A stretch of DNA of 64,000 nt, from NCBI RefSeq assembly GCF_900129555.1, contig NZ_FQWC01000002.1, positions 1 through 64,000 on the forward strand, read 5' to 3'. The position numbers were made by a program, and so were the translations under genes. Positions 1 to 64,000 of the stretch are shown here, piece after piece. Within the stretch, counting starts at the first letter, position 1; each line of letters starts with the position of its first letter. The DNA is from Flavobacterium defluvii. GTDB lineage: Bacteria > Bacteroidota > Bacteroidia > Flavobacteriales > Flavobacteriaceae. A model generated the notes under the pieces. It made no database searches. It was not told where the DNA came from and was given only the letters and a program-made list of their open reading frames with translations.

Positions 1-216
1 ATGGCGGTGCCAATGAGTCCGGATCAGGTTTTGGCAAAACGCCACGGAATATTCAAACACCAATCACAGAAAGACGGTGTTGTGTTTCAGGGAACAGACG
101 CAAGAGAATTTTGGCAGAGAGCCGAAGACCGAAACAGCGAAACAGCAGCTTTGTATCAGCAGTTAGGTTTAGCAACTTACGCAGCCATGGAAGCTTTCGT
201 GAGATGGCATTACTAA
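1..216 (+). CDS. nagB: Glucosamine-6-phosphate deaminase (NagB-like, long form), C-terminal fragment
   Basis: This is the last 71 codons of a gene that begins before the window, so the first ATG seen is internal. The tail (MAVPMSP, KHQSQ, FWQRAEDRN, LGLATYAAMEAFV) closely matches what I remember of the C-terminus of the long Bacteroidota NagB proteins. Those carry an N-terminal deaminase/isomerase domain followed by a PIG-L/LmbE-like deacetylase domain. The family converts glucosamine-6-phosphate to fructose-6-phosphate and ammonia in the cytoplasm, which links amino-sugar catabolism to glycolysis. The catalytic part lies outside the window, so activity cannot be judged here. Confidence 0.8.
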   Translation: MAVPMSPDQVLAKRHGIFKHQSQKDGVVFQGTDAREFWQRAEDRNSETAALYQQLGLATYAAMEAFVRWHY

Positions 217-443
217 GATTCTAAGTTGCTAAGGTTCTATGGCATTAAGATTTTATTCGTTATAACTTGAGCGATAGCGAACTGGCGAAGCAATTCACCA
301 ATGCATTTAAAATAATTTGTGAATTTGCGGCGAAAATCATTTAAATCTTTTTAATCTGTGGCAAATTAATAATAGCTTTGCATACAATTGAAGCAAGAAG
401 AGAGACTTATTCTTTTTTCTTGCTTCTTTTTTCTTCTAAAACT
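217..443. repeat. Intergenic stretch with Flavobacterium-type degenerate repeats
   Basis: This non-coding stretch lies between the nagB tail and the DUF3820 gene. It starts with a word like AGATTCTAAGTTGCTAAGG, which recurs in inverted, degenerate form at about 22390-22425. It ends with a word like AATCTTTTTAATCTGTGGC. From memory, such 'ttgctaag/ttctaag' and 'atctgtggc' words are scattered between genes in Flavobacterium genomes. No ORF, tRNA or clear hairpin was found. Confidence 0.45.
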
Positions 444-680
444 ATGGAACAAGACAAAAAACTTCTCATAAAATTAGCTCACACCAAAATGCCTTTCGGG
501 AAATACGAAGGACGATTTTTAATCGATTTACCTGAATATTACGTAGTTTGGTATCATAATAAAGGTTTTCCAAAAGGTGAATTAGGACAGCAGCTGCAGC
601 TTATTTACGAATTAAAATTAAACGGTTTAGAAGAGTTAATCCGAAATATAAAAAAGCAGTATCCGAAAGGTAATAGTTAA
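444..680 (+). CDS. DUF3820 family protein
   Basis: A 78-residue soluble protein. The MPFGKYEGR motif near residue 13, the LIDLPEYYVVWY segment, then GFPKGELG and a C-terminal LKLNGLEELI are the family signature of DUF3820 (putative quorum-sensing-regulated factor). The molecular role is unknown. I chose the ATG at 444 (MEQDKK...). An upstream in-frame TTG at 378 would add 22 residues that do not belong to the family. The gene stands alone, with a promoter for the next gene shortly after its stop. Confidence 0.8.
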   Translation: MEQDKKLLIKLAHTKMPFGKYEGRFLIDLPEYYVVWYHNKGFPKGELGQQLQLIYELKLNGLEELIRNIKKQYPKGNS

Positions 681-704
681 CGAAATACGAGTTTTAATTG
701 TTAG

Positions 705-712
705 TAACTTTG
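705..712 (+). promoter_or_regulatory. Putative -7 promoter box (TAnnTTTG)
   Basis: TAACTTTG matches the Bacteroidota sigma-A -7 consensus TAnnTTTG and lies about 60 nt before the ATG of the next gene. I see no TTG -33 box at the right distance, so this is a motif match only. Confidence 0.4.
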
Positions 713-774
713 TTTCAGGGAATTAACATTTTTGAGGTGTTTTTATATTTTTACAGTAAATATTAAAGACCTAA

Positions 775-1191
775 ATGATGGAAAACAATTCCCAACAATC
801 AAAACCAGGAGAAAGCCAAGGCAGATATGCAATAATACTTGCTGTATTGGCACTTATTTTTGTTTTTGTACCACATTTTGCTTTTAAAATAGCTTATATA
901 GTATTGGCTGTTTTTGCCATAATTTTGGGAGCAGTTGGTTTATCTCAGGCAAAAAAAGCAAACATTTCAACTTCGATTGCTAAAATTGGAATGTGGATGG
1001 GAATTGGACTGATTTTCATTCCATTGGTAATATATTTTTCTATCTTTTTTGCTGCCAAATCTGATTATTTAAGAAATAAAATGTCTCAAGATAAGGTTGA
1101 AGCTATAAAAGAGGATATGAAACGCCATCGCGATTCTGTAATGAAAACTGAAAAAATAATTCAAGATACTACTCAGGTTCAAAATAAATAA
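775..1191 (+). CDS. Small integral membrane protein (DUF4190-like)
   Basis: A 138-residue protein. A short polar N-terminus (MMENNSQQSKPGES) is followed by hydrophobic segments at about residues 18-34, 38-60 and 72-94, then a charged, lysine-rich cytoplasmic-looking tail. The layout, with small residues and GLSQAKKA between helices, recalls DUF4190 membrane proteins, but the match is weak. No catalytic motif is visible. The second ATG at 778 is an equally good start. It stands alone between DUF3820 and pyrG, preceded by a TAnnTTTG box. Confidence 0.6.
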   Translation: MMENNSQQSKPGESQGRYAIILAVLALIFVFVPHFAFKIAYIVLAVFAIILGAVGLSQAKKANISTSIAKIGMWMGIGLIFIPLVIYFSIFFAAKSDYLRNKMSQDKVEAIKEDMKRHRDSVMKTEKIIQDTTQVQNK

Positions 1192-1337
1192 TTTTTACCA
1201 TTGCATAAGTAGTAATATCCAAAGCCAGTTTAAAGATATTTCTTAAAAATACTCCTAATAAAAGCTTAAAATTATTGATTATAAAACCAAGTAATCAATC
1301 TGTTTAAAAATTTGTAAATTATCTCATTCTCGAATAG

Positions 1338-3020
<1,683 letters not shown>

Positions 3021-3100
3021 TAATTAATATTCCGGAAGATGTAACTTTTGAGTAAAACTCATAACTAATAGGCTTCGAAGAATAACTTTTTTAAATAATA

Positions 3101-5014
3101 ATGGAAGAAAAAAAATTAGACCTTAATTCAATCATTGGTTTTGTATTGATATTCGGAATTTTGATTTGGATAATGTACCAAAACAAACCTTCTGAAAAAG
3201 AAATTGCTGCTGAAAAAGCCAAGAAAGAATTAGTAGCTAAACAAGAAGCTCAGGCAAAAGCTGATAGAGCTAAAACTGCTGTTGTACCAACTGCTGCTGT
3301 AACGCCAGGTGATACAGTTCAATTAGCACAATTACAAAAAACTTTAGGCGGTTTTGCATATTCTGCTACACTTCCTTCTGCAAAAGAATCTTTTACAACT
3401 ATCGAAAACGAGAAAGTAAAACTTAAAATTGCTAATAAAGGTGGTTATATTGTTGAAGCAACTTTAAAAGAATTCGAAAAATTTAGAAAAGGTTCTGGAG
3501 AATTAGTTGAGTTAATTAAAAACAATAATTCAAACTTAAATTTACAGCTTCTTACAACAGATAACAGAACATTAAATTCTAAAGATTTATATTTTGAACC
3601 AACATTAGAAAAAGTTGGTGCAGATCAGGTTTTATCAATGCGTTTAAAAGCCGGTGCAAACGAATTCTTAGAATATAAATATGTTTTAAAACCAAACGAT
3701 TACTTAGTTGGTTTTGATATCCGTTCTCAAGGTTTAAATAAAGTTTTAAATTCTGCTAAACCTTTAGATTTACAATGGGATTTAAAAACTTACAGAAACG
3801 AAAAAAGTGTTTCTTATGAAAATCGTTATGCCGAAATTTATTATAACTACGAAGAAGGAAAAGAAAGCTACGTAGGGCAGGGAGATCTTAAAGAAGAAAC
3901 ACCTGATAAAGTTGAATATATTGCATTTAAACAGCACTTTTTTGCTACAATTTTAAAAACCGATACGGCTTTTGAAAAAGCAAATTTAGTTTCTGAAAAC
4001 TTAGTTAAAGACGATAAAATCGATACGGTTTTTACAAAACAATTTAAAGCAACCGTTCCTTTGGCTTTCTCTAGTGGAGAAATTAATTATAAAATGCATT
4101 TGTATTTTGGACCTGCAGATTATAAAGTCTTAAAATCGTACGATAAAAATTTCGAAAAAATTATTCCACTAGGATGGGGAATTTTCGGATGGATTAACAA
4201 ATTAATTTTCGTTCCGTTATTCGGTTTCTTAAGTTCAACTATTGGATTGTCTTTAGGAATTGCGATCATTATTTTTACAATAATTATCAAATTGGCAATG
4301 TCGCCAATTACCTATAAATCATTCTTGTCTCAGGCTAAAATGAAAGTTTTAAGACCTGATATCAATGAGTTGGGAGAGAAATACAAAAAAGACCCAATGA
4401 AAAAACAACAGGAAACAATGAAACTGTACAACAAAGCAGGAGTAAACCCAATGGCAGGATGTATTCCGGCGTTGATTCAGCTTCCTTTTATGTATGCATC
4501 GTTCCAGTTTTTTCCAGCAGCTTTTGAGTTAAGACAAAAAGGATTCCTTTGGGCAGACGATTTATCATCTTTTGACTCTGTTGTAAAATTACCATTCCAC
4601 ATTCCATTATATGGAGATCATATCAGTTTGTTCCCAATTTTGGCAGCAATTGCAATTTTCTTCTACATGAAAATGACTTCTGGAGATCAGCAGATGGCAG
4701 CGCCTCAACAGGAAGGTATGCCGGATATGGCAAAAATGATGAAAATCATGATTTATGTTTCGCCATTAATGATGTTAATTTTCTTCAACAGTTACGGTGC
4801 AGGATTGAGTTTATACAACTTTATTTCAAACTTAATTACAATCGGAATTATGTTTGTTATCAAAAACTATATTGTCGACAGCGAGAAAATTCACGCGCAG
4901 ATTCAGGAAAACAAATTAAAAGAGCCTAAAAAGCCAAGTAAATTCCAACAGCGTCTTCAGGAAGTAATGGAGCAGCAGGAAGCAGCTAAAAAAACTCAAA
5001 ATAAAAAGAAATAA
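3101..5014 (+). CDS. yidC: Membrane protein insertase YidC
   Basis: A 637-residue inner-membrane insertase that places newly made proteins in the membrane, alone or with SecYEG. An N-terminal membrane anchor (about residues 9-25) is followed by a charged Ala/Lys linker and a large periplasmic beta-domain to about residue 350. The conserved 60KD_IMP core then carries the remaining helices, with LFGFLSSTIGLSLG, the cytoplasmic loop around PMKKQQETMKLY and NPMAGCIPALIQLPF. The C-terminus is basic (QRLQEVMEQQ, KKTQNKKK), as expected for ribosome contact. It follows pyrG and ends at a strong hairpin terminator. Confidence 0.97.
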   Translation: MEEKKLDLNSIIGFVLIFGILIWIMYQNKPSEKEIAAEKAKKELVAKQEAQAKADRAKTAVVPTAAVTPGDTVQLAQLQKTLGGFAYSATLPSAKESFTTIENEKVKLKIANKGGYIVEATLKEFEKFRKGSGELVELIKNNNSNLNLQLLTTDNRTLNSKDLYFEPTLEKVGADQVLSMRLKAGANEFLEYKYVLKPNDYLVGFDIRSQGLNKVLNSAKPLDLQWDLKTYRNEKSVSYENRYAEIYYNYEEGKESYVGQGDLKEETPDKVEYIAFKQHFFATILKTDTAFEKANLVSENLVKDDKIDTVFTKQFKATVPLAFSSGEINYKMHLYFGPADYKVLKSYDKNFEKIIPLGWGIFGWINKLIFVPLFGFLSSTIGLSLGIAIIIFTIIIKLAMSPITYKSFLSQAKMKVLRPDINELGEKYKKDPMKKQQETMKLYNKAGVNPMAGCIPALIQLPFMYASFQFFPAAFELRQKGFLWADDLSSFDSVVKLPFHIPLYGDHISLFPILAAIAIFFYMKMTSGDQQMAAPQQEGMPDMAKMMKIMIYVSPLMMLIFFNSYGAGLSLYNFISNLITIGIMFVIKNYIVDSEKIHAQIQENKLKEPKKPSKFQQRLQEVMEQQEAAKKTQNKKK

Positions 5015-5020
5015 AAAACT

Positions 5021-5047
5021 AAAAATCCCGATTAAATCGGGATTTTT
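5021..5047 (+). terminator. Rho-independent terminator after yidC
   Basis: A 12-bp perfect stem (AAAAATCCCGAT paired with ATCGGGATTTTT) with a 3-nt loop and a T run, starting 7 nt after the yidC stop codon. Confidence 0.9.
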
Positions 5048-5069
5048 TAATTTATAGAAATATCTTCCT

Positions 5070-5099
5070 TTTGAAAAAGGAATGAATATTTTAACTTTG
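5070..5099 (+). promoter_or_regulatory. Promoter of the YwqK-like gene (TTTG-N18-TAACTTTG)
   Basis: TTTG at 5070-5073 and TAACTTTG at 5092-5099 are 18 nt apart. Together they fit the Flavobacterium -33/-7 consensus (TTG, 17-23 nt, TAnnTTTG). The leader to the ATG at 5159 would be about 53 nt. Confidence 0.65.
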
Positions 5100-5158
5100 A
5101 GAAAAACAATTATACTTTATGAAACGAATTTTCGTTTTAGTTTAAAATTAAATAAAAT

Positions 5159-5878
5159 ATGATTTCTAAAAGACTGATAACCGGACTTGTATTATTAAAT
5201 GTCTTCATCTTAAATGCTCAAACCGAATTTAATAAATTAGATTCTAACGGAAAAAAAGACGGCGTATGGAAAGGAGTTTATGAGGAATCCAAGCGTCCGC
5301 GCTACGAAGGAACTTTTGTTCACGGAAAGGAAACCGGAATTTTTAAATTTTTTGATGATACCAAAAAAGGAGATGTGATTGCAACACGTGATTTTACTGC
5401 AAATGACGGAACATCATATACAATTTTTTATGACCAGAATAAAAATATAGTAAGCGAAGGGAAAGAAGTTGGGAAAGTTAGGGAAGGAGAATGGAAATAT
5501 TATCACAAGGCTTCTAAAGTTTTGATGACTTCTGAAACGTACAAAAATGGAAAACTAGATGGTGTGCGAACTGTTTATTATCCTAATGCGAAAGTTGCTG
5601 AAGAAATGACGTATGTAAATGGTATAAAAGAAGGAAAGTATAGAAAACTTGGACAAAACGGAACTATTCAGGAAGAGTCTTTTTATAAAAACAATGAATA
5701 TAACGGCGGTGCAGTTTTTTATGACGCAGACGGAGCAGTTGCTTCAAAAGGGAAATTTGTAAATGGTAAAAAAGCCGGAATCTGGCAGTTTTATACAAAA
5801 GGGAAATTGAAAGAAATAAACATGAGCGACCCAAAACAAAGTTATAAAGCTGACTCAAAACCTAAAATGAGCAATTAA
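5159..5878 (+). CDS. Secreted YwqK-like / MORN-variant repeat protein
   Basis: A 239-residue exported protein with a signal peptide ending near ILNAQ (residues 1-21). The rest is a run of 'GxKxGxWxxYYxxGxxxxExxYxNGKxDG' units, for example GKETGIFKFF, REGEWKYY, GKLDGVRTVYY, GIKEGKYRK and GKKAGIWQFY. This is the repeat of the YwqK 'toxin-antitoxin antitoxin' family, a MORN-like beta repeat. The annotated antitoxin label has no support here, and such proteins in Bacteroidota are mostly envelope proteins of unknown role. A much longer relative is encoded at 16752-20006. It has its own promoter and a terminator-like inverted repeat downstream. Confidence 0.8.
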   Translation: MISKRLITGLVLLNVFILNAQTEFNKLDSNGKKDGVWKGVYEESKRPRYEGTFVHGKETGIFKFFDDTKKGDVIATRDFTANDGTSYTIFYDQNKNIVSEGKEVGKVREGEWKYYHKASKVLMTSETYKNGKLDGVRTVYYPNAKVAEEMTYVNGIKEGKYRKLGQNGTIQEESFYKNNEYNGGAVFYDADGAVASKGKFVNGKKAGIWQFYTKGKLKEINMSDPKQSYKADSKPKMSN

Positions 5879-5900
5879 AATATTTGAAGAATTAAATTTT

Positions 5901-5956
5901 TCAGCCACGAATTCACGAATTTGTTATAAAACTAAAATTTGTGAATTCGTGGCTGA
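5901..5956 (+). terminator. Long inverted repeat acting as terminator, part of a dispersed repeat family
   Basis: TCAGCCACGAATTCAC (5901-5916) pairs perfectly with GTGAATTCGTGGCTGA (5941-5956), and pairing extends further inward with one bulge. A run of eight T follows, so it can terminate the upstream gene. The words 'ATTCGTGGC' and 'ATTCGTGAA' recur in other intergenic stretches here (for example 24755-24780), which suggests a repeat family. Confidence 0.75.
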
Positions 5957-6005
5957 TTTTTTTTGTGTAATTGTTTAAATTTGATTGAGCTAATATTTTG
6001 ATTCA

Positions 6006-6563
6006 ATGGATTTAAACGAACTTATCGGACGATTTTTATTGTTGTTTTTTTCGATTTTGATTTTGTATTTTTTCTCAAACAGAAAAGATAACGAAACCAT
6101 AAATCCATTAATGGTTATTGTTGGGCTTTGTACATTTTCGCTTTGTTATTTGTTTACAAAAATTGAAATCGGCGTTGGTATTGGTTTTGGTTTGTTTGCC
6201 ATTTTTTCAATTCTAAGATTTCGTACACAATCGTTTACTGTAAATGCGATTATTTTTCTTTTTGCCACAATTACACTTTCTATTTTAGATATTATGTATC
6301 CATTTGAAAAAATAGAATTACTGCTGTTTTTTCAAATTATTATAATTGGTTTTTATGTTGCAGCTTCGATTATTGTAAATCGAAAAGCTTCAAAATACCT
6401 GAATACTGTTGATGTAAAAATTGCTTTTGCAGGTAATTTTTCTTTAGAAAATGGAAATATTCGCAAAGCAGTTCAGGAAAAAATAAATATTCAGGATTTT
6501 GATTTTAAAATTGTTTTGATCAATACGGTAACCAGCGAAATTGATCTTTTGGTTTTTTATTAA
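6006..6563 (+). CDS. DUF4956 family membrane protein
   Basis: A 185-residue protein with four hydrophobic segments in the first 125 residues and a soluble C-terminal alpha/beta part (KIAFAGNFSLENG...). The segment GFGLFAIFSILRFRTQSF is the signature of DUF4956. Members are often encoded beside VTC-type polyphosphate polymerases or CotH proteins. No such partner is visible here, and the closest gene, the dikinase-like one, converges from the other strand. The two stop codons share the bases TTAA at 6560-6563, so there is no room for a terminator between them. Function unknown. Confidence 0.75.
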   Translation: MDLNELIGRFLLLFFSILILYFFSNRKDNETINPLMVIVGLCTFSLCYLFTKIEIGVGIGFGLFAIFSILRFRTQSFTVNAIIFLFATITLSILDIMYPFEKIELLLFFQIIIIGFYVAASIIVNRKASKYLNTVDVKIAFAGNFSLENGNIRKAVQEKINIQDFDFKIVLINTVTSEIDLLVFY

Positions 6564-8437
6564 TCATTAAACGGACGTACTTGTTTGATGTATAAATCCC
6601 GATCTTCGCCCACAATTTTGAATTCAATATCTACTGGATGAAATGAATTTTTCCTCCAATAGCGATACATTTTTTCTTCTATCTTTTTGCTTACCAGAAA
6701 AAGCCTGCTCATTTCTTTTCGGCTTAATAAAGGTTCATTATTATTGAGATTTGAGTTTGAAGTATAGTCAACATCAAAATCGTCATCATTTGTTCCAGAA
6801 TTAAAATGATAAGCCACAAACTGTTCGCATATTTCTCCTTTTGCAGGTTTTACAACTGAGTTTTCACCTTTTTGGATATTAACCGTGATTCCCGGAAAAT
6901 TGTCTCTAAAAATGTTTTTGGTTATAATAACGCCATTTGCCAATTCATCGGGAAAAGAACGATGAACCAAAACGCCCATTGCAATATTTTCCTGATCGAT
7001 TCCAAAAAGTTCTCTTTCGTTATACGAAGCTTCGTTCCAAACGCTTGCCCAAACTTGTTTAATTGCTTTTTCAAAAGTTTTAACGCTGTCGCCGATAATT
7101 CCGGTTTTCGAATCGTATAATCCAGCGCCGTTAAATTCGTCCAGATCCTCTGCATTTGTTGATGATCGAAACCTGAAGTTTTTAAATTTAGCGTCTTTAA
7201 AAGCCAAATTTAGCTTCGAAATTAATTCAGGATCAATAGGTTCTTTTTTAATAGCGTCGCGAATTTTTTTCAATTGCTTACTTATCCAAACTGCCGAATC
7301 TTTTTTAGTAGATTCTAAAAGTTCTTTTATTAAAGGAGATATTGACTCTTTTTGAATGTGTTTGGTATAATAATAAAAAGGAATGGCATGCGCATTTTCC
7401 GGAACTTTAAAAGGAATTTCTTTCGAAATCGCAATCAAATACGCCATATTTTGTGCTTTTGAACCAATGTAATTAACTCCTTTTTTTGGAATTTTAGACA
7501 AATCGACTAAATCCGTAACGGTATTATCAATGATTAGTTTTTTCTTTTTTGAATTTGTTTTAATAACAATTTTTTTATCAGTTTCTTTTATAAAAAAAGT
7601 GTCAACCTGAATTTTCAACTCTACTTTTTTAGAAAGTAATTTTTTTATGTTTTCATCTTTTAATGCCAATGTATAAGCCATAATTGGAATTTTCCTGTTT
7701 TTTCCTAAAATTACCAAATGACTTAACGGAGTCTGAAGTTCATTAACAATAATTCCTCTTACGTTTGGCAGAATTTCCGGCGTTCCGTCTAAAACAATAA
7801 TTTCATCAGGATTTGGTTTGGTTTTATCCAAATCTTTGATTTTGTATTCTTTTAGAATTCCGACATTAGTTCCGGAAACAACTTCCTGATATTGTATTTC
7901 ATTAAAAATATAATCTGATTTTACGCATGGAATTTTGAATTGTTCTAAACCAAACCATTCCATTTGATCTGGATTATTTAGATAAAACTTTAAATCATCT
8001 TTGATAAAAGTTGAATTTTTAACGAGATTAAAAAAGCGTTCTATCTGCTCAATTGGCATTCTGTCTGAAGCCGCCAATTCAAAAATCCATTTATCTGTTC
8101 CTTTAATGTGGTTCAGATTTCCTAATAGAAAATCTCGATTTTTTAAAGTGTTACTATAATTTTCATTATTAAAAACTTCTAAATCATAATTGTATCGCAA
8201 ATAGTTAACCACAAAATCATAATGAAGCGGAATTAAAGTACTGTTGAAATAATACATTTTTTGTTTTCTCAAATCGTAAATAACTTTTACAGATTCGATA
8301 TTCGAAAATTTATCAGATAATGGTTTTCCTCTAAAAGCCTTGTAAGCATTATAATCCTGCAGCGTAGAAGAATACTTTTGCGCATTCACAGACACAAACA
8401 TTAGAAGGAAAAACAAGCTGTAAAGAGACTTTTTCAT
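6560..8437 (-). CDS. Exported PEP-synthase / water-dikinase-like protein
   Basis: A 625-residue protein. The ATG at 8437 gives a classic signal peptide (MKKSLYSLFFLLMFVSVNAQ); an upstream ORF extension would bury it. The C-terminal half (about residues 330-625) is a PPDK/PEP-synthase ATP-grasp domain, with GSKAQNMAYL, FRSSTNAEDL (Arg424), GAGLYDS, VWASVWNEASY and a final DIEFK...LYIKQVRPF. Ahead of it, at about residues 215-260, lies a phosphohistidine-like segment (TPLSHLVILGKNRKIP, His240). PEP synthase and PPDK have this domain after the ATP-grasp domain, while plant glucan water dikinases have it before. The enzyme would use ATP, which is odd for an exported protein. The substrate is unknown. 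Confidence 0.75.
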   Translation of the reverse strand: MKKSLYSLFFLLMFVSVNAQKYSSTLQDYNAYKAFRGKPLSDKFSNIESVKVIYDLRKQKMYYFNSTLIPLHYDFVVNYLRYNYDLEVFNNENYSNTLKNRDFLLGNLNHIKGTDKWIFELAASDRMPIEQIERFFNLVKNSTFIKDDLKFYLNNPDQMEWFGLEQFKIPCVKSDYIFNEIQYQEVVSGTNVGILKEYKIKDLDKTKPNPDEIIVLDGTPEILPNVRGIIVNELQTPLSHLVILGKNRKIPIMAYTLALKDENIKKLLSKKVELKIQVDTFFIKETDKKIVIKTNSKKKKLIIDNTVTDLVDLSKIPKKGVNYIGSKAQNMAYLIAISKEIPFKVPENAHAIPFYYYTKHIQKESISPLIKELLESTKKDSAVWISKQLKKIRDAIKKEPIDPELISKLNLAFKDAKFKNFRFRSSTNAEDLDEFNGAGLYDSKTGIIGDSVKTFEKAIKQVWASVWNEASYNERELFGIDQENIAMGVLVHRSFPDELANGVIITKNIFRDNFPGITVNIQKGENSVVKPAKGEICEQFVAYHFNSGTNDDDFDVDYTSNSNLNNNEPLLSRKEMSRLFLVSKKIEEKMYRYWRKNSFHPVDIEFKIVGEDRDLYIKQVRPFND

Positions 8438-8542
8438 GACCATTTTATTGAATATTAAAAGTAAGTATTTAAACAATAAGTTTTATCTACTGCGGGATTA
8501 TATAAACTAATTAAAAGGGATTAAATTTTCTAAAATATGGCG

Positions 8543-8550
8543 TATCTTTG
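8543..8550 (+). promoter_or_regulatory. Putative -7 promoter box for mnmA
   Basis: TATCTTTG matches TAnnTTTG and lies 29 nt upstream of the mnmA ATG. No good -33 TTG is visible. Confidence 0.55.
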
Positions 8551-8579
8551 CACCCTTATAAAAATATAAACATTTTAAA

Positions 8580-9764
8580 ATGAAACGAGTAGTTGTAGGT
8601 CTTTCTGGCGGAGTTGATTCTAGTGTTGCAGCTTATTTATTGCAGCAGCAGGGATACGAAGTTATTGGACTTTTTATGAAAAACTGGCACGATGATTCTG
8701 TTACCATTTCTAACGAATGTCCTTGGTTAGAAGATAGTAACGATGCTTTATTGGTTGCAGAAAAACTAGGAATACCGTTTCAGACAGTTGATTTAAGCGA
8801 AGAATACAAAGAAAAAATCGTTGACTATATGTTTAACGAATACGAAAAAGGAAGAACTCCAAATCCTGACGTGCTTTGTAACCGCGAAATCAAATTTGAT
8901 GTTTTTATGAAAATTGCTTTAAGTCTTGGTGCTGATTATGTGGCAACTGGGCATTACTGCCAAAAAAGCGAAATCGAAGTTGACGGAAAAACGGTTTATC
9001 AATTAATTGCCGGAAATGACGTAAACAAAGATCAGTCTTACTTTTTATGCCAATTATCACAAGAACAACTTTCTAAAGCTTTATTTCCAATAGGTGCTTT
9101 GACAAAACCTGAAGTTCGCCAAATTGCGGCTGAAATGGAATTGGTTACAGCCGAAAAGAAAGATTCTCAAGGACTTTGTTTCATTGGGAAAGTTCGTCTG
9201 CCAGAGTTTTTACAGCAAAAATTACAGCCAAAAGAAGGTAAAATTGTTCAGATTGACAAAAACGATCCAATTTATACTATAGAAAAAGAAGCTGATTCTT
9301 TAGAAGATGAACTAAAAATTGAAGCTCAAAAATTGAATTATCGTCCGGAAATGGGAAAATTTATGGGTAACCATCAGGGAGCGCATTATTTTACTGTTGG
9401 ACAAAGAAAAGGATTGAATGTGGGCGGAACTACAGATCCGTTATTTGTAATCGCTACAGATGTTGAAACTAATACCATTTACACAGGTTTAACAAGCAAT
9501 CACCCAGGATTATTCAAAAAAGCATTATTTGTTGGAGAATCTGAAGTACACTGGATTCGTGAAGACATGACTTTAAAACCTGGTGAAACAATGGAGGTAA
9601 TGGCGAGAATTCGTTATCGTCAGCCTTTGCAAAAAGCGACTTTACACCAATTTGAAGACGGAATGTATGTTTCTTTTGAAGAACCTCAGTCTGCCATTAC
9701 AGAAGGACAATTTGTGGCCTGGTATTTAGAAAATGAATTAGTTGGTTCGGGAGTAATTTCTTAG
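8580..9764 (+). CDS. mnmA: tRNA-specific 2-thiouridylase MnmA
   Basis: A 394-residue cytoplasmic enzyme that activates U34 of tRNA-Lys/Glu/Gln with ATP and transfers sulfur to make 2-thiouridine. The N-terminal PP-loop SGGVDSS is at residues 9-15. Catalytic Cys100 lies in NPDVLCN, and the sulfur-carrying Cys200 lies in [11 protein letters not shown]. The tRNA-contact motif [10 protein letters not shown] and NKDQSYFL are present, and the C-terminal beta-barrel domain is complete. The protein is slightly longer than E. coli MnmA (about 368). It is probably first in an operon, since the next three genes follow with gaps of 43, 8 and 20 bp. Confidence 0.97.
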
Positions 9765-9807
9765 CTTTATACTTTTTTAATGAGGTTTTCCTTTTAAAAG
9801 AGTATCT

Positions 9808-11406
9808 ATGAAATATAATTTTACTTTTCTTTTAGTATTGTTTTCGACTGTTTTATTTGCTCAGGAGGACGCCTGGGTTTATTTTACGGGAAAACCAAAT
9901 GCACAGGATTTTTTTAATAATCCATCACAAACCCTTTCTCAGAGATCATTAGATCGTCGTACAGCACAAAATATTGCTTTAAATGTTACAGATGCTCCGC
10001 TTGAAACTACTTATATAGATCAGGTAAAAGCGAGTACAGGAATAACTGTTATGGCACAATCTAAATGGTTAAATGCGCTGCATATTAGAGGTAGCCAGAC
10101 TGATATTAATGCTCTGAAATTGCTTTCATTTGTTGATAAAATAGTTTTTGCCAATAAAACTTTGAATGGAACTTCAAAAAAGGCTTCAGTAAATAAAATT
10201 TCGGAAGTAAAGAAAAAACTCGAAACTGCGGTTGATTATGCTTATGGAACTTCTGCAAATCAAATACAAATGCTCAACGGGCAAACCTTGCATCAGCAGA
10301 ATTTTACAGGTTCGGGAAAAATAATTGCCGTTTTAGATGCCGGTTTTCCAGGTGTAAATACAGCAGAACCTTTTCAAAGATTAAGAGATAATAATAGGAT
10401 TTTAGGTGGCTATGATTTTGTTAACAGAAGTACAGACTTTTATGCAGGAGACAGTCACGGAACTTTAGTTTTATCTGCCATGGGAGGTTACAAAGAAAAC
10501 TCTTTGGTAGGAACTGCTCCGGACGCTTCTTATTATTTGTTTATAACAGAAAACGATGCTTCTGAAAATCCTGTTGAAGAATCGTACTGGGTTGAAGCTG
10601 CAGAACAAGCAGATGCTGTTGGAGCTGATATCATCACGAGTTCTTTGGGTTATTTTGCTTTTGATAATCCAAATTACAGCCACACTTACAGCGATATGAA
10701 TGGTACAACAAATTTTATTACCAAAGGCGCTGAAATTGCTTTTAGTAAAGGAATCATTGTTTTGGCTTCTGCCGGAAATGAGGGAAATCAGGCAGAAAAC
10801 CATATTGGTTCACCTGCAGATGGCGCTTCTGTTATTACAGTGGGTTCGGTTAATGCTTCAAAAGTTAAAGCATCTTCTAGTTCTATTGGGCCAAGTTTTG
10901 ATAACCGTACAAAACCAGATGTAATGGCGCAGGGAGTTGCGGCTGTGGTTTCGACTACTTCGGGAACAATTTCTACTGCAAACGGAACTTCTTTTTCTTG
11001 CCCGATAATGGCAGGGATGGTAGCTTGTTTATGGCAGGCATTTCCATCAAAAACAAATCAGGAAATTAGAAATATGATTATTCAGTCGGCTGACAGATAT
11101 ACAACTCCGGATAATAATTATGGTTTCGGAATTCCGAATTTTGGCTCGACATTAAGAACAGAAACTTTTCAGAATTCATTTGATTTTTCAGTTTATCCAA
11201 ATCCTGCAAAATCCAATATTTCATTTTTGTTTGAAAATGAAACGGCATCAGTTTCTATTTATTCAATTTTAGGACAAAAGCTGATTGAAAAAGAAATTAC
11301 AAATCAAAATCCCGTTCTTTCTGTGGAAAGCTTAACAAGCGGACTTTATTTTTATACTTTTAAATCTGGAGATTTGCAGAAAACAGGAAAACTTATAAAA
11401 CAATAA
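9808..11406 (+). CDS. Secreted subtilisin-family (S8) serine peptidase with type IX sorting domain
   Basis: A 532-residue exported protease. The signal peptide ends at LFAQ (residue 19), followed by a propeptide-like part to about residue 165. The S8 triad is complete: Asp177 (AVLDAGFPG), His217 (DSHGT) and Ser395 (NGTSFSCP), with oxyanion Asn324 in ASAGNEG. The last 75 residues begin with FSVYPNPA and end in LYFYTFKSGDLQKTGKLIKQ. This is a type A C-terminal domain recognised by the type IX secretion system, so the enzyme should be exported across the outer membrane and released or attached at the surface. The gene sits between mnmA and a flavoprotein gene, probably in the same transcript. 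Confidence 0.93.
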   Translation: MKYNFTFLLVLFSTVLFAQEDAWVYFTGKPNAQDFFNNPSQTLSQRSLDRRTAQNIALNVTDAPLETTYIDQVKASTGITVMAQSKWLNALHIRGSQTDINALKLLSFVDKIVFANKTLNGTSKKASVNKISEVKKKLETAVDYAYGTSANQIQMLNGQTLHQQNFTGSGKIIAVLDAGFPGVNTAEPFQRLRDNNRILGGYDFVNRSTDFYAGDSHGTLVLSAMGGYKENSLVGTAPDASYYLFITENDASENPVEESYWVEAAEQADAVGADIITSSLGYFAFDNPNYSHTYSDMNGTTNFITKGAEIAFSKGIIVLASAGNEGNQAENHIGSPADGASVITVGSVNASKVKASSSSIGPSFDNRTKPDVMAQGVAAVVSTTSGTISTANGTSFSCPIMAGMVACLWQAFPSKTNQEIRNMIIQSADRYTTPDNNYGFGIPNFGSTLRTETFQNSFDFSVYPNPAKSNISFLFENETASVSIYSILGQKLIEKEITNQNPVLSVESLTSGLYFYTFKSGDLQKTGKLIKQ

Positions 11407-11414
11407 GCGTTTTA

Positions 11415-12359
11415 ATGAATAGAATTACAAAACTTTTCAATATAAAATATCCAATTATTCAAGGTGGAATGATCTGGAATAGTGGTTATAAATTAGCATC
11501 GGCAGTTAGTAATGCGGGTGGTTTAGGTTTAATTGGCGCTGGATCAATGTATCCTGATGTTTTGAGAGAACATATTCAGAAATGCAAAAAAGCGACTGAT
11601 AAGCCATTTGGAGTCAATATTCCGATGTTGTATCCTAATATTGAAGAAATTATGAATATTGTTGTTGAAGAAGACGTGAAAATCGTTTTTACTTCGGCAG
11701 GAAATCCTAAAACCTGGACTTCGTTTTTAAAAGAAAAAGGAATTACAGTTGTGCATGTTGTAAGCAGCAGTGTTTTTGCATTAAAAGCGCAGGAAGCCGG
11801 CGTAGACGCTATTGTGGCTGAAGGCTTTGAAGCAGGCGGACACAACGGACGCGACGAAACGACGACTTTAACCTTGATTCCGATGGTTAAAGAAAAAGTT
11901 CACATTCCGCTTATTGCCGCTGGCGGAATTGCTACCGGAAGAGGAATGCTTGCCGTAATGATTCTAGGTGCCGATGGCGTTCAGGTTGGAAGCCGTTTTG
12001 CGGCATCAGTAGAATCTTCTGCCCACAATAATTTTAAAGAAACGATAGTTAATATAAAAGAAGGGGGTACTCAATTGACTTTAAAAGAATTAGCTCCAGT
12101 TCGATTGGTGAAAAATAAATTTTATAATGATGTTCAGGCTTTGTATGAGAAATGCCCTTCTAAAGAAGATTTAATAGCACTTTTAGGAAGAGCCAGAGCC
12201 AAAAAAGGAATGTTTGAAGGTGATCTTGAAGAAGGAGAACTCGAAATTGGGCAAATATCCGGATTGATCCATGAAATTTTGCCAGTAGAACAAATTGTTC
12301 AAGAAATGATGTCGGATTTTAGAGATGCATGCCAAGAAAAAGCTACATTTGAGTTTTAA
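11415..12359 (+). CDS. Nitronate monooxygenase / FabK-like FMN enzyme
   Basis: A 314-residue FMN-dependent TIM-barrel protein. Family marks are KYPIIQGGM near the N-terminus, SNAGGLGLIG, GVNIPML, the EAGGHNGRD segment with the active-site His, IAAGGIATGRG and GADGVQVGSRF. These fit both 2-nitropropane dioxygenase/nitronate monooxygenases and FabK-type enoyl-ACP reductases, and the sequence alone does not separate them by eye. Substrates would be either alkyl nitronates or trans-2-enoyl-ACP with NAD(P)H. It starts 8 bp after the S8 peptidase stop and is followed after 20 bp by a small secreted protein. Confidence 0.85.
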   Translation: MNRITKLFNIKYPIIQGGMIWNSGYKLASAVSNAGGLGLIGAGSMYPDVLREHIQKCKKATDKPFGVNIPMLYPNIEEIMNIVVEEDVKIVFTSAGNPKTWTSFLKEKGITVVHVVSSSVFALKAQEAGVDAIVAEGFEAGGHNGRDETTTLTLIPMVKEKVHIPLIAAGGIATGRGMLAVMILGADGVQVGSRFAASVESSAHNNFKETIVNIKEGGTQLTLKELAPVRLVKNKFYNDVQALYEKCPSKEDLIALLGRARAKKGMFEGDLEEGELEIGQISGLIHEILPVEQIVQEMMSDFRDACQEKATFEF

Positions 12360-12379
12360 TTGTCTGCAGGAAATATTTT

Positions 12380-12790
12380 ATGAATTCTATTTGCACTTAT
12401 ATAGTAGTATTGTTTCTCGGTTTTGGATTTCAACAAGTTCAAAGTCAGTCTTATCATTTTAAAACTTCGGGATTTAGTGTTCTGGAAAAAAATGAAAGAG
12501 GGAAGTGGGGAGAATGGTCAGATCTTGATTTGGTAAACCTTTCGGTTGTTTTGGATACTGATAAGCATAGAATTGTAGTTTATTCTCAAGAAATTCAGCT
12601 TTTTAATATTCTGGATTATATAGAACGCGAAGAAAATGATACCGATATTGTGTATTCTTTTATGTGCAAAGACAACGACGGACGCGAATGCAAACTCTCG
12701 ATAATTACGCGAAAAAAGCAAGATAATCGTAAACAGCTTTATATTAATTACGAAGATCATATTATTGTTTATAATATTTTTACGGTGTAA
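12380..12790 (+). CDS. Small secreted protein, unknown function
   Basis: A 136-residue protein with an N-terminal signal peptide (about residues 1-22, ending VQSQS). The mature part is rich in beta-strand-like segments (IVVYSQEIQLFNIL, IVYSFMCKD, LYINYEDHIIVYNIF). I do not recognise the family. It is probably the last gene of the mnmA operon, since it begins 20 bp after the previous stop and ends just before a strong hairpin shared with the convergent operon. Confidence 0.7.
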   Translation: MNSICTYIVVLFLGFGFQQVQSQSYHFKTSGFSVLEKNERGKWGEWSDLDLVNLSVVLDTDKHRIVVYSQEIQLFNILDYIEREENDTDIVYSFMCKDNDGRECKLSIITRKKQDNRKQLYINYEDHIIVYNIFTV

Positions 12791-12810
12791 TTAAATAATT
12801 ATACAAAACA

Positions 12811-12844
12811 AAAACCCGACAATTTTAAAGTTGTCGGGTTTTTT
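12811..12844. terminator. Bidirectional terminator between convergent operons
   Basis: AAAACCCGACAA pairs with TTGTCGGGTTTT around a short AT-rich loop. There is an A run on the left and a T run on the right, so it can end transcription from both the mnmA operon (+) and the DUF3857 operon (-). Confidence 0.9.
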
Positions 12845-12872
12845 ATTTCATCAGAATTAATTTCTAAAAAAA

Positions 12873-14843
12873 CTATTGCGTTACGATAACCACAATTTTA
12901 TTAAAATCTGCGGCAGCATTGATAACTGCTTTATATTGATCAAAACTGCTTAATGGATAATTTATGATGTTGTAAAATTCAGTATTTTCTATTATTACTT
13001 CGTTTTTGTTTTGAGAATAATTACTTGTAAATGCGGCTTCGGTTTTACCGTTAAGTTCTGTTTTGAAATCCATCACAAACTTATCCAAATTTTTGATGGT
13101 TGCGCCTTCTGGTAAAATGATTTTAATTTTTCTGGTATAATAGTGTGGATAATCGATTTCAATAGGAAGCACTCTTTTGTTTTCCTGATAAAATTCCATT
13201 TGTTTACCAATGGTTTGTCCTACAGAAAACAAATAATTTCCTCCCGCTTTTTGAATCATGTCTTTTCCATCAAATGTTAAGTTTAATTTGTATGGTTTTT
13301 TTCCAATAAATTCAGTGCCATCATTTTCTGTTGTAAGGGTTTTATATTCAGTTTGTAACGTGTAATTTTCAGAAATGGTTTTTAGCATTGTCTGGTATTG
13401 ATCATTAGAAACAAAATCCTTTATCGGCTGAAAATTTAAACCAGAATATCCGCCATAAGTCATGTGGCTTGTAATTAATGGATTTTCGATATCTTTTGTA
13501 AAATCGGCTGTAATATCCATATAATCATGCGTGATTTCAGTTCCGGGGATTTCAATAAAGTTTATTTCTCCAATTCCCATAGAAAGACCTGCAAATACTT
13601 TTTCTTTAATAAATAATCCGTTATTATTTCCTAAATAACTAGGAAAAAGCGGTAATCTGTATTCTACTTCAGTTGGTGTCAGGTATTTTTTGATACTTGG
13701 AAAATAGAATAAAAACTCGTCTAAATTTTCATAACTCTCAAAATCTTTGTCAAAAGGAACTTTATATCGGTTTGAAGTAAAAACAAGATTCTGTTCGATT
13801 TTAAAATATTTAAAAACAGCAACATAAAGTTTAATGATATCTAAACTGTTTGCTTGTTTTGAACTGATAATATCGCTTAATCCATCTTTTGAATCCGTAT
13901 ATTTATCATAAATAATTGTTTTTTTAATCTTGTTTTCAATGTTCCAGATTTGTTCCTGAGGATCTTTAGAAACTGGAATATTGCTGCAGAAAGAGTTAAT
14001 CGCCTTTTCTTGTTTTTTATCTAAAACGGGATTAATCAACTCATAAGTTCTTGTAGCATATTCTTTAAAATTGCTTAGGTTTTTACCGCCGTTATAAAGG
14101 TTTGCGTCTAATTTGTATCTGAATAATTTTATTTTCACATCCCAATTTGAATACGCTTCGTCATCTTTTAAAGCTGGAATATCTTTTTCAGAAATACTTA
14201 AAACTTTTTTGTTCTCAAATTTTTTATCATCCAAAACGGGTTCGCTTAAACCGTTGTAAGATTTGGTTTTAAAAACAAGATGAGCCGGAGCTATCAATTC
14301 AAAGTTAAACTCGTTAATAGGATATTCATCCTGCATTTTAACTGTATTTCCTTTTAAATCGGGAGCTTCTTCTATAATATAAAGTTTCTCGATTACAGCG
14401 CCTTTTTCAAGACCGTTCAGGGCAAAATAATTATATTTCATTCCTTTTTCCTGATCAACTTCTTCTTTGATGTCTTTTTTATCAAGAACGTTTGTTTTGC
14501 CGTTTTTTAAGATTACCCGAACTTTTGTAATCAAAACATTTTCATTATCGCCAAACGGAATATAGATTTTATTGTTTCTTTCGATTGCATCGTCTGAGTT
14601 TATGTACTTTTTTTCATGTATCAAACGGTATTGTTTCGCAGTATTTTTATCTACAACAACTTCTATTTTTAAATTACGACTTAAGATTACTTCTTTCTCG
14701 TTTTCGTAGTTTTTAGGAACTTCAATCTTCGTATCTTTTTCGTTCCAGTTATAGTCCTTAAAAGTATATTCCTGAGCAAAGAAAAACGAGGTGTTTAGCA
14801 ATGCTGCAAAAATAAAAATGGTTTTTAATAATTGGTTTTTCAT
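12873..14843 (-). CDS. DUF3857 protein with inactive transglutaminase-like domain
   Basis: A 656-residue exported protein with a signal peptide ending SFFFAQ (about residue 24). An N-terminal DUF3857 beta-rich domain is followed by a transglutaminase-like region at about residues 275-375 and a C-terminal beta domain. It is the third gene of the operon, and its ATG overlaps the stop codon of the previous gene (base 14843 is shared). Compared with its neighbour, the catalytic Cys position is Ser333 (ANSLDII in place of GDCKDMA). The His position aligns with Glu (LDEFL against DNHMI), and the Asp position with a Thr (LTPTE against LDGTD). It should therefore bind rather than cleave or cross-link. 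Confidence 0.85.
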   Translation of the reverse strand: MKNQLLKTIFIFAALLNTSFFFAQEYTFKDYNWNEKDTKIEVPKNYENEKEVILSRNLKIEVVVDKNTAKQYRLIHEKKYINSDDAIERNNKIYIPFGDNENVLITKVRVILKNGKTNVLDKKDIKEEVDQEKGMKYNYFALNGLEKGAVIEKLYIIEEAPDLKGNTVKMQDEYPINEFNFELIAPAHLVFKTKSYNGLSEPVLDDKKFENKKVLSISEKDIPALKDDEAYSNWDVKIKLFRYKLDANLYNGGKNLSNFKEYATRTYELINPVLDKKQEKAINSFCSNIPVSKDPQEQIWNIENKIKKTIIYDKYTDSKDGLSDIISSKQANSLDIIKLYVAVFKYFKIEQNLVFTSNRYKVPFDKDFESYENLDEFLFYFPSIKKYLTPTEVEYRLPLFPSYLGNNNGLFIKEKVFAGLSMGIGEINFIEIPGTEITHDYMDITADFTKDIENPLITSHMTYGGYSGLNFQPIKDFVSNDQYQTMLKTISENYTLQTEYKTLTTENDGTEFIGKKPYKLNLTFDGKDMIQKAGGNYLFSVGQTIGKQMEFYQENKRVLPIEIDYPHYYTRKIKIILPEGATIKNLDKFVMDFKTELNGKTEAAFTSNYSQNKNEVIIENTEFYNIINYPLSSFDQYKAVINAAADFNKIVVIVTQ

Positions 14844-16786
14844 TATTTTTCGAGTAAAATTATAGTTTCGTTATAGTTAGTTTTTAGTTTTTTTATTGTG
14901 GCATTCCAAGGTTCAAAATCAGATTTGTTGAGTAATAACTTTTTTACCGTAAGGCTCACATTTAGATATAAAATGTTGTTTTTTAATTCATAAACGAAAT
15001 TTGCTTTTACGTAATCATTATCGAGATCAAAGTTTTTTGGAAGATATTTGATTGTATTATTTTTTGGAATTTCTAATGCATACTGCGTTGAGAATTTTGT
15101 TAAATATTCAAATTCGTATGGATAAACACGATCTTTTGCAATAATTGTTTTTTCTAAAAATTTGTCCAAAAACAAATTGACATACGTTTCTTTATCAACT
15201 TTTACAATATAATTATCAAGATCGAAATTGTAATTAATAGTGTATGGCAAATCTTTGTTTAAAAGATTTTCTTCTTTAAAATCCTTTAAATTAAACTTGT
15301 TATTTCCTTTTAAAACTAGTGATTTTATCATGTCCTGACGCGTTTTGTTTGACGCATCACCAATCTGCATTAAAACGTGGCTTCGGTTATAACCATAACG
15401 GGAAATTTTTGCATTTCCGACTAATTTACTATTCTCGATTTTAAGAATTACATCTTCTTTAATCTCGTTTAAATCACCGGGAACAACCGGAACTGGCTGA
15501 ATTTTATATTGATCGTTTTCTGTAAAAAGAACTTCTTTTCCCTGAATAAAAGCAGTGGGAATTCCATAGCGTGTTTCTTTATCTGTACCGTCCAGAAATA
15601 CATAATCGTTATCTTTTTTAAAGATTGCAATCATGTGATTGTCTACTGATGGTGTTGCAAGATCATTGTATGAGTAAGGAATGCTTCGGGTTCCAATCCA
15701 GGCAATTGTTACATTTTTTAAACCTGCATATAAAGACATTGTAGATATAAGATTTGCCATATCCTTGCAGTCTCCAAATTTTCGTTCAAACACCAAACTG
15801 GCTTCACGTGGTATAAAACCTTCGTAACCATCTTCAAAAGCAATGTATTTGATGTTGTTTTTTACCCAGTAAAAAATGCTTTTTACTTTTTCTTCATCAT
15901 TATTCTTATCTTTTGTAAGGTCAATTGCCAAAGCTTTTAAATCAGGATCTTCCTTTTTGTTTAAGTCTTTTACAAATGATTTGTAATAGTTGTAAAGCTC
16001 ATTTATATCTCCTAAAACTGGAGTAGTTTTGTTATTAATTGTATATTCTTTTATATAAAAATCAACATGGGGAACTATATACAAATAGCCAGGAGCATTG
16101 TCTTCATATTTTGATGGTTTAATGTTTGAAGAAGTCCACTTGTGAATCCATTTTCCTTTTTTTTCCGTTTTAGAATACGTAATTGTTTTATCAGGATCAT
16201 TGAAAATTTTATAATCGATCACGACATTTTTATCTGTTCGAACTTCTAAAACACAATTTTGAATTGGCAAAACCCCTCCAAATATAAATTTATGAAGCAA
16301 GTGCGGATCTAAAAACTGAGTTTGATAATGATACACTTTTTTTGCTCCGGTTTCTATACCCGGAAATGTAAGCTGACGTTCTTTTACATCATTATAAAAA
16401 ATAGAACCTTGCTCAGATTGTTTTTCAATTGTCTGAGTTACTTTTAGTTTTTTTTCTTTTTCATTATCATTTAAAACAGTATATGCTTCATAACTTTTTA
16501 GCGGAATTAATCCTGAATATGAAAAAGATTCTTTGTTGTTAATTATACCATTTTGAGTTAAAATCATTGATTCATAATGCGTGTCCTGCAGAATTTTTAA
16601 ACCATTGTTTTCTATCGAAATATCATATAATTCAGAATTATCAATGACAATTTCATTATAATCCGGATACAGATTTTTAGTGTCCTGAAAAGATTTTTGC
16701 GCTGTAATTATACTAGAGTATGCAATAAGAAATAAAGTCAGAAAAAAAGATTTATTTAATAATGTCGACCAATTCATCTGAGTCAT
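14843..16786 (-). CDS. DUF3857 / transglutaminase-like protein, intact triad
   Basis: A 647-residue exported protein with a signal peptide ending SSIITAQ (about residue 30). DUF3857 occupies roughly residues 50-220. A transglutaminase-like (papain-fold) domain lies at about 285-405, with catalytic Cys340 in FGDCKDMA, His384 in DNHMIAI and Asp399 in FLDGTD, and a beta-rich C-terminus follows. Such domains act as peptidases, amidases or cross-linkers, and the target is unknown. The start at 16786 lies 35 bp inside the end of the upstream YwqK-repeat gene, and an alternative ATG is at 16777. The overlap implies translational coupling. The gene downstream is a catalytically dead paralogue. Confidence 0.87.
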   Translation of the reverse strand: MTQMNWSTLLNKSFFLTLFLIAYSSIITAQKSFQDTKNLYPDYNEIVIDNSELYDISIENNGLKILQDTHYESMILTQNGIINNKESFSYSGLIPLKSYEAYTVLNDNEKEKKLKVTQTIEKQSEQGSIFYNDVKERQLTFPGIETGAKKVYHYQTQFLDPHLLHKFIFGGVLPIQNCVLEVRTDKNVVIDYKIFNDPDKTITYSKTEKKGKWIHKWTSSNIKPSKYEDNAPGYLYIVPHVDFYIKEYTINNKTTPVLGDINELYNYYKSFVKDLNKKEDPDLKALAIDLTKDKNNDEEKVKSIFYWVKNNIKYIAFEDGYEGFIPREASLVFERKFGDCKDMANLISTMSLYAGLKNVTIAWIGTRSIPYSYNDLATPSVDNHMIAIFKKDNDYVFLDGTDKETRYGIPTAFIQGKEVLFTENDQYKIQPVPVVPGDLNEIKEDVILKIENSKLVGNAKISRYGYNRSHVLMQIGDASNKTRQDMIKSLVLKGNNKFNLKDFKEENLLNKDLPYTINYNFDLDNYIVKVDKETYVNLFLDKFLEKTIIAKDRVYPYEFEYLTKFSTQYALEIPKNNTIKYLPKNFDLDNDYVKANFVYELKNNILYLNVSLTVKKLLLNKSDFEPWNATIKKLKTNYNETIILLEK

Positions 16787-19700
16787 ATTTATTTGTTTGC
16801 ACTAGTTTCCCAGCGTTGTAGATTAATGTGTTTCCGTGTAATTCATCATTTTTTAGAGAGATATCAGCCCAAAGTTGTCCATCTTCTTTAAAATACTGCT
16901 GCTGTCCATCATATTCGTTATTAACAAAATGTTCTTTTTTATAGATTTTTCCGTTGGCATAATATTCAATTCGATCTCCATCTAACATGTTATTAATATA
17001 ATTACATTCATAATCAGCTTTTCCATCTACATTATTAATTACAAATTTTCCATCAAAATTTCCTTTAGTAATTTTAAACTGAATAGCCGTTTTTCCGTTA
17101 GGATATAATGATGAAATCTGGGCTGTTTGATTTTCGATTAAAACTTTTTCAGTCAATTCTCCAGTTTTATTCTTTTTGATATAAAATTTAGGGACATTGT
17201 TTTCATAGCCTAAAATTAATACGGGCTCACCTTTTTGATTATAATACGTTTTGTTTCCTTCATCAATATCATTTACATGATTACTTTCTGATAATTTAGA
17301 TTTATTGTTATAATAACGAATGGTTTTTCCGTTTTCAAGACCATGTGCATATTCTAAAGTCATTCTTAAATTACCAACATAATCGTAATATTTATTTAAA
17401 CCATTTAATTTACCATTATAGTAATTGTTTTCAACAAGAATTGATCCTAATGGGCTATATGTTTTATAAGAATTTTGAAGTATACCATTTGCATATTCAC
17501 TCTCCACAATTTTATTTTTGAATTTATCCTGAGCGGTTAATTTTCCATTCAATATACCGTTAATATAAGAGCTGTTTTTAGTGTAAACGCCTTTATTAAA
17601 AGTTAAATTAAAATTTCCGGTTTTATTTTTATAATCAATGCTGTTTTCGATATCTCCATTGTCAGTAAACGTTTCAATATGAGTTAAATATCCCGATAAA
17701 TAAGTTTCTATACTTGATATTTTTCCGCTTTGAGAGTATATAGTTTTATTAGAATTGATTTCATTATTAATTATAAAACCTTCAGAAAGTACAGCGCCAT
17801 TTGAGTAAAAAGTGGTAAAAGGGCCATTTTGCTGTCCTTTATCGTAATGATAGACCTGATTTAATTTATTAGCATTATAAACTTCATAAATTCCACTAAT
17901 AGTATCATTTTCAAAATTACAAATGCTCGAAACATTTCCGTTACGATTGTAATTTGTAGTAAGACCATTGTTTTTCCCATTAATGTAAGATTCTTTTAAA
18001 CGTAAAATTTCAGAAGAAAAGAAATACTTCCATTCTCCATTTTTTTTACCTTTTTCAAAATTTCCAATAATACGGGGTGTACCATTGTAATTTTTTACTT
18101 CGAAGCCTTTCTTGCCCAAATTAACTTCTGTTCCTGCTGGAGAGTTTGCAGTAAATTGAACACCAGATTTTAATTCGCCTCCTTTGTATTTTTCTTCAAA
18201 ATACTTATTTCCCTGATTATCAAAATACGCGTAACTTTCTATTTCTTCTTTATTATTATAGATAGTTTCCGACGATTTGTTTCCATTTTCGCCATATTCA
18301 ACAGACTTACTAATTTTTCCCGCGATAAATGTATTTTCTTTTTTTAGAGTTTTGTTTGGATAATAGATTTTAGAAGTTCCTTCAATAACTCCATTTTTAT
18401 AAAAAGCTTCAGACTGAATTGTTTTTCCATCGAAATACTCAACATAATTTCCATCGATCATATTATTGACAAAATTGTAAGTTTCAAGAATGTCTCCTAA
18501 TTCATTATAATGAACATATTTTCCATTTAGTTTGTTTTTAGAAAACTGGCTTTCATTTTTCTTAGTCCCGCTTTCATATAAACAAATGAAAGTTCCGTCT
18601 TTTTCTCCATTAACAAAATTAACTTCGCAATTTTTGCCACCGTTCAGGTAAAATGATGTACTAATGCCATCTAAAACATCATTTTTATAATTTTCGATTA
18701 AAGAAATATTTCCGTTTTCATAATACGTAGTTCTTTTTCCGTTAAGTTTCCCTGCTGAAAAAGATTTTTCTTCAATTAGATTTCCTTTGTTATTAAAGAA
18801 TCTTTGTAAACCATCCAGAGCACCATTTTTAAAATTAAGTTCGCTGCCTAAATTTTCATATTCATTTAAGTATTTGCATTTACCTTCAAATAATCCATTT
18901 ACTTGTTTTCCAATTATATAAGGTCTGTGCTTATCGATAGAAACAATTACTTCTTCGGTAGTTCCAAACATATCCATTTTTCGTTTTCCAAAAACCGGCC
19001 AGAAATCTTTTTGAAGATAATCATCAATAAATGAGTTTATTTTTTTCTTTTGTTTGTTTAATTCTTTACCAATTCTGTCTTCAATAGAAACCAGACTATA
19101 ATATGAATAACCTTCCAGCTGGTTCTTTTCTACCATTTGTTTTACCCACGGAATATAAGTTGTTTCAAAAAAACCGTCTTCCATTTTATGCTCAACAGCA
19201 TATTCTGCAACAGCCTGAATTTGACGCGTGAGATTATCATCGATAGTTGATTTGATTTTATAGACTTTTTTTAGAGGTAATTGATTTCTTAAAATAGTTT
19301 CGATTTCTTCGAAATTATCACCAGATTTAGAGAAAATAACTTTACTTTCGGCTATATAATTCTGACCGTAATTTGCATTCAAATTTGTAATCGCCTGATT
19401 TGCATAAGGACCGGTTGGAGCCAGCATTAAATAAGTCATAAGTGCCAATGTCCCTTCTGTAATTTTTCCATTATCAAAAGCAGTAAGCCCCAATAAATAA
19501 TGAGATCCGGCATGATTTGGATTTTTTGTAATGATCGTTTTCAATACCTCGACACCCTTTTGCGGTTCATCTTTTCGAATATATAAAACGGCAAGATTAT
19601 ATAAAAATGTAGACGAATTGCCTAAATATTTTTGACCTTCGTTAAATATTTTTTCAGAAGCTTCGTATTCTTTTTCATTACTTAAAAAGATTGCATAAAT

Positions 19701-20006
19701 CTGAAAAAGTTCCGGATTCTCCTCCATTTTTCCTCTTTTATGAAGATCCTCCAGAAATGCTTTTAACTCACTTTTCTTCTGTTGTGCGCTAAGTGTCAAT
19801 GCTATCTCGTATTGAGCAGTCAGGTATTTAGGGTCCCATTTGCTAATTTTTTTGTACTCTTTTATCGCTTCATCGTATTTTTTTTGATCGTGTAAACGAG
19901 CACCTTTATTAATGATGGAATCGGCGTTGTATACAAAAGTGTAATCGGTTTGGGAATAGTTTTTTGAAAATAAAATTAAAGAAAGGAATAGTAAAATTTT
20001 TTTCAT
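16752..20006 (-). CDS. Large secreted TPR plus YwqK/MORN-like repeat protein
   Basis: A 1084-residue exported protein. The signal peptide MKKILLFLSLILFSKNYSQ is followed by tetratricopeptide-like helical repeats at about residues 30-225 (HDQKKYDEAIKEYKKISKWDP, YEASEKIFNEGQKYL, AGSHYLLGLTAFDNGK). A linker follows, and then from about residue 370 to the end a long run of YwqK/MORN-variant units ('YYxNGxxxxxxxYxxGxxxG'). The repeat architecture suggests an elongated beta-solenoid scaffold in the periplasm or at the cell surface. It is the first gene of a three-gene operon with two transglutaminase-like proteins. The small protein at 5159 shares the repeat. Function unknown. Confidence 0.85.
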   Translation of the reverse strand: MKKILLFLSLILFSKNYSQTDYTFVYNADSIINKGARLHDQKKYDEAIKEYKKISKWDPKYLTAQYEIALTLSAQQKKSELKAFLEDLHKRGKMEENPELFQIYAIFLSNEKEYEASEKIFNEGQKYLGNSSTFLYNLAVLYIRKDEPQKGVEVLKTIITKNPNHAGSHYLLGLTAFDNGKITEGTLALMTYLMLAPTGPYANQAITNLNANYGQNYIAESKVIFSKSGDNFEEIETILRNQLPLKKVYKIKSTIDDNLTRQIQAVAEYAVEHKMEDGFFETTYIPWVKQMVEKNQLEGYSYYSLVSIEDRIGKELNKQKKKINSFIDDYLQKDFWPVFGKRKMDMFGTTEEVIVSIDKHRPYIIGKQVNGLFEGKCKYLNEYENLGSELNFKNGALDGLQRFFNNKGNLIEEKSFSAGKLNGKRTTYYENGNISLIENYKNDVLDGISTSFYLNGGKNCEVNFVNGEKDGTFICLYESGTKKNESQFSKNKLNGKYVHYNELGDILETYNFVNNMIDGNYVEYFDGKTIQSEAFYKNGVIEGTSKIYYPNKTLKKENTFIAGKISKSVEYGENGNKSSETIYNNKEEIESYAYFDNQGNKYFEEKYKGGELKSGVQFTANSPAGTEVNLGKKGFEVKNYNGTPRIIGNFEKGKKNGEWKYFFSSEILRLKESYINGKNNGLTTNYNRNGNVSSICNFENDTISGIYEVYNANKLNQVYHYDKGQQNGPFTTFYSNGAVLSEGFIINNEINSNKTIYSQSGKISSIETYLSGYLTHIETFTDNGDIENSIDYKNKTGNFNLTFNKGVYTKNSSYINGILNGKLTAQDKFKNKIVESEYANGILQNSYKTYSPLGSILVENNYYNGKLNGLNKYYDYVGNLRMTLEYAHGLENGKTIRYYNNKSKLSESNHVNDIDEGNKTYYNQKGEPVLILGYENNVPKFYIKKNKTGELTEKVLIENQTAQISSLYPNGKTAIQFKITKGNFDGKFVINNVDGKADYECNYINNMLDGDRIEYYANGKIYKKEHFVNNEYDGQQQYFKEDGQLWADISLKNDELHGNTLIYNAGKLVQTNKYDSDELVDIIK

Positions 20007-20026
20007 TGTTTTGGTTTAGGTTTTTT

Positions 20027-20034
20027 CAAATATA
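20027..20034 (-). promoter_or_regulatory. Putative -7 promoter box of the YwqK/DUF3857 operon
   Basis: On the minus strand the sequence is TATATTTG, matching TAnnTTTG, 20 nt before the ATG at 20006. No -33 TTG at standard spacing. Confidence 0.45.
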
Positions 20035-20213
20035 AAAATTTTAACATAATATGCACCTAGTAGAAATACTTCTTTGTAAAATATTTTTAAGCAGTTTTAA
20101 AAACAATAAAAAGTCTTGTAATTATTGAAATTTTGAAATATGAAAGAAAAAATAAAACCCTATATTTTATCAAAAATAATAGGGTTTATTTATTAGTATA
20201 TGATATTCAAAAT

Positions 20214-20648
20214 CTATTGAACATCTTTTATAAACTCATCATATTCCAGATAAAACATTTCGAGAGCATGCATATTTTCGTTGAAGAAATCAAAAATAGC
20301 ATCCCAGTTATTACGGTTACTGAAACCGACCCCAAGTTTTTCAACCCAGATTCGGCTAATGGTTTTACCGCTTTCTAGAGTGTAATTTTTTTCGAAAACC
20401 AAATCTTTGATAAACTCTTCTTCCAGAATGTTTTTTAAGGCTTCTATTTTTTCAAAATAAGCATTTCGTTTTTCGTCGCTTCTGTGTTCAATGTCAATTA
20501 ACACCTGTGCTTTTTTATTATCTACATAGAATTTAAAAGAGAAATCTTTAATCTTGGTATCATAAAGAATCCATTTTCGTGGGTACTTTTCGGCAAATGC
20601 TACCCAAAATTCTCTTTTCATTCTTTGTGATTCTTCTCTGCTGTACAT
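20214..20648 (-). CDS. DUF4268 family protein
   Basis: A 144-residue soluble protein. The pattern EFWVAFAEKYP, ILYDTKIKDFSFKFY, VLIDIEHRSDEKR and the C-terminal NRNNWDAIFDFFNENM fits the DUF4268 domain found alone or attached to restriction and DNA-repair-like proteins. Here it stands alone with no restriction gene near. Function unknown. The ATG at 20648 gives an in-family start. Confidence 0.75.
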   Translation of the reverse strand: MYSREESQRMKREFWVAFAEKYPRKWILYDTKIKDFSFKFYVDNKKAQVLIDIEHRSDEKRNAYFEKIEALKNILEEEFIKDLVFEKNYTLESGKTISRIWVEKLGVGFSNRNNWDAIFDFFNENMHALEMFYLEYDEFIKDVQ

Positions 20649-20739
20649 TTTTATGGCTTTGTTTTAGAAAACTTGTAGAACCGCATTTTCTAGAGTATAT
20701 TTATATTTTAATTTGAAAGTACAAAAATAAACTTTGAAT

Positions 20740-21393
20740 ATGGATTTTCAAGATTTTTTGCAATATGTTCCTAATTTAATTCCAGTTGAGCTTCCGGCAG
20801 AATTGTCACATATAAAAATGGCTCCTAAAGAACGTATTCAGGCTTTGAAAAACTTAGATATTGATTCAAAAAATCCAAGAGTTGCCGCCGTAATGATGTT
20901 GTTTTATCCCAAAAATGGGAAAACGAATTTAATTTTAATTGTTCGAAATGCTTACAATGGAGTCCATTCGTCGCAAATTGCATTTCCGGGTGGTAAATAT
21001 GAACTTACAGATCGTGATTATAAGGAAACAGCTTTGCGTGAAACGAGTGAAGAAATTGGGGTTATTCCCGAAAAAATTGAAATTATAAAGCAATTTACTC
21101 CTATGTATATTCCGCCAAGTAACTTTTTAGTACATCCGTATTTAGGAATTGCAAAGGAAGAACTTTCGTTTTATCCGGACGTTCGTGAAGTTGCAGCAAT
21201 TATTGAATTTCCTTTATCAGAGTTTTTAGATGACGAAATCATAATGGAAGCCACATTGTCAACTTCTTACGGAAATGATATTTTAGTTCCTGCTTTTAAT
21301 ATTCAAAATCATATTGTTTGGGGGGCAACGGCAATGATTTTAAGCGAATTAAGAGACGTGCTTAAATTTGCTTTTTCAGAAAAATCCGAATAA
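20740..21393 (+). CDS. Nudix hydrolase, CoA pyrophosphatase type
   Basis: A 217-residue cytoplasmic enzyme. The segment SSQIAFPGGKYE is the NuCoA-type lead-in, followed by the Nudix box core ALRETSEEIGV that binds the metal. It should cleave CoA or its derivatives to phosphopantetheine and 3',5'-ADP, though other nucleotide substrates are possible. The ATG at 20740 is preferred over the in-frame TTG six bases upstream. It stands alone, divergent from the DUF4268 gene. Confidence 0.88.
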   Translation: MDFQDFLQYVPNLIPVELPAELSHIKMAPKERIQALKNLDIDSKNPRVAAVMMLFYPKNGKTNLILIVRNAYNGVHSSQIAFPGGKYELTDRDYKETALRETSEEIGVIPEKIEIIKQFTPMYIPPSNFLVHPYLGIAKEELSFYPDVREVAAIIEFPLSEFLDDEIIMEATLSTSYGNDILVPAFNIQNHIVWGATAMILSELRDVLKFAFSEKSE

Positions 21394-21456
21394 CATAAAA
21401 TTAACAATTTGATATTCATGGGAATATATAATTATTTCGTAAATTGTTTATTACTA

Positions 21457-21485
21457 TTGCTAAAAGAATAATTTTTGTATGTTTG
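21457..21485 (+). promoter_or_regulatory. Promoter of the acyltransferase gene (TTG-N18-TATGTTTG)
   Basis: TTG at 21457-21459 and TATGTTTG at 21478-21485 are 18 nt apart, a full match to the Flavobacterium consensus. The leader to the ATG at 21518 is about 25-30 nt. Confidence 0.65.
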
Positions 21486-21517
21486 CGACTTAACCAAAAA
21501 AAACACAAAACGACGTT

Positions 21518-22327
21518 ATGGGATTGTTTAAACGAAATCCTTTTGGACATATATTATTCATCAAGAAATGGTTAATCCGTATTTTAGGTGCCATGACTCA
21601 TAGAAGATATAGAGGTTTTAACGAATTGCAGATTGAAGGATCTGAAATTATTAAAACGCTTCCTGACAGAAATGTTTTGTTTATATCCAATCATCAGACT
21701 TATTTTGCCGATGTTGTGGCAATGTTTCATGTGTTTAACGCAAGTTTAAGCGGACGTCAAGATACTATTAAGAACATTGGCTATTTGTGGCAGCCAAAAA
21801 TGAATATTTATTATGTTGCCGCAAAAGAAACAATGCAGGCCGGATTATTGCCAAGAATTTTGGCTTATGTTGGAGCAATTACTGTAGAAAGAACCTGGCG
21901 ATCAAAAGGTGTTGATGTCACCGAAAAACGCGAAGTAAACCCAAATGATACCGAAAATATCCGCATTGCCCTTGAAGACGGCTGGGTTATCACGTTTCCG
22001 CAGGGAACTACAAAGTCTTTTAAACCCGTTCGTAAAGGAACAGCACACATTATAAAACAGCACAAACCTATCGTAATTCCAATTGTTATTGATGGTTTCC
22101 GTCGTTCTTTTGACAAAAAAGGACTTCGTATGAAAAAGAAAAACATCCTGCAGTCTTTCATAATCAAAGAACCTCTTGAAATTGATTATGAAAACGATAC
22201 TATCGAGCAAATCGTAGAAAAGGTAGAATATGCTATCGAACAGCATCCATCATTTTTAAAAGTCATTCCTGCCGAAGAACTAAAAGCACAGGAAGAACTT
22301 AATAAAATGAGACAATGGGATTATTGA
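21518..22327 (+). CDS. 1-acyl-sn-glycerol-3-phosphate acyltransferase family (PlsC-like)
   Basis: A 269-residue membrane-associated acyltransferase. The core motifs are SNHQTYFAD (His59 and Asp65) and, further on, ITFPQGTTKS followed by KGTAHI. The usual family motifs are H-X4-D and FPEGTR. Here the spacing is H-X5-D and the Glu is Gln, so this is a divergent branch. It may acylate lysophosphatidic acid to phosphatidic acid or another lysolipid. It is preceded by a good promoter and followed by a repeat-containing gap. Confidence 0.85.
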   Translation: MGLFKRNPFGHILFIKKWLIRILGAMTHRRYRGFNELQIEGSEIIKTLPDRNVLFISNHQTYFADVVAMFHVFNASLSGRQDTIKNIGYLWQPKMNIYYVAAKETMQAGLLPRILAYVGAITVERTWRSKGVDVTEKREVNPNDTENIRIALEDGWVITFPQGTTKSFKPVRKGTAHIIKQHKPIVIPIVIDGFRRSFDKKGLRMKKKNILQSFIIKEPLEIDYENDTIEQIVEKVEYAIEQHPSFLKVIPAEELKAQEELNKMRQWDY

Positions 22328-22329
22328 TT

Positions 22330-22421
22330 TTAGATTTCTGAATTTAGATTTTAGATTGTTTTTTGTTTAAAGTTTCAGGTTAAAAAACGTAGTATCTTAG
22401 AATCTCAGAACTTTAGCAACT
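22330..22421. repeat. Intergenic degenerate repeat
   Basis: The gap between convergent genes contains near-duplicated words (GATTTTAGATTTCTGAATTTAGATTTTAG) and then CTTAGAATCTCAGAACTTTAGCAACTT. The latter is the reverse complement of a word resembling that at 217-240. It probably belongs to the non-coding repeat family scattered between Flavobacterium genes. Confidence 0.5.
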
Positions 22422-23054
22422 TTAAAAATCTATCTTCTTCAACTCCTTATAATTAACATACAATCTGCGTAAAAGAGTTCCGTACAATAATCTGTAGAAA
22501 CACCAGAATAATCCGAAGAAACCTAAGATTACAAGAATTAAAATCCCAACTGTGGTTAACATTGCTTTTCCGTTAACGGCTAGTTTTTCCCTTAAAAAAG
22601 CCATATCGGGATTGTAGACAAAAGCAATAAAGAAACTTAAAATAGATGTAACCACTATCATTCCCAGATTGTACCAAACATAATACTGAACTGTTTTTCG
22701 GGTTCTTAAAATAGCACTCATTAGAGATTTTGTAGCAACTGTTGTAGAAATAGTAGTGTAATTTTTATAGAAAATAAAAACAAAAATTAAACCTACTAAA
22801 TAATTTAGATACGTTAGATATTCAAGGGCAGCAACAATTTCCGGATGATTTATTTTTCGCAAAACATCATCTGTATTAATAAATAAGTTTGAAAAAGTCC
22901 AAAAAGAAATCTCCAAAATACTGATAATTAAAATCCATTTCACAATCGATGAAGATTTTTTGTGAATCATTTTATAGATTTCTTTTTCAGAAATTTGTTC
23001 AAAAGAATCCGAGTTCTTTTTCCAGTCTTTTTTTAGTAAATCCAGTTCTTTCAT
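22422..23054 (-). CDS. Membrane protein, putative partner (anti-sigma) of the ECF sigma factor
   Basis: A 210-residue protein. A soluble N-terminus of about 35 residues (KKDWKKNSDSFEQISEKEIYKMIHKK) is followed by four hydrophobic segments at about 38-58, 86-102, 127-148 and 165-190. It begins 8 bp after the sigma factor stop codon on the same strand. By position and topology, a cytosolic head followed by membrane helices, it may bind and hold the sigma factor. I see no zinc anti-sigma motif (HXXXCXXC), so this is inference. I do not recognise the family. Confidence 0.65.
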   Translation of the reverse strand: MKELDLLKKDWKKNSDSFEQISEKEIYKMIHKKSSSIVKWILIISILEISFWTFSNLFINTDDVLRKINHPEIVAALEYLTYLNYLVGLIFVFIFYKNYTTISTTVATKSLMSAILRTRKTVQYYVWYNLGMIVVTSILSFFIAFVYNPDMAFLREKLAVNGKAMLTTVGILILVILGFFGLFWCFYRLLYGTLLRRLYVNYKELKKIDF

Positions 23055-23062
23055 AATAATTT

Positions 23063-23557
23063 TTAAGGATTTAGTATTTTCTTAAGTTTCCCCTTAATTC
23101 TGTTCATTTTCACGCGCGCATTCACTTCGCTGATTCCTAAGGTTTCGGCTATTTCTTGATAATCTTTGTCTTCTAAATACATAAAAACTAATGCTTTTTC
23201 GATGTCATTAAGCTGATAAACTGCTTTGTACATCAATTTTATCTGTTCTTCCTCTTCATAATTATAATCAACATCTCTCACAAAATGCTGATGACTTTCA
23301 TAATCTACGGTAGATATAGTTCTTTTGGTTTTTCGGTATAATGTAATTGCTGTATTCAAAGCAACACGATACGTCCAGGTCGAAAATTTACTGTCGCCCC
23401 TAAATTTTGGATAAGCTTTCCAGAGCTGAATGGTGATTTCCTGAAACAAATCTTTATGAGCGTCTTCGCCATCAGTATATAATCTACAAATCTTGTGGAT
23501 TATATTCTGATTTGCCTGCAATTGTGCAACAAATGACTGTTCTAGATTTTCGCTCAT
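23063..23557 (-). CDS. ECF-type RNA polymerase sigma factor
   Basis: A 164-residue sigma-70 family protein. Region 2 carries DLFQEITIQLWKAYPKF and KFSTWTYRVALNTAITLYRK (core binding and -10 recognition). Region 4 carries LNDIEKALVFMYLEDKDYQEIAETLGIS followed by VNARVKMNRIKGKLKK, a helix-turn-helix for -35 recognition. It belongs to the short ECF group common in Bacteroidota. A membrane protein gene follows directly and may encode its anti-sigma factor. A DUF3810 gene ends 42 bp upstream, and all three could be one transcript. Confidence 0.93.
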   Translation of the reverse strand: MSENLEQSFVAQLQANQNIIHKICRLYTDGEDAHKDLFQEITIQLWKAYPKFRGDSKFSTWTYRVALNTAITLYRKTKRTISTVDYESHQHFVRDVDYNYEEEEQIKLMYKAVYQLNDIEKALVFMYLEDKDYQEIAETLGISEVNARVKMNRIKGKLKKILNP

Positions 23558-23599
23558 AAATGTATTAGTAGTAATGAAAACATTTTTGTTACAGTTGAA

Positions 23600-24661
23600 T
23601 TAAAATTTTCTTGTTCTGTAATAATTTATCATCAAATCAATAAACTTGCTGTAACTTTCCATTCCGTCTTTCTGGTTATTTGATTTAAGGAAATTATCAT
23701 ATAAAAAATGAAAACCTTTATCAATAAAAGTGTCGTATTTTTTCCAGAAATCCTGACTTTCCTGATAATTTTTTAAAATTCCGGGATTTATCTGGTTTTT
23801 TAAAACTTCAAAAACTTTTTCGTTTTTAAATTTCCAGATTCCGAGACAATAACGCAAAGCAAAACTATAGCCTGAATATTGAAAATATAAATCGTCATTT
23901 TTTACTGAAGCTAAAACACCTATAAAATTACATTCGTTTTCGCTCGCAAAACCTATTTGATGTGCCATTTCGTGAGAAGCCGTTAGCGGAAATGAATACA
24001 TCGGTAATAAATCATTTACCTGCGCTTCGTTTGTAAATGGGTTTAAATATCCTCCAAAGCCCATGTAAGTCAATGGTACACTGAATAGTGATTTTTTTAT
24101 ACTTAAGGTTTGATATTTAAAATAAGGATGTTCCTCCGCCAGATTTTTATACCCATTTAAATTCATTTTAAAAACTTCTTCCTGAGAATAAGGAAAACTA
24201 ATTTTTTTGACCTTATTTTTTGTGATTTTAAACTGAATTTCATTAGTTTTTACAATCAGTCTTTTTGTAAAGGCTAATAAATCAGCATCGGTATATTCTC
24301 TTTTGATTTCCATTTTCTCAAAAAGAGGTTTTCGATAATAATTGAATGCCCAAAGCACGTGAAAGAAAAAGTAAAAAACAGAAATTTTACCTAAAATTTT
24401 TAAAAGATGATCTTTCCAGTCTGATCGCCAGGTTTTTCGAATTTTCCAAAACCAGCTTATAATTGACAAGATAAGAATAGCGTAAATACAATCTCCAACC
24501 GAAAATGGAATTTTACCTAAAATTGTTCGTGAAAAGTTTGAAATTCTAATGTATAAATTGTTGCTGTAAAGACCCTCGACATAATCTGGAAAAAACGGCA
24601 GAATTTTTAAAAAGAGAATCTGAATTAAAAGAAATAAAGGAAGTATATATTTTGATTTCAC
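23600..24661 (-). CDS. DUF3810 membrane protein with HExxH metallopeptidase motif
   Basis: A 353-residue protein with three hydrophobic segments in the first 110 residues (LFLLIQILFLKILPFF, CIYAILILSIISWFW, ISVFYFFFHVLWAF). A periplasmic or cytosolic domain follows, with TASHEMAHQIGF and a downstream ENECNFIG. That is a HExxH zinc-binding motif with a possible third ligand Glu, as in gluzincin peptidases. The DUF3810 family is otherwise uncharacterised. The start is GTG at 24661; no in-frame ATG lies near it and the N-terminus reads like a proper membrane anchor. It lies directly upstream of the ECF sigma factor gene. Confidence 0.82.
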   Translation of the reverse strand: MKSKYILPLFLLIQILFLKILPFFPDYVEGLYSNNLYIRISNFSRTILGKIPFSVGDCIYAILILSIISWFWKIRKTWRSDWKDHLLKILGKISVFYFFFHVLWAFNYYRKPLFEKMEIKREYTDADLLAFTKRLIVKTNEIQFKITKNKVKKISFPYSQEEVFKMNLNGYKNLAEEHPYFKYQTLSIKKSLFSVPLTYMGFGGYLNPFTNEAQVNDLLPMYSFPLTASHEMAHQIGFASENECNFIGVLASVKNDDLYFQYSGYSFALRYCLGIWKFKNEKVFEVLKNQINPGILKNYQESQDFWKKYDTFIDKGFHFLYDNFLKSNNQKDGMESYSKFIDLMINYYRTRKF

Positions 24662-24721
24662 ATTATAATTTTTGGATAAGTAAATATAATTACAATTATT
24701 ATAACTAAAAAAGAATTGTAT

Positions 24722-24783
24722 TTGAGGAATTTGATTTTAATGTGACTAATTAGTGCTAATTCGTGAAATTTGTGTCTAAAAAA
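24722..24783. repeat. Intergenic 'attcgtgaaatttgtgtc' repeat
   Basis: The gap contains GACTAATTAGTGCTAATTCG and GAAATTTGTGTC. These words resemble the arms of the inverted repeat at 5901-5956 and, from memory, a repeat common between Flavobacterium genes. Confidence 0.4.
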
Positions 24784-24797
24784 GCATTTAAACTTTG

Positions 24798-24805
24798 TAA
24801 CTTTG
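24798..24805 (+). promoter_or_regulatory. Putative -7 promoter box for pepD
   Basis: TAACTTTG matches TAnnTTTG, 34 nt before the ATG at 24840. Confidence 0.5.
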
Positions 24806-24839
24806 AAGCTCTTAATTGTTAAACATCAAACAAAATATA

Positions 24840-26300
24840 ATGAGTCAGGAAATTAGAAATCTGGAACCAAAACTACTTTGGAACAAATTTGCAGATTTAA
24901 ATGCCGTTCCGCGTCCGTCAAAGAAAGAAGAGCGTGTGATCGAGTTTATGAAAAATTTTGGAAACAGCTTAGGTTTAGAAACTTTTGAAGACGAAATTCG
25001 AAATGTAATCATCAGAAAACCGGCAACCCCAGGAATGGAAAACCGTAAACCAATTGTAATGCAAGGGCACCTTGATATGGTGCACCAAAAAAATGCAGAT
25101 ACAGTTTTTGATTTCGACACACAAGGAATCGATATGTATGTTGATGGTGACTGGGTTCGTGCTCGCGGTACAACTCTTGGTGCAGATAATGGGTTAGGAG
25201 TAGCAACCATTATGGTAATTTTAGAAAGTAAAGATATTCCGCATCCTGCAATTGAAGCTTTGTTTACAATTGATGAAGAGACAGGAATGACAGGTGCATT
25301 AAACCTTAAAGGAGGAATTTTACAAGGACAGATTTTATTAAATCTGGATACCGAAGAAGATGATGAAATTGATATTGGATGTGCTGGAGGAATTGACGTA
25401 ACAGCGACTAGAGAATATAATGAGGAAGAAGTTCCTGAAGGTTCAGTAGGATATACTATTACTGTAAAGGGGCTAAACGGAGGACATTCAGGAATGGATA
25501 TTCATAAAGGTTTAGGAAATGCAAACAAAATCATGAACCGTTTATTGTTTGATGGTTTTGAAAATTTTGGTTTGCAGATTGCTGAAATCAATGGAGGAAG
25601 TCTTAGAAATGCTATTCCTAGAGAAAGTGTTGCTAAAGTGATTATTTCTCAAATGTTTGATGAAGCCTTTGTGTTTGATATGCAGGAAATTATTACTGAT
25701 ATCAAAGCGGAATACAAAACGACTGAACCTAATTTATCTATCGAAATCGTTAAAACTGAATTACCTGAAAAAGTAATGGATTTAGGTGTTCAGGAAGGTA
25801 TTATCAGAGCGATTTATGCTGCCCAAAACGGAGTTTACAAAATGAGCGCTGATATGGCTGATTTAGTTGAAACTTCAAATAATATTGCGCGAGTAGTGGT
25901 AAAAGACGGAGAAATTTTGGTTGGATGTTTAACACGTTCTTCTGTTGAATCTTCAAAATTTGATTTGGCTAATTCTTTGCGTTCTGCGTTTGAATTAGTT
26001 GGATGCGAAGTTGAACTTTCCGGATCTTACCCAGGATGGACTCCAAATGTAAATTCTGAAATATTAGAAGTTTTAAAAGAGATTTACGAAAAGCAAAATG
26101 GAGAACAACCTAAAGTTGTAGCTTGCCATGCAGGTTTAGAATGTGGAATTTTAGGAACAAATTATCCGGGAATGGATATGATTTCTTTTGGACCTACAAT
26201 CCACGGAGCGCATTCTCCAGACGAAAGAGCAAGTATTTCATCTGCACAAAAATATTGGAAATTTGTATTGGAAATTCTTTCGAATATACCGGTAAAATAG
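24840..26300 (+). CDS. pepD: Aminoacyl-histidine dipeptidase (PepD, M20 family)
   Basis: A 486-residue zinc dipeptidase that cleaves beta-Ala-His (carnosine) and other X-His dipeptides in the cytoplasm. M20/PepD marks are VMQGHLDMVHQK (metal His and catalytic Asp), GTTLGADNGLGVA (bridging Asp), TIDEETGMTGA (catalytic and metal Glu), LNLDTEEDDEIDIGCAGG, and the C-terminal metal His in TIHGAHSPDERA. The dimerisation lid with NGGHSGMDIHKG is present. Length fits the family (about 485). The ATG at 24840 (MSQEIRN) is preferred over an in-frame TTG at 24816. Confidence 0.95.
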   Translation: MSQEIRNLEPKLLWNKFADLNAVPRPSKKEERVIEFMKNFGNSLGLETFEDEIRNVIIRKPATPGMENRKPIVMQGHLDMVHQKNADTVFDFDTQGIDMYVDGDWVRARGTTLGADNGLGVATIMVILESKDIPHPAIEALFTIDEETGMTGALNLKGGILQGQILLNLDTEEDDEIDIGCAGGIDVTATREYNEEEVPEGSVGYTITVKGLNGGHSGMDIHKGLGNANKIMNRLLFDGFENFGLQIAEINGGSLRNAIPRESVAKVIISQMFDEAFVFDMQEIITDIKAEYKTTEPNLSIEIVKTELPEKVMDLGVQEGIIRAIYAAQNGVYKMSADMADLVETSNNIARVVVKDGEILVGCLTRSSVESSKFDLANSLRSAFELVGCEVELSGSYPGWTPNVNSEILEVLKEIYEKQNGEQPKVVACHAGLECGILGTNYPGMDMISFGPTIHGAHSPDERASISSAQKYWKFVLEILSNIPVK

Positions 26301-26316
26301 TTACAGTCACAGTTTA

Positions 26317-26348
26317 CAGTCGCAGTTTTTACTGAAAAACTGCGACTG
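26317..26348. terminator. Bidirectional hairpin terminator after pepD
   Basis: CAGTCGCAGTTTTT pairs perfectly (14 bp) with AAAAACTGCGACTG around the loop ACTG. It lies between convergent stop codons and can serve both genes. Confidence 0.8.
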
Positions 26349-26359
26349 CGACTGAAAAC

Positions 26360-27133
26360 TTAATTGCGTTTTAATACTTTATATTGTTCATAACAGCCGC
26401 TTATAGCGTCTAAAATTTGTAAATCATTTGCTGTTTGAATAAAAGCATCTGAGTAGTTACATCGATGCATGATTTCAGGAATTTCATCTTTGCTTATTCC
26501 TAAAAGAACAGCAATAGTTTCGCGATCGTATTTGGTTTCTAAAAGATTTCTAATTGTGTCGTCTTTTTTCATATCCTTCAGCTTTTTAAGCTCTCTGCTG
26601 TTTTTTCCGAAGAAATTATAAAGCATATCTGCCGGATTAAAAATAGAACCCAATACTTTTCCAAAAGCATTTGGCGAGTATTCTCCAGCTTCATAACCTT
26701 GTGTAAGACCAGAAATGCTGTATCGGTAATTTTCTTTTGTTGGAATTAATTTCGAGTCAATTTCAAGATACCCCGTCAGATTAAAAGGTGCAATCACAAC
26801 TTCTTCAAGTGCAATGGCTTTTTCAGTAAGTTGAATTCGCGTTACTTTATTTTTTATCCAGTCATTTGTTACTCTGATTCTTAGAGATTGAAATCCTAAA
26901 AGAGAAAAATGAATCGTATCATTAGGCTGTACATCAATTTCAAAATACCCTTTTGAATCAGATTTAGCACCGCGTACTTTATTGGTGTTAATGATATTTA
27001 CGTTTGGAAGAGGTTGTTTACTATCGTCATTTATAATATAACCCGATACTCTTTGAGGAGTTGTAGTTTCAGTCTCTTGTGCGAAACCAATGGCGGAGAA
27101 TAGTAAAAAAAAGAAAACTGCGAAATATTTCAT
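26360..27133 (-). CDS. Exported carboxypeptidase-regulatory-like domain protein
   Basis: A 257-residue protein. The signal peptide ends AIGFAQ (about residue 18). Residues 28-115 form a CarboxypepD_reg-like beta-sandwich (VSGYIINDDSKQPLPNVNI, GYFEIDVQPNDTIHFSLLGFQSLRI, ALEEVVI), the same domain found at the N-terminus of SusC proteins but here without a TonB barrel. The C-terminal half is helical and charged (KDDTIRNLLETKYDRETIAV) and of unknown fold. It is probably a periplasmic or outer-membrane-linked protein. It is a single gene between two terminators, downstream of the helicase. Confidence 0.8.
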   Translation of the reverse strand: MKYFAVFFFLLFSAIGFAQETETTTPQRVSGYIINDDSKQPLPNVNIINTNKVRGAKSDSKGYFEIDVQPNDTIHFSLLGFQSLRIRVTNDWIKNKVTRIQLTEKAIALEEVVIAPFNLTGYLEIDSKLIPTKENYRYSISGLTQGYEAGEYSPNAFGKVLGSIFNPADMLYNFFGKNSRELKKLKDMKKDDTIRNLLETKYDRETIAVLLGISKDEIPEIMHRCNYSDAFIQTANDLQILDAISGCYEQYKVLKRN

Positions 27134-27221
27134 ATCCTGATTTAAAGCACTAAAAGTAGTAAATCGAGATTAAATATTTCGCAGTCTTGGAATATAATTA
27201 TCAGAAAATTAACAAAGAGAA

Positions 27222-29120
27222 TTAATCTCTTCTTGGTCTTCTTGGTTTTGGCGAATCACCAAAGCTTTCAGAACGTCTTGGGGCTCTGTCAGAACTTCCT
27301 TCGTTTCTTCTGAAACCGCCTTCTCTTGAAGAAGAATTTCTGTCATTTCTAAATCCTCCAGATGAACCTTCACGTCTTGAAGATGAGTTTCTGTCGCTTC
27401 TAAATCCGCCTCCTGAACCTTCGCGTCTTGGGGCAAAATTTCCGTCTCTTTTAGAAGAATCACGTCTTCCGCCACGGTTGTTATGATCACGTCTTCCGCC
27501 GCCGTCGTTTTTAGAAATTTCAACATTAATACGACGCCCTTCTAACTGAACATTGTTTAAAATATCCATTACTTTATCAGTATGTTCCGGATCAGTATTA
27601 AAGAAAGAGAAACCTTCTTTTACATCAACTTTAAATACATCATCACGACCTAAGTCTAATGTTTCTTTCAAGTAATCTTTTAAAGACATCCAGTCGAAAT
27701 TGTCTCTAGAACCGATGTTTACAAAATAGCGAACTGCTCCGTTATTATTGAATTCTCTTGGTTCAGAATCACCTCTTTCACGTCTTTCTCCAGAAGATTG
27801 AGCAGAGATATCTCTATTCTTTTTGTAGTAAGTAATGAAACGGTTAAACTCAACAGATACCATTTTTTTAATCAATTCTTCTTTAGATAAATCTTCAAGA
27901 ACATTATTGATTGCTGGTAAATAGTTGTCAATTTCGTGATCAACCTCAGTATCTTTAATTTTATTAGCTAAGTGTAATAATTGAATTTCGCAGATTTCGA
28001 TTCCAGATGGAATAGTTTTTTCTTCGAATTTTTGTTTAATGATTCTCTCGATAGAGTAAATTTTACGCAACTCACTTTTTGTAACAATTACAATAGAAGT
28101 TCCTAATTTTCCAGCTCTACCAGTACGACCAGAACGGTGGTTGTAAGTTTCAATTTCGTCAGGTAATTGGTAGTTAACAACGTGTGTTACGTTATCAACG
28201 TCAATACCACGAGCAGCAACGTCAGTTGCAACAAGCATCTGAATCTGTCTTCCTCTGAAAGATTTCATTACACCATCACGCTGTGCCTGAGATAAATCTC
28301 CATGCAATGCAGCAGCACTATATCCATCCTCAATTAATTTTTCGGCAATAGCCTGAGTGTCTCTTTTAGTACGACAGAAAACCACAGAAAAAATATCCGG
28401 GTTAGCATCTGCTAAACGTTTTAGGGCTTCGTAACGATCACGAGCATTCACTAAATAAAATTCGTGAGAAACTGTAGATGAGCCAGAGTTTTTAGTTCCA
28501 ACAGTAATTTCAACTGGTTCGCTCATGAATTGTTTTGCAATTCTGGCAACTTCCTGCGGCATTGTTGCAGAGAATAACCATGTACTTTTTTCGTCTGGAG
28601 TATCAGATAAAATCGAAACGATATCATCATAAAATCCCATGTTTAACATTTCGTCAGCCTCATCAAGAACACAGTAATCTATGTTTTTAATGTTTACCAG
28701 ACCTCTGTTAATCATGTCTTGCATTCTTCCCGGAGTTGCTACAATAATCTGTGCTCCTCTTTTTATTTCTCTTGCCTGCTCTGTAATACTAGCTCCTCCG
28801 TAAACTGCTACCACATTAATACCTTTTTCGTATTTTGAGTAGTTTTTAAGTTCGTTAGTAATCTGTAAACAAAGCTCGCGTGTTGGCGATAAAACTAATG
28901 CTTGTGTATTTCTGTTGTCGGCATCAATTTTTTGAATTAGCGGAAAACCGAAAGCTGCCGTTTTCCCTGTCCCTGTTTGAGCCAACGCAACCATATCCGT
29001 GTCTTTTTCCAATAATAGGGGAATCGCCTTTTCCTGTACCTCTGACGGATTTTCAAATCCTAGATCTAAAATCGCCTTCAGTAACGATTCATTCAATCCT
29101 AATTGTTCAAATTTATTCAT
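27222..29120 (-). CDS. DEAD-box RNA helicase with DbpA-type RNA-binding domain and Arg/Gly/Ser tail
   Basis: A 632-residue ATP-dependent RNA helicase. The Q motif lies at the N-terminus (FEQLGLNESLL). Motif I is AQTGTGKT, motif II VLDEADEM, motif III LFSATMP, and motif VI HRSGRTGRAG. A DbpA-like RNA-binding domain spans about residues 470-545 (FVNIGSRDNFDW, DLGRDDVFKVDVKEG, EGRRINVEIS). The last 85 residues are Arg, Gly and Ser rich with a 17-residue tandem repeat, and probably bind RNA non-specifically. It likely acts in ribosome assembly or cold-stress RNA remodelling. The ATG at 29120 (MNKFEQL) is chosen over an in-frame TTG at 29144. Confidence 0.94.
   Translation of the reverse strand: MNKFEQLGLNESLLKAILDLGFENPSEVQEKAIPLLLEKDTDMVALAQTGTGKTAAFGFPLIQKIDADNRNTQALVLSPTRELCLQITNELKNYSKYEKGINVVAVYGGASITEQAREIKRGAQIIVATPGRMQDMINRGLVNIKNIDYCVLDEADEMLNMGFYDDIVSILSDTPDEKSTWLFSATMPQEVARIAKQFMSEPVEITVGTKNSGSSTVSHEFYLVNARDRYEALKRLADANPDIFSVVFCRTKRDTQAIAEKLIEDGYSAAALHGDLSQAQRDGVMKSFRGRQIQMLVATDVAARGIDVDNVTHVVNYQLPDEIETYNHRSGRTGRAGKLGTSIVIVTKSELRKIYSIERIIKQKFEEKTIPSGIEICEIQLLHLANKIKDTEVDHEIDNYLPAINNVLEDLSKEELIKKMVSVEFNRFITYYKKNRDISAQSSGERRERGDSEPREFNNNGAVRYFVNIGSRDNFDWMSLKDYLKETLDLGRDDVFKVDVKEGFSFFNTDPEHTDKVMDILNNVQLEGRRINVEISKNDGGGRRDHNNRGGRRDSSKRDGNFAPRREGSGGGFRSDRNSSSRREGSSGGFRNDRNSSSREGGFRRNEGSSDRAPRRSESFGDSPKPRRPRRD
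27337..27438 (-). repeat. 51-bp tandem repeat inside the helicase tail
   Basis: Two adjacent, partly diverged 51-bp units (27337-27387, 27388-27438) encode 17-residue repeats of the type GGFRxDRNSSSRREGSx. The flanking tail is also Arg/Ser/Gly rich and contains partial copies. Confidence 0.75.
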
Positions 29121-29141
29121 ATGTGTTTTTAAAATAGGGTG

Positions 29142-29149
29142 CAAAATTA
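29142..29149 (-). promoter_or_regulatory. Putative -7 promoter box of the helicase gene
   Basis: TAATTTTG on the minus strand matches TAnnTTTG, 21 nt upstream of the ATG at 29120. It overlaps the alternative TTG codon at 29144, which supports the ATG as start. Confidence 0.5.
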
Positions 29150-29313
29150 CTGTTAATTATTCAGATATACTAATGCATTTTTAAGATTTATATATTTGTT
29201 ATGATTTGATTTTCAAAAAGTTATGTTTGAGGTAAAATCCTTTTCGAAAGAAACCAAAAAAAATACGTCGCGAAATATCAATTTTGACCTTTAAAATGTT
29301 GGATTTTAAACAA

Positions 29314-29892
29314 TTATTTTCTTGAATTCAGAAAATCAATTAGTTGCTCGGTTGCTTTTGCGCGATGACTAATTTTATTTTTGATTTCAGAAGGTAATTC
29401 GGCAAAAGTTTCGCTGTAATTTTCCGGCTGAAAAATAGGATCGTATCCAAAACCTTGATTTCCAGTTTTGTTTAAAGTGATATTTCCTTTAGCCAAACCT
29501 GTAAAAAGATACTGTTTTCCTTCTAAATTTAAAGCAATAACAGTCTTAAATTGTGCCGTTCGATTTTCTTCATCTTTTAATGCTTTTAAAAGCTTGTTCA
29601 TATTGTCATCAGCATTTTTTTGTTCGCCGGCATATCTGGCAGAATAAACGCCTGGTTCTCCGTTTAAAGCTTTCACTTCCAAACCTGTATCATCGGCAAA
29701 ACAATCGTAGCCATATTTTTCGGTTACATAATTGGCTTTTAAGATCGCGTTTCCTTCAATAGTATCTGCCGTTTCCGGAATATCTTCATGACAGTTAATA
29801 TCTTCAAGACTTAGCAGTTGAATCGATCCGTTTAAGATGCTTTGAATTTCCTTGATTTTATTTTTATTGTTTGATGCGAAAACGAGTTTCAT
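29314..29892 (-). CDS. rdgB: Non-canonical purine NTP pyrophosphatase (RdgB/HAM1)
   Basis: A 192-residue cytoplasmic house-cleaning enzyme that hydrolyses dITP, ITP and XTP to monophosphates and keeps them out of nucleic acids. Family motifs are [13 protein letters not shown] at the N-terminus, FADDTGLEV (catalytic Asp), [12 protein letters not shown], the substrate loop GFGYDPIF, and ISHRAKA near the end. The ATG at 29892 is chosen; the ORF extends 27 residues further with no family match. That ATG overlaps the stop of the upstream DUF2809 gene by 4 bp, so the two are translationally coupled. Confidence 0.96.
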
Positions 29893-30263
29893 GTGTTTTG
29901 TATTTTTAAAATTAATTTTTCGACTAAAAAGATAAAAGTACAGCCCAAAGTATAGGCTAAAATATCTGACCATAAAAATCCCTGCCCTAAAACATATCTT
30001 CCGAAAAGTGTTTTTCTAAGATCTATAATCCATTGCGCCTGATAAAGCTGTAAGAACTCGATCGAATAACAAATTACAAGAGAAAGCAAAAAGATAAAAT
30101 GCGTTTTTTTTTCATGAAAAAATATTTTAATCAAAAAATATATCATTACAGCGTAAAGAAAATCACCAATCCATAACGGAATAAATGAAATTTTTCTTGA
30201 AAGAATTCCAACTGCAATAGTAATAAGAAATGCTATGGAATATTGTATTCTGGATTTGCTCAA
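29889..30263 (-). CDS. DUF2809 family membrane protein
   Basis: A 124-residue protein with four predicted membrane helices. The pattern GILSRK near residue 20, [16 protein letters not shown], the polar [16 protein letters not shown]-like segment, and [20 protein letters not shown] fits DUF2809, a VanZ-like small membrane family of unknown role. The start appears to be TTG at 30263: an in-frame stop lies two codons upstream and no early ATG exists. The stop overlaps the rdgB start by 4 bp. Confidence 0.8.
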
Positions 30264-30385
30264 AGTTTATTTTGATTGGAAATAATTGTACTTTTTTGGT
30301 AAAACAAAAATACAAAGATTCGAATAGGTTTACTTTATTTTATAAATTTATCAGTTCAAAAAACTATTTATCTAAAAATAACCAC

Positions 30386-31564
30386 ATGAATTCAAAATTT
30401 CTTGCCCTTATTTCGGCTGTTTTTCTTCTTGGAAATCAAGGGTATTCTCAAAAAAATGATTCGTTTAATATTAAAAAACAGCTTGATTATTGTGCAGATC
30501 AGGCATCTAAAACCCTGAAAGTAATTCCGAATGACGGAACTTCTCCAAGAACGGTTCTGAATGGAAGTAATGAATGGAAATTTGTAAATTACAAAGACTG
30601 GACAAGCGGATTCTGGCCGGGAGAATTGTGGTATTTATACGAAGCTACAAAAGATAAAAAATGGGAAAAAGAAGCCGATAAATTTACACGTTTCCTGACT
30701 CCGTTATCGGTTAGTAAAGCAGCAGATCACGATTTAGGTTTTCAGGTTTTTAATAGCTTCGGAAACGGTTACCGATTGACTAAAAATAAAGAATACAAGG
30801 AAATTATTCTTAAAACAGCCGATACTCTGGCAACTCTTTTTAACCCCAAAGTTGGAACAATTCAGTCCTGGCCTCATAATAAAATGGGCGGTCATAATAC
30901 TATTATTGATAACATGATGAATCTTGAATTGTTGTTTTGGGCTTCTAAAAATGGAGGCAGTAAAAACCTGTACGATATTGCCGTAAGGCATGCCGAAACG
31001 ACTATGAATAATCATTTTAGACCTGATTATACTTCGTATCATGTTTTGATTTATGATTTTGAAACCGGAAAAAAAATAAAAGGACGAACTGCGCAAGGTT
31101 ACAGTGATGACAGTATGTGGGCACGAGGACAAGCCTGGGCAATTTATGGTTTTACAATGGTTTACAGAGAAACTAAAGATCCTAAATTTTTAGATTTTGC
31201 ACATAAATTAGCCCGGGTATATTTGGATAAACTAACAACAGAAGATCTGGTTCCGTATTGGGATTTTAATGCTCCGGATATTCCAAATGCGCCTAGAGAC
31301 GCTTCAGCAGCGGCAATTGTTTCTTCGGCATTATTAGAATTGAGTTCTTATACAAAAGATAAAACGCTGAAAAATGAATATTTAACAAAGTCTAAAAAAA
31401 TGATTGTTTCGCTTTCAGATAATTATCAAAGCCGCGATGTAAATTCGGCATTTTTATTGCACGCCACAGGACACAAACCTGCCGGAAGTGAAATTGACTG
31501 TTCTATTAATTATGCAGATTATTATTATCTTGAAGCACTTTTAAGACTTCAAAAACTAAAATAA
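30386..31564 (+). CDS. Unsaturated glucuronyl hydrolase-like protein (GH88)
   Basis: A 392-residue exported glycosidase; the signal peptide ends GYSQ (residue 22). The (alpha/alpha)6 barrel carries YKDWTSGFWPGELWYLYEAT, ADHDLGFQVF (Asp116) and TIIDNMMNLELLFWAS (Asp175), the two acidic residues expected at a GH88 active site. The family removes 4,5-unsaturated uronic acids from the non-reducing end of oligosaccharides produced by polysaccharide lyases, by hydration of the double bond. No lyase gene lies nearby, so the source polymer is unknown. The ATG at 30386 restores the signal peptide; the longer ORF start does not. Small lipoprotein genes follow directly. Confidence 0.9.
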   Translation: MNSKFLALISAVFLLGNQGYSQKNDSFNIKKQLDYCADQASKTLKVIPNDGTSPRTVLNGSNEWKFVNYKDWTSGFWPGELWYLYEATKDKKWEKEADKFTRFLTPLSVSKAADHDLGFQVFNSFGNGYRLTKNKEYKEIILKTADTLATLFNPKVGTIQSWPHNKMGGHNTIIDNMMNLELLFWASKNGGSKNLYDIAVRHAETTMNNHFRPDYTSYHVLIYDFETGKKIKGRTAQGYSDDSMWARGQAWAIYGFTMVYRETKDPKFLDFAHKLARVYLDKLTTEDLVPYWDFNAPDIPNAPRDASAAAIVSSALLELSSYTKDKTLKNEYLTKSKKMIVSLSDNYQSRDVNSAFLLHATGHKPAGSEIDCSINYADYYYLEALLRLQKLK

Positions 31565-31571
31565 ATGAATT

Positions 31572-31970
31572 ATGATGAAGAAAATAATCCAGATTTCATT
31601 TGCATTAATTCTTTCTGTAACGCTTTTGAGCTGTAAAAATACAAAACAAAAACTTCAGGAATATGTCAAAACATATAACAGTACAGCCGCAGTTTTTAAG
31701 GCGAAAGATGTGAGACTGACAACTGCAAGAGGTTATGTCAATGATAATAAAATTGAATTGCGATTTGAAACCAATCTCACACAAAATACAGTTAATAAAT
31801 CAAACGCAGAAGTATCTTTTCCTAAATTATTGAAAGAAATGATTGCTAAAAATCAGATTCCTAAAGAATTAATTGATGAAGGTGTGCAATTTGATGCTTA
31901 TTTTCTGGCTGATGATAATACAGTTCTTGTAAAACAAATAATAAATAAAGAATCGATAACAGAATTATAA
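31572..31970 (+). CDS. Lipoprotein, paralogue 1 of a tandem family
   Basis: A 132-residue lipoprotein with lipobox LLSC at about residue 21. Just after the lipidated Cys it has KNTKQKLQEYVKTYN, nearly identical to the two next paralogues. The mature part alternates strands and helices (YVNDNKIELRFETNL, SFPKLLKEMIAKNQIPKELIDEGVQFDAYFLADDNT). Family unknown. It starts 7 bp after the GH88 stop and is probably co-transcribed with it. A strong hairpin follows. Either of two adjacent ATGs (31572, 31575) may be used. Confidence 0.75.
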   Translation: MMKKIIQISFALILSVTLLSCKNTKQKLQEYVKTYNSTAAVFKAKDVRLTTARGYVNDNKIELRFETNLTQNTVNKSNAEVSFPKLLKEMIAKNQIPKELIDEGVQFDAYFLADDNTVLVKQIINKESITEL

Positions 31971-31994
31971 CACTGTTTATTTGTGATTTTTAAG

Positions 31995-32025
31995 AAAACT
32001 CTTTAAAGCATATTTAAAGAGTTTT
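31995..32025 (+). terminator. Rho-independent terminator after lipoprotein paralogue 1
   Basis: AAAACTCTTTAAA pairs perfectly (13 bp) with TTTAAAGAGTTTT around a 5-nt loop and runs into further T's. Confidence 0.88.
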
Positions 32026-32096
32026 TTTTAGCTCTAATTTTTCCTACAATTGCTTTATATTCAAATAATTGCATTTTTTTAATTTTGCAATTTAGG

Positions 32097-32127
32097 TTGT
32101 TTTTGTGTTATAAATTTATTATGTTTG
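32097..32127 (+). promoter_or_regulatory. Promoter of lipoprotein paralogue 2 (TTG-N20-TATGTTTG)
   Basis: TTG at 32097-32099 and TATGTTTG at 32120-32127 are 20 nt apart. The same -7 octamer and the same 20-nt spacing stand before paralogue 3. Confidence 0.6.
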
Positions 32128-32158
32128 AGTTAAAAATAAACCAAAAACCTAAAAAATT

Positions 32159-32593
32159 ATGAAAAAAATTACCCAAATCGCATTTGCGTTTGCTTTTGCA
32201 TTACTGCTGGTAAGCTGTAAAAATACCAAGCAGAAAATACAGGAACACGTAAGTACTTACAATAATTCATCGACAATAAAAGGTAACGGAATTACCAGTA
32301 CTGCAGCGAAAGCATTTTTAAATGAAAATAAAATTGAAATTAGAATTGAAACAAATTTAGAAGGGGACGAAGCAAATAAAATTGCTGCTGCTAATTCGTT
32401 TCCTGATTTGTTAAAAGAAATGATTAAAAACGATCAGATTTCTACAGATTTAATAGATGAAGGAGTAAAATTTGATGTTTACTTTTTAGCCTATAATAAT
32501 ACAATACTTGCTCAGAAATTAGTCGATAAAGAAGAATTAGCCGTTTTAGAAAGCGGAGCTTCGACCGACAATAAAGAAACAGCAAAACTTTAA
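32159..32593 (+). CDS. Lipoprotein, paralogue 2 of a tandem family
   Basis: A 144-residue lipoprotein with lipobox LVSC at about residue 20, followed by KNTKQKIQEHVSTYN as in its neighbours. The core matches paralogue 1 in order: FLNENKIEIRIETNL, SFPDLLKEMIKNDQISTDLIDEGVKFDVYFLAYNNT. The short C-terminal tail is polar. It has its own promoter and terminator, so it is a separate transcription unit. The family is not recognised. It is presumably anchored to the inner leaflet of the outer membrane or exposed at the surface. Confidence 0.75.
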   Translation: MKKITQIAFAFAFALLLVSCKNTKQKIQEHVSTYNNSSTIKGNGITSTAAKAFLNENKIEIRIETNLEGDEANKIAAANSFPDLLKEMIKNDQISTDLIDEGVKFDVYFLAYNNTILAQKLVDKEELAVLESGASTDNKETAKL

Positions 32594-32620
32594 TTAAATA
32601 TCAGAATTAGTATCGGAAAC

Positions 32621-32656
32621 AGCCTCTTTGTAGATATGCAAAGGGGCTATTTCTTT
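32621..32656 (+). terminator. Terminator after lipoprotein paralogue 2
   Basis: AGCCTCTTTG pairs with CAAAGGGGCT (10 bp, one G-T wobble) around an 8-nt loop and is followed by a T-rich run. Confidence 0.8.
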
Positions 32657-32678
32657 TTTGTTAAGAATAATAAGTTTC

Positions 32679-32710
32679 TTTGGAACACTTCTAATATTAG
32701 ATTATGTTTG
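32679..32710 (+). promoter_or_regulatory. Promoter of lipoprotein paralogue 3 (TTTG-N20-TATGTTTG)
   Basis: TTTG at 32679-32682 and TATGTTTG at 32703-32710, 20 nt apart. This is the same arrangement as before paralogue 2, which suggests that the promoter was duplicated with the gene. Confidence 0.65.
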
Positions 32711-32743
32711 TGTAAAATTCTACTTAATAAAACCTATAAAACT

Positions 32744-33520
32744 ATGATCAAAAAAACTACCCAAATCGCATGCACATTTGTTCTTTTATTGTTTCTGGTA
32801 AGCTGTAAAAACACCAAACAAAAAATGCAGGAATATGTTAACGCTTTTAATAATTCAAGTGAGCTTTTTCAAAATAATATTATCAGCAGTGCCAAGGCAA
32901 ATGCTTTTTTGGCAGAAAATAAAATTGAAATTAGAATCTATACTAATTTAGAACCAGATGGATCGAGCAAGTCTGTTTACAGTCAAATGTTTCCATCGCT
33001 CCTTAGCGAAATATTAAAAAGTGATGCAGCTTCTATGGAATTAATTAGAGAAGGTGTAAAGTTTGAAATGTTCTTTTTGGCTAATAATGCCAGTGTTCTT
33101 GCAGAGTTGAAAGTCGACGAAAAAGAATTAAATGAACTTTTGAATAAAAGCAAAATGGTTTCAATTGACAAAAAAGAGACTTCTGGTTCCGGGCTAAATC
33201 CTGAATTACAGCAAATGCTTTCTATAATGAACCAAAATATGCCTATTACAAATGAAGACGGCACCAAAATCCTGAAAATTGATATTAGCGATAAAAACGA
33301 ATTGGTTTATAAAATTGAAGTACCAAAACAATATGCTGAATTACTAAAAGGTGAAGGGGCAAAAGTTTTAATGAAAGAAAGCATTCTAAGAAGCAGCGAC
33401 TTAAAAACGGTTTTGGGTTCGATACAGCGTTACAACATTACGACAATAAAATACGAATATCTTGATGATAAAGGCAAATCGGTAAATGATATTATTTTGA
33501 CCGGAAAAGACCTGCAGTAA
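32744..33520 (+). CDS. Lipoprotein, paralogue 3 with extra C-terminal domain
   Basis: A 258-residue lipoprotein; lipobox LVSC at about residue 21, then KNTKQKMQEYVNAFNN. The first 150 residues repeat the paralogue core (FLAENKIEIRIYTNL, MFPSLLSEILK, LIREGVKFEMFFLANN). A further 110 residues, absent from the other two, contain NEDGTKILKIDISDKNELVYKIEV-like beta strands. The ATG at 32744 gives the lipoprotein signal; the ORF extends 36 codons upstream across the promoter, which is not plausible. Two bases separate its stop from the next ATG. Confidence 0.78.
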   Translation: MIKKTTQIACTFVLLLFLVSCKNTKQKMQEYVNAFNNSSELFQNNIISSAKANAFLAENKIEIRIYTNLEPDGSSKSVYSQMFPSLLSEILKSDAASMELIREGVKFEMFFLANNASVLAELKVDEKELNELLNKSKMVSIDKKETSGSGLNPELQQMLSIMNQNMPITNEDGTKILKIDISDKNELVYKIEVPKQYAELLKGEGAKVLMKESILRSSDLKTVLGSIQRYNITTIKYEYLDDKGKSVNDIILTGKDLQ

Positions 33521-33522
33521 TT

Positions 33523-34215
33523 ATGGAGGAAAGGTCAACCTGGAGAACGGTATTAGGTGTTTTGTCGATTATAATTTTAAGCTGCAGACTTCTGTTTACT
33601 TGTTCTAATATGAACAAATCCAGCTCTTCGAATATTGATCCTGTTATGGAAAATTTTCGAATTTCGCAGGAAGAGATGAAAGAGAATTTTAGACGCCAAC
33701 GTGAAATTCAAAATAAATTGTCGAATGATATATTGTATTCTGATTATGAAAAATTAGACAGTTTGCCGCCTTTACAAAAAGAAAATTACGGCATTTTAAA
33801 ATTAGAAAAGGATTCATTGATTTATATAGCACTTGATACGCAGATAAAAATAGCTAAGAATTATTATCTTCAAAACAGGCATGATGATACGCTCCGGATG
33901 GCATTTAAATCTCCGGATAACATGAATGTTTTTATTCACGATTTTGTGTCTAAAGAAGAAATCGAGCCAAGTTTTAAAAGTCTGAAAAACAGTAGTAATC
34001 TTCAAAAGTTTAAAGTAGAAAATACTATTGGAGACGTGAAGGCATTGTCTTATAAAATAACCAAAGAAAACAAAAGATATAACGGTTATGCTCTTTGCTT
34101 TAAAAATGATGGATTTCTTAATTTCTATGAATTCGAAAGTGATAAGCTTCCTCTTGATAAACTAAAAGCAAGAGCTATTGATTTTTTTTCTCACAATATG
34201 AAAGAGAAAAAGTAG
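33523..34215 (+). CDS. Membrane-anchored or lipoprotein of unknown function
   Basis: A 230-residue protein. The N-terminus has a hydrophobic segment (residues 9-27, TVLGVLSIIILSCRLLFTC) that could be an anchor or a weak lipobox (LFTC). A charged, helical stretch follows (ISQEEMKENFRRQREIQNKL), then an alpha/beta domain (VFIHDFVSKEEIEPSFKSL, KVENTIGDVKALSYKI, NGYALCFKNDGFLNFYEF). I do not recognise the family. It begins 2 bp after paralogue 3 and must share its transcript; a terminator follows. Confidence 0.72.
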   Translation: MEERSTWRTVLGVLSIIILSCRLLFTCSNMNKSSSSNIDPVMENFRISQEEMKENFRRQREIQNKLSNDILYSDYEKLDSLPPLQKENYGILKLEKDSLIYIALDTQIKIAKNYYLQNRHDDTLRMAFKSPDNMNVFIHDFVSKEEIEPSFKSLKNSSNLQKFKVENTIGDVKALSYKITKENKRYNGYALCFKNDGFLNFYEFESDKLPLDKLKARAIDFFSHNMKEKK

Positions 34216-34226
34216 AACAGATTTTA

Positions 34227-34256
34227 AAAAAAGCCTCTTGAATAAAGAGGCTTTTT
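34227..34256. terminator. Terminator between convergent genes
   Basis: AAAAAAGCCTCTT pairs with AAGAGGCTTTTT around GAATA. It is flanked by A's and T's, so it can act in both directions. Confidence 0.88.
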
Positions 34257-34259
34257 CTA

Positions 34260-35774
34260 TTAATTACGTTTTGTAACATTTGTTAAATTATCTGGGAAAT
34301 AGAGTTCTGATAAATTTGTAAATTCATCTCCACGCATAAAAATATTAATATCAACATCTGCAAAAGATGTTTTTCCGGCTGCAGCCAAAAGTTCGTTTGC
34401 GGCATGAAGTGTATTTTTATGAAAATGATAAACACGATCTGATTTGTCAGTTACAACCAAACCTTTCATCAGCATTTTATTTTGAGTAGCAACTCCGGTT
34501 GGGCATTCGTTATTATGGCATCTTAAAGCCTGAATACAGCCCAGAGAAAACATAAAACCCCGTGCACTGTTGCACATATCTGCGCCTAAAGCAACGGCAT
34601 GAAGAATCGAATATCCTGAAATGATTTTTCCACTTCCAATAATGCGTATTTTGTCGCGAATGTTTAGACCTACTAACGTTTTATTCACGAAAATCAATGC
34701 AGGTTCAAAAGGCATTCCTACGCCATCAGCAAACTCAAGCGGAGCAGCTCCGGTTCCTCCCTCTGCACCGTCAACTGTAATAAAATCAGGGTAAATATCT
34801 TCGGCAATCATTTCGTGGCAAATAGCTTCAAATTCAGATGTATTTCCAATACATAATTTAAAACCAATTGGTTTTCCATTTGATAAATCACGTAGTTTTT
34901 TAACAAAATGAATTAATCCTTTTGCATCAGAAAAAGCATGATGACCCGGAGGAGAAAGAATCATAGTATGCGGTTTTACACCTCTTATTTTAGCAATTTG
35001 TTCTGTATTTTTAGCAGCCGGAAGCACACCTCCATGACCTGGTTTTGCACCTTGTGAAAGTTTAATTTCAATCATTTTTACATTTGGTAGATTGGCTTTT
35101 TCAGAGAATTTTTCAGGGCTGAAATTTCCGTCTTCGTCACGACAGCCAAAATATCCTGTACCAATCTGCCATGTAATATCGCCGCCGCCTTCAAGGTGAA
35201 ATTCGGTTAAACCGCCTTCTCCGGTATTTTGATAAAAATTCCCTTTTTTGGCTCCAAGGTTAATGGCACGAACCGCATGTTCGCTCAGAGAACCAAAACT
35301 CATTGCCGAAACATTAAATAAAGAAGCATTATAAGGTTGTTTACAGTCTTTTCCGCCTACTAAAACACGAGGTAATTCTTCGTTGACTTTTGCCGGAAAA
35401 ATAGAATGTTTTATACCTTCATACGTTTCTGTATTTAGATTTTGCTGGGTTCCAAAAGGAGTGCTCGAATCGATATTTTTGGCTCTTTGGTAAACAAGCG
35501 AACGCTGATTTCTTGAAAAAGGCTTTCCGTCTGTAGATCTTTCAATAAAATATTGCTGAATTTCCGGAGCAATCATTTCAAATAAGTATCTGAAATAACC
35601 CAAAACCGGAAAGTTTCTTAAAATAGCATGTTTTTTTTGAGTAGCATTGTAAATTCCAATAATCAGTAAAATTGGAATAATAAAAACGAGTAAATAACCA
35701 CGTCCTGTGTAATAGTAAATTGCAGCAACAATTAGAAACAATAAGAATCCGTAAATAAAGAATTTTTTTCTCAT
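34260..35774 (-). CDS. Membrane-anchored FMN-binding glutamate synthase-like protein
   Basis: A 504-residue protein. Two N-terminal hydrophobic segments (residues 5-40) anchor a GltS-type alpha/beta barrel. Motifs are SMSFGSLSEHAVRAIN, NTGEGGLTEFH, QGAKPGHGGVLPA, the flavin-site VDGAEGGTGAAPLEF, and a cysteine cluster at about residues 399-424 (CNSARG, GCIQALRCHNNECPTG) that would hold a 3Fe-4S cluster. It lacks the amidotransferase domain of full GltB. The family occurs widely as a stand-alone protein; the true substrate and electron donor are not settled. The NYN-domain gene lies 34 bp upstream and the two may share a transcript. Confidence 0.9.
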   Translation of the reverse strand: MRKKFFIYGFLLFLIVAAIYYYTGRGYLLVFIIPILLIIGIYNATQKKHAILRNFPVLGYFRYLFEMIAPEIQQYFIERSTDGKPFSRNQRSLVYQRAKNIDSSTPFGTQQNLNTETYEGIKHSIFPAKVNEELPRVLVGGKDCKQPYNASLFNVSAMSFGSLSEHAVRAINLGAKKGNFYQNTGEGGLTEFHLEGGGDITWQIGTGYFGCRDEDGNFSPEKFSEKANLPNVKMIEIKLSQGAKPGHGGVLPAAKNTEQIAKIRGVKPHTMILSPPGHHAFSDAKGLIHFVKKLRDLSNGKPIGFKLCIGNTSEFEAICHEMIAEDIYPDFITVDGAEGGTGAAPLEFADGVGMPFEPALIFVNKTLVGLNIRDKIRIIGSGKIISGYSILHAVALGADMCNSARGFMFSLGCIQALRCHNNECPTGVATQNKMLMKGLVVTDKSDRVYHFHKNTLHAANELLAAAGKTSFADVDINIFMRGDEFTNLSELYFPDNLTNVTKRN

Positions 35775-35808
35775 GTTTTTTAAACAATAATAATAGGTAA
35801 TAAATTAA

Positions 35809-36588
35809 TTAGTTTAATCGTAATCTGACATAGACATGTTTGATGCCTTTTTTATCAGATTCTCTTTCGTCGATTTCGAGAATATCGGTCAATGATTTCA
35901 ACATGGGTGTAAGCTTAGAATAGCCATAATTCCTTGGGTCAAATTCTGGTTTTTTCTTTACAATCAAATTTCCGACATCGCCAAGAAACGCCCAGCCGTC
36001 GTCATCCTCAATATCTTCAATAGTAGCTTCAATAAGTTCAATAGTTTGTTTATCGACTTTATGAAGTGCTTTTTCAGCAGGTTTTTCGATTGGTTTTTTG
36101 TCTGCTGCGGTTACTTTTGGTTTTTTCTTTTTCTGCGTTGCTCCATCCAAAACCTCAATATAAATAAACCTGTCGCAGGCAACAATAAAAGAGCTTGGGG
36201 TTTTCTTTTCACCAATACCAATTACTTTCATGCCAGATTCCCGTAAACGAATCGCTAAACGGGTAAAATCGCTATCGCTCGAAACAATACAAAAACCATC
36301 TAATTTTCCTGAGTAAAGCAAATCCATAGCATCGATAATCAAAGCAGAATCTGAAGAGTTTTTCCCAACTGTGTAACTATATTGCTGAATGGGTGTTATC
36401 GCATGTTCCAGCAAAACTCCCTTCCAGCCATTGGCATTTGGTTTTGTCCAGTCGGCATAAATACGCTTGGTTGTTGGGGTTCCAAGTTTTGCAATTTCTT
36501 CCATCATACCTTTTACATTGCTATACGGCACGTTATCGGCATCAATAAGAACAGCCAATTTTAAATCTTTTATGTTGTTTAAAGGCAT
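35809..36588 (-). CDS. NYN-domain ribonuclease-like protein with OST-HTH/LOTUS domain
   Basis: A 259-residue protein. Residues 8-150 form a NYN (PIN-like) nuclease domain with acidic residues in AVLIDADNVPY, NSSDSALIIDAMDLL and CIVSSDSDFTRLA, the expected metal-binding Asp set. A Lys-rich linker (KKKKPKVTAADKK) leads to a C-terminal OST-HTH/LOTUS winged-helix domain (GWAFLGDVGNLIVKKKPEFDPRNYGYSKLTPML), which binds RNA or protein partners. It probably cleaves or binds RNA; the target is unknown. A -7 box lies about 30 nt upstream. Confidence 0.9.
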   Translation of the reverse strand: MPLNNIKDLKLAVLIDADNVPYSNVKGMMEEIAKLGTPTTKRIYADWTKPNANGWKGVLLEHAITPIQQYSYTVGKNSSDSALIIDAMDLLYSGKLDGFCIVSSDSDFTRLAIRLRESGMKVIGIGEKKTPSSFIVACDRFIYIEVLDGATQKKKKPKVTAADKKPIEKPAEKALHKVDKQTIELIEATIEDIEDDDGWAFLGDVGNLIVKKKPEFDPRNYGYSKLTPMLKSLTDILEIDERESDKKGIKHVYVRLRLN

Positions 36589-36616
36589 TTTTAAGATATT
36601 AGAAATTATGTACTTT

Positions 36617-36624
36617 CAAAGTTA
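36617..36624 (-). promoter_or_regulatory. Putative -7 promoter box of the NYN gene
   Basis: TAACTTTG on the minus strand, matching TAnnTTTG, 28 nt before the ATG at 36588. Confidence 0.5.
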
Positions 36625-37024
36625 AAATAAAATTCGTTTTTGTGAGAATTTGTTAATCAATAAGTGTTTTTAATGCTCTTAATTATTATCATTATAAATA
36701 ATATATGCGAACAAATTTGTTTGTAAAATAGATGAATTTATTGTTTTAAATATTTAATGCAAATAGCTGACTGCCGAAAACTAATTCTTAAAAACTTATA
36801 CCGTTAGTTTTAATAAACATAAAATATGCCTTTGTATTTACGTAGTTTAAATATAATATATTACCTACAAATAAAGCATTTTGTTAAACTAATGTATATT
36901 CTTTTTTAAAACTTAAAGTGTTTAAATTCAAAACTTTAATATGGTGTAAAGTTTTTGTAAATTAATATTTAGATATTTTTTTAATAAAAACAAAAGCCCA
37001 ACTCTATTTTAGAATAATAATCAT

Positions 37025-37032
37025 TATTTTTG
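37025..37032 (+). promoter_or_regulatory. Putative -7 promoter box of the oxoamine synthase gene
   Basis: TATTTTTG matches TAnnTTTG, 39 nt before the ATG at 37072. No standard -33 TTG. Confidence 0.5.
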
Positions 37033-37071
37033 CGACCTGTATAAATAAAATTATTACTTCAAAATATATTT

Positions 37072-38331
37072 ATGGTAAAAGATTTATTCGAAAGAATTCA
37101 GGACAATAAGGGACCTTTAGGAAAATGGGCTTCTCAGGCAGAAGGTTATTACGTTTTCCCAAAGTTAGAAGGAGAGTTGGGTCCGAGAATGACATTTCAT
37201 GGAAAAAATATCCTAAACTGGAGTTTAAATGATTATTTAGGTTTAGCTAATCATCCAGAAGTTCGTAAAGCAGATACAGATGCGGCAGCTCAATTTGGTG
37301 CAGCGTATCCGATGGGAGCTCGTATGATGTCTGGACACACAACTTACCACGAACAATTAGAAAATGAATTAGCTTCTTTCGTTATGAAAGAATCAGCTTA
37401 TTTGTTAAATTTTGGTTATCAGGGAATGGTATCTATTATTGATGCTTTGGTTACTAAAAATGATATTATTGTTTACGATGTAGATTCTCATGCATGTATA
37501 ATTGACGGTGTTCGTCTGCACATGGGAAAACGTTTTACTTACAAGCACAATGATCTTGAAAGTATGGAAAAAAACCTGCAGCGTGCTACTAAAATGGCCG
37601 AAGAAACAGGCGGAGGTATTTTATTTATTACCGAAGGTGTTTTTGGAATGCGAGGACAGCAGGGAAAATTAAAAGAAATCGCAGCATTAAAGAAAAAATA
37701 TAATTTCCGTTTATTAGTAGATGATGCACACGGTTTTGGTACACTTGGTAAAACTGGTGCCGGAGCAGGTGAGGAGCAGGGAGTTCAGGATGATATTGAT
37801 GTTTACTTCTCTACTTTTGCAAAATCTATGGCAAATATTGGAGCTTTTGTGGCTGCAGATAAAACAGTTATTGATTACTTAAAATACAATTTACGCTCTC
37901 AAATGTTTGCAAAAGCATTACCAATGATCCAAACAATTGGTTCATTGAAACGTTTAGAGTTACTGCGTAATTCATCTTCAATAAAGGATAAACTTTGGGA
38001 AAATGTAAATGCTCTTCAAAGTGGTTTAAAAGAAAAAGGATTTAATATTGGAGATACAAATACTTGTATTACTCCGGTTTATTTAGAAGGAAGTATTCCT
38101 GAAGCGATGGTAATGGTAAACGATTTAAGAGAAAACTACGGTATTTTCCTTTCTATTGTTGTTTATCCTGTTATTCCAAAAGGAATTATTTTGTTAAGAA
38201 TGATTCCAACAGCTTCTCATACATTAGAAGATATCAATGAAACCTTAACTGCTTTTGAAGCTATTCGCGAGAAATTAGTTAACGGAACTTATAAAGAAAT
38301 TGCAGAACGTACTACAGTAGATGTTTCGTAA
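37072..38331 (+). CDS. PLP-dependent alpha-oxoamine synthase, candidate long-chain-base synthase (cysteate or serine acyltransferase)
   Basis: A 419-residue fold-type I PLP enzyme of the BioF/Kbl/serine palmitoyltransferase family. Active-site residues are present: VDSHACIIDG (His stacking on PLP), VDDAHGFG (Asp217, His220) and the Schiff-base Lys251 in TFAKSMANIG. These enzymes condense an amino acid with an acyl thioester and release CO2. The N-terminus (YYVFPKLEGELGPRMTFHGK) and C-terminus resemble serine palmitoyltransferases rather than BioF or Kbl. F. johnsoniae has a cysteate-fatty acyl transferase of this family that makes capnine, the base of sulfonolipids needed for efficient gliding. 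From gene order and sequence, this may be the same enzyme, but substrate choice cannot be read by eye. Confidence 0.88.
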   Translation: MVKDLFERIQDNKGPLGKWASQAEGYYVFPKLEGELGPRMTFHGKNILNWSLNDYLGLANHPEVRKADTDAAAQFGAAYPMGARMMSGHTTYHEQLENELASFVMKESAYLLNFGYQGMVSIIDALVTKNDIIVYDVDSHACIIDGVRLHMGKRFTYKHNDLESMEKNLQRATKMAEETGGGILFITEGVFGMRGQQGKLKEIAALKKKYNFRLLVDDAHGFGTLGKTGAGAGEEQGVQDDIDVYFSTFAKSMANIGAFVAADKTVIDYLKYNLRSQMFAKALPMIQTIGSLKRLELLRNSSSIKDKLWENVNALQSGLKEKGFNIGDTNTCITPVYLEGSIPEAMVMVNDLRENYGIFLSIVVYPVIPKGIILLRMIPTASHTLEDINETLTAFEAIREKLVNGTYKEIAERTTVDVS

Positions 38332-38370
38332 TTACTTATAAAATAAATTTCCTTAAGTGGAAATTATGTA

Positions 38371-38405
38371 AAAAAATCCATTTGTTATACGAATGGATTT
38401 TTTTT
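38371..38405 (+). terminator. Terminator after the oxoamine synthase gene
   Basis: AAAAAATCCATT pairs with AATGGATTTTTT around a 9-nt loop, then more T's. The stem word ATCCATT is the same as in the terminator at 38957-38990. Confidence 0.88.
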
Positions 38406-38451
38406 ATTTAAGGTAACTTTATTTCATAATCACAAAATAAAAAACAGCATT

Positions 38452-38937
38452 ATGAAAAAAGTATTAACAATATCGACCCTTATTCTGACGGTTCTCGTTT
38501 CTTGTAAAAAAGAAACCACTACAACAGAACCGGTACAAATTACACCAAGTCCGCCAAAAGAAGCTGAAATTGTAGAGCCGGCAGGAGATCAATGTTATGC
38601 ATGGAGATCAAACGGAAGCGTTATCGAAATGAGTTTTAATGTAAACTCTCATCAGGAAGTAAACGGAAAATTAAGCTACAATTTAGTAGGGAAAGATAAA
38701 AATGAAGGAACTCTTATTGGTAATATGAAAGGTGATACTCTTGTTGCCGATTATACTTTTATGTCTGAAGGAGTTTCATCGGTAAGAGAGGTTGTTTTTC
38801 TACAAAAAGACGGAACTTTTATTGAAGGATATGGAGATATTGTTCAAGCCAATGATAAGGTTTCATTTAAAGATAAAACAAAACTAAAATTTGATCAGAA
38901 AAATGCGCTGACCAAAATAGATTGCAAAGTGGAGTAA
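38452..38937 (+). CDS. Small lipoprotein, unknown function
   Basis: A 161-residue lipoprotein with lipobox VLVSC at residues 14-18 and a Thr/Glu/Pro-rich linker (KKETTTTEPVQITPSPPKEAE). A beta-rich domain follows (CYAWRSNGSVIEMSFNVN, GKLSYNLVGKDKNEGTLIGNMKGDTLVADYTF), ending with a Cys near the C-terminus (KIDCKVE) that may pair with the Cys in QCYAW. It resembles small NlpE-like or lipocalin-like barrels, but I do not assign a family. It is flanked on both sides by terminators with near-identical stems. Confidence 0.75.
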   Translation: MKKVLTISTLILTVLVSCKKETTTTEPVQITPSPPKEAEIVEPAGDQCYAWRSNGSVIEMSFNVNSHQEVNGKLSYNLVGKDKNEGTLIGNMKGDTLVADYTFMSEGVSSVREVVFLQKDGTFIEGYGDIVQANDKVSFKDKTKLKFDQKNALTKIDCKVE

Positions 38938-38956
38938 TGAATTGTTATTAATGAAG

Positions 38957-38990
38957 AAATCCATTCGTTTTGGGGGCGAATGGATTTTTT
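38957..38990 (+). terminator. Terminator after the small lipoprotein gene
   Basis: AAATCCATTCG pairs perfectly (11 bp) with CGAATGGATTT around a G-rich loop, followed by T's. It nearly repeats the stem of the terminator upstream of the same gene. Confidence 0.85.
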
Positions 38991-39002
38991 GTATTAAAGA
39001 AT

Positions 39003-39239
39003 TTACTTTTGATTCTTAATCGTATTGATATAATCGCTGGAATTTCTATTCCAATAACATTTTGCACACCGTTGATTTACAAAGATATGTTCGCGATTTT
39101 TGCACCCATATAAAATATGACTGCATTCAGGGCATAAATTTTCCATACTTGAGATTTCTTTGTAAAATTCACTATTACACTCATCACATAATTTTATGGT
39201 ATATTTTTTATCTTCATTATGAAAATTGAGAACTGCCAC
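39003..39239 (-). CDS. Small zinc-ribbon-like protein
   Basis: A 78-residue protein with Cys pairs in LCDECN, LCPECS and RCAKCYW plus a further GC, enough for one or two zinc-binding ribbons. No signal peptide or membrane segment. The start appears to be GTG at 39239, since no ATG lies upstream before an in-frame stop; an internal ATG would remove the first Cys pair. It begins 7 bp after the stop of the GNAT-like gene on the same strand, so it is probably the second gene of that transcript. Function unknown. Confidence 0.6.
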   Translation of the reverse strand: MAVLNFHNEDKKYTIKLCDECNSEFYKEISSMENLCPECSHILYGCKNREHIFVNQRCAKCYWNRNSSDYINTIKNQK

Positions 39240-39246
39240 TGAAAAC

Positions 39247-40365
39247 TTATAAATACTTCAAATAAGTTTTTCTCTGGCAATGAATAGTGGGATCAAAGTT
39301 TTTCCAAAGTAAATGAATGGCATTGTTTTCTAATAATTCTGGAGTTCGAATGCAGTTTTGAATTCCTTTTTCAGAAAATGTTTTATAGTATTCATCAAAA
39401 ATAATGGCAGTTACACCTTTATTTTGATATTCCGGATGAACGCCAATTAAATAAAATACGACATCTTTACTTTTTCTTTTTGCTTTTAGAAGATGAATAA
39501 AACCAAATGGAAAAAGTTTTCCCTTTGCTTTTTGTAAAGCCTGAGCAAAACTTGGCATTACAATACTAAACGCTACGAGATTATCATCTTTATCTACGAT
39601 AAATTTGATGTATTCGGGATTTATAAAACTTATGTATTTCTTTTTAAAATACTCTTTTTGTACATCCGAAATGGCTACAAAAGAAGCTAATTTAGCATAG
39701 GTTTCATTAAACAAATCAAACATTTTGTCTACATGAGGCATAATGTCTTTTGTTTTGCTGAAATTGAGTGCTTTTAATTCGTAACGTTTTTTAATCAAAG
39801 CCTGCGCTTTTTGGAAAAATTCCGGTTTAACGTTCGAAAAAGGAAAAATACTTTCGATATACTGTTTTTCAACCTCAAAACCAAGCTGCTCTAAGTGAGT
39901 TACATAATAAGGATGGTTGTACCATGTAATCATAGTTCCAAGCTGATCATAACCTTCGGTTAGAACACCAACTTTGTCTAAATTAGAAAATCCCATTGGA
40001 CCTTCGACATGTTCCAGATTATGTTTTTGGCCTAATTCATATACTTTTTCAAGAAGCGCTTTTGAAACTTCAATATCATCAATAGCATCAAACCACCCAA
40101 AACGAACTTTTCTTTTATGCTGGTTATTAACTTCTGCCCAGTTTATAATAGCTGTAATTCGTCCAACAATTTTATTGTCTTTATAAGCTAAATAGAAATA
40201 AGCTTCAGCATTGTCAAAAGCCGGATTTTTAGTTTTATCAAACGATTCGAGTTCGTCGGCAATAATAGGAGGAACCCAATATGGATTATCCTTATAAAGT
40301 GAGAACGGAAATTTTATGTATTCGGTAAGTTCTTTTTTAGTTTTAGCTTCTTTGATTGTAATCAT
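39247..40365 (-). CDS. GNAT-fold acyltransferase-like protein
   Basis: A 372-residue protein. The N-terminal half has YIKFPFSLYKDNPYWVPP and AYFYLAYKDNKIVGRITAIIN, the first GNAT strands. The C-terminal half has FYLIGVHPEYQNKGVTAIIFDEYY, an acyl-CoA-binding motif A with Q-x-x-G, then a typical ending WKNFDP...KTYLKYL. In Bacteroidota such proteins are often labelled 'GTP cyclohydrolase' without any visible basis. Bacterial ceramide synthases are also GNAT-type N-acyltransferases of about this size. With the oxoamine synthase only about 2 kb away, a role in acylating a long-chain base is possible, but this is inference. Confidence 0.75.
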   Translation of the reverse strand: MITIKEAKTKKELTEYIKFPFSLYKDNPYWVPPIIADELESFDKTKNPAFDNAEAYFYLAYKDNKIVGRITAIINWAEVNNQHKRKVRFGWFDAIDDIEVSKALLEKVYELGQKHNLEHVEGPMGFSNLDKVGVLTEGYDQLGTMITWYNHPYYVTHLEQLGFEVEKQYIESIFPFSNVKPEFFQKAQALIKKRYELKALNFSKTKDIMPHVDKMFDLFNETYAKLASFVAISDVQKEYFKKKYISFINPEYIKFIVDKDDNLVAFSIVMPSFAQALQKAKGKLFPFGFIHLLKAKRKSKDVVFYLIGVHPEYQNKGVTAIIFDEYYKTFSEKGIQNCIRTPELLENNAIHLLWKNFDPTIHCQRKTYLKYL

Positions 40366-40454
40366 TTAAGATTTTATTTGTTGAGTTTTTGTTATTTATA
40401 TTTAAGAACGAATATAGTTATCTTTAATTGAACAAAAAAGATTTGTATAAAAAT

Positions 40455-40472
40455 AGCCCAATTGAATGGGCT
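40455..40472 (-). terminator. Weak terminator for the 40484-41029 gene
   Basis: AGCCCA pairs with TGGGCT (6 bp) and, on the minus strand, is followed by ATTTTTAT just after the stop codon at 40484. Confidence 0.6.
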
Positions 40473-40483
40473 TTCTTTATTAT

Positions 40484-41029
40484 TTATTTAAACGTGTATC
40501 CAATTCTAAGATGTAAATCTGCAGCTGTTTCAAACTGTTTTTCGTCAATATAATACTTGTAACCAATTCCAATTCCTGCTTCATAGTTAAAATTACTATT
40601 TCCTATATTTCTTCTTATTCCCCATTTTGGTATAAACGCTATTTGATTAGATACATATGTATTATCTGTATTTGAAATCACAAACAAATCTGGGTGATAT
40701 TTAATTGCTAATGTTAAAAAGTTAGCACTATTATTGCTTCCTTTATTTTGTAAAATTCGTTTATTTATATTGTAATACCATCTTGGTTCTAAAGTAATAA
40801 CAGGAGCCAACGCATATTTTGTATCACAATCTGAGCAACCTCTAAGCCCTGCATCTAAACCAATTTCACTTCTTAAACTGATTTGGTTTGATAAACGAAG
40901 TTCATTATTTACCCAAACTCCTAAAAAGCCAGTTTGGATATTAAATATTGATTTTTCTACTCCGCTGTTTTGAGAATAGTTAATTTGAATGATTAAGCAA
41001 AACAGAAAAATAAAAATTGATTGTTTCAT
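40484..41029 (-). CDS. Exported outer-membrane beta-barrel-like protein
   Basis: A 181-residue protein. The signal peptide ends INYSQ (about residue 20). The mature part has alternating amphipathic strands (GFLGVWVNNELRLSNQISLRSEIG, LEPRWYYNINKR, FLTLAIKYHPDLF, YEAGIGIGYKYY) and ends with a strand LRIGYTFK terminating in Phe-Lys. This is the pattern of small outer-membrane barrels of the OmpA/OmpW type. I do not assign a family. It is the last gene of a three-gene minus-strand group, 14 bp after the neighbouring lipoprotein. Confidence 0.68.
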   Translation of the reverse strand: MKQSIFIFLFCLIIQINYSQNSGVEKSIFNIQTGFLGVWVNNELRLSNQISLRSEIGLDAGLRGCSDCDTKYALAPVITLEPRWYYNINKRILQNKGSNNSANFLTLAIKYHPDLFVISNTDNTYVSNQIAFIPKWGIRRNIGNSNFNYEAGIGIGYKYYIDEKQFETAADLHLRIGYTFK

Positions 41030-41043
41030 AGAAGTGAATTTTA

Positions 41044-41637
41044 TTAAATTGACTTTTTATTTATATCCCTTATTAATTTTTTATAAGCTCCTAAAATTAG
41101 ACCATCTGTGGTTTTAGCTATATAAAAGTCTTGAGAATTTTTTGATATTTCGACAGAACCTTTTATTGTTTTTGAATAAATTATTTCAGAATTATTCAAA
41201 TCATATATTTCAATCTCAATTTCAACTTCATTTTTATAACTTTCCTTTAAACTATTTGTTACAGTAAAATCAATAACTCCAATTTCATCTTTAAGAACTT
41301 TAGCTTTTAAGTTTATAAAATAATCAAAATCATTTCCAAGTTTTAAATTCTTTAGTTCAGTTAAATTTGGATTAAACGGAATGTTTTTTGGTAATAGAAG
41401 TCCCTTAGTTACTGGAGCATAGTTTAAATTCGTTCTTATTAGCTTATCAAAGTCATTTATTGCAAGTTTAGTTAATTTGTCATTAATTTTATAAGGAGAA
41501 TCAATACCGTTTAATAACCATTTTCCGCTGCTGAAATCTATTCCAGTTTGCATTTTTTGATCTTGAAAAGTATATGATGGAAATGCGCAAGATGTTAACT
41601 GTAAAGAGAGCAGCAGAATTAAGGCGTTTTTTTTCAT
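41044..41637 (-). CDS. Lipoprotein, unknown function
   Basis: A 197-residue lipoprotein with lipobox LTSC at residues 14-17. The mature part has KLGNDFDYFINLKAKVLKD, EVEIEIEIYDLNNSEIIYSKTIKGSVEI and a final helical KTTDGLILGAYKKLIRDI. The strand pattern recalls small periplasmic assembly proteins such as the LptE or CsgG-like fold, but this is a guess at fold level only. It is the middle gene of a three-gene group, with a 49-bp gap upstream and 14 bp downstream. Confidence 0.68.
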   Translation of the reverse strand: MKKNALILLLSLQLTSCAFPSYTFQDQKMQTGIDFSSGKWLLNGIDSPYKINDKLTKLAINDFDKLIRTNLNYAPVTKGLLLPKNIPFNPNLTELKNLKLGNDFDYFINLKAKVLKDEIGVIDFTVTNSLKESYKNEVEIEIEIYDLNNSEIIYSKTIKGSVEISKNSQDFYIAKTTDGLILGAYKKLIRDINKKSI

Positions 41638-41686
41638 TTAATTTATTGCAATAGTTTAATTTATATGAATTAAAAATTTAATAAAA

Positions 41687-43372
41687 TTAGTCAATACCTA
41701 CACTAAACTTACTTCCATGCCAACTTGTCCCTTTTCTTGCGGCGCCAATAATTTTTACTCTAAAGTTTTTTGGTCTGGCTAAAACAGATCCTTCTCCTCC
41801 TGTAATTTTCCAAGGTCCACCTCCAGAAGATTTAGCATTGAATCTAATTTCAGCTCCCCAATCAAATGTTTTTTCTCTAACTCCAATATTTAAACCTTGA
41901 TCTACAACAGATTTTTGGATAAGGATTTTACCATTTTCAGGAAATTTAGCACCAAAAGTTCTATTTGCAGGAGGTGTGTACGAACTGTTTTGCGCTTGTT
42001 GTATTATACTTTTAGCTTCATTATAGGCATAGTTATAAAAATGCTCATTTAATTTTTTAGCATTCAAATTTGAATTTATTTCATTTTGAATTAAATTATC
42101 TAATGAATTTAATCCTGTTCCAAACCATTCAAATGACAATCCCTGGCCTGTATTTTGAAAAATCTGAGGTAAAGAAGAATGATTTAAATCAGTAAATGTA
42201 AATCCATATGCTCCTCCGACAGTAATTGTATTTGGACCATATGTTAATTTTTTATCTTCATAATAAAATTCCTTAATCTGCGCATTGTTATTAATTTCAG
42301 AATTCCCTAATAATTTGTCAACATCATATTCAAATTGAGCAGCTTCGACTACCAGTCTAATTTCATCTGTTGCTTCTACACGCCAAAAACCAGTCCATCC
42401 TTTAAATTGATGAACGCATTTAACCCCCATATGGTAAACAAGAAAATAGTTATAGTTAAAGGCTTTTGTTTTTACTCGTCTTTTACTTTCGTATTGATCT
42501 ATACATACATCATTATCTCCAAATAAATTGCCAAATAAGCCACTTTTAGGGTCACAGCTGCTTAAATTGCTTAAAAATGAATAATAGTTTGGATCGTTAG
42601 CCACTGCTGATCCCGCAACCGGACTACTATATGTAGAACTGGAAGTATTAGATTGATAATTTGATGGTCTGTAATATACAATTTTTCCTGCTCCTATTGG
42701 AGTTGGATAGTTTTCAGGAAGTAAAAGAGTTACATCTACTCTAACTTGAAGTTCAGTTTCTATAAAAGGATCACTAGAAATACTTTCAGAGCCTAAATAA
42801 TCTTCAAGAGTAGTATATTCTGTTTCGTCAACAATGAACAAACCTACATCAGTATATTTATATATATCTTCACCAATTTGTATCTCTCCATCAATATTCA
42901 AGAAACCTGCAAAAGTATCATCTCCAATAAAATCTACTGGTCCAAGCGGATCATCAAAAACAGGTGGTTCAGTAGGTGCAGTTGTAACTTCGCCTGCATT
43001 TTTTGAGGTTCTGTCTCTAGGTCTTTCTAAGTTTAATTTTTCTTTATAAAGGTTGAAAATTATTTCTTCGTTTTTTTCAGTAACAATTGGTCTTAAAGAA
43101 AGAAAGCCCTTGTTATAAAGTGGTATCAATAAGTCATTTAATTTATCTTCTGATAAGTTGACATATTCATTATATAACTGTGCAAAGGATTCTTTTGAAG
43201 GAAAATGAAGTCTACCATTTTTTACCTCAAATTCGCTTTTTTGACTTTGACTTTTATTACCTAAATCGTATTTTTCATTTTCACACGAAAAAAGAAGAAA
43301 CACTGCAAGAAGTGTAAATGATTTGAAAAATAAGTTTGACTTTTTGAAATTAATTGAGTAAAATTGCATCAT
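41687..43372 (-). CDS. Large lipoprotein, unknown function
   Basis: A 561-residue lipoprotein. Lipobox LLFSC lies at about residues 26-30 after an unusually long n-region (MMQFYSINFKKSNLFFKSF). After a helical segment (FAQLYNEYVNLSEDKLNDLLIPLYNKGFLSL) comes a Pro/Asp-rich linker (TTAPTEPPVFDDPLGPVDF), then a long beta-rich domain with a Cys pair (SSCDPKSG, DNDVCIDQY). The Gly- and Lys-rich end is TSWHGSKFSVGID. I do not recognise the family. It is the first gene of the group with 41044 and 40484, and a perfect palindrome lies 50 bp upstream. Confidence 0.68.
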   Translation of the reverse strand: MMQFYSINFKKSNLFFKSFTLLAVFLLFSCENEKYDLGNKSQSQKSEFEVKNGRLHFPSKESFAQLYNEYVNLSEDKLNDLLIPLYNKGFLSLRPIVTEKNEEIIFNLYKEKLNLERPRDRTSKNAGEVTTAPTEPPVFDDPLGPVDFIGDDTFAGFLNIDGEIQIGEDIYKYTDVGLFIVDETEYTTLEDYLGSESISSDPFIETELQVRVDVTLLLPENYPTPIGAGKIVYYRPSNYQSNTSSSTYSSPVAGSAVANDPNYYSFLSNLSSCDPKSGLFGNLFGDNDVCIDQYESKRRVKTKAFNYNYFLVYHMGVKCVHQFKGWTGFWRVEATDEIRLVVEAAQFEYDVDKLLGNSEINNNAQIKEFYYEDKKLTYGPNTITVGGAYGFTFTDLNHSSLPQIFQNTGQGLSFEWFGTGLNSLDNLIQNEINSNLNAKKLNEHFYNYAYNEAKSIIQQAQNSSYTPPANRTFGAKFPENGKILIQKSVVDQGLNIGVREKTFDWGAEIRFNAKSSGGGPWKITGGEGSVLARPKNFRVKIIGAARKGTSWHGSKFSVGID

Positions 43373-43421
43373 ACTTGAAATTTTTTGTTAAAAATGTGAA
43401 TTTCAAATATAAGATTTTTTC

Positions 43422-43457
43422 TATACGAAAAAACTTTATCTTATGTTTTTTCGTATA
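43422..43457. promoter_or_regulatory. Perfect 13-bp inverted repeat, possible operator
   Basis: TATACGAAAAAAC (43422-43434) and GTTTTTTCGTATA (43445-43457) are perfect inverted copies separated by 10 nt. It lies between the stop of the barrel gene at 43464 and the start of the lipoprotein gene at 43372. The T tract sits inside the stem rather than after it, which is unlike a standard terminator and more like an operator or a repeat. Confidence 0.55.
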
Positions 43458-43463
43458 AATCTT

Positions 43464-44432
43464 TTACTCATACTTAGCTTTACGTTTTCTTTCTTTTTCC
43501 TGATAATCTATATTTTCCTTATTATCAGAGTTTTTCTTCGCTTTGTCTTTGTTCTTATTAGCGATTTGTTTTTCCTTGTACCATCCGTCATATCGCCATG
43601 AAAAACCAAATCCGCCATATAAAATAGATGGTGTATTCTTGAAATTTGTACTTATAGAAGCGTCAATCTGCATGTTTGGAGATAAGAGATAGGCTGCGCC
43701 GCCGCGGACAATTGCATCGCTGTAAAAATCACTTTTATAGCCTTGATTTTCAACAAAACCAGACCACTTGTCATTAAATCCATGAGTCAAAGTTAAGATA
43801 TATCCATAACTAGGATAATCAGTTCCAATATAATCAGCAATAATATTGGTTACAAAAACCCATCTACCTCCTCCAAATAAATTTTGGGTCACTAAAGCAA
43901 CTTTTGGAGAAATTGCGCCGTCTGGAGAAAAATAATAAGGATTATCTGCACCAACAAAATTGGCTCCGGCAAATATAGAAACAGCAGGAATTAATTCGCG
44001 CCATTTAAAACTGTGATTGGCCTTGTAGCTATAAATATTCGGCTCGTCTTTATAGTTTTTATAAGGATCATAAATAAGATATTTGGCACCTAAAACAGTT
44101 TGTCTAAAATTATTCTTTTTATAGCTTGTATATGGCGTATCGAAGTTTTCCATTTGATATTGAACATCAAGAATAAATTCAAGCTGTTCAAGAAAAGCGC
44201 CATATCGAATACTTAAATCGGTTCCAAAACCAGCAGCGTCATAATCTAATAAATCGTGTTTTTCTTTAATGCCATAAACACCAATTTCGCCCTGAATCAC
44301 TGATTTTCCAACTGCATAAGCAGACATGGTTTCTCCCGGACGGTTTGAATTAATCACATCAGTGTATTGTGCAAAGAAAATTTGTGGTACAAAGAAGAGA
44401 GATAAAAAGAGTAAGTTTTTAATTTTCAACAT
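43464..44432 (-). CDS. Outer-membrane channel-like protein (phenol MetA-pathway transporter family)
   Basis: A 322-residue exported protein; the signal peptide ends IFFAQ (about residue 21). The mature N-terminus has NSNRPGETMSAYAVGKSVIQGEIG, the start typical of the Phenol_MetA_deg 'transporter' family of outer-membrane barrels. Alternating strands run to about residue 285 (YGYILTLTHGFNDKWSGFVENQGY, GGAAYLLSPNMQIDASISTNF). The protein ends in a highly charged tail (KNKDKAKKNSDNKEN... KERKRKAKYE) of about 35 residues, unusual for a barrel. The substrate is unknown. Confidence 0.78.
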   Translation of the reverse strand: MLKIKNLLFLSLFFVPQIFFAQYTDVINSNRPGETMSAYAVGKSVIQGEIGVYGIKEKHDLLDYDAAGFGTDLSIRYGAFLEQLEFILDVQYQMENFDTPYTSYKKNNFRQTVLGAKYLIYDPYKNYKDEPNIYSYKANHSFKWRELIPAVSIFAGANFVGADNPYYFSPDGAISPKVALVTQNLFGGGRWVFVTNIIADYIGTDYPSYGYILTLTHGFNDKWSGFVENQGYKSDFYSDAIVRGGAAYLLSPNMQIDASISTNFKNTPSILYGGFGFSWRYDGWYKEKQIANKNKDKAKKNSDNKENIDYQEKERKRKAKYE

Positions 44433-44530
44433 AAATGTATTTTTTGATTAAAAAGCTATAACGTATTTCAAATGTACATATTTTATTATTTATTTAAGAT
44501 TCATATTTTATTTTTAAACAACGGATTTAC

Positions 44531-44538
44531 TAATTTTG
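44531..44538 (+). promoter_or_regulatory. Putative -7 promoter box of the DUF4834 gene
   Basis: TAATTTTG matches TAnnTTTG. It overlaps the in-frame TTG at 44536, so that TTG is unlikely to be the translation start. Confidence 0.5.
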
Positions 44539-44556
44539 GAAAAAAATTATATGATC

Positions 44557-44844
44557 ATGCAAGAAGCATCTTTTACAAATTTGTTTAAAACGATAATGTG
44601 GATTATTGCGTTTTATTATATTTTTAAATTTTTAGCTCAAATCTTTTTGCCTGTTTTGGTTAAAAAAGCGGTTGAGAAAGCAGGAGAAAATTTTCAGAAA
44701 CAACAACAGCAATACAGCCAGGATACATGGCAAAAAACTCGTAATAACAACAACGACGAAATAATCATAGATACTACAAATGCTAAAAAATCACGCGAAA
44801 CCAAAAAAGTAGGTGATTATGTTGATTACGAAGAAATAGATTAA
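44557..44844 (+). CDS. DUF4834 family small membrane protein
   Basis: A 95-residue protein with one N-terminal hydrophobic segment (LFKTIMWIIAFYYIFKFLAQIFLPVL), then a Gln-rich, charged cytoplasmic tail (KQQQQYSQDTWQKT, ... KKVGDYVDYEEID). Length and the final acidic 'GDYVDYEEI' motif fit DUF4834. The start could be 44551 or 44557; a TTG at 44536 lies in the promoter box. The YfhO-like gene follows after 53 bp on the same strand. Function unknown. Confidence 0.78.
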   Translation: MQEASFTNLFKTIMWIIAFYYIFKFLAQIFLPVLVKKAVEKAGENFQKQQQQYSQDTWQKTRNNNNDEIIIDTTNAKKSRETKKVGDYVDYEEID

Positions 44845-44897
44845 GTTTGCATCCTAAAACTAAAGGAGGATTCATCATTTAACCAAACCAGCCAAAA

Positions 44898-47351
44898 TTG
44901 AAAATAGTAAATAAATTTTATCCGCACGCCCTTGTAATCTTGGGCTTTATTCTCGTTTCATTAATTTATTTTTATCCGGTTCTGCAGGGAAAACAAATTT
45001 TCCAGTCAGATATTGCACAATATACCGGAATGGCCAAAGAGCAAAATGACTTTAGAGCTGCTGAACATTCAGAGCCATACTGGACAAATTCTGCTTTTGG
45101 CGGCATGCCGACTTATCAATTAGGGGCAAACTATCCAAATGATTTTGTTGGAAAAATAGATGATGTCTTACGTTTTTTACCACGCCCGGCAGATTATTTA
45201 TTTCTATATTTCTTAGGTTTTTATGGTTTGTTATTAGTTCTTAAAACAGATCCTTTAAAAGCTTTTATAGGCGCGATTGCGTTTGGTTTTTCTACTTATC
45301 TGATCATTATTCTTGGTGTTGGTCATAATGCAAAAGCACATGCAATTGCTTATATGCCGCTTGTTATTGCCGGTTTTATACTCGTTTTTCAGAAAAAATA
45401 TATTTGGGGAGGTTTACTCACGATGTTTGCGGTTGCATTAGAAGTTAATGCTAACCACTTTCAAATGACCTATTATTTATTGATTTTCTTATTGATACTT
45501 TCAGGTTATTTTACTTTCAATTTTATAAAAGATAAAGAATATAAGCCGCTTTTGACTGCTATTGGAACATTGGCAGCAGCCGGAATTTTTGCCATTGGAG
45601 TAAATGCCGGAAATTTGCTGGCAACAAGCGAATATGCTAAATTTAGTACGCGCAGTAACAGTGAATTAACTTTTAATCCTGACGGGACTAAAAAAGAAAA
45701 TGAAAACGCTTTAAGCCGAGAGTATATTACAGAATACAGCTATGGAATTGCAGAAAGTTTCAATCTTATCGCTCCTAGGCTTTTTGGAGGTTCTAATCAT
45801 GAAAACCTTGGGCCTGATAGCCGTATGTATTCTTTTGCTATTGAGCAGGGAGCTTCTCCGTCTCAAGCTGCTGAATATGCGTCAGGAGTACCAACGTATT
45901 GGGGAGATCAGCCTATTGTAGCTGCGCCTGCATATATTGGTATTGTTGTGTTTTTTCTGGCAGTTTTGGCTTTATTTATTGATGATCGAAAAATTAAATA
46001 TGTTTTTCTTTCAGGGGCATTATTTTCGTTAATACTTTCATGGGGAAAAAATTTCTCGTTATTAACGGACTTTTTTATCGATTACGTACCTATGTACGAT
46101 AAATTTAGAGCAGTATCATCAATTCAGGTAATTTTAGAATTATGTTTTCCTGTCCTTGCTGTTATGGGAATTCAATCGTTTTTTAAAGCAAAAGAAGAGC
46201 CGAAACTACAACAAAAAGCACTTATTCAAACAGGAGTTTTTGGATTGGGAGTTATCGCAATTTTAATAATTGCAAAAGGTTCTTTCCACTTTTCAGGAAG
46301 TAATGATAATTATTTTTTAAAAAACTACGGTGCAGCATTTGTTGATGCTCTTAGAGAAGACAGAATGTCTTTATATTCTGCAGATTTACTTCGTTCAGGT
46401 TTCTTCATCATAGTGACATTTGGAGTTTTATGGTTATTTATAAAAAATAAATTTTCACAAACCACAACTTTGGTAATTGTTGCGCTTTTGATGATTTTTG
46501 ATTTGTTTTTTGTAGATAAAAAATATGTATCTGCAAAAGATTTTGTCAGTCCGGTTCAGATTGCTGCTCCTTTTCAGGAAACGCCGGCAGATGCTAAAAT
46601 TTTAGAAGACACAACTCATTACAGAGTTTTCGATATGGATGGAAACATGTCAAGCGCAACAGCTTCGTATTTTCACCATTCTATTGGGGGGTATCATGCT
46701 GCAAAACCAAGAAGAATGCAACAATTATTTGATTATCAAATCGCAAATAAAACCAAACCAATGAATCTTGAAATACTTAATATGTTAAATGTTAAGTATG
46801 TAATTCAGAGAGATACGACAGGCGCGCCTATACCAACAATTAATCCAGATGCAAATGGAAATGCATGGTTTGTAAGCACAGTAAAATTGGTGAATAAACC
46901 AGATGATGTAATGAAAGCGTTGGATCATATTGATACTAAAAAAGTAGCTGTTTTTAATGTTCATGAACATGAAAGTAAATTTCAAAATGCACGCATGAAA
47001 AAACAATGGGATACAACCGGCACTATTAAAGTTGTTCAATACAAGCCAAATTATATTAAATACGAATCTGATAATGCAAAAGACGGCTTAGCAGTTTTCT
47101 CGGAAATTTATTATAAAAATGGCTGGAACGCTTATATTGATGGTAAATTGACAGATCATTTTCCTGTTGATTATGTTTTAAGAGCGATGGAAATTCCGGG
47201 CGGAAAACATAAAATCGAATTTAAGTTTGAACCTCAGATTATTAAAACTGGAGGGACAATCAATTTAATTAGTTCTATTGGAATGCTGTTGCTTTTGGCG
47301 GGTGGAATTTATTTTGAAAGAAAGAGATTGTTTAGTAATCAGTTGCAGTAA
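44898..47351 (+). CDS. YfhO family membrane protein
   Basis: An 817-residue polytopic protein with about a dozen hydrophobic segments (FYPHALVILGFILVSLIYFYPVL, LFLYFLGFYGLLLVLK, and others) and a C-terminal soluble beta domain (about residues 550-780). The pattern IFQSDIAQYTGMAKEQN, TNSAFGGMPTYQ, and the final GWNAYIDGKLTDHFPVDYVLRAMEIPGGKHKIEFKF is that of YfhO. This is a GT-C-like family that adds sugars to lipoteichoic acid or related polymers in Firmicutes. In Bacteroidota it likely glycosylates surface polymers or lipids. The start is TTG at 44898, because an in-frame stop lies six codons upstream and the next ATG would cut the first helix. Confidence 0.85.
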   Translation: MKIVNKFYPHALVILGFILVSLIYFYPVLQGKQIFQSDIAQYTGMAKEQNDFRAAEHSEPYWTNSAFGGMPTYQLGANYPNDFVGKIDDVLRFLPRPADYLFLYFLGFYGLLLVLKTDPLKAFIGAIAFGFSTYLIIILGVGHNAKAHAIAYMPLVIAGFILVFQKKYIWGGLLTMFAVALEVNANHFQMTYYLLIFLLILSGYFTFNFIKDKEYKPLLTAIGTLAAAGIFAIGVNAGNLLATSEYAKFSTRSNSELTFNPDGTKKENENALSREYITEYSYGIAESFNLIAPRLFGGSNHENLGPDSRMYSFAIEQGASPSQAAEYASGVPTYWGDQPIVAAPAYIGIVVFFLAVLALFIDDRKIKYVFLSGALFSLILSWGKNFSLLTDFFIDYVPMYDKFRAVSSIQVILELCFPVLAVMGIQSFFKAKEEPKLQQKALIQTGVFGLGVIAILIIAKGSFHFSGSNDNYFLKNYGAAFVDALREDRMSLYSADLLRSGFFIIVTFGVLWLFIKNKFSQTTTLVIVALLMIFDLFFVDKKYVSAKDFVSPVQIAAPFQETPADAKILEDTTHYRVFDMDGNMSSATASYFHHSIGGYHAAKPRRMQQLFDYQIANKTKPMNLEILNMLNVKYVIQRDTTGAPIPTINPDANGNAWFVSTVKLVNKPDDVMKALDHIDTKKVAVFNVHEHESKFQNARMKKQWDTTGTIKVVQYKPNYIKYESDNAKDGLAVFSEIYYKNGWNAYIDGKLTDHFPVDYVLRAMEIPGGKHKIEFKFEPQIIKTGGTINLISSIGMLLLLAGGIYFERKRLFSNQLQ

Positions 47352-47368
47352 TCAGTCTCAGATAAGAA

Positions 47369-47617
47369 ATGTTATTGAAGATTATTAAAGTTGTTCTTTT
47401 TATCTTTTTAGACTTAGCAGTATTTATTTTCTGTGGAATTTTTATAATGGGATATGATGACTTTTATAATGAAAGTCAAGGAGAATATTTTAGCTTTTCG
47501 AGCATGAAAACGGAATATAAAATTGTCTGGGGATTTTATAATTTTTGGATAGTTTTAAACATCTTACTTTTAATTTATATCATATATAAAGTTTATAATA
47601 GATTTGCTTTGAAATAA
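47369..47617 (+). CDS. Small two-helix membrane protein
   Basis: An 82-residue protein with hydrophobic segments at about residues 3-30 and 55-75 joined by a polar loop (GYDDFYNESQGEYFSFSSMKTEYK). No family recognised. It sits between the YfhO-like gene (17 bp gap) and the GT4 gene (31 bp gap), so it is probably part of that operon. Codon use looks like that of its neighbours, so I take it as a real gene. Confidence 0.6.
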   Translation: MLLKIIKVVLFIFLDLAVFIFCGIFIMGYDDFYNESQGEYFSFSSMKTEYKIVWGFYNFWIVLNILLLIYIIYKVYNRFALK

Positions 47618-47648
47618 ACTTACACTTTTTAACAATAAACGATTTTCC

Positions 47649-48935
47649 TTGGAACAAAAAAAGCTCTTAATTATAACGTATTACTTTCCTCCAGCAGGCG
47701 GACCGGGAGTACAGCGCTGGTTGAAATTTACAAAGTATCTGCCGGATTTTGGCGTTGAGCCGATTGTGTATGTTCCTGAAAACCCAACATATCCAATTGT
47801 TGACGAAGGTTTGGTAAGCGAAATATCAGATAAAGTAATTGTTCTTAAAAATAAAATTTGGGAGCCGTATCAACTGGCTTCTGTTTTTTCAAAAAATAAA
47901 ACCAAGAAAATCAGTTCCGGAATTTTTCCACACAAAAAAAAGCAGACTTTTTTAGATAAAGCTTTTCTTTGGGTACGAGGCAACTTATTTATTCCAGATG
48001 CCCGTGTTTTTTGGGTAAAACCTTCTGTTTCTTATCTTGAGAAATACATCAAAGAAAATGATATTGATACTATTGTTACTTCGGGACCGCCGCATAGTTT
48101 ACATTTAATAGGTTTAAAATTAAAAGAAAAACTAAATGTAAAATGGTTTGCCGATTTCCGCGACCCGTGGACAACTATTGGGTATCATAAAGCACTGCGT
48201 TTGTCTAATTATGCGGCTAAAAAACATAAAAAATTAGAGTATACAGTTCTTAATTCTACAGATACTATTATAGTTACCAGTAAAACTACAAAAGCAGAAT
48301 TTCAGGCGATTACTAATAAACCAATTTCTGTAATTACAAATGGTTACGATATTGAAAAAGTCGAAAAACAAACTTTAGACACAAAATTCACACTTGCTCA
48401 TATCGGTTCTTTTTTATCAGACAGAAATCCTAAGTTTCTATGGGAATGTCTGGTAGAACTGCTTCAGGAAATTCCTGATTTTAAAATGCATTTAGAAATT
48501 AAACTAATTGGAGCAGTGAGTCAGGAAGTCTTGGATTCTGTAGACGAATTTAAACTGAATGATTATTTAAATCTTTTAGGGTACGTTTCGCATAACGAGG
48601 CAATTGCACATCAAAAAAAGTCTCAGGTTTTGCTTTTAATAGAAATCAATTCAGAAGATACTAAAAGTATCATTCCCGGAAAATTGTTTGAATATATGGT
48701 TTCAAATCGACCAATAATAGCGATTGGGCCACAAGGTTCTGATTTTGCCGATATAATAAAAGAAACCAATACAGGCGTATTTTTTGATTATTCAGAAAAA
48801 GCGAAGTTAAAAAGTGTAATTTTGGGCTTTTATAATCAATTTTTGGAAGGAAATTTACAAGCTAATGGTGTTGGTTTACAGCAATATTCAAGAAAAAACC
48901 TAACGAAACAATTAGCACAATTGATTCAGGAGTAA
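47649..48935 (+). CDS. Family 4 glycosyltransferase
   Basis: A 428-residue GT-B glycosyltransferase. The N-terminal acceptor domain begins LLIITYYFPPAGGPGVQRWLKF, a frequent start in this family. WFADFRDPWT marks the domain centre. The donor-binding domain carries ITNGYDIEK, LLGYVSHNEAIAHQKKS and the loop SIIPGKLFEYMVSNRPIIAIGP, with Glu in the retaining GT4 position. It should transfer a nucleotide-sugar-derived residue to a lipid-linked or surface glycan. The start is TTG at 47649; no ATG is in frame nearby. It lies in a cluster with a YfhO-like protein and a flippase. Confidence 0.88.
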   Translation: MEQKKLLIITYYFPPAGGPGVQRWLKFTKYLPDFGVEPIVYVPENPTYPIVDEGLVSEISDKVIVLKNKIWEPYQLASVFSKNKTKKISSGIFPHKKKQTFLDKAFLWVRGNLFIPDARVFWVKPSVSYLEKYIKENDIDTIVTSGPPHSLHLIGLKLKEKLNVKWFADFRDPWTTIGYHKALRLSNYAAKKHKKLEYTVLNSTDTIIVTSKTTKAEFQAITNKPISVITNGYDIEKVEKQTLDTKFTLAHIGSFLSDRNPKFLWECLVELLQEIPDFKMHLEIKLIGAVSQEVLDSVDEFKLNDYLNLLGYVSHNEAIAHQKKSQVLLLIEINSEDTKSIIPGKLFEYMVSNRPIIAIGPQGSDFADIIKETNTGVFFDYSEKAKLKSVILGFYNQFLEGNLQANGVGLQQYSRKNLTKQLAQLIQE

Positions 48936-48991
48936 GATTAAAATCGATAATCCAATAAAAAAATCTGAACTCTACAATCTAAAATAAAAAA

Positions 48992-50461
48992 ATGGGTATT
49001 GTTTTAAACCAGTCTTTTAAAAATACTGTTATTACGTATATAGGTTTCGCAATAGGAGCCATAAACACACTTTATTTGTACCCATTTTTTCTGGGTGCAA
49101 CTTATTATGGTTTAACGAATTATATAACATCTGCCGCCAATGTAATTATGCCATTATTTGCCATTGGTATGCAAAATACATTGGTTAAATTTTATTCGCA
49201 ATACCAGACAGAAGAAGAAAAATCCCGTTTTTTATCTTTTACTGTTTTATTTCCGTTATTCCTAATTATACCCCTTTTACTGATTGGTCTTGTCTTTTAT
49301 GACGAGATTTTATTTTTTGTATCAAAAAAGAATGCAATTGTAAAAAGTTATATATGGCTAATACCATTTATAGGATTGTGTATGGCCTATTTTGAAATTT
49401 TTTATGCCTGGCTGCGAGTAAATATGTATTCTGTTTTTGGCAACTTTGTAAAAGAAGTAGGTTTACGATTGTTTTCATTATTTCTATTAATAGGTGTTTA
49501 CTACGATTGGCTAAGTGTAGAAGGATTTGTGTATGCAACTGCAGGTCTATATTTTTTAGCATTTTTAATAACAATGTTATATGCATTTAGTATTCAGAAA
49601 CCAACATTTCAGTTTACAATACCAGCAAATACAAAAGATATATTGATATATACTTTTTACATTATATTATCAGGAAGTGTTGCCAATTTGCTTTTGGATG
49701 GGGATAAAATGATATTAAACCAATATATGCAGATTGAGAATATTGCATTCTATTCTGTTGCTACTTATATTGCTCTGGTAATTTCGGTTCCTAGTCGGGC
49801 GATGCATCAAATTGTGTATCCTATTACGGCCAAATTAATGCACGAAAACAAGCATGATGAATTGAACGATCTTTATAAAAAGACTTCTATAAACCTGCAG
49901 ATTGTAGGTGGTTTTGTAATGCTTTGCATTTTTGTAAATATTAATCAATTATACGAATTGGTTCCAAAAGAATACAGCGGTGGTATTGCGGTTGTGTTTA
50001 TGATTGGTTTATCTAAATATTTTGATTTAATTTTAGGAAACAACAATGCGATCATTTTTAATACCAAATATTACCGAATGGTATTGTATTTAGGATTAAT
50101 GCTGGTTGTTTTAACAGTAATTCTAAACATGATATTTATTCCGATTTTTGGAATTTTCGGATCAGCTTTTGCTACGTTATTATCTATTACCTTGTACAGT
50201 TTAGCCAAGCTGCTTTTTGTTGTAAAAAAGCTTCATTTGTACCCATTTACAAAAGAAACGCTTTCATCAATGCTGCTTACTTTTGTTTTATTCCTGGCAT
50301 TTTATTTTTGGGAATTTCCTTTTTTCCAGCTCATAAGCATAGCTTTAAAATCTATTTTAGTAACTATTCTTTATGTTTATCTAAATTATAAGTTTAATAT
50401 TTCTCCGGATATTAATAAAGTTATCGATGCTGTTCTTAGAAAAATCGGAATTAAAATTTAA
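48992..50461 (+). CDS. Polysaccharide flippase (Wzx/MATE-like)
   Basis: A 489-residue inner-membrane protein with about 14 hydrophobic helices. The start (SFKNTVITYIGFAIGAINTLYLYPFFLG) and the later LLDGDKMILNQYMQIENIAFYSVATYIALVI match the polysaccharide-biosynthesis/flippase family. It should move lipid-linked glycan units across the inner membrane for surface polysaccharide assembly. It follows the GT4 gene on the same strand after 56 bp. No polymerase (Wzy) is visible nearby, so the route of polymer assembly is open. Confidence 0.87.
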   Translation: MGIVLNQSFKNTVITYIGFAIGAINTLYLYPFFLGATYYGLTNYITSAANVIMPLFAIGMQNTLVKFYSQYQTEEEKSRFLSFTVLFPLFLIIPLLLIGLVFYDEILFFVSKKNAIVKSYIWLIPFIGLCMAYFEIFYAWLRVNMYSVFGNFVKEVGLRLFSLFLLIGVYYDWLSVEGFVYATAGLYFLAFLITMLYAFSIQKPTFQFTIPANTKDILIYTFYIILSGSVANLLLDGDKMILNQYMQIENIAFYSVATYIALVISVPSRAMHQIVYPITAKLMHENKHDELNDLYKKTSINLQIVGGFVMLCIFVNINQLYELVPKEYSGGIAVVFMIGLSKYFDLILGNNNAIIFNTKYYRMVLYLGLMLVVLTVILNMIFIPIFGIFGSAFATLLSITLYSLAKLLFVVKKLHLYPFTKETLSSMLLTFVLFLAFYFWEFPFFQLISIALKSILVTILYVYLNYKFNISPDINKVIDAVLRKIGIKI

Positions 50462-50503
50462 GATAAGCAAAGAAGTAATTTAATTTCCAATCTAATTTGT
50501 TTT

Positions 50504-50511
50504 TATATTTG
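50504..50511 (+). promoter_or_regulatory. Putative -7 promoter box of the MscS-like gene
   Basis: TATATTTG matches TAnnTTTG, 33 nt before the ATG at 50545. Confidence 0.5.
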
Positions 50512-50544
50512 TTAGAAGTATAACTAACTTATTTCTAATTGAAT

Positions 50545-52197
50545 ATGAAAAATAAATTACTTTGTTTGTTGGTGTTTTTTGTTAGTTCAATGTATTTTAT
50601 TTCTTCTGCACAAAACCAGAAAAATAAAAATCCTGAAAAAAGCGAAGTTAAACTAAAGCCAAAAGGTTTTCCGGTAACTCCTTTTAAAGACACACTTTTC
50701 TATGTGTATAATAATGTTGGATCTTTTTCTGCTGAGAATCGTGCAAAAGCAATTACTGCAAAAATAAAATCCCTTTATGAAGATGATATTTTTAGACCAG
50801 ATTCCTTAAAAATAGTTCCATCTGATATAAGTTTTGATATTGTCTATAAAAATGATTTCATTCTTATGTCAGTATTACAATCTGATGCAAAAGCTGAAAA
50901 TAAGACAGCTGATGAGATTGTAAAACGTAATTTTAAAGTAATTAGAAATGCGGTTATATATCAAAACCAAAACCATTCACTTTTACCAAAAAGAATTGGT
51001 TTTACCGCTTTATTGATTCTGATATTAAGCCTTGTTTTATTTTTAGTATCTAAAGTTTTCAACAAAATAAAATCCTATTTTTCAATAAGAAGAGAAACAT
51101 TTTTTAAAGGATTTAAATATAATAACATCAATATTTTAACTCCTGAAAAGCAGGAATATGTAACAACACGAGTTATTGACATCTTAAAAATAATTGCATT
51201 TATTTTACTGACCTATTTAACGCTTCCGCTGCTTTTTAATATTTTTCCGGCAACTCAGGCTTACACGGCAACAATATTAAAATGGACACTAACTCCAATA
51301 AAAGCGGCCTTTTTTGGATTTGTTGATTTTCTGCCCAACCTTTTTACAATCATTGTTATTATTTTAATTTTCAGATATTCACTTAAAATAGTTAAGTTTT
51401 TTGTTGACGAAATCAATAAAGAAAACATAAAAGTGGATGGTTTTTACAGTGATTGGGCAAAGCCGACATTTAATATAATTAGGTTTTTGGCATATGCTTT
51501 TATGCTGGTCATTATTTTTCCGTATCTGCCAGGATCAGATTCTGATATTTTTAAAGGAGTTTCAGTATTCGTTGGAATTTTATTTTCATTAGGTTCTTCA
51601 AATGCGATTGCCAATATGGTTGCAGGTTTGGTTATCACCTATATGCGTCCGTTTAAAATTGGTGATTTTATTAAAATTGGTGATGTAAGCGGAGAAGTAA
51701 TCGAGAAAACAGCATTGGTAACCAGAATAAGAACAACAAAATTTGAAGATATTACGATTCCAAATGCAACTATACTTTCGAGTACCTCAACCAATTTTTC
51801 TGCAAATGCACAGCAGTCTAAAGATGGTTTGTTAATTCATACCACCGTAACGATTGGTTATGACGTTCCGTGGAAAGATATTCACAATGCTTTAATAGAC
51901 GCAGCTTTAAATACTGAATTGACGGAAAAAACACCAGTGCCATTTGTGCTTCAAACAAGCTTAGATGATTTTTATGTTTCGTATCAAATCAATGTCTATA
52001 CAAAAGAACCTAATAAACAGCCAAGGATTTATTCTTCACTTCATCAAAATATTCAGGATTCGTTTAATGCTGCCGGAATCGAGATTATGTCTCCGCATTA
52101 TAACGCTCTAAGAGACGGAAATACAACAACAATACCTGAAAATTATCTAAAAAGCGATTACGAACCGCCTTTTTTTAATATCAAGAATAAAAGCTAG
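50545..52197 (+). CDS. Mechanosensitive ion channel, MscS family
   Basis: A 550-residue membrane protein. The signal peptide or first helix ends SSAQ (about residue 23), followed by a periplasmic domain to about residue 145. Helices lie at about 150-170, 215-240, 260-285 and 320-340. The pore helix region has SLGSSNAIANMVAGLVITYMRPFKIGD. The beta domain has GDVSGEVIEKTALVTRIRT and ITIPNATILSSTSTNFS, the MscS core. It releases solutes under membrane tension. The ATG at 50545 is preferred over an in-frame TTG six bases earlier. Confidence 0.93.
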   Translation: MKNKLLCLLVFFVSSMYFISSAQNQKNKNPEKSEVKLKPKGFPVTPFKDTLFYVYNNVGSFSAENRAKAITAKIKSLYEDDIFRPDSLKIVPSDISFDIVYKNDFILMSVLQSDAKAENKTADEIVKRNFKVIRNAVIYQNQNHSLLPKRIGFTALLILILSLVLFLVSKVFNKIKSYFSIRRETFFKGFKYNNINILTPEKQEYVTTRVIDILKIIAFILLTYLTLPLLFNIFPATQAYTATILKWTLTPIKAAFFGFVDFLPNLFTIIVIILIFRYSLKIVKFFVDEINKENIKVDGFYSDWAKPTFNIIRFLAYAFMLVIIFPYLPGSDSDIFKGVSVFVGILFSLGSSNAIANMVAGLVITYMRPFKIGDFIKIGDVSGEVIEKTALVTRIRTTKFEDITIPNATILSSTSTNFSANAQQSKDGLLIHTTVTIGYDVPWKDIHNALIDAALNTELTEKTPVPFVLQTSLDDFYVSYQINVYTKEPNKQPRIYSSLHQNIQDSFNAAGIEIMSPHYNALRDGNTTTIPENYLKSDYEPPFFNIKNKS

Positions 52198-52358
52198 GCT
52201 TTTTTTAATATTTGGAAAATGTGAAAGGAATCTTAAAATTTTTCTTTCATTTGTTTTGTAATGTAATTAATTAAATTTAATTTTATGTAGATTTTTATTA
52301 CATCTCTTCATTGACAGTCTGAAAAATATTCACGAAAGTGCAATAAATTGATGTCTTA

Positions 52359-52736
52359 ATGTCATTTCAAATTAAACTCGCTATCCCAATTGTTAAATTT
52401 AAAGTATCACATGCAGACAAAACCAAACAAATGATTATGAAAAGCAGTAAGCTAAGTCAGGAACAAAGTGTACAGGTGTTTTCTAATATGATATCTAATA
52501 AGGTACATAACGGATTTACACTAGAAGAGAGAAATGATGAATTACTTTTTGCGGTCCTTTCTAAAGGGGGAAAAGTAGTTAACCACAGTTTAAATTTCAT
52601 GATTTTTTGTTTAACCCTCGGATTATGGTCATTCGCCTGGCTGTATTTAACGTTCGAGGCATCCAAACAAAAAAAGGTGTTAGTAGCCATTGACGAAGAT
52701 GGTTTTCCTTTTGAAGAAAAATGTTTAGTTGCATAA
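52359..52736 (+). CDS. Hypothetical protein with one or two membrane segments
   Basis: A 125-residue protein. A polar N-terminal part (SHADKTKQMIMKSSKLSQEQSVQVFSNMISNKVHNGFTLEERNDE split around residue 40) leads to a hydrophobic stretch LNFMIFCLTLGLWSFAWLYLTF at about residues 79-100 and a short charged tail. I do not recognise the family. An internal ATG about 25 codons in could also be the start. It is a single gene between the MscS and uvrA genes with a hairpin terminator behind it. Confidence 0.65.
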   Translation: MSFQIKLAIPIVKFKVSHADKTKQMIMKSSKLSQEQSVQVFSNMISNKVHNGFTLEERNDELLFAVLSKGGKVVNHSLNFMIFCLTLGLWSFAWLYLTFEASKQKKVLVAIDEDGFPFEEKCLVA

Positions 52737-52757
52737 ACTTTTTCACTTAAAATATTT

Positions 52758-52808
52758 TAGCCATAAATTACATTCTTGAAGTTTGTAATTTATGGCTATT
52801 TTTTTTTG
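52758..52808. terminator. Hairpin terminator before the convergent uvrA gene
   Basis: TAGCCATAAATTACA pairs perfectly (15 bp) with TGTAATTTATGGCTA around an 11-nt loop, followed by a long T run on the plus strand. Confidence 0.85.
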
Positions 52809-52828
52809 AAATATTTTCAACTCAATTT

Positions 52829-55624
52829 TTATAGTTTCTCTTTCAAATAAATTCCTGTAACGGATTCTTTTATTTTTACGACATCTTCTGGTGTTCCGGC
52901 AGCTAATAAATGTCCGCCGTTTTCTCCACCTTCGGGACCTAAATCTATAATCCAGTCGGCACATTTTATTAAATCCAAATTATGTTCGATAACAATTATA
53001 GAATGTCCTTTTTCGATTAAAGCATCAAAAGAAGCCAATAGTTTTTTAATATCGTGAAAATGTAATCCCGTTGTAGGTTCATCAAAAACAAATAAAGCTT
53101 TATCTTTTGTAGCCCCTTTTACTAAAAACGAAGCTAACTTAATACGCTGTGCTTCACCACCAGAAAGAGTAGAAGAAGATTGTCCTAATTGAACATAACC
53201 TAAACCAACATCTTGTAAAGGCTGTAATTTTTGAGTGATTTTTGATTGTTTATTCTTTTCAAAAAAAGCAATAGCATCATCAATAGTCATTGTAAGAACA
53301 TCGTTGATGTTTTGATTATCAAAAGTAACTTCCAGAATTTCTTTTTTAAAACGTTTTCCTCCACAGGTTTCACAAGGTAAAGAAACATCGGCCATGAATA
53401 CCATTTCGACGTTTATAGAACCTTCTCCTTTACAAGTTTCGCATCTGCCTCCATCAACATTAAAAGAGAAATGTTTTGCCTGATAACCTCTTATTTTAGA
53501 TAATTTTTCTTTTGCATACAAATCACGAATGTCATCATAAGCTTTTATATATGTTACCGGATTCGATCTTGAACTTCTTCCGATAGGGTTTTGATCTACA
53601 TATTCGATATGTTTTATCTGCGAAAAAGATCCCGAAAGTTCACTGAACTGCCCCGCTTTTTCTGAAGCATTTTCCAGTTTTTTCTGCATCGCCGGAAATA
53701 AAATTTTCTTAATCAAGGTACTTTTTCCACTTCCTGAAACTCCGGTTACTACTGTTAAAACATCGAGAGGAAAAGTAACATTAATATTTTTAAGATTATT
53801 TTCTCGCGCGCCAATAATATCAATATGATTTTTGAATTTTCTTCTTTTCTTAGGAACTGAAATTTCTAAATCACCATTAAGATATTTTGAAGTAAGCGAA
53901 TCAGATTTTAGAATTTCAGGATAAGTTCCCTGAGCAACTAATTGACCTCCAAAAGTTCCGGCTTCAGGACCAATATCAATAATCATATCGGCCGCTTTCA
54001 TGATATCTTCGTCATGTTCTACAACAATTACCGTATTTCCTAAATCACGAAGTGAAAGCAGTACTTTTATCAGTCGCTCAGAATCTTTTGGATGAAGTCC
54101 AATACTTGGTTCGTCGAGAATGTACATTGAACCAACTAAACTGCTTCCTAAAGAAGTAGCAAGATTGATACGCTGCGATTCTCCTCCTGAAAGCGTAGAA
54201 GAATTTCTATTTAAGGTTAAATAGTCTAAACCAACTTCGGTCAAAAATGACAAACGATTATTGATTTCGACCATTAAACGTTTTGCGATTTGCTGTTCGT
54301 AAACATTTAGTTCAAGATTTTTGAAAAAAGTAACTAAATGTCTAATTGGAAGATCAACTAAATCTGAAACTGTTTTTCCGCCAATTTTAACATACGAAGC
54401 TTCTTCGCGTAAGCGTTTTCCGCGGCAGGCGTGGCATTTTGTTTTTCCGCGGTAACGCGAAAGCATTACACGATTTTGTATTTTATAATTCTTTTCTTCA
54501 AGTTCTCTAAAGAAATCATTTAATCCCTGAAAATATTGATTTCCAGTCCAGATTAAATCTTTTTGATCTTCTGTAAGTTCAAAATAAGGTTTGTGAATTG
54601 GGAAATCGAATTTGTAAGCATGTTTTACCAATTCGTCTTTATACCAGCTCATACTGTCGCCGCGCCATGGATAAATGGCACTTTCAAAAACAGATAATGA
54701 AGTATTAGGAACTACTAAATCAGCATCGATACCAATAATATTTCCATAACCTTCGCAAACCGGACAAGCACCGTAAGGATTATTAAAGCTAAATAAATGA
54801 ACGTTTGGTTCAAGGAAAGTAATGCCGTCTAATTCGAAATTGTTTGAATATGAAAAACGTTTATTTGTACCTAATTCCTGTAAATAACAAATTCCTTTTC
54901 CTTCAAAAAATGCAGTTTGTACAGCATCTGCGAGACGATTGTAGAATTCTTCCTCTTCCTTAACGACAATACGGTCAATGATAAGGAGAATATCTTTATT
55001 GTCTAGTTGATGAATATTTTCCGGAGAAAACTCATCTAAACGTACCATTTCATTATCTACCAAAATACGGGCAAAACCCTGTTGTAAAAGTATTTTTAGT
55101 TTATCTTCCAGCTGGCGTCCTTCTTCTAAATGGATAGGAGAGAGAAGAAGCCATTTACTATCTATTTCTAGCGTTTTTACATCGGCAATAACATCAGAAA
55201 CAGTATTTTTTTTGACTTCCTGTCCTGAAATTGGTGAATAGGTTCTTCCAATTCTGGCAAACAAAAGTTTGATGTAATCGTAGATTTCAGTCGAAGTTCC
55301 AACAGTAGAACGTGCGTTTGTTGTGTTTACTTTCTGCTCAATGGCTATAGCAGGCGCAATTCCTTTAATATATTCTACTTTTGGCTTATCTAAACGACCC
55401 AAAAACTGACGTGCGTATGAAGATAAACTTTCTACATAACGGCGTTGTCCTTCGGCATATAAAGTGTCAAATGCTAAGCTTGATTTTCCTGATCCTGAAA
55501 GCCCAGTAATAACAACAAGTTTGTTTCGAGGAATGGCTACATCTACATTTTTTAAATTATGTACTTGTGCGCCTTTTATTATAATATTTTGCTTCGGGTC
55601 TAATTTAGAAAGATCAATTTGCAT
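52829..55624 (-). CDS. uvrA: Excinuclease ABC subunit A
   Basis: A 931-residue DNA-damage recognition ATPase of nucleotide excision repair, which works with UvrB and UvrC. Two ABC ATPase modules are present: Walker [17 protein letters not shown] and [13 protein letters not shown], signatures [13 protein letters not shown] and [13 protein letters not shown], Walker [12 protein letters not shown] and [11 protein letters not shown]. Zinc-binding Cys sets lie at CPVCEGYG / CHACRGKR and CETCKGEG / CETCGGKR. Length is normal for UvrA. The ATG at 55624 (MQIDLSKL) is chosen over an in-frame TTG at 55636. Confidence 0.97.
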
Positions 55625-55642
55625 AAAAAAAGTCAATTTTTA

Positions 55643-55650
55643 CAAAAGTA
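55643..55650 (-). promoter_or_regulatory. Putative -7 promoter box of uvrA
   Basis: TACTTTTG on the minus strand matches TAnnTTTG, 18 nt before the ATG at 55624. Confidence 0.5.
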
Positions 55651-55755
55651 ATCAATTTTAAATAGAGTTCTGTTAAGGATATTGTCCCAAATCTTAACAG
55701 AATTACCATGTTTTGAGTGATGGGTTTAATTGTAAATTTTCATTACGATACGTTT

Positions 55756-55846
55756 CCTGTGGTTGAAACCACAGGCTATATTTGAATATTTTGAGGAAAT
55801 GTTATATAAATTGTATCCCAGCGGTTTCAACCGCTGGATACAATTT
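55756..55846. repeat. Two adjacent REP-like palindromes
   Basis: The first, CCTGTGGTTGAAACCACAGG (55756-55775), is a perfect palindrome. The second pairs 55808-55826 with 55829-55846 (arms AAATTGTATCC / GGATACAATTT around GCGGTTTCAACCGC), with one bulged C. Both share the GGTT-loop-AACC core, though the loop differs (GA or TC). They look like copies of a dispersed intergenic palindromic repeat. Confidence 0.7.
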
Positions 55847-55969
55847 AATAATGCAATAGATTTTCTAACAATTAAAATGACAATCTTTTATTTTACTAAA
55901 AATTTGTGGTTTCCGTATAAAATATGCTATTTTAGAACTGTTTTAGTACCCTTAAAATCCTGACCAAAC

Positions 55970-58771
55970 TTGAAAACCAAACTATTTACCTTGTTATTTT
56001 TAATGAATTTCTTGTTGTATGCGCAAGAACTTCCTCCAATTGTTAAATATTCTTCGTCTGTTTACGGAGCCGGAAATCAAAGTTGGATGATATCACAGGA
56101 CGATGAAAACTATTTATATTTTGCTAATAATGATGGACTTTTAGAATATAACGGAACGAGCTGGCAATTGTATCCAGGTCCAAACGAAACGATTATTCGG
56201 TCTGTAAAAGTTATTGGAAATAAAATCTTTACGGGTAGTTATATGAATTTTGGTTACTGGACCAGAAATGAAGATGGAAAATTAAAATATATTTCGCTGA
56301 GTGATAAAATCAAGAATAAAATTCTGGATGACGAGCAGTTTTGGAATATCTTAAAATATGACCAATGGATTCTGTTTCAATCCTTAAACCGCATTTATAT
56401 TTATGATACAAAAAGCAAAAGATTTAATATTATCGCTCCTAAAAATGGTGTCGTAAAATCATTTGCGACCAAAAATGCCATATATTTTCAAACAACAAAA
56501 GAAGGGCTTTTTGAAATTGAAAGCGGAAGAGCAAAATTAGTTTCGGATAATCCTATTTTGAAGAAATTTACGATTGCAAATGTACTAACTACCGATGAAG
56601 GTTTACTTATTCAGACACAGCTGGACGGAATTTATAAACTTGTTGGAAATTCGCTTGCAAGAGTTGTTACTGATGTAGACTCAGAATTAAAATCAAGTTT
56701 TGTTTACAGCTCACAGCGTCTTCAGGATGGAAGTTTTGCTTTGGGAACAGTTTCAAACGGCGTTTTTATTTTGTCTGATAAAGGAAAACTAAAATATCAT
56801 TTAACCCAAAGTAAAGGTCTTAGCAACAATACTGCTTTATCTCTTTTTGAAGATAAAGATCAAAATTTGTGGGTTGGTCTTGATAATGGAATTAACTGTA
56901 TCAATATTCAGTCGCCTGTACATAGTTTTACTGATGATACGGGTGTTTTGGGAACGGTTTACGCATCGGCGGTTTTTAACGGAATGTTATACATTGGAAC
57001 CAATCAGGGGTTGTTTTGTAAGCCAACGCAAAGCAATGCTGAATTTAAATTTATAAACGGGACAAAAGGTCAGGTTTGGTCTTTGTTTACGTATGATAAT
57101 ACGCTTTTTTGCGGACATGATTCGGGAACTTTTATTATAACAAATGATTCGGCGAGAAATATTTTTTCAGCTTCGGGAACCTGGAAGTTTGAACTAGTTC
57201 CGGGAAATAAAAATCAATTAATTCAGGGAAATTATTATGGACTTTCGGTTTTAGAAAAAGTAAATAATCAATGGATGTTTATAAATAAGATTAACGGCTT
57301 TGATTATTCTTCACGTTATTTCGAAATCACAAAAAACCTAGATGTTTATGTAAGTCATGAATACAAAGGAATTTTTAGATTAAAACTGGATAAATCTCTT
57401 TTAAAAACACATGGTTTTTATGCGTATAAATCTCCAGAAAAAGGAAACAGTGCCAGTTTAACGACTTTTAATAATTCAATTTATTACGCTTACAAAGGCG
57501 GAATTTTTAAATTAAATCCTAAAACCAGACAATTTGAAAAAGATACCGTTTTAAGTTCGATTTTTGAAAAAGATGAATATACATCGGGAAAATTAATTGT
57601 TGATAATTCGAATAAAATATGGCTGTTTTCTAAAAATTACATTCATTATTTTTCGGCAAGTAAATTAAGTAATCAGTTAAAACAGAATATAATTCCGATT
57701 CCGTCTTCGCTAACCAATTCAATGTTAGGTTATGAAAATATTACACAAATTTCAAAATCAACGTATTTAATTGGAACTACTGATGGTTATTATACTTTAA
57801 ATATTGATGATTTGAGTTTTAAAAACTACAGCGTTTTTATTACTGATATCGCCATAAATAAACAAAACGAAAACTTTAAAAATGTAGGTATTACAAGTGA
57901 AGGAAGTTTTCGTTATGATGAAAATAACATTACGCTCAATTACACAGTTCCAGAATACAATAAATATATAAATTCAGAATATCAATATTTATTAGAAGGT
58001 TTTCAAAACGAATGGAGCGAATGGAGTACAAAAGCAACGGCAAATTTTAAAAACCTGCCTCCGGGAAAATATACTTTTAAAGTAAGGGCAAAATATGCCA
58101 ATACCATTCTGCCAAATACAGCCGTTTATACATTTGTGGTTTTGAAACCCTGGTATCTCACAAATCTGGCATGCTTTATCTATTTACTTTTAATGATAGC
58201 ACTCGGATATTTTATTAATAAAGCTTATCGTAACTATTATCAAAAGCAAAAAGAAAAGCTTATCGAAGAAAACAATCTTCTCTTAGAAATTAAAGAACTT
58301 GAAAATGAGCAGGAATTAATGCGATTACGAAATGAGCAGCTTTCTCAGGATGTTGATAATAAAAATCGTGAACTTGCAGTCTCGACAATGAGTTTGAATA
58401 GTAAAAACGAATTATTGGCCTTTATCAAAGAAGATTTAAAGAAAACAGCCCAAAACGACAGTTCAAATATTAAATCTGTAATTAGCACCATCAATAAAAA
58501 CATTACCGAGGAAGATTCTTGGAATGTATTTAAAGAAGCTTTTGACAATGCCGATAAGGATTTCTTAAAAAGAATTAAACAAATGCATCCCGCATTAACT
58601 CCAAATGACCTGCGTTTATGTGCTTATCTTCGATTAAATCTATCTTCAAAAGAGATTGCTCCTATGTTTAATATTTCGGTTAGAAGTGTTGAGATAAAAA
58701 GGTATCGTTTGCGTAAAAAAATGGATTTGCAGCACGAAATCGGTTTAGTTGAATATATTTTGGCTGTATAG
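55970..58771 (+). CDS. One-component membrane sensor: beta-propeller, Y_Y_Y domain, LuxR-type HTH
   Basis: A 933-residue protein. The signal peptide ends LLYAQ (about residue 19). Residues 30-620 are propeller-like repeats ('NLWVGLDNGINCI' style two-component-regulator propeller units). A Y_Y_Y domain follows at about 655-720 (YLLEGFQNEWSEW, LPPGKYTFKVRAKYA), then a membrane helix at about 728-750 and a coiled coil. A C-terminal LuxR-like HTH (about 874-930) carries LTPNDLRLCAYLRL, SSKEIAPMFNISVRSVEIKRYRLRKK. It joins periplasmic sensing to DNA binding in one chain with no kinase, like SusR-type regulators. It probably controls the susC/susD genes behind it. Start TTG at 55970; an in-frame stop lies three codons upstream. 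Confidence 0.9.
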   Translation: MKTKLFTLLFLMNFLLYAQELPPIVKYSSSVYGAGNQSWMISQDDENYLYFANNDGLLEYNGTSWQLYPGPNETIIRSVKVIGNKIFTGSYMNFGYWTRNEDGKLKYISLSDKIKNKILDDEQFWNILKYDQWILFQSLNRIYIYDTKSKRFNIIAPKNGVVKSFATKNAIYFQTTKEGLFEIESGRAKLVSDNPILKKFTIANVLTTDEGLLIQTQLDGIYKLVGNSLARVVTDVDSELKSSFVYSSQRLQDGSFALGTVSNGVFILSDKGKLKYHLTQSKGLSNNTALSLFEDKDQNLWVGLDNGINCINIQSPVHSFTDDTGVLGTVYASAVFNGMLYIGTNQGLFCKPTQSNAEFKFINGTKGQVWSLFTYDNTLFCGHDSGTFIITNDSARNIFSASGTWKFELVPGNKNQLIQGNYYGLSVLEKVNNQWMFINKINGFDYSSRYFEITKNLDVYVSHEYKGIFRLKLDKSLLKTHGFYAYKSPEKGNSASLTTFNNSIYYAYKGGIFKLNPKTRQFEKDTVLSSIFEKDEYTSGKLIVDNSNKIWLFSKNYIHYFSASKLSNQLKQNIIPIPSSLTNSMLGYENITQISKSTYLIGTTDGYYTLNIDDLSFKNYSVFITDIAINKQNENFKNVGITSEGSFRYDENNITLNYTVPEYNKYINSEYQYLLEGFQNEWSEWSTKATANFKNLPPGKYTFKVRAKYANTILPNTAVYTFVVLKPWYLTNLACFIYLLLMIALGYFINKAYRNYYQKQKEKLIEENNLLLEIKELENEQELMRLRNEQLSQDVDNKNRELAVSTMSLNSKNELLAFIKEDLKKTAQNDSSNIKSVISTINKNITEEDSWNVFKEAFDNADKDFLKRIKQMHPALTPNDLRLCAYLRLNLSSKEIAPMFNISVRSVEIKRYRLRKKMDLQHEIGLVEYILAV

Positions 58772-59012
58772 TATTTGAGAAAACAGCTAAAAAAAACTAT
58801 ACATTACCACAACATTATGCTTTTCTTGTGAATTTAATGCATAAGTGTTAAAGAAATTAACATTCCGAAATTATAGTTATACAGCGGTATATTTTATGAT
58901 ATCCTAAATTAATACTAGATTTTTTTATGATGTATGTTTTTTGTTGAGGTTAATTTTATCGTTTTCATAACGGGAACAGATAAATTTAGCTTTCAATAAA
59001 AACTAACTAATT
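58772..59012 (+). promoter_or_regulatory. 241-bp leader of the susC operon
   Basis: No ORF or strong hairpin is visible. It is AT-rich and should contain the regulated promoter. The nearest -7 candidate, TAAATTTA about 25-30 nt before the susC ATG, departs from TAnnTTTG at the last base, as might be expected of a promoter that needs an activator. Confidence 0.4.
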
Positions 59013-62000
59013 ATGAAATCTAAGTTATTACTAATTGTACTATCACTGTGTACATCTTTTGCGTTTGCGCAATCTATAGATGTAAATGGTACGGTAGTAG
59101 ATGGGTCAGGATTAGCATTACCTGGCGTTAATGTAAAAGTTAAAAGTTCGTCTCAAAACACAACCACTGATTTTGACGGATCTTTTAAGTTATCTGGAGT
59201 TCCAAAAGGTTCTTCTGTTATTTTTAGTTATATAGGATACAGAACACAGGAAGTTGTGATTTCTGGAACTAAAATGACTGTAAAAATGGCCGACGACGCC
59301 AAATCTCTTGATGAAGTCGTTGTTATTGGTTACGGTACCCAAAAGAAAAGAGAAGTTACCGGAGCTGTGTCTGTAGTAGACAGCAAAACACTTGATATTT
59401 TGAAACCAGCAAGAATCGAGACGGCTTTGCAGGGAACCATCTCAGGGGTAAACGTTACGACGCAGTCAGGAGCGCCGGGAGCACCACTGGATATTCGTAT
59501 TCGTGGTATAGCCACAAATGGTGAAAACAGACCAACAGTTATTATCGATGGCTATGTTGGAGACTTAGGTATTTTAAACCCAAATGATATCGAAACTATT
59601 ACCGTTTTAAAAGATGCTCAGGCTGCAATTTATGGAACAATTGGAGCAAACGGAATCATTTTGGTAACGACTAAAATGGGTAAAAAGAATTCTAAAACAA
59701 GAGTTTCGTTTAATAGTTATGCAGGTTTTCAGGAAACTTCAAGAAAATTACCAACTCTAAACGCTACAGAATATGCACTTTTATTAAATGAAAGTTATGC
59801 TAATGGCGGAAAACCACTTCCTTATCCAAATGTTTCTGGTCTAGGTTCCGGAACAGACTGGCAGAAAGAGGTTTTTCAAAAAGCGCCAATCATTAATAAT
59901 GATTTGACAATTTCCGGAGGATCAGATAAACTTACCTATTCTATCAGTGGATCTCATTTAGATCAGGAAGGTATTGTTGGCGGAGATAAATCAGGTTTTT
60001 TAAGAAATACAGCAAGACTTGGTTTAAGTGCAGATTTAAGTGATAAATTCAAATTAAAAACGAATGTTATTTATACGTATTTCACTAGAAAAACATTAAA
60101 CGAAAACGGATTGGGTTCTGTATTGTTTAATGCACTTAACGTTCCGGCGACTTTAAAACCTTACGATGCAAATGGCGAATTTACTTTAGTGCCAAGTACA
60201 ACAGGTTTAGGAACAGAAATCATCAATCCGCTTGCACAGATTGCAAACACTTATAATGACTACAATTACAAAAAACTGAACGGAAATTTTGGTTTAGATT
60301 ATAAAATTTTCAAAGGATTCACGCTTTCAAGTTCTATTGGTTTTAATACTTCAAACAGCGAATCTAAAACTTTTGGAAAACAAATTAGCTACGGCGGGAA
60401 AGTATTTGATGTTCAAAGAAGTTCAGTTACTCAGGGAGCTGTAAATGATAATAACTATTCATTTGACCTTTTTGGAACTTACAATACTAAAATTGCAGAT
60501 TCTCATAATATTACTGGAACTCTTGGTACAACTATTTTTAAAGAATGGGGTAATGGGCTTTATGCAACAGGTTTTGATGTTCCAAATAACTCTTGGGAGT
60601 TTGCCGATATTTCTTTAACAAAAGGAGTTTCAGCTACTTTAACAAACAGTTCATATGTTTACGACCAAAGAAGATTATCTTATTTTGGAAGACTTCAGTA
60701 CGATTATAAAGGAAAGTATTTATTATCAGGAATGCTTCGTCGTGATTCTTCTACCAAATTTGGTCCAGGAAACAAAGTGGGTTACTTTCCTTCATTTACT
60801 GCAGGTTGGGTAGTTTCTGAAGAAGGTTTTTTTGGAACGCCTAAATTTATTAGTTTCTTGAAATTAAGAGGAAGTTACGGTACTTTAGGAAATGACCAAA
60901 TTCCAAATTATGGATATTTAGGACTTTTAACAGGAGAAGCAACGTATGTTTTTGATGGAAACTTAGTAAACGGAACAGCAACAGGACAAGTTCCGAATCC
61001 TGATTTAAAATGGGAAGAAGCTAGAAAATTTGACGTAGGTTTAGACTTAAAAGTTTTAAATGATAAAGTTTTCATCGTTGCCGATTATTTCATCGATACC
61101 AGAAAAGATTTATTAATACCAAACATTCCGGTTTCAGGAATCAATGGTACAGGTGCCCCGGGAGCAAGTGCACCAACTTTAAATGCGGGATCTGTTAGAA
61201 ACAAAGGTGTCGAGTTTGCGATTGATTATAAAGATAAATTCTCAGATTCATTTTCATTTAGTGTAGGTTATAATGTTACTTTCCTTAAAAATGAAGTCCT
61301 TGAAGTTAATAATCGAACAGGATTTATAGAAGGCGGTGCTTTTGGAGTAGGTCAGCCGGCTCCATCACGTATGGAAATTGGAAAACCAATGGGGTATTTC
61401 TACGGATATAAAACGGATGGAATTTTTCAAAACCAGGCAGAAGTTGATGCTCATCCATCACAACTAGCTTTAGGAGCAAATGCAGCGCCTGGAGATCTTC
61501 GCTATGTAGATGTTAATGGCGATGGCGTAATCGATACAAAAGATAAAACAAACATTGGAGATCCAATTCCGGATGCAACAATGGGTTTCAATCTTCAGTT
61601 AAACTATAAAAACTTAGATTTTGCAGTTTACACTTTTGCTTCAGTTGGTAACGATATGGTTCGCAACTACGAAAGAACACTTTCTGATGCGAATCGTTTA
61701 AATTATGTTTTAGACAGATGGACAGGCGAAGGGTCGACAAATTCAACACCAAGAGTTACAACGGGTGCAACGGCAAACAATGTTTTCTCAGAGTATTTTG
61801 TAGAAGATGCTTCGTATTTCAGAATTCAAAATGTTCAATTAGGATATTCACTTAATCCAAATATTGCTCAAAAAGCCGGAATCACAAAATTAAGACTTTA
61901 TGCAGGAGTAAATAACCTATACACATTTACAAAATACAAAGGTTTTGATCCGGGAGCTTCTAGTGGTGCACCAATTGGAGGAGGAATCGATTACGGATTC

Positions 62001-62048
62001 TACCCAATTCCAAGAACCTATTTAATGGGGCTTAACATTAATTTTTAA
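59013..62048 (+). CDS. SusC/RagA family TonB-linked outer-membrane protein
   Basis: A 1011-residue outer-membrane transporter. The signal peptide ends SFAFAQ (residue 20). A carboxypeptidase-regulatory-like domain covers about residues 23-92 (VNGTVVDGSGLALPGVNV, FDGSFKLSGVPKGSSVIFSYIGY). It is followed by the SusC linker SLDEVVVIGYGTQKKREVTGAV, the plug (IRIRGIATNG, VIIDGYVGDL, LKDAQAAIYGTIGANGIILVTTK) and a 22-strand barrel ending in YGFYPIPRTYLMGLNINF. It imports oligosaccharides with TonB energy, under the lid of the SusD lipoprotein encoded 6 bp downstream. The operon is preceded by a one-component sensor gene. Confidence 0.96.
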   Translation: MKSKLLLIVLSLCTSFAFAQSIDVNGTVVDGSGLALPGVNVKVKSSSQNTTTDFDGSFKLSGVPKGSSVIFSYIGYRTQEVVISGTKMTVKMADDAKSLDEVVVIGYGTQKKREVTGAVSVVDSKTLDILKPARIETALQGTISGVNVTTQSGAPGAPLDIRIRGIATNGENRPTVIIDGYVGDLGILNPNDIETITVLKDAQAAIYGTIGANGIILVTTKMGKKNSKTRVSFNSYAGFQETSRKLPTLNATEYALLLNESYANGGKPLPYPNVSGLGSGTDWQKEVFQKAPIINNDLTISGGSDKLTYSISGSHLDQEGIVGGDKSGFLRNTARLGLSADLSDKFKLKTNVIYTYFTRKTLNENGLGSVLFNALNVPATLKPYDANGEFTLVPSTTGLGTEIINPLAQIANTYNDYNYKKLNGNFGLDYKIFKGFTLSSSIGFNTSNSESKTFGKQISYGGKVFDVQRSSVTQGAVNDNNYSFDLFGTYNTKIADSHNITGTLGTTIFKEWGNGLYATGFDVPNNSWEFADISLTKGVSATLTNSSYVYDQRRLSYFGRLQYDYKGKYLLSGMLRRDSSTKFGPGNKVGYFPSFTAGWVVSEEGFFGTPKFISFLKLRGSYGTLGNDQIPNYGYLGLLTGEATYVFDGNLVNGTATGQVPNPDLKWEEARKFDVGLDLKVLNDKVFIVADYFIDTRKDLLIPNIPVSGINGTGAPGASAPTLNAGSVRNKGVEFAIDYKDKFSDSFSFSVGYNVTFLKNEVLEVNNRTGFIEGGAFGVGQPAPSRMEIGKPMGYFYGYKTDGIFQNQAEVDAHPSQLALGANAAPGDLRYVDVNGDGVIDTKDKTNIGDPIPDATMGFNLQLNYKNLDFAVYTFASVGNDMVRNYERTLSDANRLNYVLDRWTGEGSTNSTPRVTTGATANNVFSEYFVEDASYFRIQNVQLGYSLNPNIAQKAGITKLRLYAGVNNLYTFTKYKGFDPGASSGAPIGGGIDYGFYPIPRTYLMGLNINF

Positions 62049-62053
62049 TTTTA

Positions 62054-63559
62054 ATGAAAATGAAAAAATATTTCTTTACAACCGTTATAACTCTTGCTCT
62101 GTTTTCGACCATAAGTATTTCATGTTCGGATGAGTTTGTAGATCCTAAACCAGAATATTCTATAGATTCTGAAAACTATTTTAATTCAAAAGCCGATTAT
62201 GATCAGGCCTTAATTGCCGCTTACGATTTGCTTCAGGCATCTTACGTAAATGTTTTATTAGGCGAAATTGCTTCGGATAATACGCTATGCGGAGGAGAAA
62301 GTCCAACAGACGTTATTGGTTTCCAGCAAATCGATGATATGATCCATACACCTGTAAACAGTAACTTAAGAGATATCTGGAACTGGATGTTTGCAGGGGT
62401 TCAAAGAGCCAATTATATTCTTGAATTTAAGGATAAAACCGATTTTCCTGAAAAGACACAAATTATTGCCGAGGCACGTTTTTTAAGAGCATATTACCAG
62501 TTTGAATTAGTAAAATGGTTTGGCGGTATACCAATGAAAGGCGATGCGAGATTTAAAATTGGAGATGAAAAAACAATACCGCGTTCATCAGTTCAGGAGG
62601 TTTACGCTTCAATCGAAGCTGATTTAATTTTCGCATCTGCTAATTTAGCTCCAAATGCTTCTCAAAAAGGTCGTGCAACTAAAAGTGCTGCTCAGGCATT
62701 ATTAGGAAAAGCATATTTATATCAGGATAAATTTACACAAGCTGCGGCAGCATTTGAATCTGTAATTACTTCAGGAAAATATTCTTTAGTAACAGATTAT
62801 AATTCAATCTTTGAAATGGATGGAGAAAATGGACCAGAATCTGTTTTTGAGGTTCAGTACACAGATGTTGAAGGTGCAGGATTTGGATGTTTACAATGTA
62901 GTGAAGGTAACGTAGCTGTAGGTTTCATGGGCGTACGTAATTTTTCAGGACCGCTTTTTTCTTCTGGATACAGTTTTAATGTACCAACTCAGGAAGCTGC
63001 AGATGCTTTTGAAGTGGGAGACAGACGTAAAGATGTCGCTATTTTAGACATCGCTGCTTTTGCTGCTGCAAATGCTAATTATGATGGTGGAAAAGGAGTT
63101 AGCTACGGAAAAGGAAATGAAGATACAGGTTTCTTCAACAGAAAATATCTTCCAAGAAAAAGAAGTGCAAATGCTCAGGGAGATTTAAACTTAACAAATC
63201 CAAATAATTACAGATCAATTCGTTATGCAGATGTTCTTTTAATGGCTGCAGAAGCTTATAACAGAGGAGCAATCGATGATGGAAAAGCAAGAACGTATTT
63301 AAATCTTGTTAGACAACGTGCATTTGGAGATAATAACCATAATGTAACAGCTTCTGGAGCTGCTCTTACAGATTTTATCTGGGCAGAAAGAAGAGTAGAA
63401 CTTTTGGGAGAAGGACATCGTTTCTTTGATTTAGTTAGAACAGGAAAAGCTGTTGGAACAATTCCTGGATTTAAAGCAAATAAAAACGAATTATTCCCGC
63501 TTCCAATAGAAGAAATCCAATTCGCAAACGGAAACTGGCAGCAAAATCCTGGATATTAA
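62054..63559 (+). CDS. SusD/RagB family surface lipoprotein
   Basis: A 501-residue glycan-binding lipoprotein. Lipobox at about residue 24 (SISCSDEF). SusD family segments are NYFNSKADYDQALIAAYDLL, WNWMFAGVQRANYILE, ARFLRAYYQFELVKWFGGIPM with the TPR-like helices, SAAQALLGKAYLYQDKF, RSIRYADVLLMAAEAYNR, and the end WAERRVELLGEGHRFFDLVR...NELFPLPIEE. It captures polysaccharide at the cell surface and closes the SusC pore. It starts 6 bp after susC, with a second ATG two codons on. Confidence 0.96.
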   Translation: MKMKKYFFTTVITLALFSTISISCSDEFVDPKPEYSIDSENYFNSKADYDQALIAAYDLLQASYVNVLLGEIASDNTLCGGESPTDVIGFQQIDDMIHTPVNSNLRDIWNWMFAGVQRANYILEFKDKTDFPEKTQIIAEARFLRAYYQFELVKWFGGIPMKGDARFKIGDEKTIPRSSVQEVYASIEADLIFASANLAPNASQKGRATKSAAQALLGKAYLYQDKFTQAAAAFESVITSGKYSLVTDYNSIFEMDGENGPESVFEVQYTDVEGAGFGCLQCSEGNVAVGFMGVRNFSGPLFSSGYSFNVPTQEAADAFEVGDRRKDVAILDIAAFAAANANYDGGKGVSYGKGNEDTGFFNRKYLPRKRSANAQGDLNLTNPNNYRSIRYADVLLMAAEAYNRGAIDDGKARTYLNLVRQRAFGDNNHNVTASGAALTDFIWAERRVELLGEGHRFFDLVRTGKAVGTIPGFKANKNELFPLPIEEIQFANGNWQQNPGY

Positions 63560-63571
63560 AAAAATACTATT

Positions 63572-64000
63572 ATGAAAAAATTACATTATATATTAAGTCT
63601 TGTCGTTTTAACGCTATTTTTTAGCTGTTCCAGCGATGACAGCAATATTGATTTGGATGGTGTTAGCGCACCAGCAAACATATCTGCTCTGACCACGGTA
63701 ACTCAGGATAATTCAGGTAAAGTAACTTTTTTACCTAAAGGAGAAGGAGTAACACAATACAAAATAAACTTTGGAGACGGATCGCCTGAATCTGATTATT
63801 TTTCATCTGGCGGAACCGTTACACACGTTTATAAAGAAGGAACTTACCAAAGCAAAATTATTGCGATGGGAATCAACGGAAAAACTACCGAAGTAACTCA
63901 GGAAGTTGTAGTTTCGTTTAGAGCACCTGAAAATTTAGTAGTTGTAATAACAAACGATTTATCAGTTTCTAAAAAAGTAACGGTAAAAGCAACAGCAGAT
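63572..64000 (+). CDS. PKD-domain surface lipoprotein (SusE/F-position), 5' part
   Basis: The first 143 codons of a gene cut by the window end. The lipoprotein signal is MKKLHYILSLVVLTLFFSC, with Ser-Asp-Asp after the Cys. Residues 35-115 look like a PKD beta-sandwich (YKINFGDGSPES, THVYKEGTYQSKIIAMGINGK, VTQEVVVSF), and a second domain begins at APENLVVVI. It lies 12 bp after susD and so belongs to the same operon. In marine and soil flavobacteria, the order SusC-SusD-PKD lipoprotein-GH16 is common in laminarin/beta-glucan loci; the gene after this one would decide. Confidence 0.85.
   Translation, partial: MKKLHYILSLVVLTLFFSCSSDDSNIDLDGVSAPANISALTTVTQDNSGKVTFLPKGEGVTQYKINFGDGSPESDYFSSGGTVTHVYKEGTYQSKIIAMGINGKTTEVTQEVVVSFRAPENLVVVITNDLSVSKKVTVKATAD

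Follow-up and report, generated by a model that had tools for sequence, protein, structure and literature searches.

Rifampin phosphotransferase and the HpeHI-type dikinases are cytoplasmic enzymes, and in the plant glucan and phosphoglucan water dikinases the phosphohistidine domain comes before the ATP-grasp domain. To our knowledge, the cytoplasm is where ATP-driven enzymes are expected, since their donor is absent outside it. Rifampin phosphotransferase and HpeHI demonstrate that dikinase chemistry serves acceptors besides pyruvate (PMC4844700, PMC12167813); in the former the histidine domain shuttles between the ATP-grasp domain and the acceptor site (PMC4844700), and the two-component HpeHI illustrates that the domains of a dikinase can be split and rearranged (PMC12167813). 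A published gene cluster unites a CotH kinase, a polyphosphate polymerase and a DUF4956 protein (PMC7112168), and CotH is reported to phosphorylate CotB, a protein of the spore coat (PMC7821199). The NTT proteins studied so far transport nucleotides, and the NTT-HEAT fusions are left functionally uncharacterised by the same report (PMC5381601). Neither an exported dikinase nor a link of one to DUF4956 or NTT proteins was found among the titles and abstract openings listed from open-access literature.

The stretch analysed here, called the window, comprises 64,000 nucleotides of Flavobacterium defluvii. It contains the gene of a predicted exported dikinase-type protein of 625 aa (P0001) at 6560..8437 on the minus strand, with its ATG start at window position 8437; an earlier sequence-only reading had these coordinates right but did not give the strand. 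Behind a putative Sec-type signal peptide (residues 1-19, 8381..8437) the protein comprises an N-terminal domain whose fold is without assignment (residues 40-186, 7880..8320), a predicted swivelling phosphohistidine domain (residues 180-290, 7568..7900) delimited by an AlphaFold2 model and VIA fold matches, with the predicted phospho-carrier His240 (codon 7718..7720), and a PPDK_N ATP-grasp domain (residues 322-623, 6569..7474), all on the minus strand. A DUF4956 membrane protein of 185 aa is encoded on the plus strand at 6006..6563, tail-to-tail with the enzyme gene and overlapping it by 4 bases; it matches PF16316 at E 7.6e-18 and has hydrophobic segments within residues 2-126. The motifs TPLSH (His240), FRSSTNAEDL (Arg424), WASVWNEASY and LYIKQVRPF lie in P0001 at the positions previously claimed for them.

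The domain order of P0001 is the reverse of that of PEP synthase, as the sequence-only reading had proposed. The histidine of an LSH or VSH motif lies N-terminal to the ATP-grasp arginine in all 12 exported forms examined, whereas a TCH motif lies C-terminal to it in five of seven PEP-synthase-like frames, the five with a recognisable TCH. The absence of a PEP/pyruvate barrel also held: the protein stops two residues past the ATP-grasp match, and no such Pfam match was found at E 1. An identity of P0001 as PEP synthase or PPDK is ruled out by the domain order and the absent barrel.

Relatives were sought in a named genome collection using P0001 patterns only, a search that detects close relatives only, and in 296 Bacteroidota genomes, 121 Flavobacterium genomes, 147 genomes of the family of G017 and a plasmid collection. 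The named collection gave 54 loci, all in Flavobacteriaceae and 52 of them titled Flavobacterium, F. johnsoniae CI04 (L007) among these. A single-sequence search of the 296 Bacteroidota genomes matched 24: the short form of the enzyme was present in six Flavobacterium genomes, among them that of the window, and at 46% identity in G017, a genome of another family; a long form of about 900-990 aa was found in 10 and PEP-synthase-like proteins matching over the ATP-grasp part in six; and a distant relative of 830 aa (L082, in G045) ends in a type IX secretion sorting tail (E 6.6e-12). With a profile built from nine long forms, full-length long-form proteins came from these 10 genomes and from no other of the 296. 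Within the G017 family the enzyme was found in 7 of 147 genomes, one of which (G491) has it in the 830-aa form. No place in the plasmid collection covered 80% of the query, and the plasmid hits listed match over the ATP-grasp part, most of them bearing the name PEP synthase or PEP/pyruvate-binding protein. In an ATP-grasp tree rooted at its midpoint, 15 exported forms split from seven PEP-synthase-like rows (support 100/100), the short forms grouping with L082, which sits on a long branch (99/98), and the long forms with one another (100/99).

Export is predicted from the leader, which had been noted before and which we judged by eye on the sequence as a Sec-type signal, with cleavage expected before Q20. 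A19 and Q20 are invariant in all 52 rows of alignment A1 (the window plus 51 of the 54 named loci, the broken or cut L005, L015 and L054 being left out), a junction consistent with the Bacteroidetes Q-rule, which places Gln after the signal-peptide cleavage site (PMC5837995). By eye, a leader is also present in nine of nine long relatives, two of which need a start upstream of the ATG first chosen, and the sorting tail of L082 likewise speaks for export. A cytoplasmic start downstream of the leader is ruled out by the conserved leader and the A|Q junction.

For the full-length protein AlphaFold2 gave a poor model (mean pLDDT 61, pTM 0.36, with 22-83 by block in the ATP-grasp region), so that the ATP-grasp half of P0001 rests on sequence. 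Residues 181-290 are the best modelled large part (block pLDDT 68-95), the lowest values in that domain, 71 and 68, falling at 231-250 around His240. A phosphohistidine-like fold had been expected at residues 215-260, and the modelled domain aligns by VIA with the phosphohistidine domain of rifampin phosphotransferase (5fbu; Z 10.4, 2.8 A, 99 residues), with the PPDK carrier domain 2fm4 at Z 7.3 and with carrier domains of Enzyme I and PPDK at Z 7-8.5. Pyruvate kinase (Z 9.6) and MccF (Z 7.8) match the same region, so the swivel fold by itself is non-specific; the predicted assignment as a swivelling phosphohistidine domain combines the fold match with the invariant H240. Both His240 and Arg424, whose conservation had been singled out for checking, are invariant in 52 of 52 rows, and His240 is also invariant in nine of nine divergent rows. 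In other swivel domains a glycine-rich loop precedes the histidine (PMC12167813); it is not retained in P0001, where the sequence reads NELQTPLSH. No Pfam family matched the domain over its cut-off, GWD1_pHisD (PF22973) scoring 13.2 bits against 27.

The N-terminal domain has an AlphaFold2 pLDDT of 83.5 and a pTM of 0.82. Its best Foldseek match has an E of 0.21, and by VIA its best match is to a Stay-Green protein (Z 4.5, 3.6 A over 102), with a phosphohistidine phosphatase at Z 4.4 (4.2 A over 82). Matches this weak are evidence neither for nor against a new fold. It is possible that this domain is the acceptor-binding part of the protein.

Alternatively, P0001 might be an exported bacterial counterpart of plant glucan water dikinase and phosphorylate an alpha-glucan or another polysaccharide. 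The two share their domain order, and five of seven proteins (P0001, L082, L084, L085 and L091) match GWD1_pHisD weakly at lax thresholds. These matches, however, are all under the cut-off (11.4-15.7 bits vs 27), four of the seven proteins match the bacterial PEP-utilizers mobile domain equally weakly (13.4-16.9 bits vs 23.1), and the N-terminal domain is without a clear match. No carbohydrate-binding Pfam family was found in P0001 at E 1, and so no starch-binding N-terminal domain either. No glucan dikinase is among the fold matches listed for P0001, which excludes nothing. The resemblance is one of domain order and sub-threshold Pfam matches, which does not establish membership, and we regard a glucan dikinase as quite unlikely.

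The ATP-grasp domain matches PPDK_N (PF01326) over residues 322-623 with an E of 6.7e-26 (91.8 bits vs a cut-off of 27) and has the Lys, Arg, Asp-x-Glu and Gln-x-Arg of the dikinase superfamily. K327, R424, E430, D431, D603, E605, Q619 and R621 are common to P0001 and the PEP synthases in 22 of 22 rows, and position 443 is S or T in all 22. Six of these residues (K327, R424, D603, E605, Q619 and R621) are invariant with His240 across the 52 Flavobacteriaceae rows, and the same set is invariant in P0001 and eight relatives at 23-47% identity. Changing Lys22, Arg117 or Thr136 of rifampin phosphotransferase abolished resistance or nearly so (PMC4844700); by our reading of the alignments these residues would correspond to K327, R424 and S443. 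Resistance was unaffected when its Glu297, which binds metal at the ATP site, was replaced (PMC4844700), so the conservation of the acidic pair proves little. Since the counterparts of the rifampin phosphotransferase residues are conserved, formation of phospho-His240 from ATP is, by analogy, the likely first half-reaction. P0001 does not itself belong with rifampin phosphotransferase (NCBIfam RIF_Ptrans_rph, 49.8 bits vs a cut-off of 999). No further PPDK_N match was found elsewhere in the window's genome at E 0.001, so P0001 does not duplicate a housekeeping PEP synthase of that genome.

Loss of catalysis had been considered in the sequence-only reading, and this part of it is not supported, given the invariance of the catalytic residues in nine rows down to 23% identity and a median dN/dS of 0.074. 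That median was obtained against 49 of the 54 orthologues (L005, L015, L035, L048 and L054 left out); four of the 49 have a one-codon insertion and were not re-aligned, which most likely inflates dN/dS, and synonymous sites are near saturation, dS of the N-terminal part being finite in only 28 of 49 pairs. The ATP-grasp part has a median of 0.053 and a maximum ratio of 0.429. Purifying selection this strong makes lost catalysis unlikely. One in-frame stop each was found in L005 and L015 (2 of 54 loci), and one of the 19 enzyme loci of the Flavobacterium genus sample (G379) has one as well; row set A4 leaves out 7 of the 54 loci. The stops in two named loci would suit a decaying, non-functional fragment of a former PEP synthase, but gene decay is contradicted by the dN/dS, and architecture and partner are conserved in two families; we consider this very improbable indeed.

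The partner in question is the DUF4956 protein, a family for which we know of no function. Among the 121 Flavobacterium genomes, all 19 that have the enzyme also have DUF4956, within 337 bases of the enzyme match, vs 5 of the 102 enzyme-negative genomes. Of those five loci, one lies beside VTC (G304), one beside a partial VTC where the contig breaks off (G337), one beside a protein that by look only, unscanned, resembles the G304 VTC (G371), one adjoins a CotH kinase with a leader (G359), and one sits exactly where it does in enzyme carriers, but the enzyme is absent (G364). In the named collection DUF4956 accompanies 52 of 54 loci, convergent in 52 of 52, the other two being cut by a contig end. 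The G017 family gave 6 of 7 enzyme-positive vs 1 of 17 enzyme-negative genomes tested (24 of its 147 genomes, namely the 7 positive and 17 listed negative ones), with a Fisher p of 3.5e-4, although p-values of this kind overstate independence since the genomes are related. The convergent pair recurs in G017 and G437, where the surrounding genes differ from those in Flavobacterium. DUF4956 lies on a contig other than the enzyme's in G438, G447 and G491, and G536 has the enzyme and no DUF4956. The genomes G364 and G536, together with the in-frame stops of L005, L015 and G379, are counted against the main explanation given below. The partnership between the short-form enzyme and DUF4956 is well supported.

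DUF4956 also occurs with VTC. Twenty DUF4956 loci were picked among lower-scoring matches, and the 74 proteins within two genes of them (open reading frames of 1400 aa and over left out) included 14 VTC matches. In G492 (L146) the enzyme, VTC and DUF4956 stand in a row on one strand, with an 11-base gap followed by an 11-base overlap, and no CotH match was found in that genome. Read with the published CotH cluster, this row indicates that an exported dikinase can occupy the place of the kinase found elsewhere; CotH is also present in 8 of 30 enzyme-positive genomes, including one copy on another contig of the window's genome, so replacement of CotH is not general. These arrangements would also fit inorganic polyphosphate, or a nucleotide derived from it, as the donor: the polymer would be synthesised by VTC on the inner face of the membrane, leave through DUF4956 and be used outside by the exported dikinase or by CotH. 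The 14 matches near DUF4956, the G492 row and the published cluster of CotH and a polyphosphate polymerase with DUF4956 (PMC7112168) favor such a route. However, VTC was found in none of the 21 short-form genomes tested, the window's included, and the nucleotide-site residues of the enzyme are conserved, and we find polyphosphate a fairly unlikely source.

The long form has a different neighbor. It adjoins an NTT-HEAT protein in 7 of 10 genomes (G103, G118, G130, G234, G227, G064 and G062, where the contig ends inside the NTT-HEAT gene). Pfam TLC was found in 8 of the 10 long-form genomes vs 11 of the 286 others; it misses G064, whose neighbor matches MFS and HEAT models only. An NTT-HEAT profile (A5) matched 10 of 10 vs 16 of 286 at E 1e-20, and 9 of 10 vs 5 of 286 above 450 bits, but it was built from five proteins beside the long enzyme and matches in those genomes by construction, so the Pfam TLC count is the independent one. 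Against NTT-HEAT as the partner of the long form stand the genomes with a strong NTT-HEAT match and no long dikinase (G250, G151, G286, G081 and G195), which belong to two genera, each of which also holds a positive genome. In eight of nine loci read, the gene after the long enzyme encodes a protein that has an SxxK motif and, close to its start, a YPIDGY motif; of those scanned, the ones in L083 and L085 match Beta-lactamase2 over the cut-off and that of L090 just under it, and a second Beta-lactamase2 protein lies nearby in L083, L084, L085, L086 and L091. No NTT-type translocase (TLC) was found in the window's genome (G000) or in the six other short-form genomes of the sample, which also counts against the NTT reading.

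The phosphoryl source, which the sequence-only reading had left wide, can be narrowed, in that the short form goes with DUF4956 and its long relatives with an NTT-type translocase. With no NTT in seven short-form genomes and no VTC in 21, the donor is unexplained unless DUF4956 supplies it. The explanation that we favor, with a probability of roughly 0.56, is that P0001 works outside the cytoplasm as a phosphotransferase of the dikinase type and that its partner DUF4956 brings the donor to it through the inner membrane. P0001 would be exported by Sec; outside the inner membrane its ATP-grasp domain would use ATP or a related donor to phosphorylate His240, and the swivelling domain would then swing back and hand the phosphoryl group to an acceptor of the cell envelope, which the N-terminal domain perhaps holds. 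DUF4956 would most likely carry the phosphoryl donor across the inner membrane, or anchor and couple the enzyme there, and the dikinase would fill the slot of the CotH kinase in CotH-VTC-DUF4956 clusters. The most economical reading, judged by association, is that DUF4956 (for the short form and CotH) and NTT-HEAT (for the long form) act as donor suppliers or as a link between enzyme and donor; for DUF4956 the role of an anchor, receptor or polymer channel is conceivable instead. Alternatively, P0001 might be a binding or sensor protein that holds nucleotide or phosphate outside the cell, does not turn it over and passes a signal to DUF4956. ATP is by general knowledge expected to be scarce outside the cytoplasm, and no acceptor is known, both of which would suit a sensor, but binding alone would not need His240 and the catalytic residues to be invariant to 23% identity, and we think a pure binding protein unlikely.

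Of the sequence-only reading, then, the export signal, the domain order, the missing barrel and the idea of an extracytoplasmic phosphotransferase stood, and the loss of catalysis did not. What is new is the conserved membrane partner, the parallel family tied to a nucleotide translocase, and the evidence that catalysis is kept. More broadly, and tentatively, Bacteroidota may run a dedicated extracytoplasmic phosphoryl economy, made up of exported swivelling dikinases and inner-membrane donor suppliers (DUF4956 for the short form and CotH, NTT-HEAT for the long form). If true, this would be the first role for DUF4956 and for the NTT-HEAT proteins of free-living bacteria, to both of which a function is thereby proposed. 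Two related dikinase families with export signals are each tied to a different membrane protein, one of them a nucleotide translocase by family, which makes donor supply to the envelope directly testable.

Compared with known systems, P0001 shares with PEP synthase and PPDK the ATP-grasp catalytic residues and a predicted swivelling phosphohistidine domain, but differs in its export signal, in having the histidine domain first and in lacking the PEP/pyruvate barrel. It resembles the plant glucan water dikinases in that the histidine domain precedes the ATP-grasp domain, and differs from them in its sub-threshold GWD1_pHisD match and in having no carbohydrate-binding family. NTT-HEAT fusions (PMC5381601) are neighbors of the exported long form in 7 of 10 genomes; the window's genome has none. 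For both modelled domains the best fold matches are to rifampin phosphotransferase, that of the ATP-grasp domain having an rmsd >13 A owing to the poor model of this half; this enzyme and the HpeHI-type dikinases, unlike P0001, have the ATP-grasp domain first or on a separate chain. Relative to the CotH-polyphosphate polymerase-DUF4956 cluster (PMC7112168), the window has a dikinase instead of CotH, and VTC is absent from the 20 Flavobacterium carriers tested, the window's genome among them. The likeness lies in DUF4956 beside a kinase-type enzyme, and in G492, where VTC is present, the dikinase stands in a row with both VTC and DUF4956.

The short-form dikinase orthologues include copies interrupted by a single stop codon. 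At loci L005 and L015 (each near 5001-6878), the frame contains one in-frame stop, placed after 165 residues in the former and after 20 in the latter, and the orthologue of the Flavobacterium genome G379 (G379:C31:417715-419589) carries one in-frame TGA. These single stops would reflect either recent loss or sequencing error. In another Flavobacterium genome, G364, the gene encoding the DUF4956 membrane protein is retained at the same locus (L113:6595-7152) without the dikinase.

A CotH kinase gene directly follows DUF4956 in a further Flavobacterium genome, G359 (L112:6307-8185), and the N-terminus of its product appears leader-like, with Gln at the expected cleavage site. The single CotH match in the window's genome (G000:C7:44323-45357) lies within a 708-aa open frame on a separate contig. 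The window itself also holds three adjacent genes with slightly overlapping frames (12873-20006, minus strand). Two of the encoded proteins have ~650 aa and the third has 1084 aa, and the N-termini of all three resemble leaders.

The long exported dikinase occurs in a repeated cassette (Bacteroidota loci L083-L091) with an NTT-HEAT translocase and a YPIDGY-motif protein of ~420 aa, which is present in 8 of the 9 loci and matches Beta-lactamase2 where scanned; a second Beta-lactamase2 protein (~310 aa) is often part of the cassette. Two genomes of one genus have a tandem arrangement of an NTT-HEAT gene and a second, shorter gene that is NTT-like and has an open frame of ~460 aa (G199:C7:47924-52192 and G195:C1:855727-859836).
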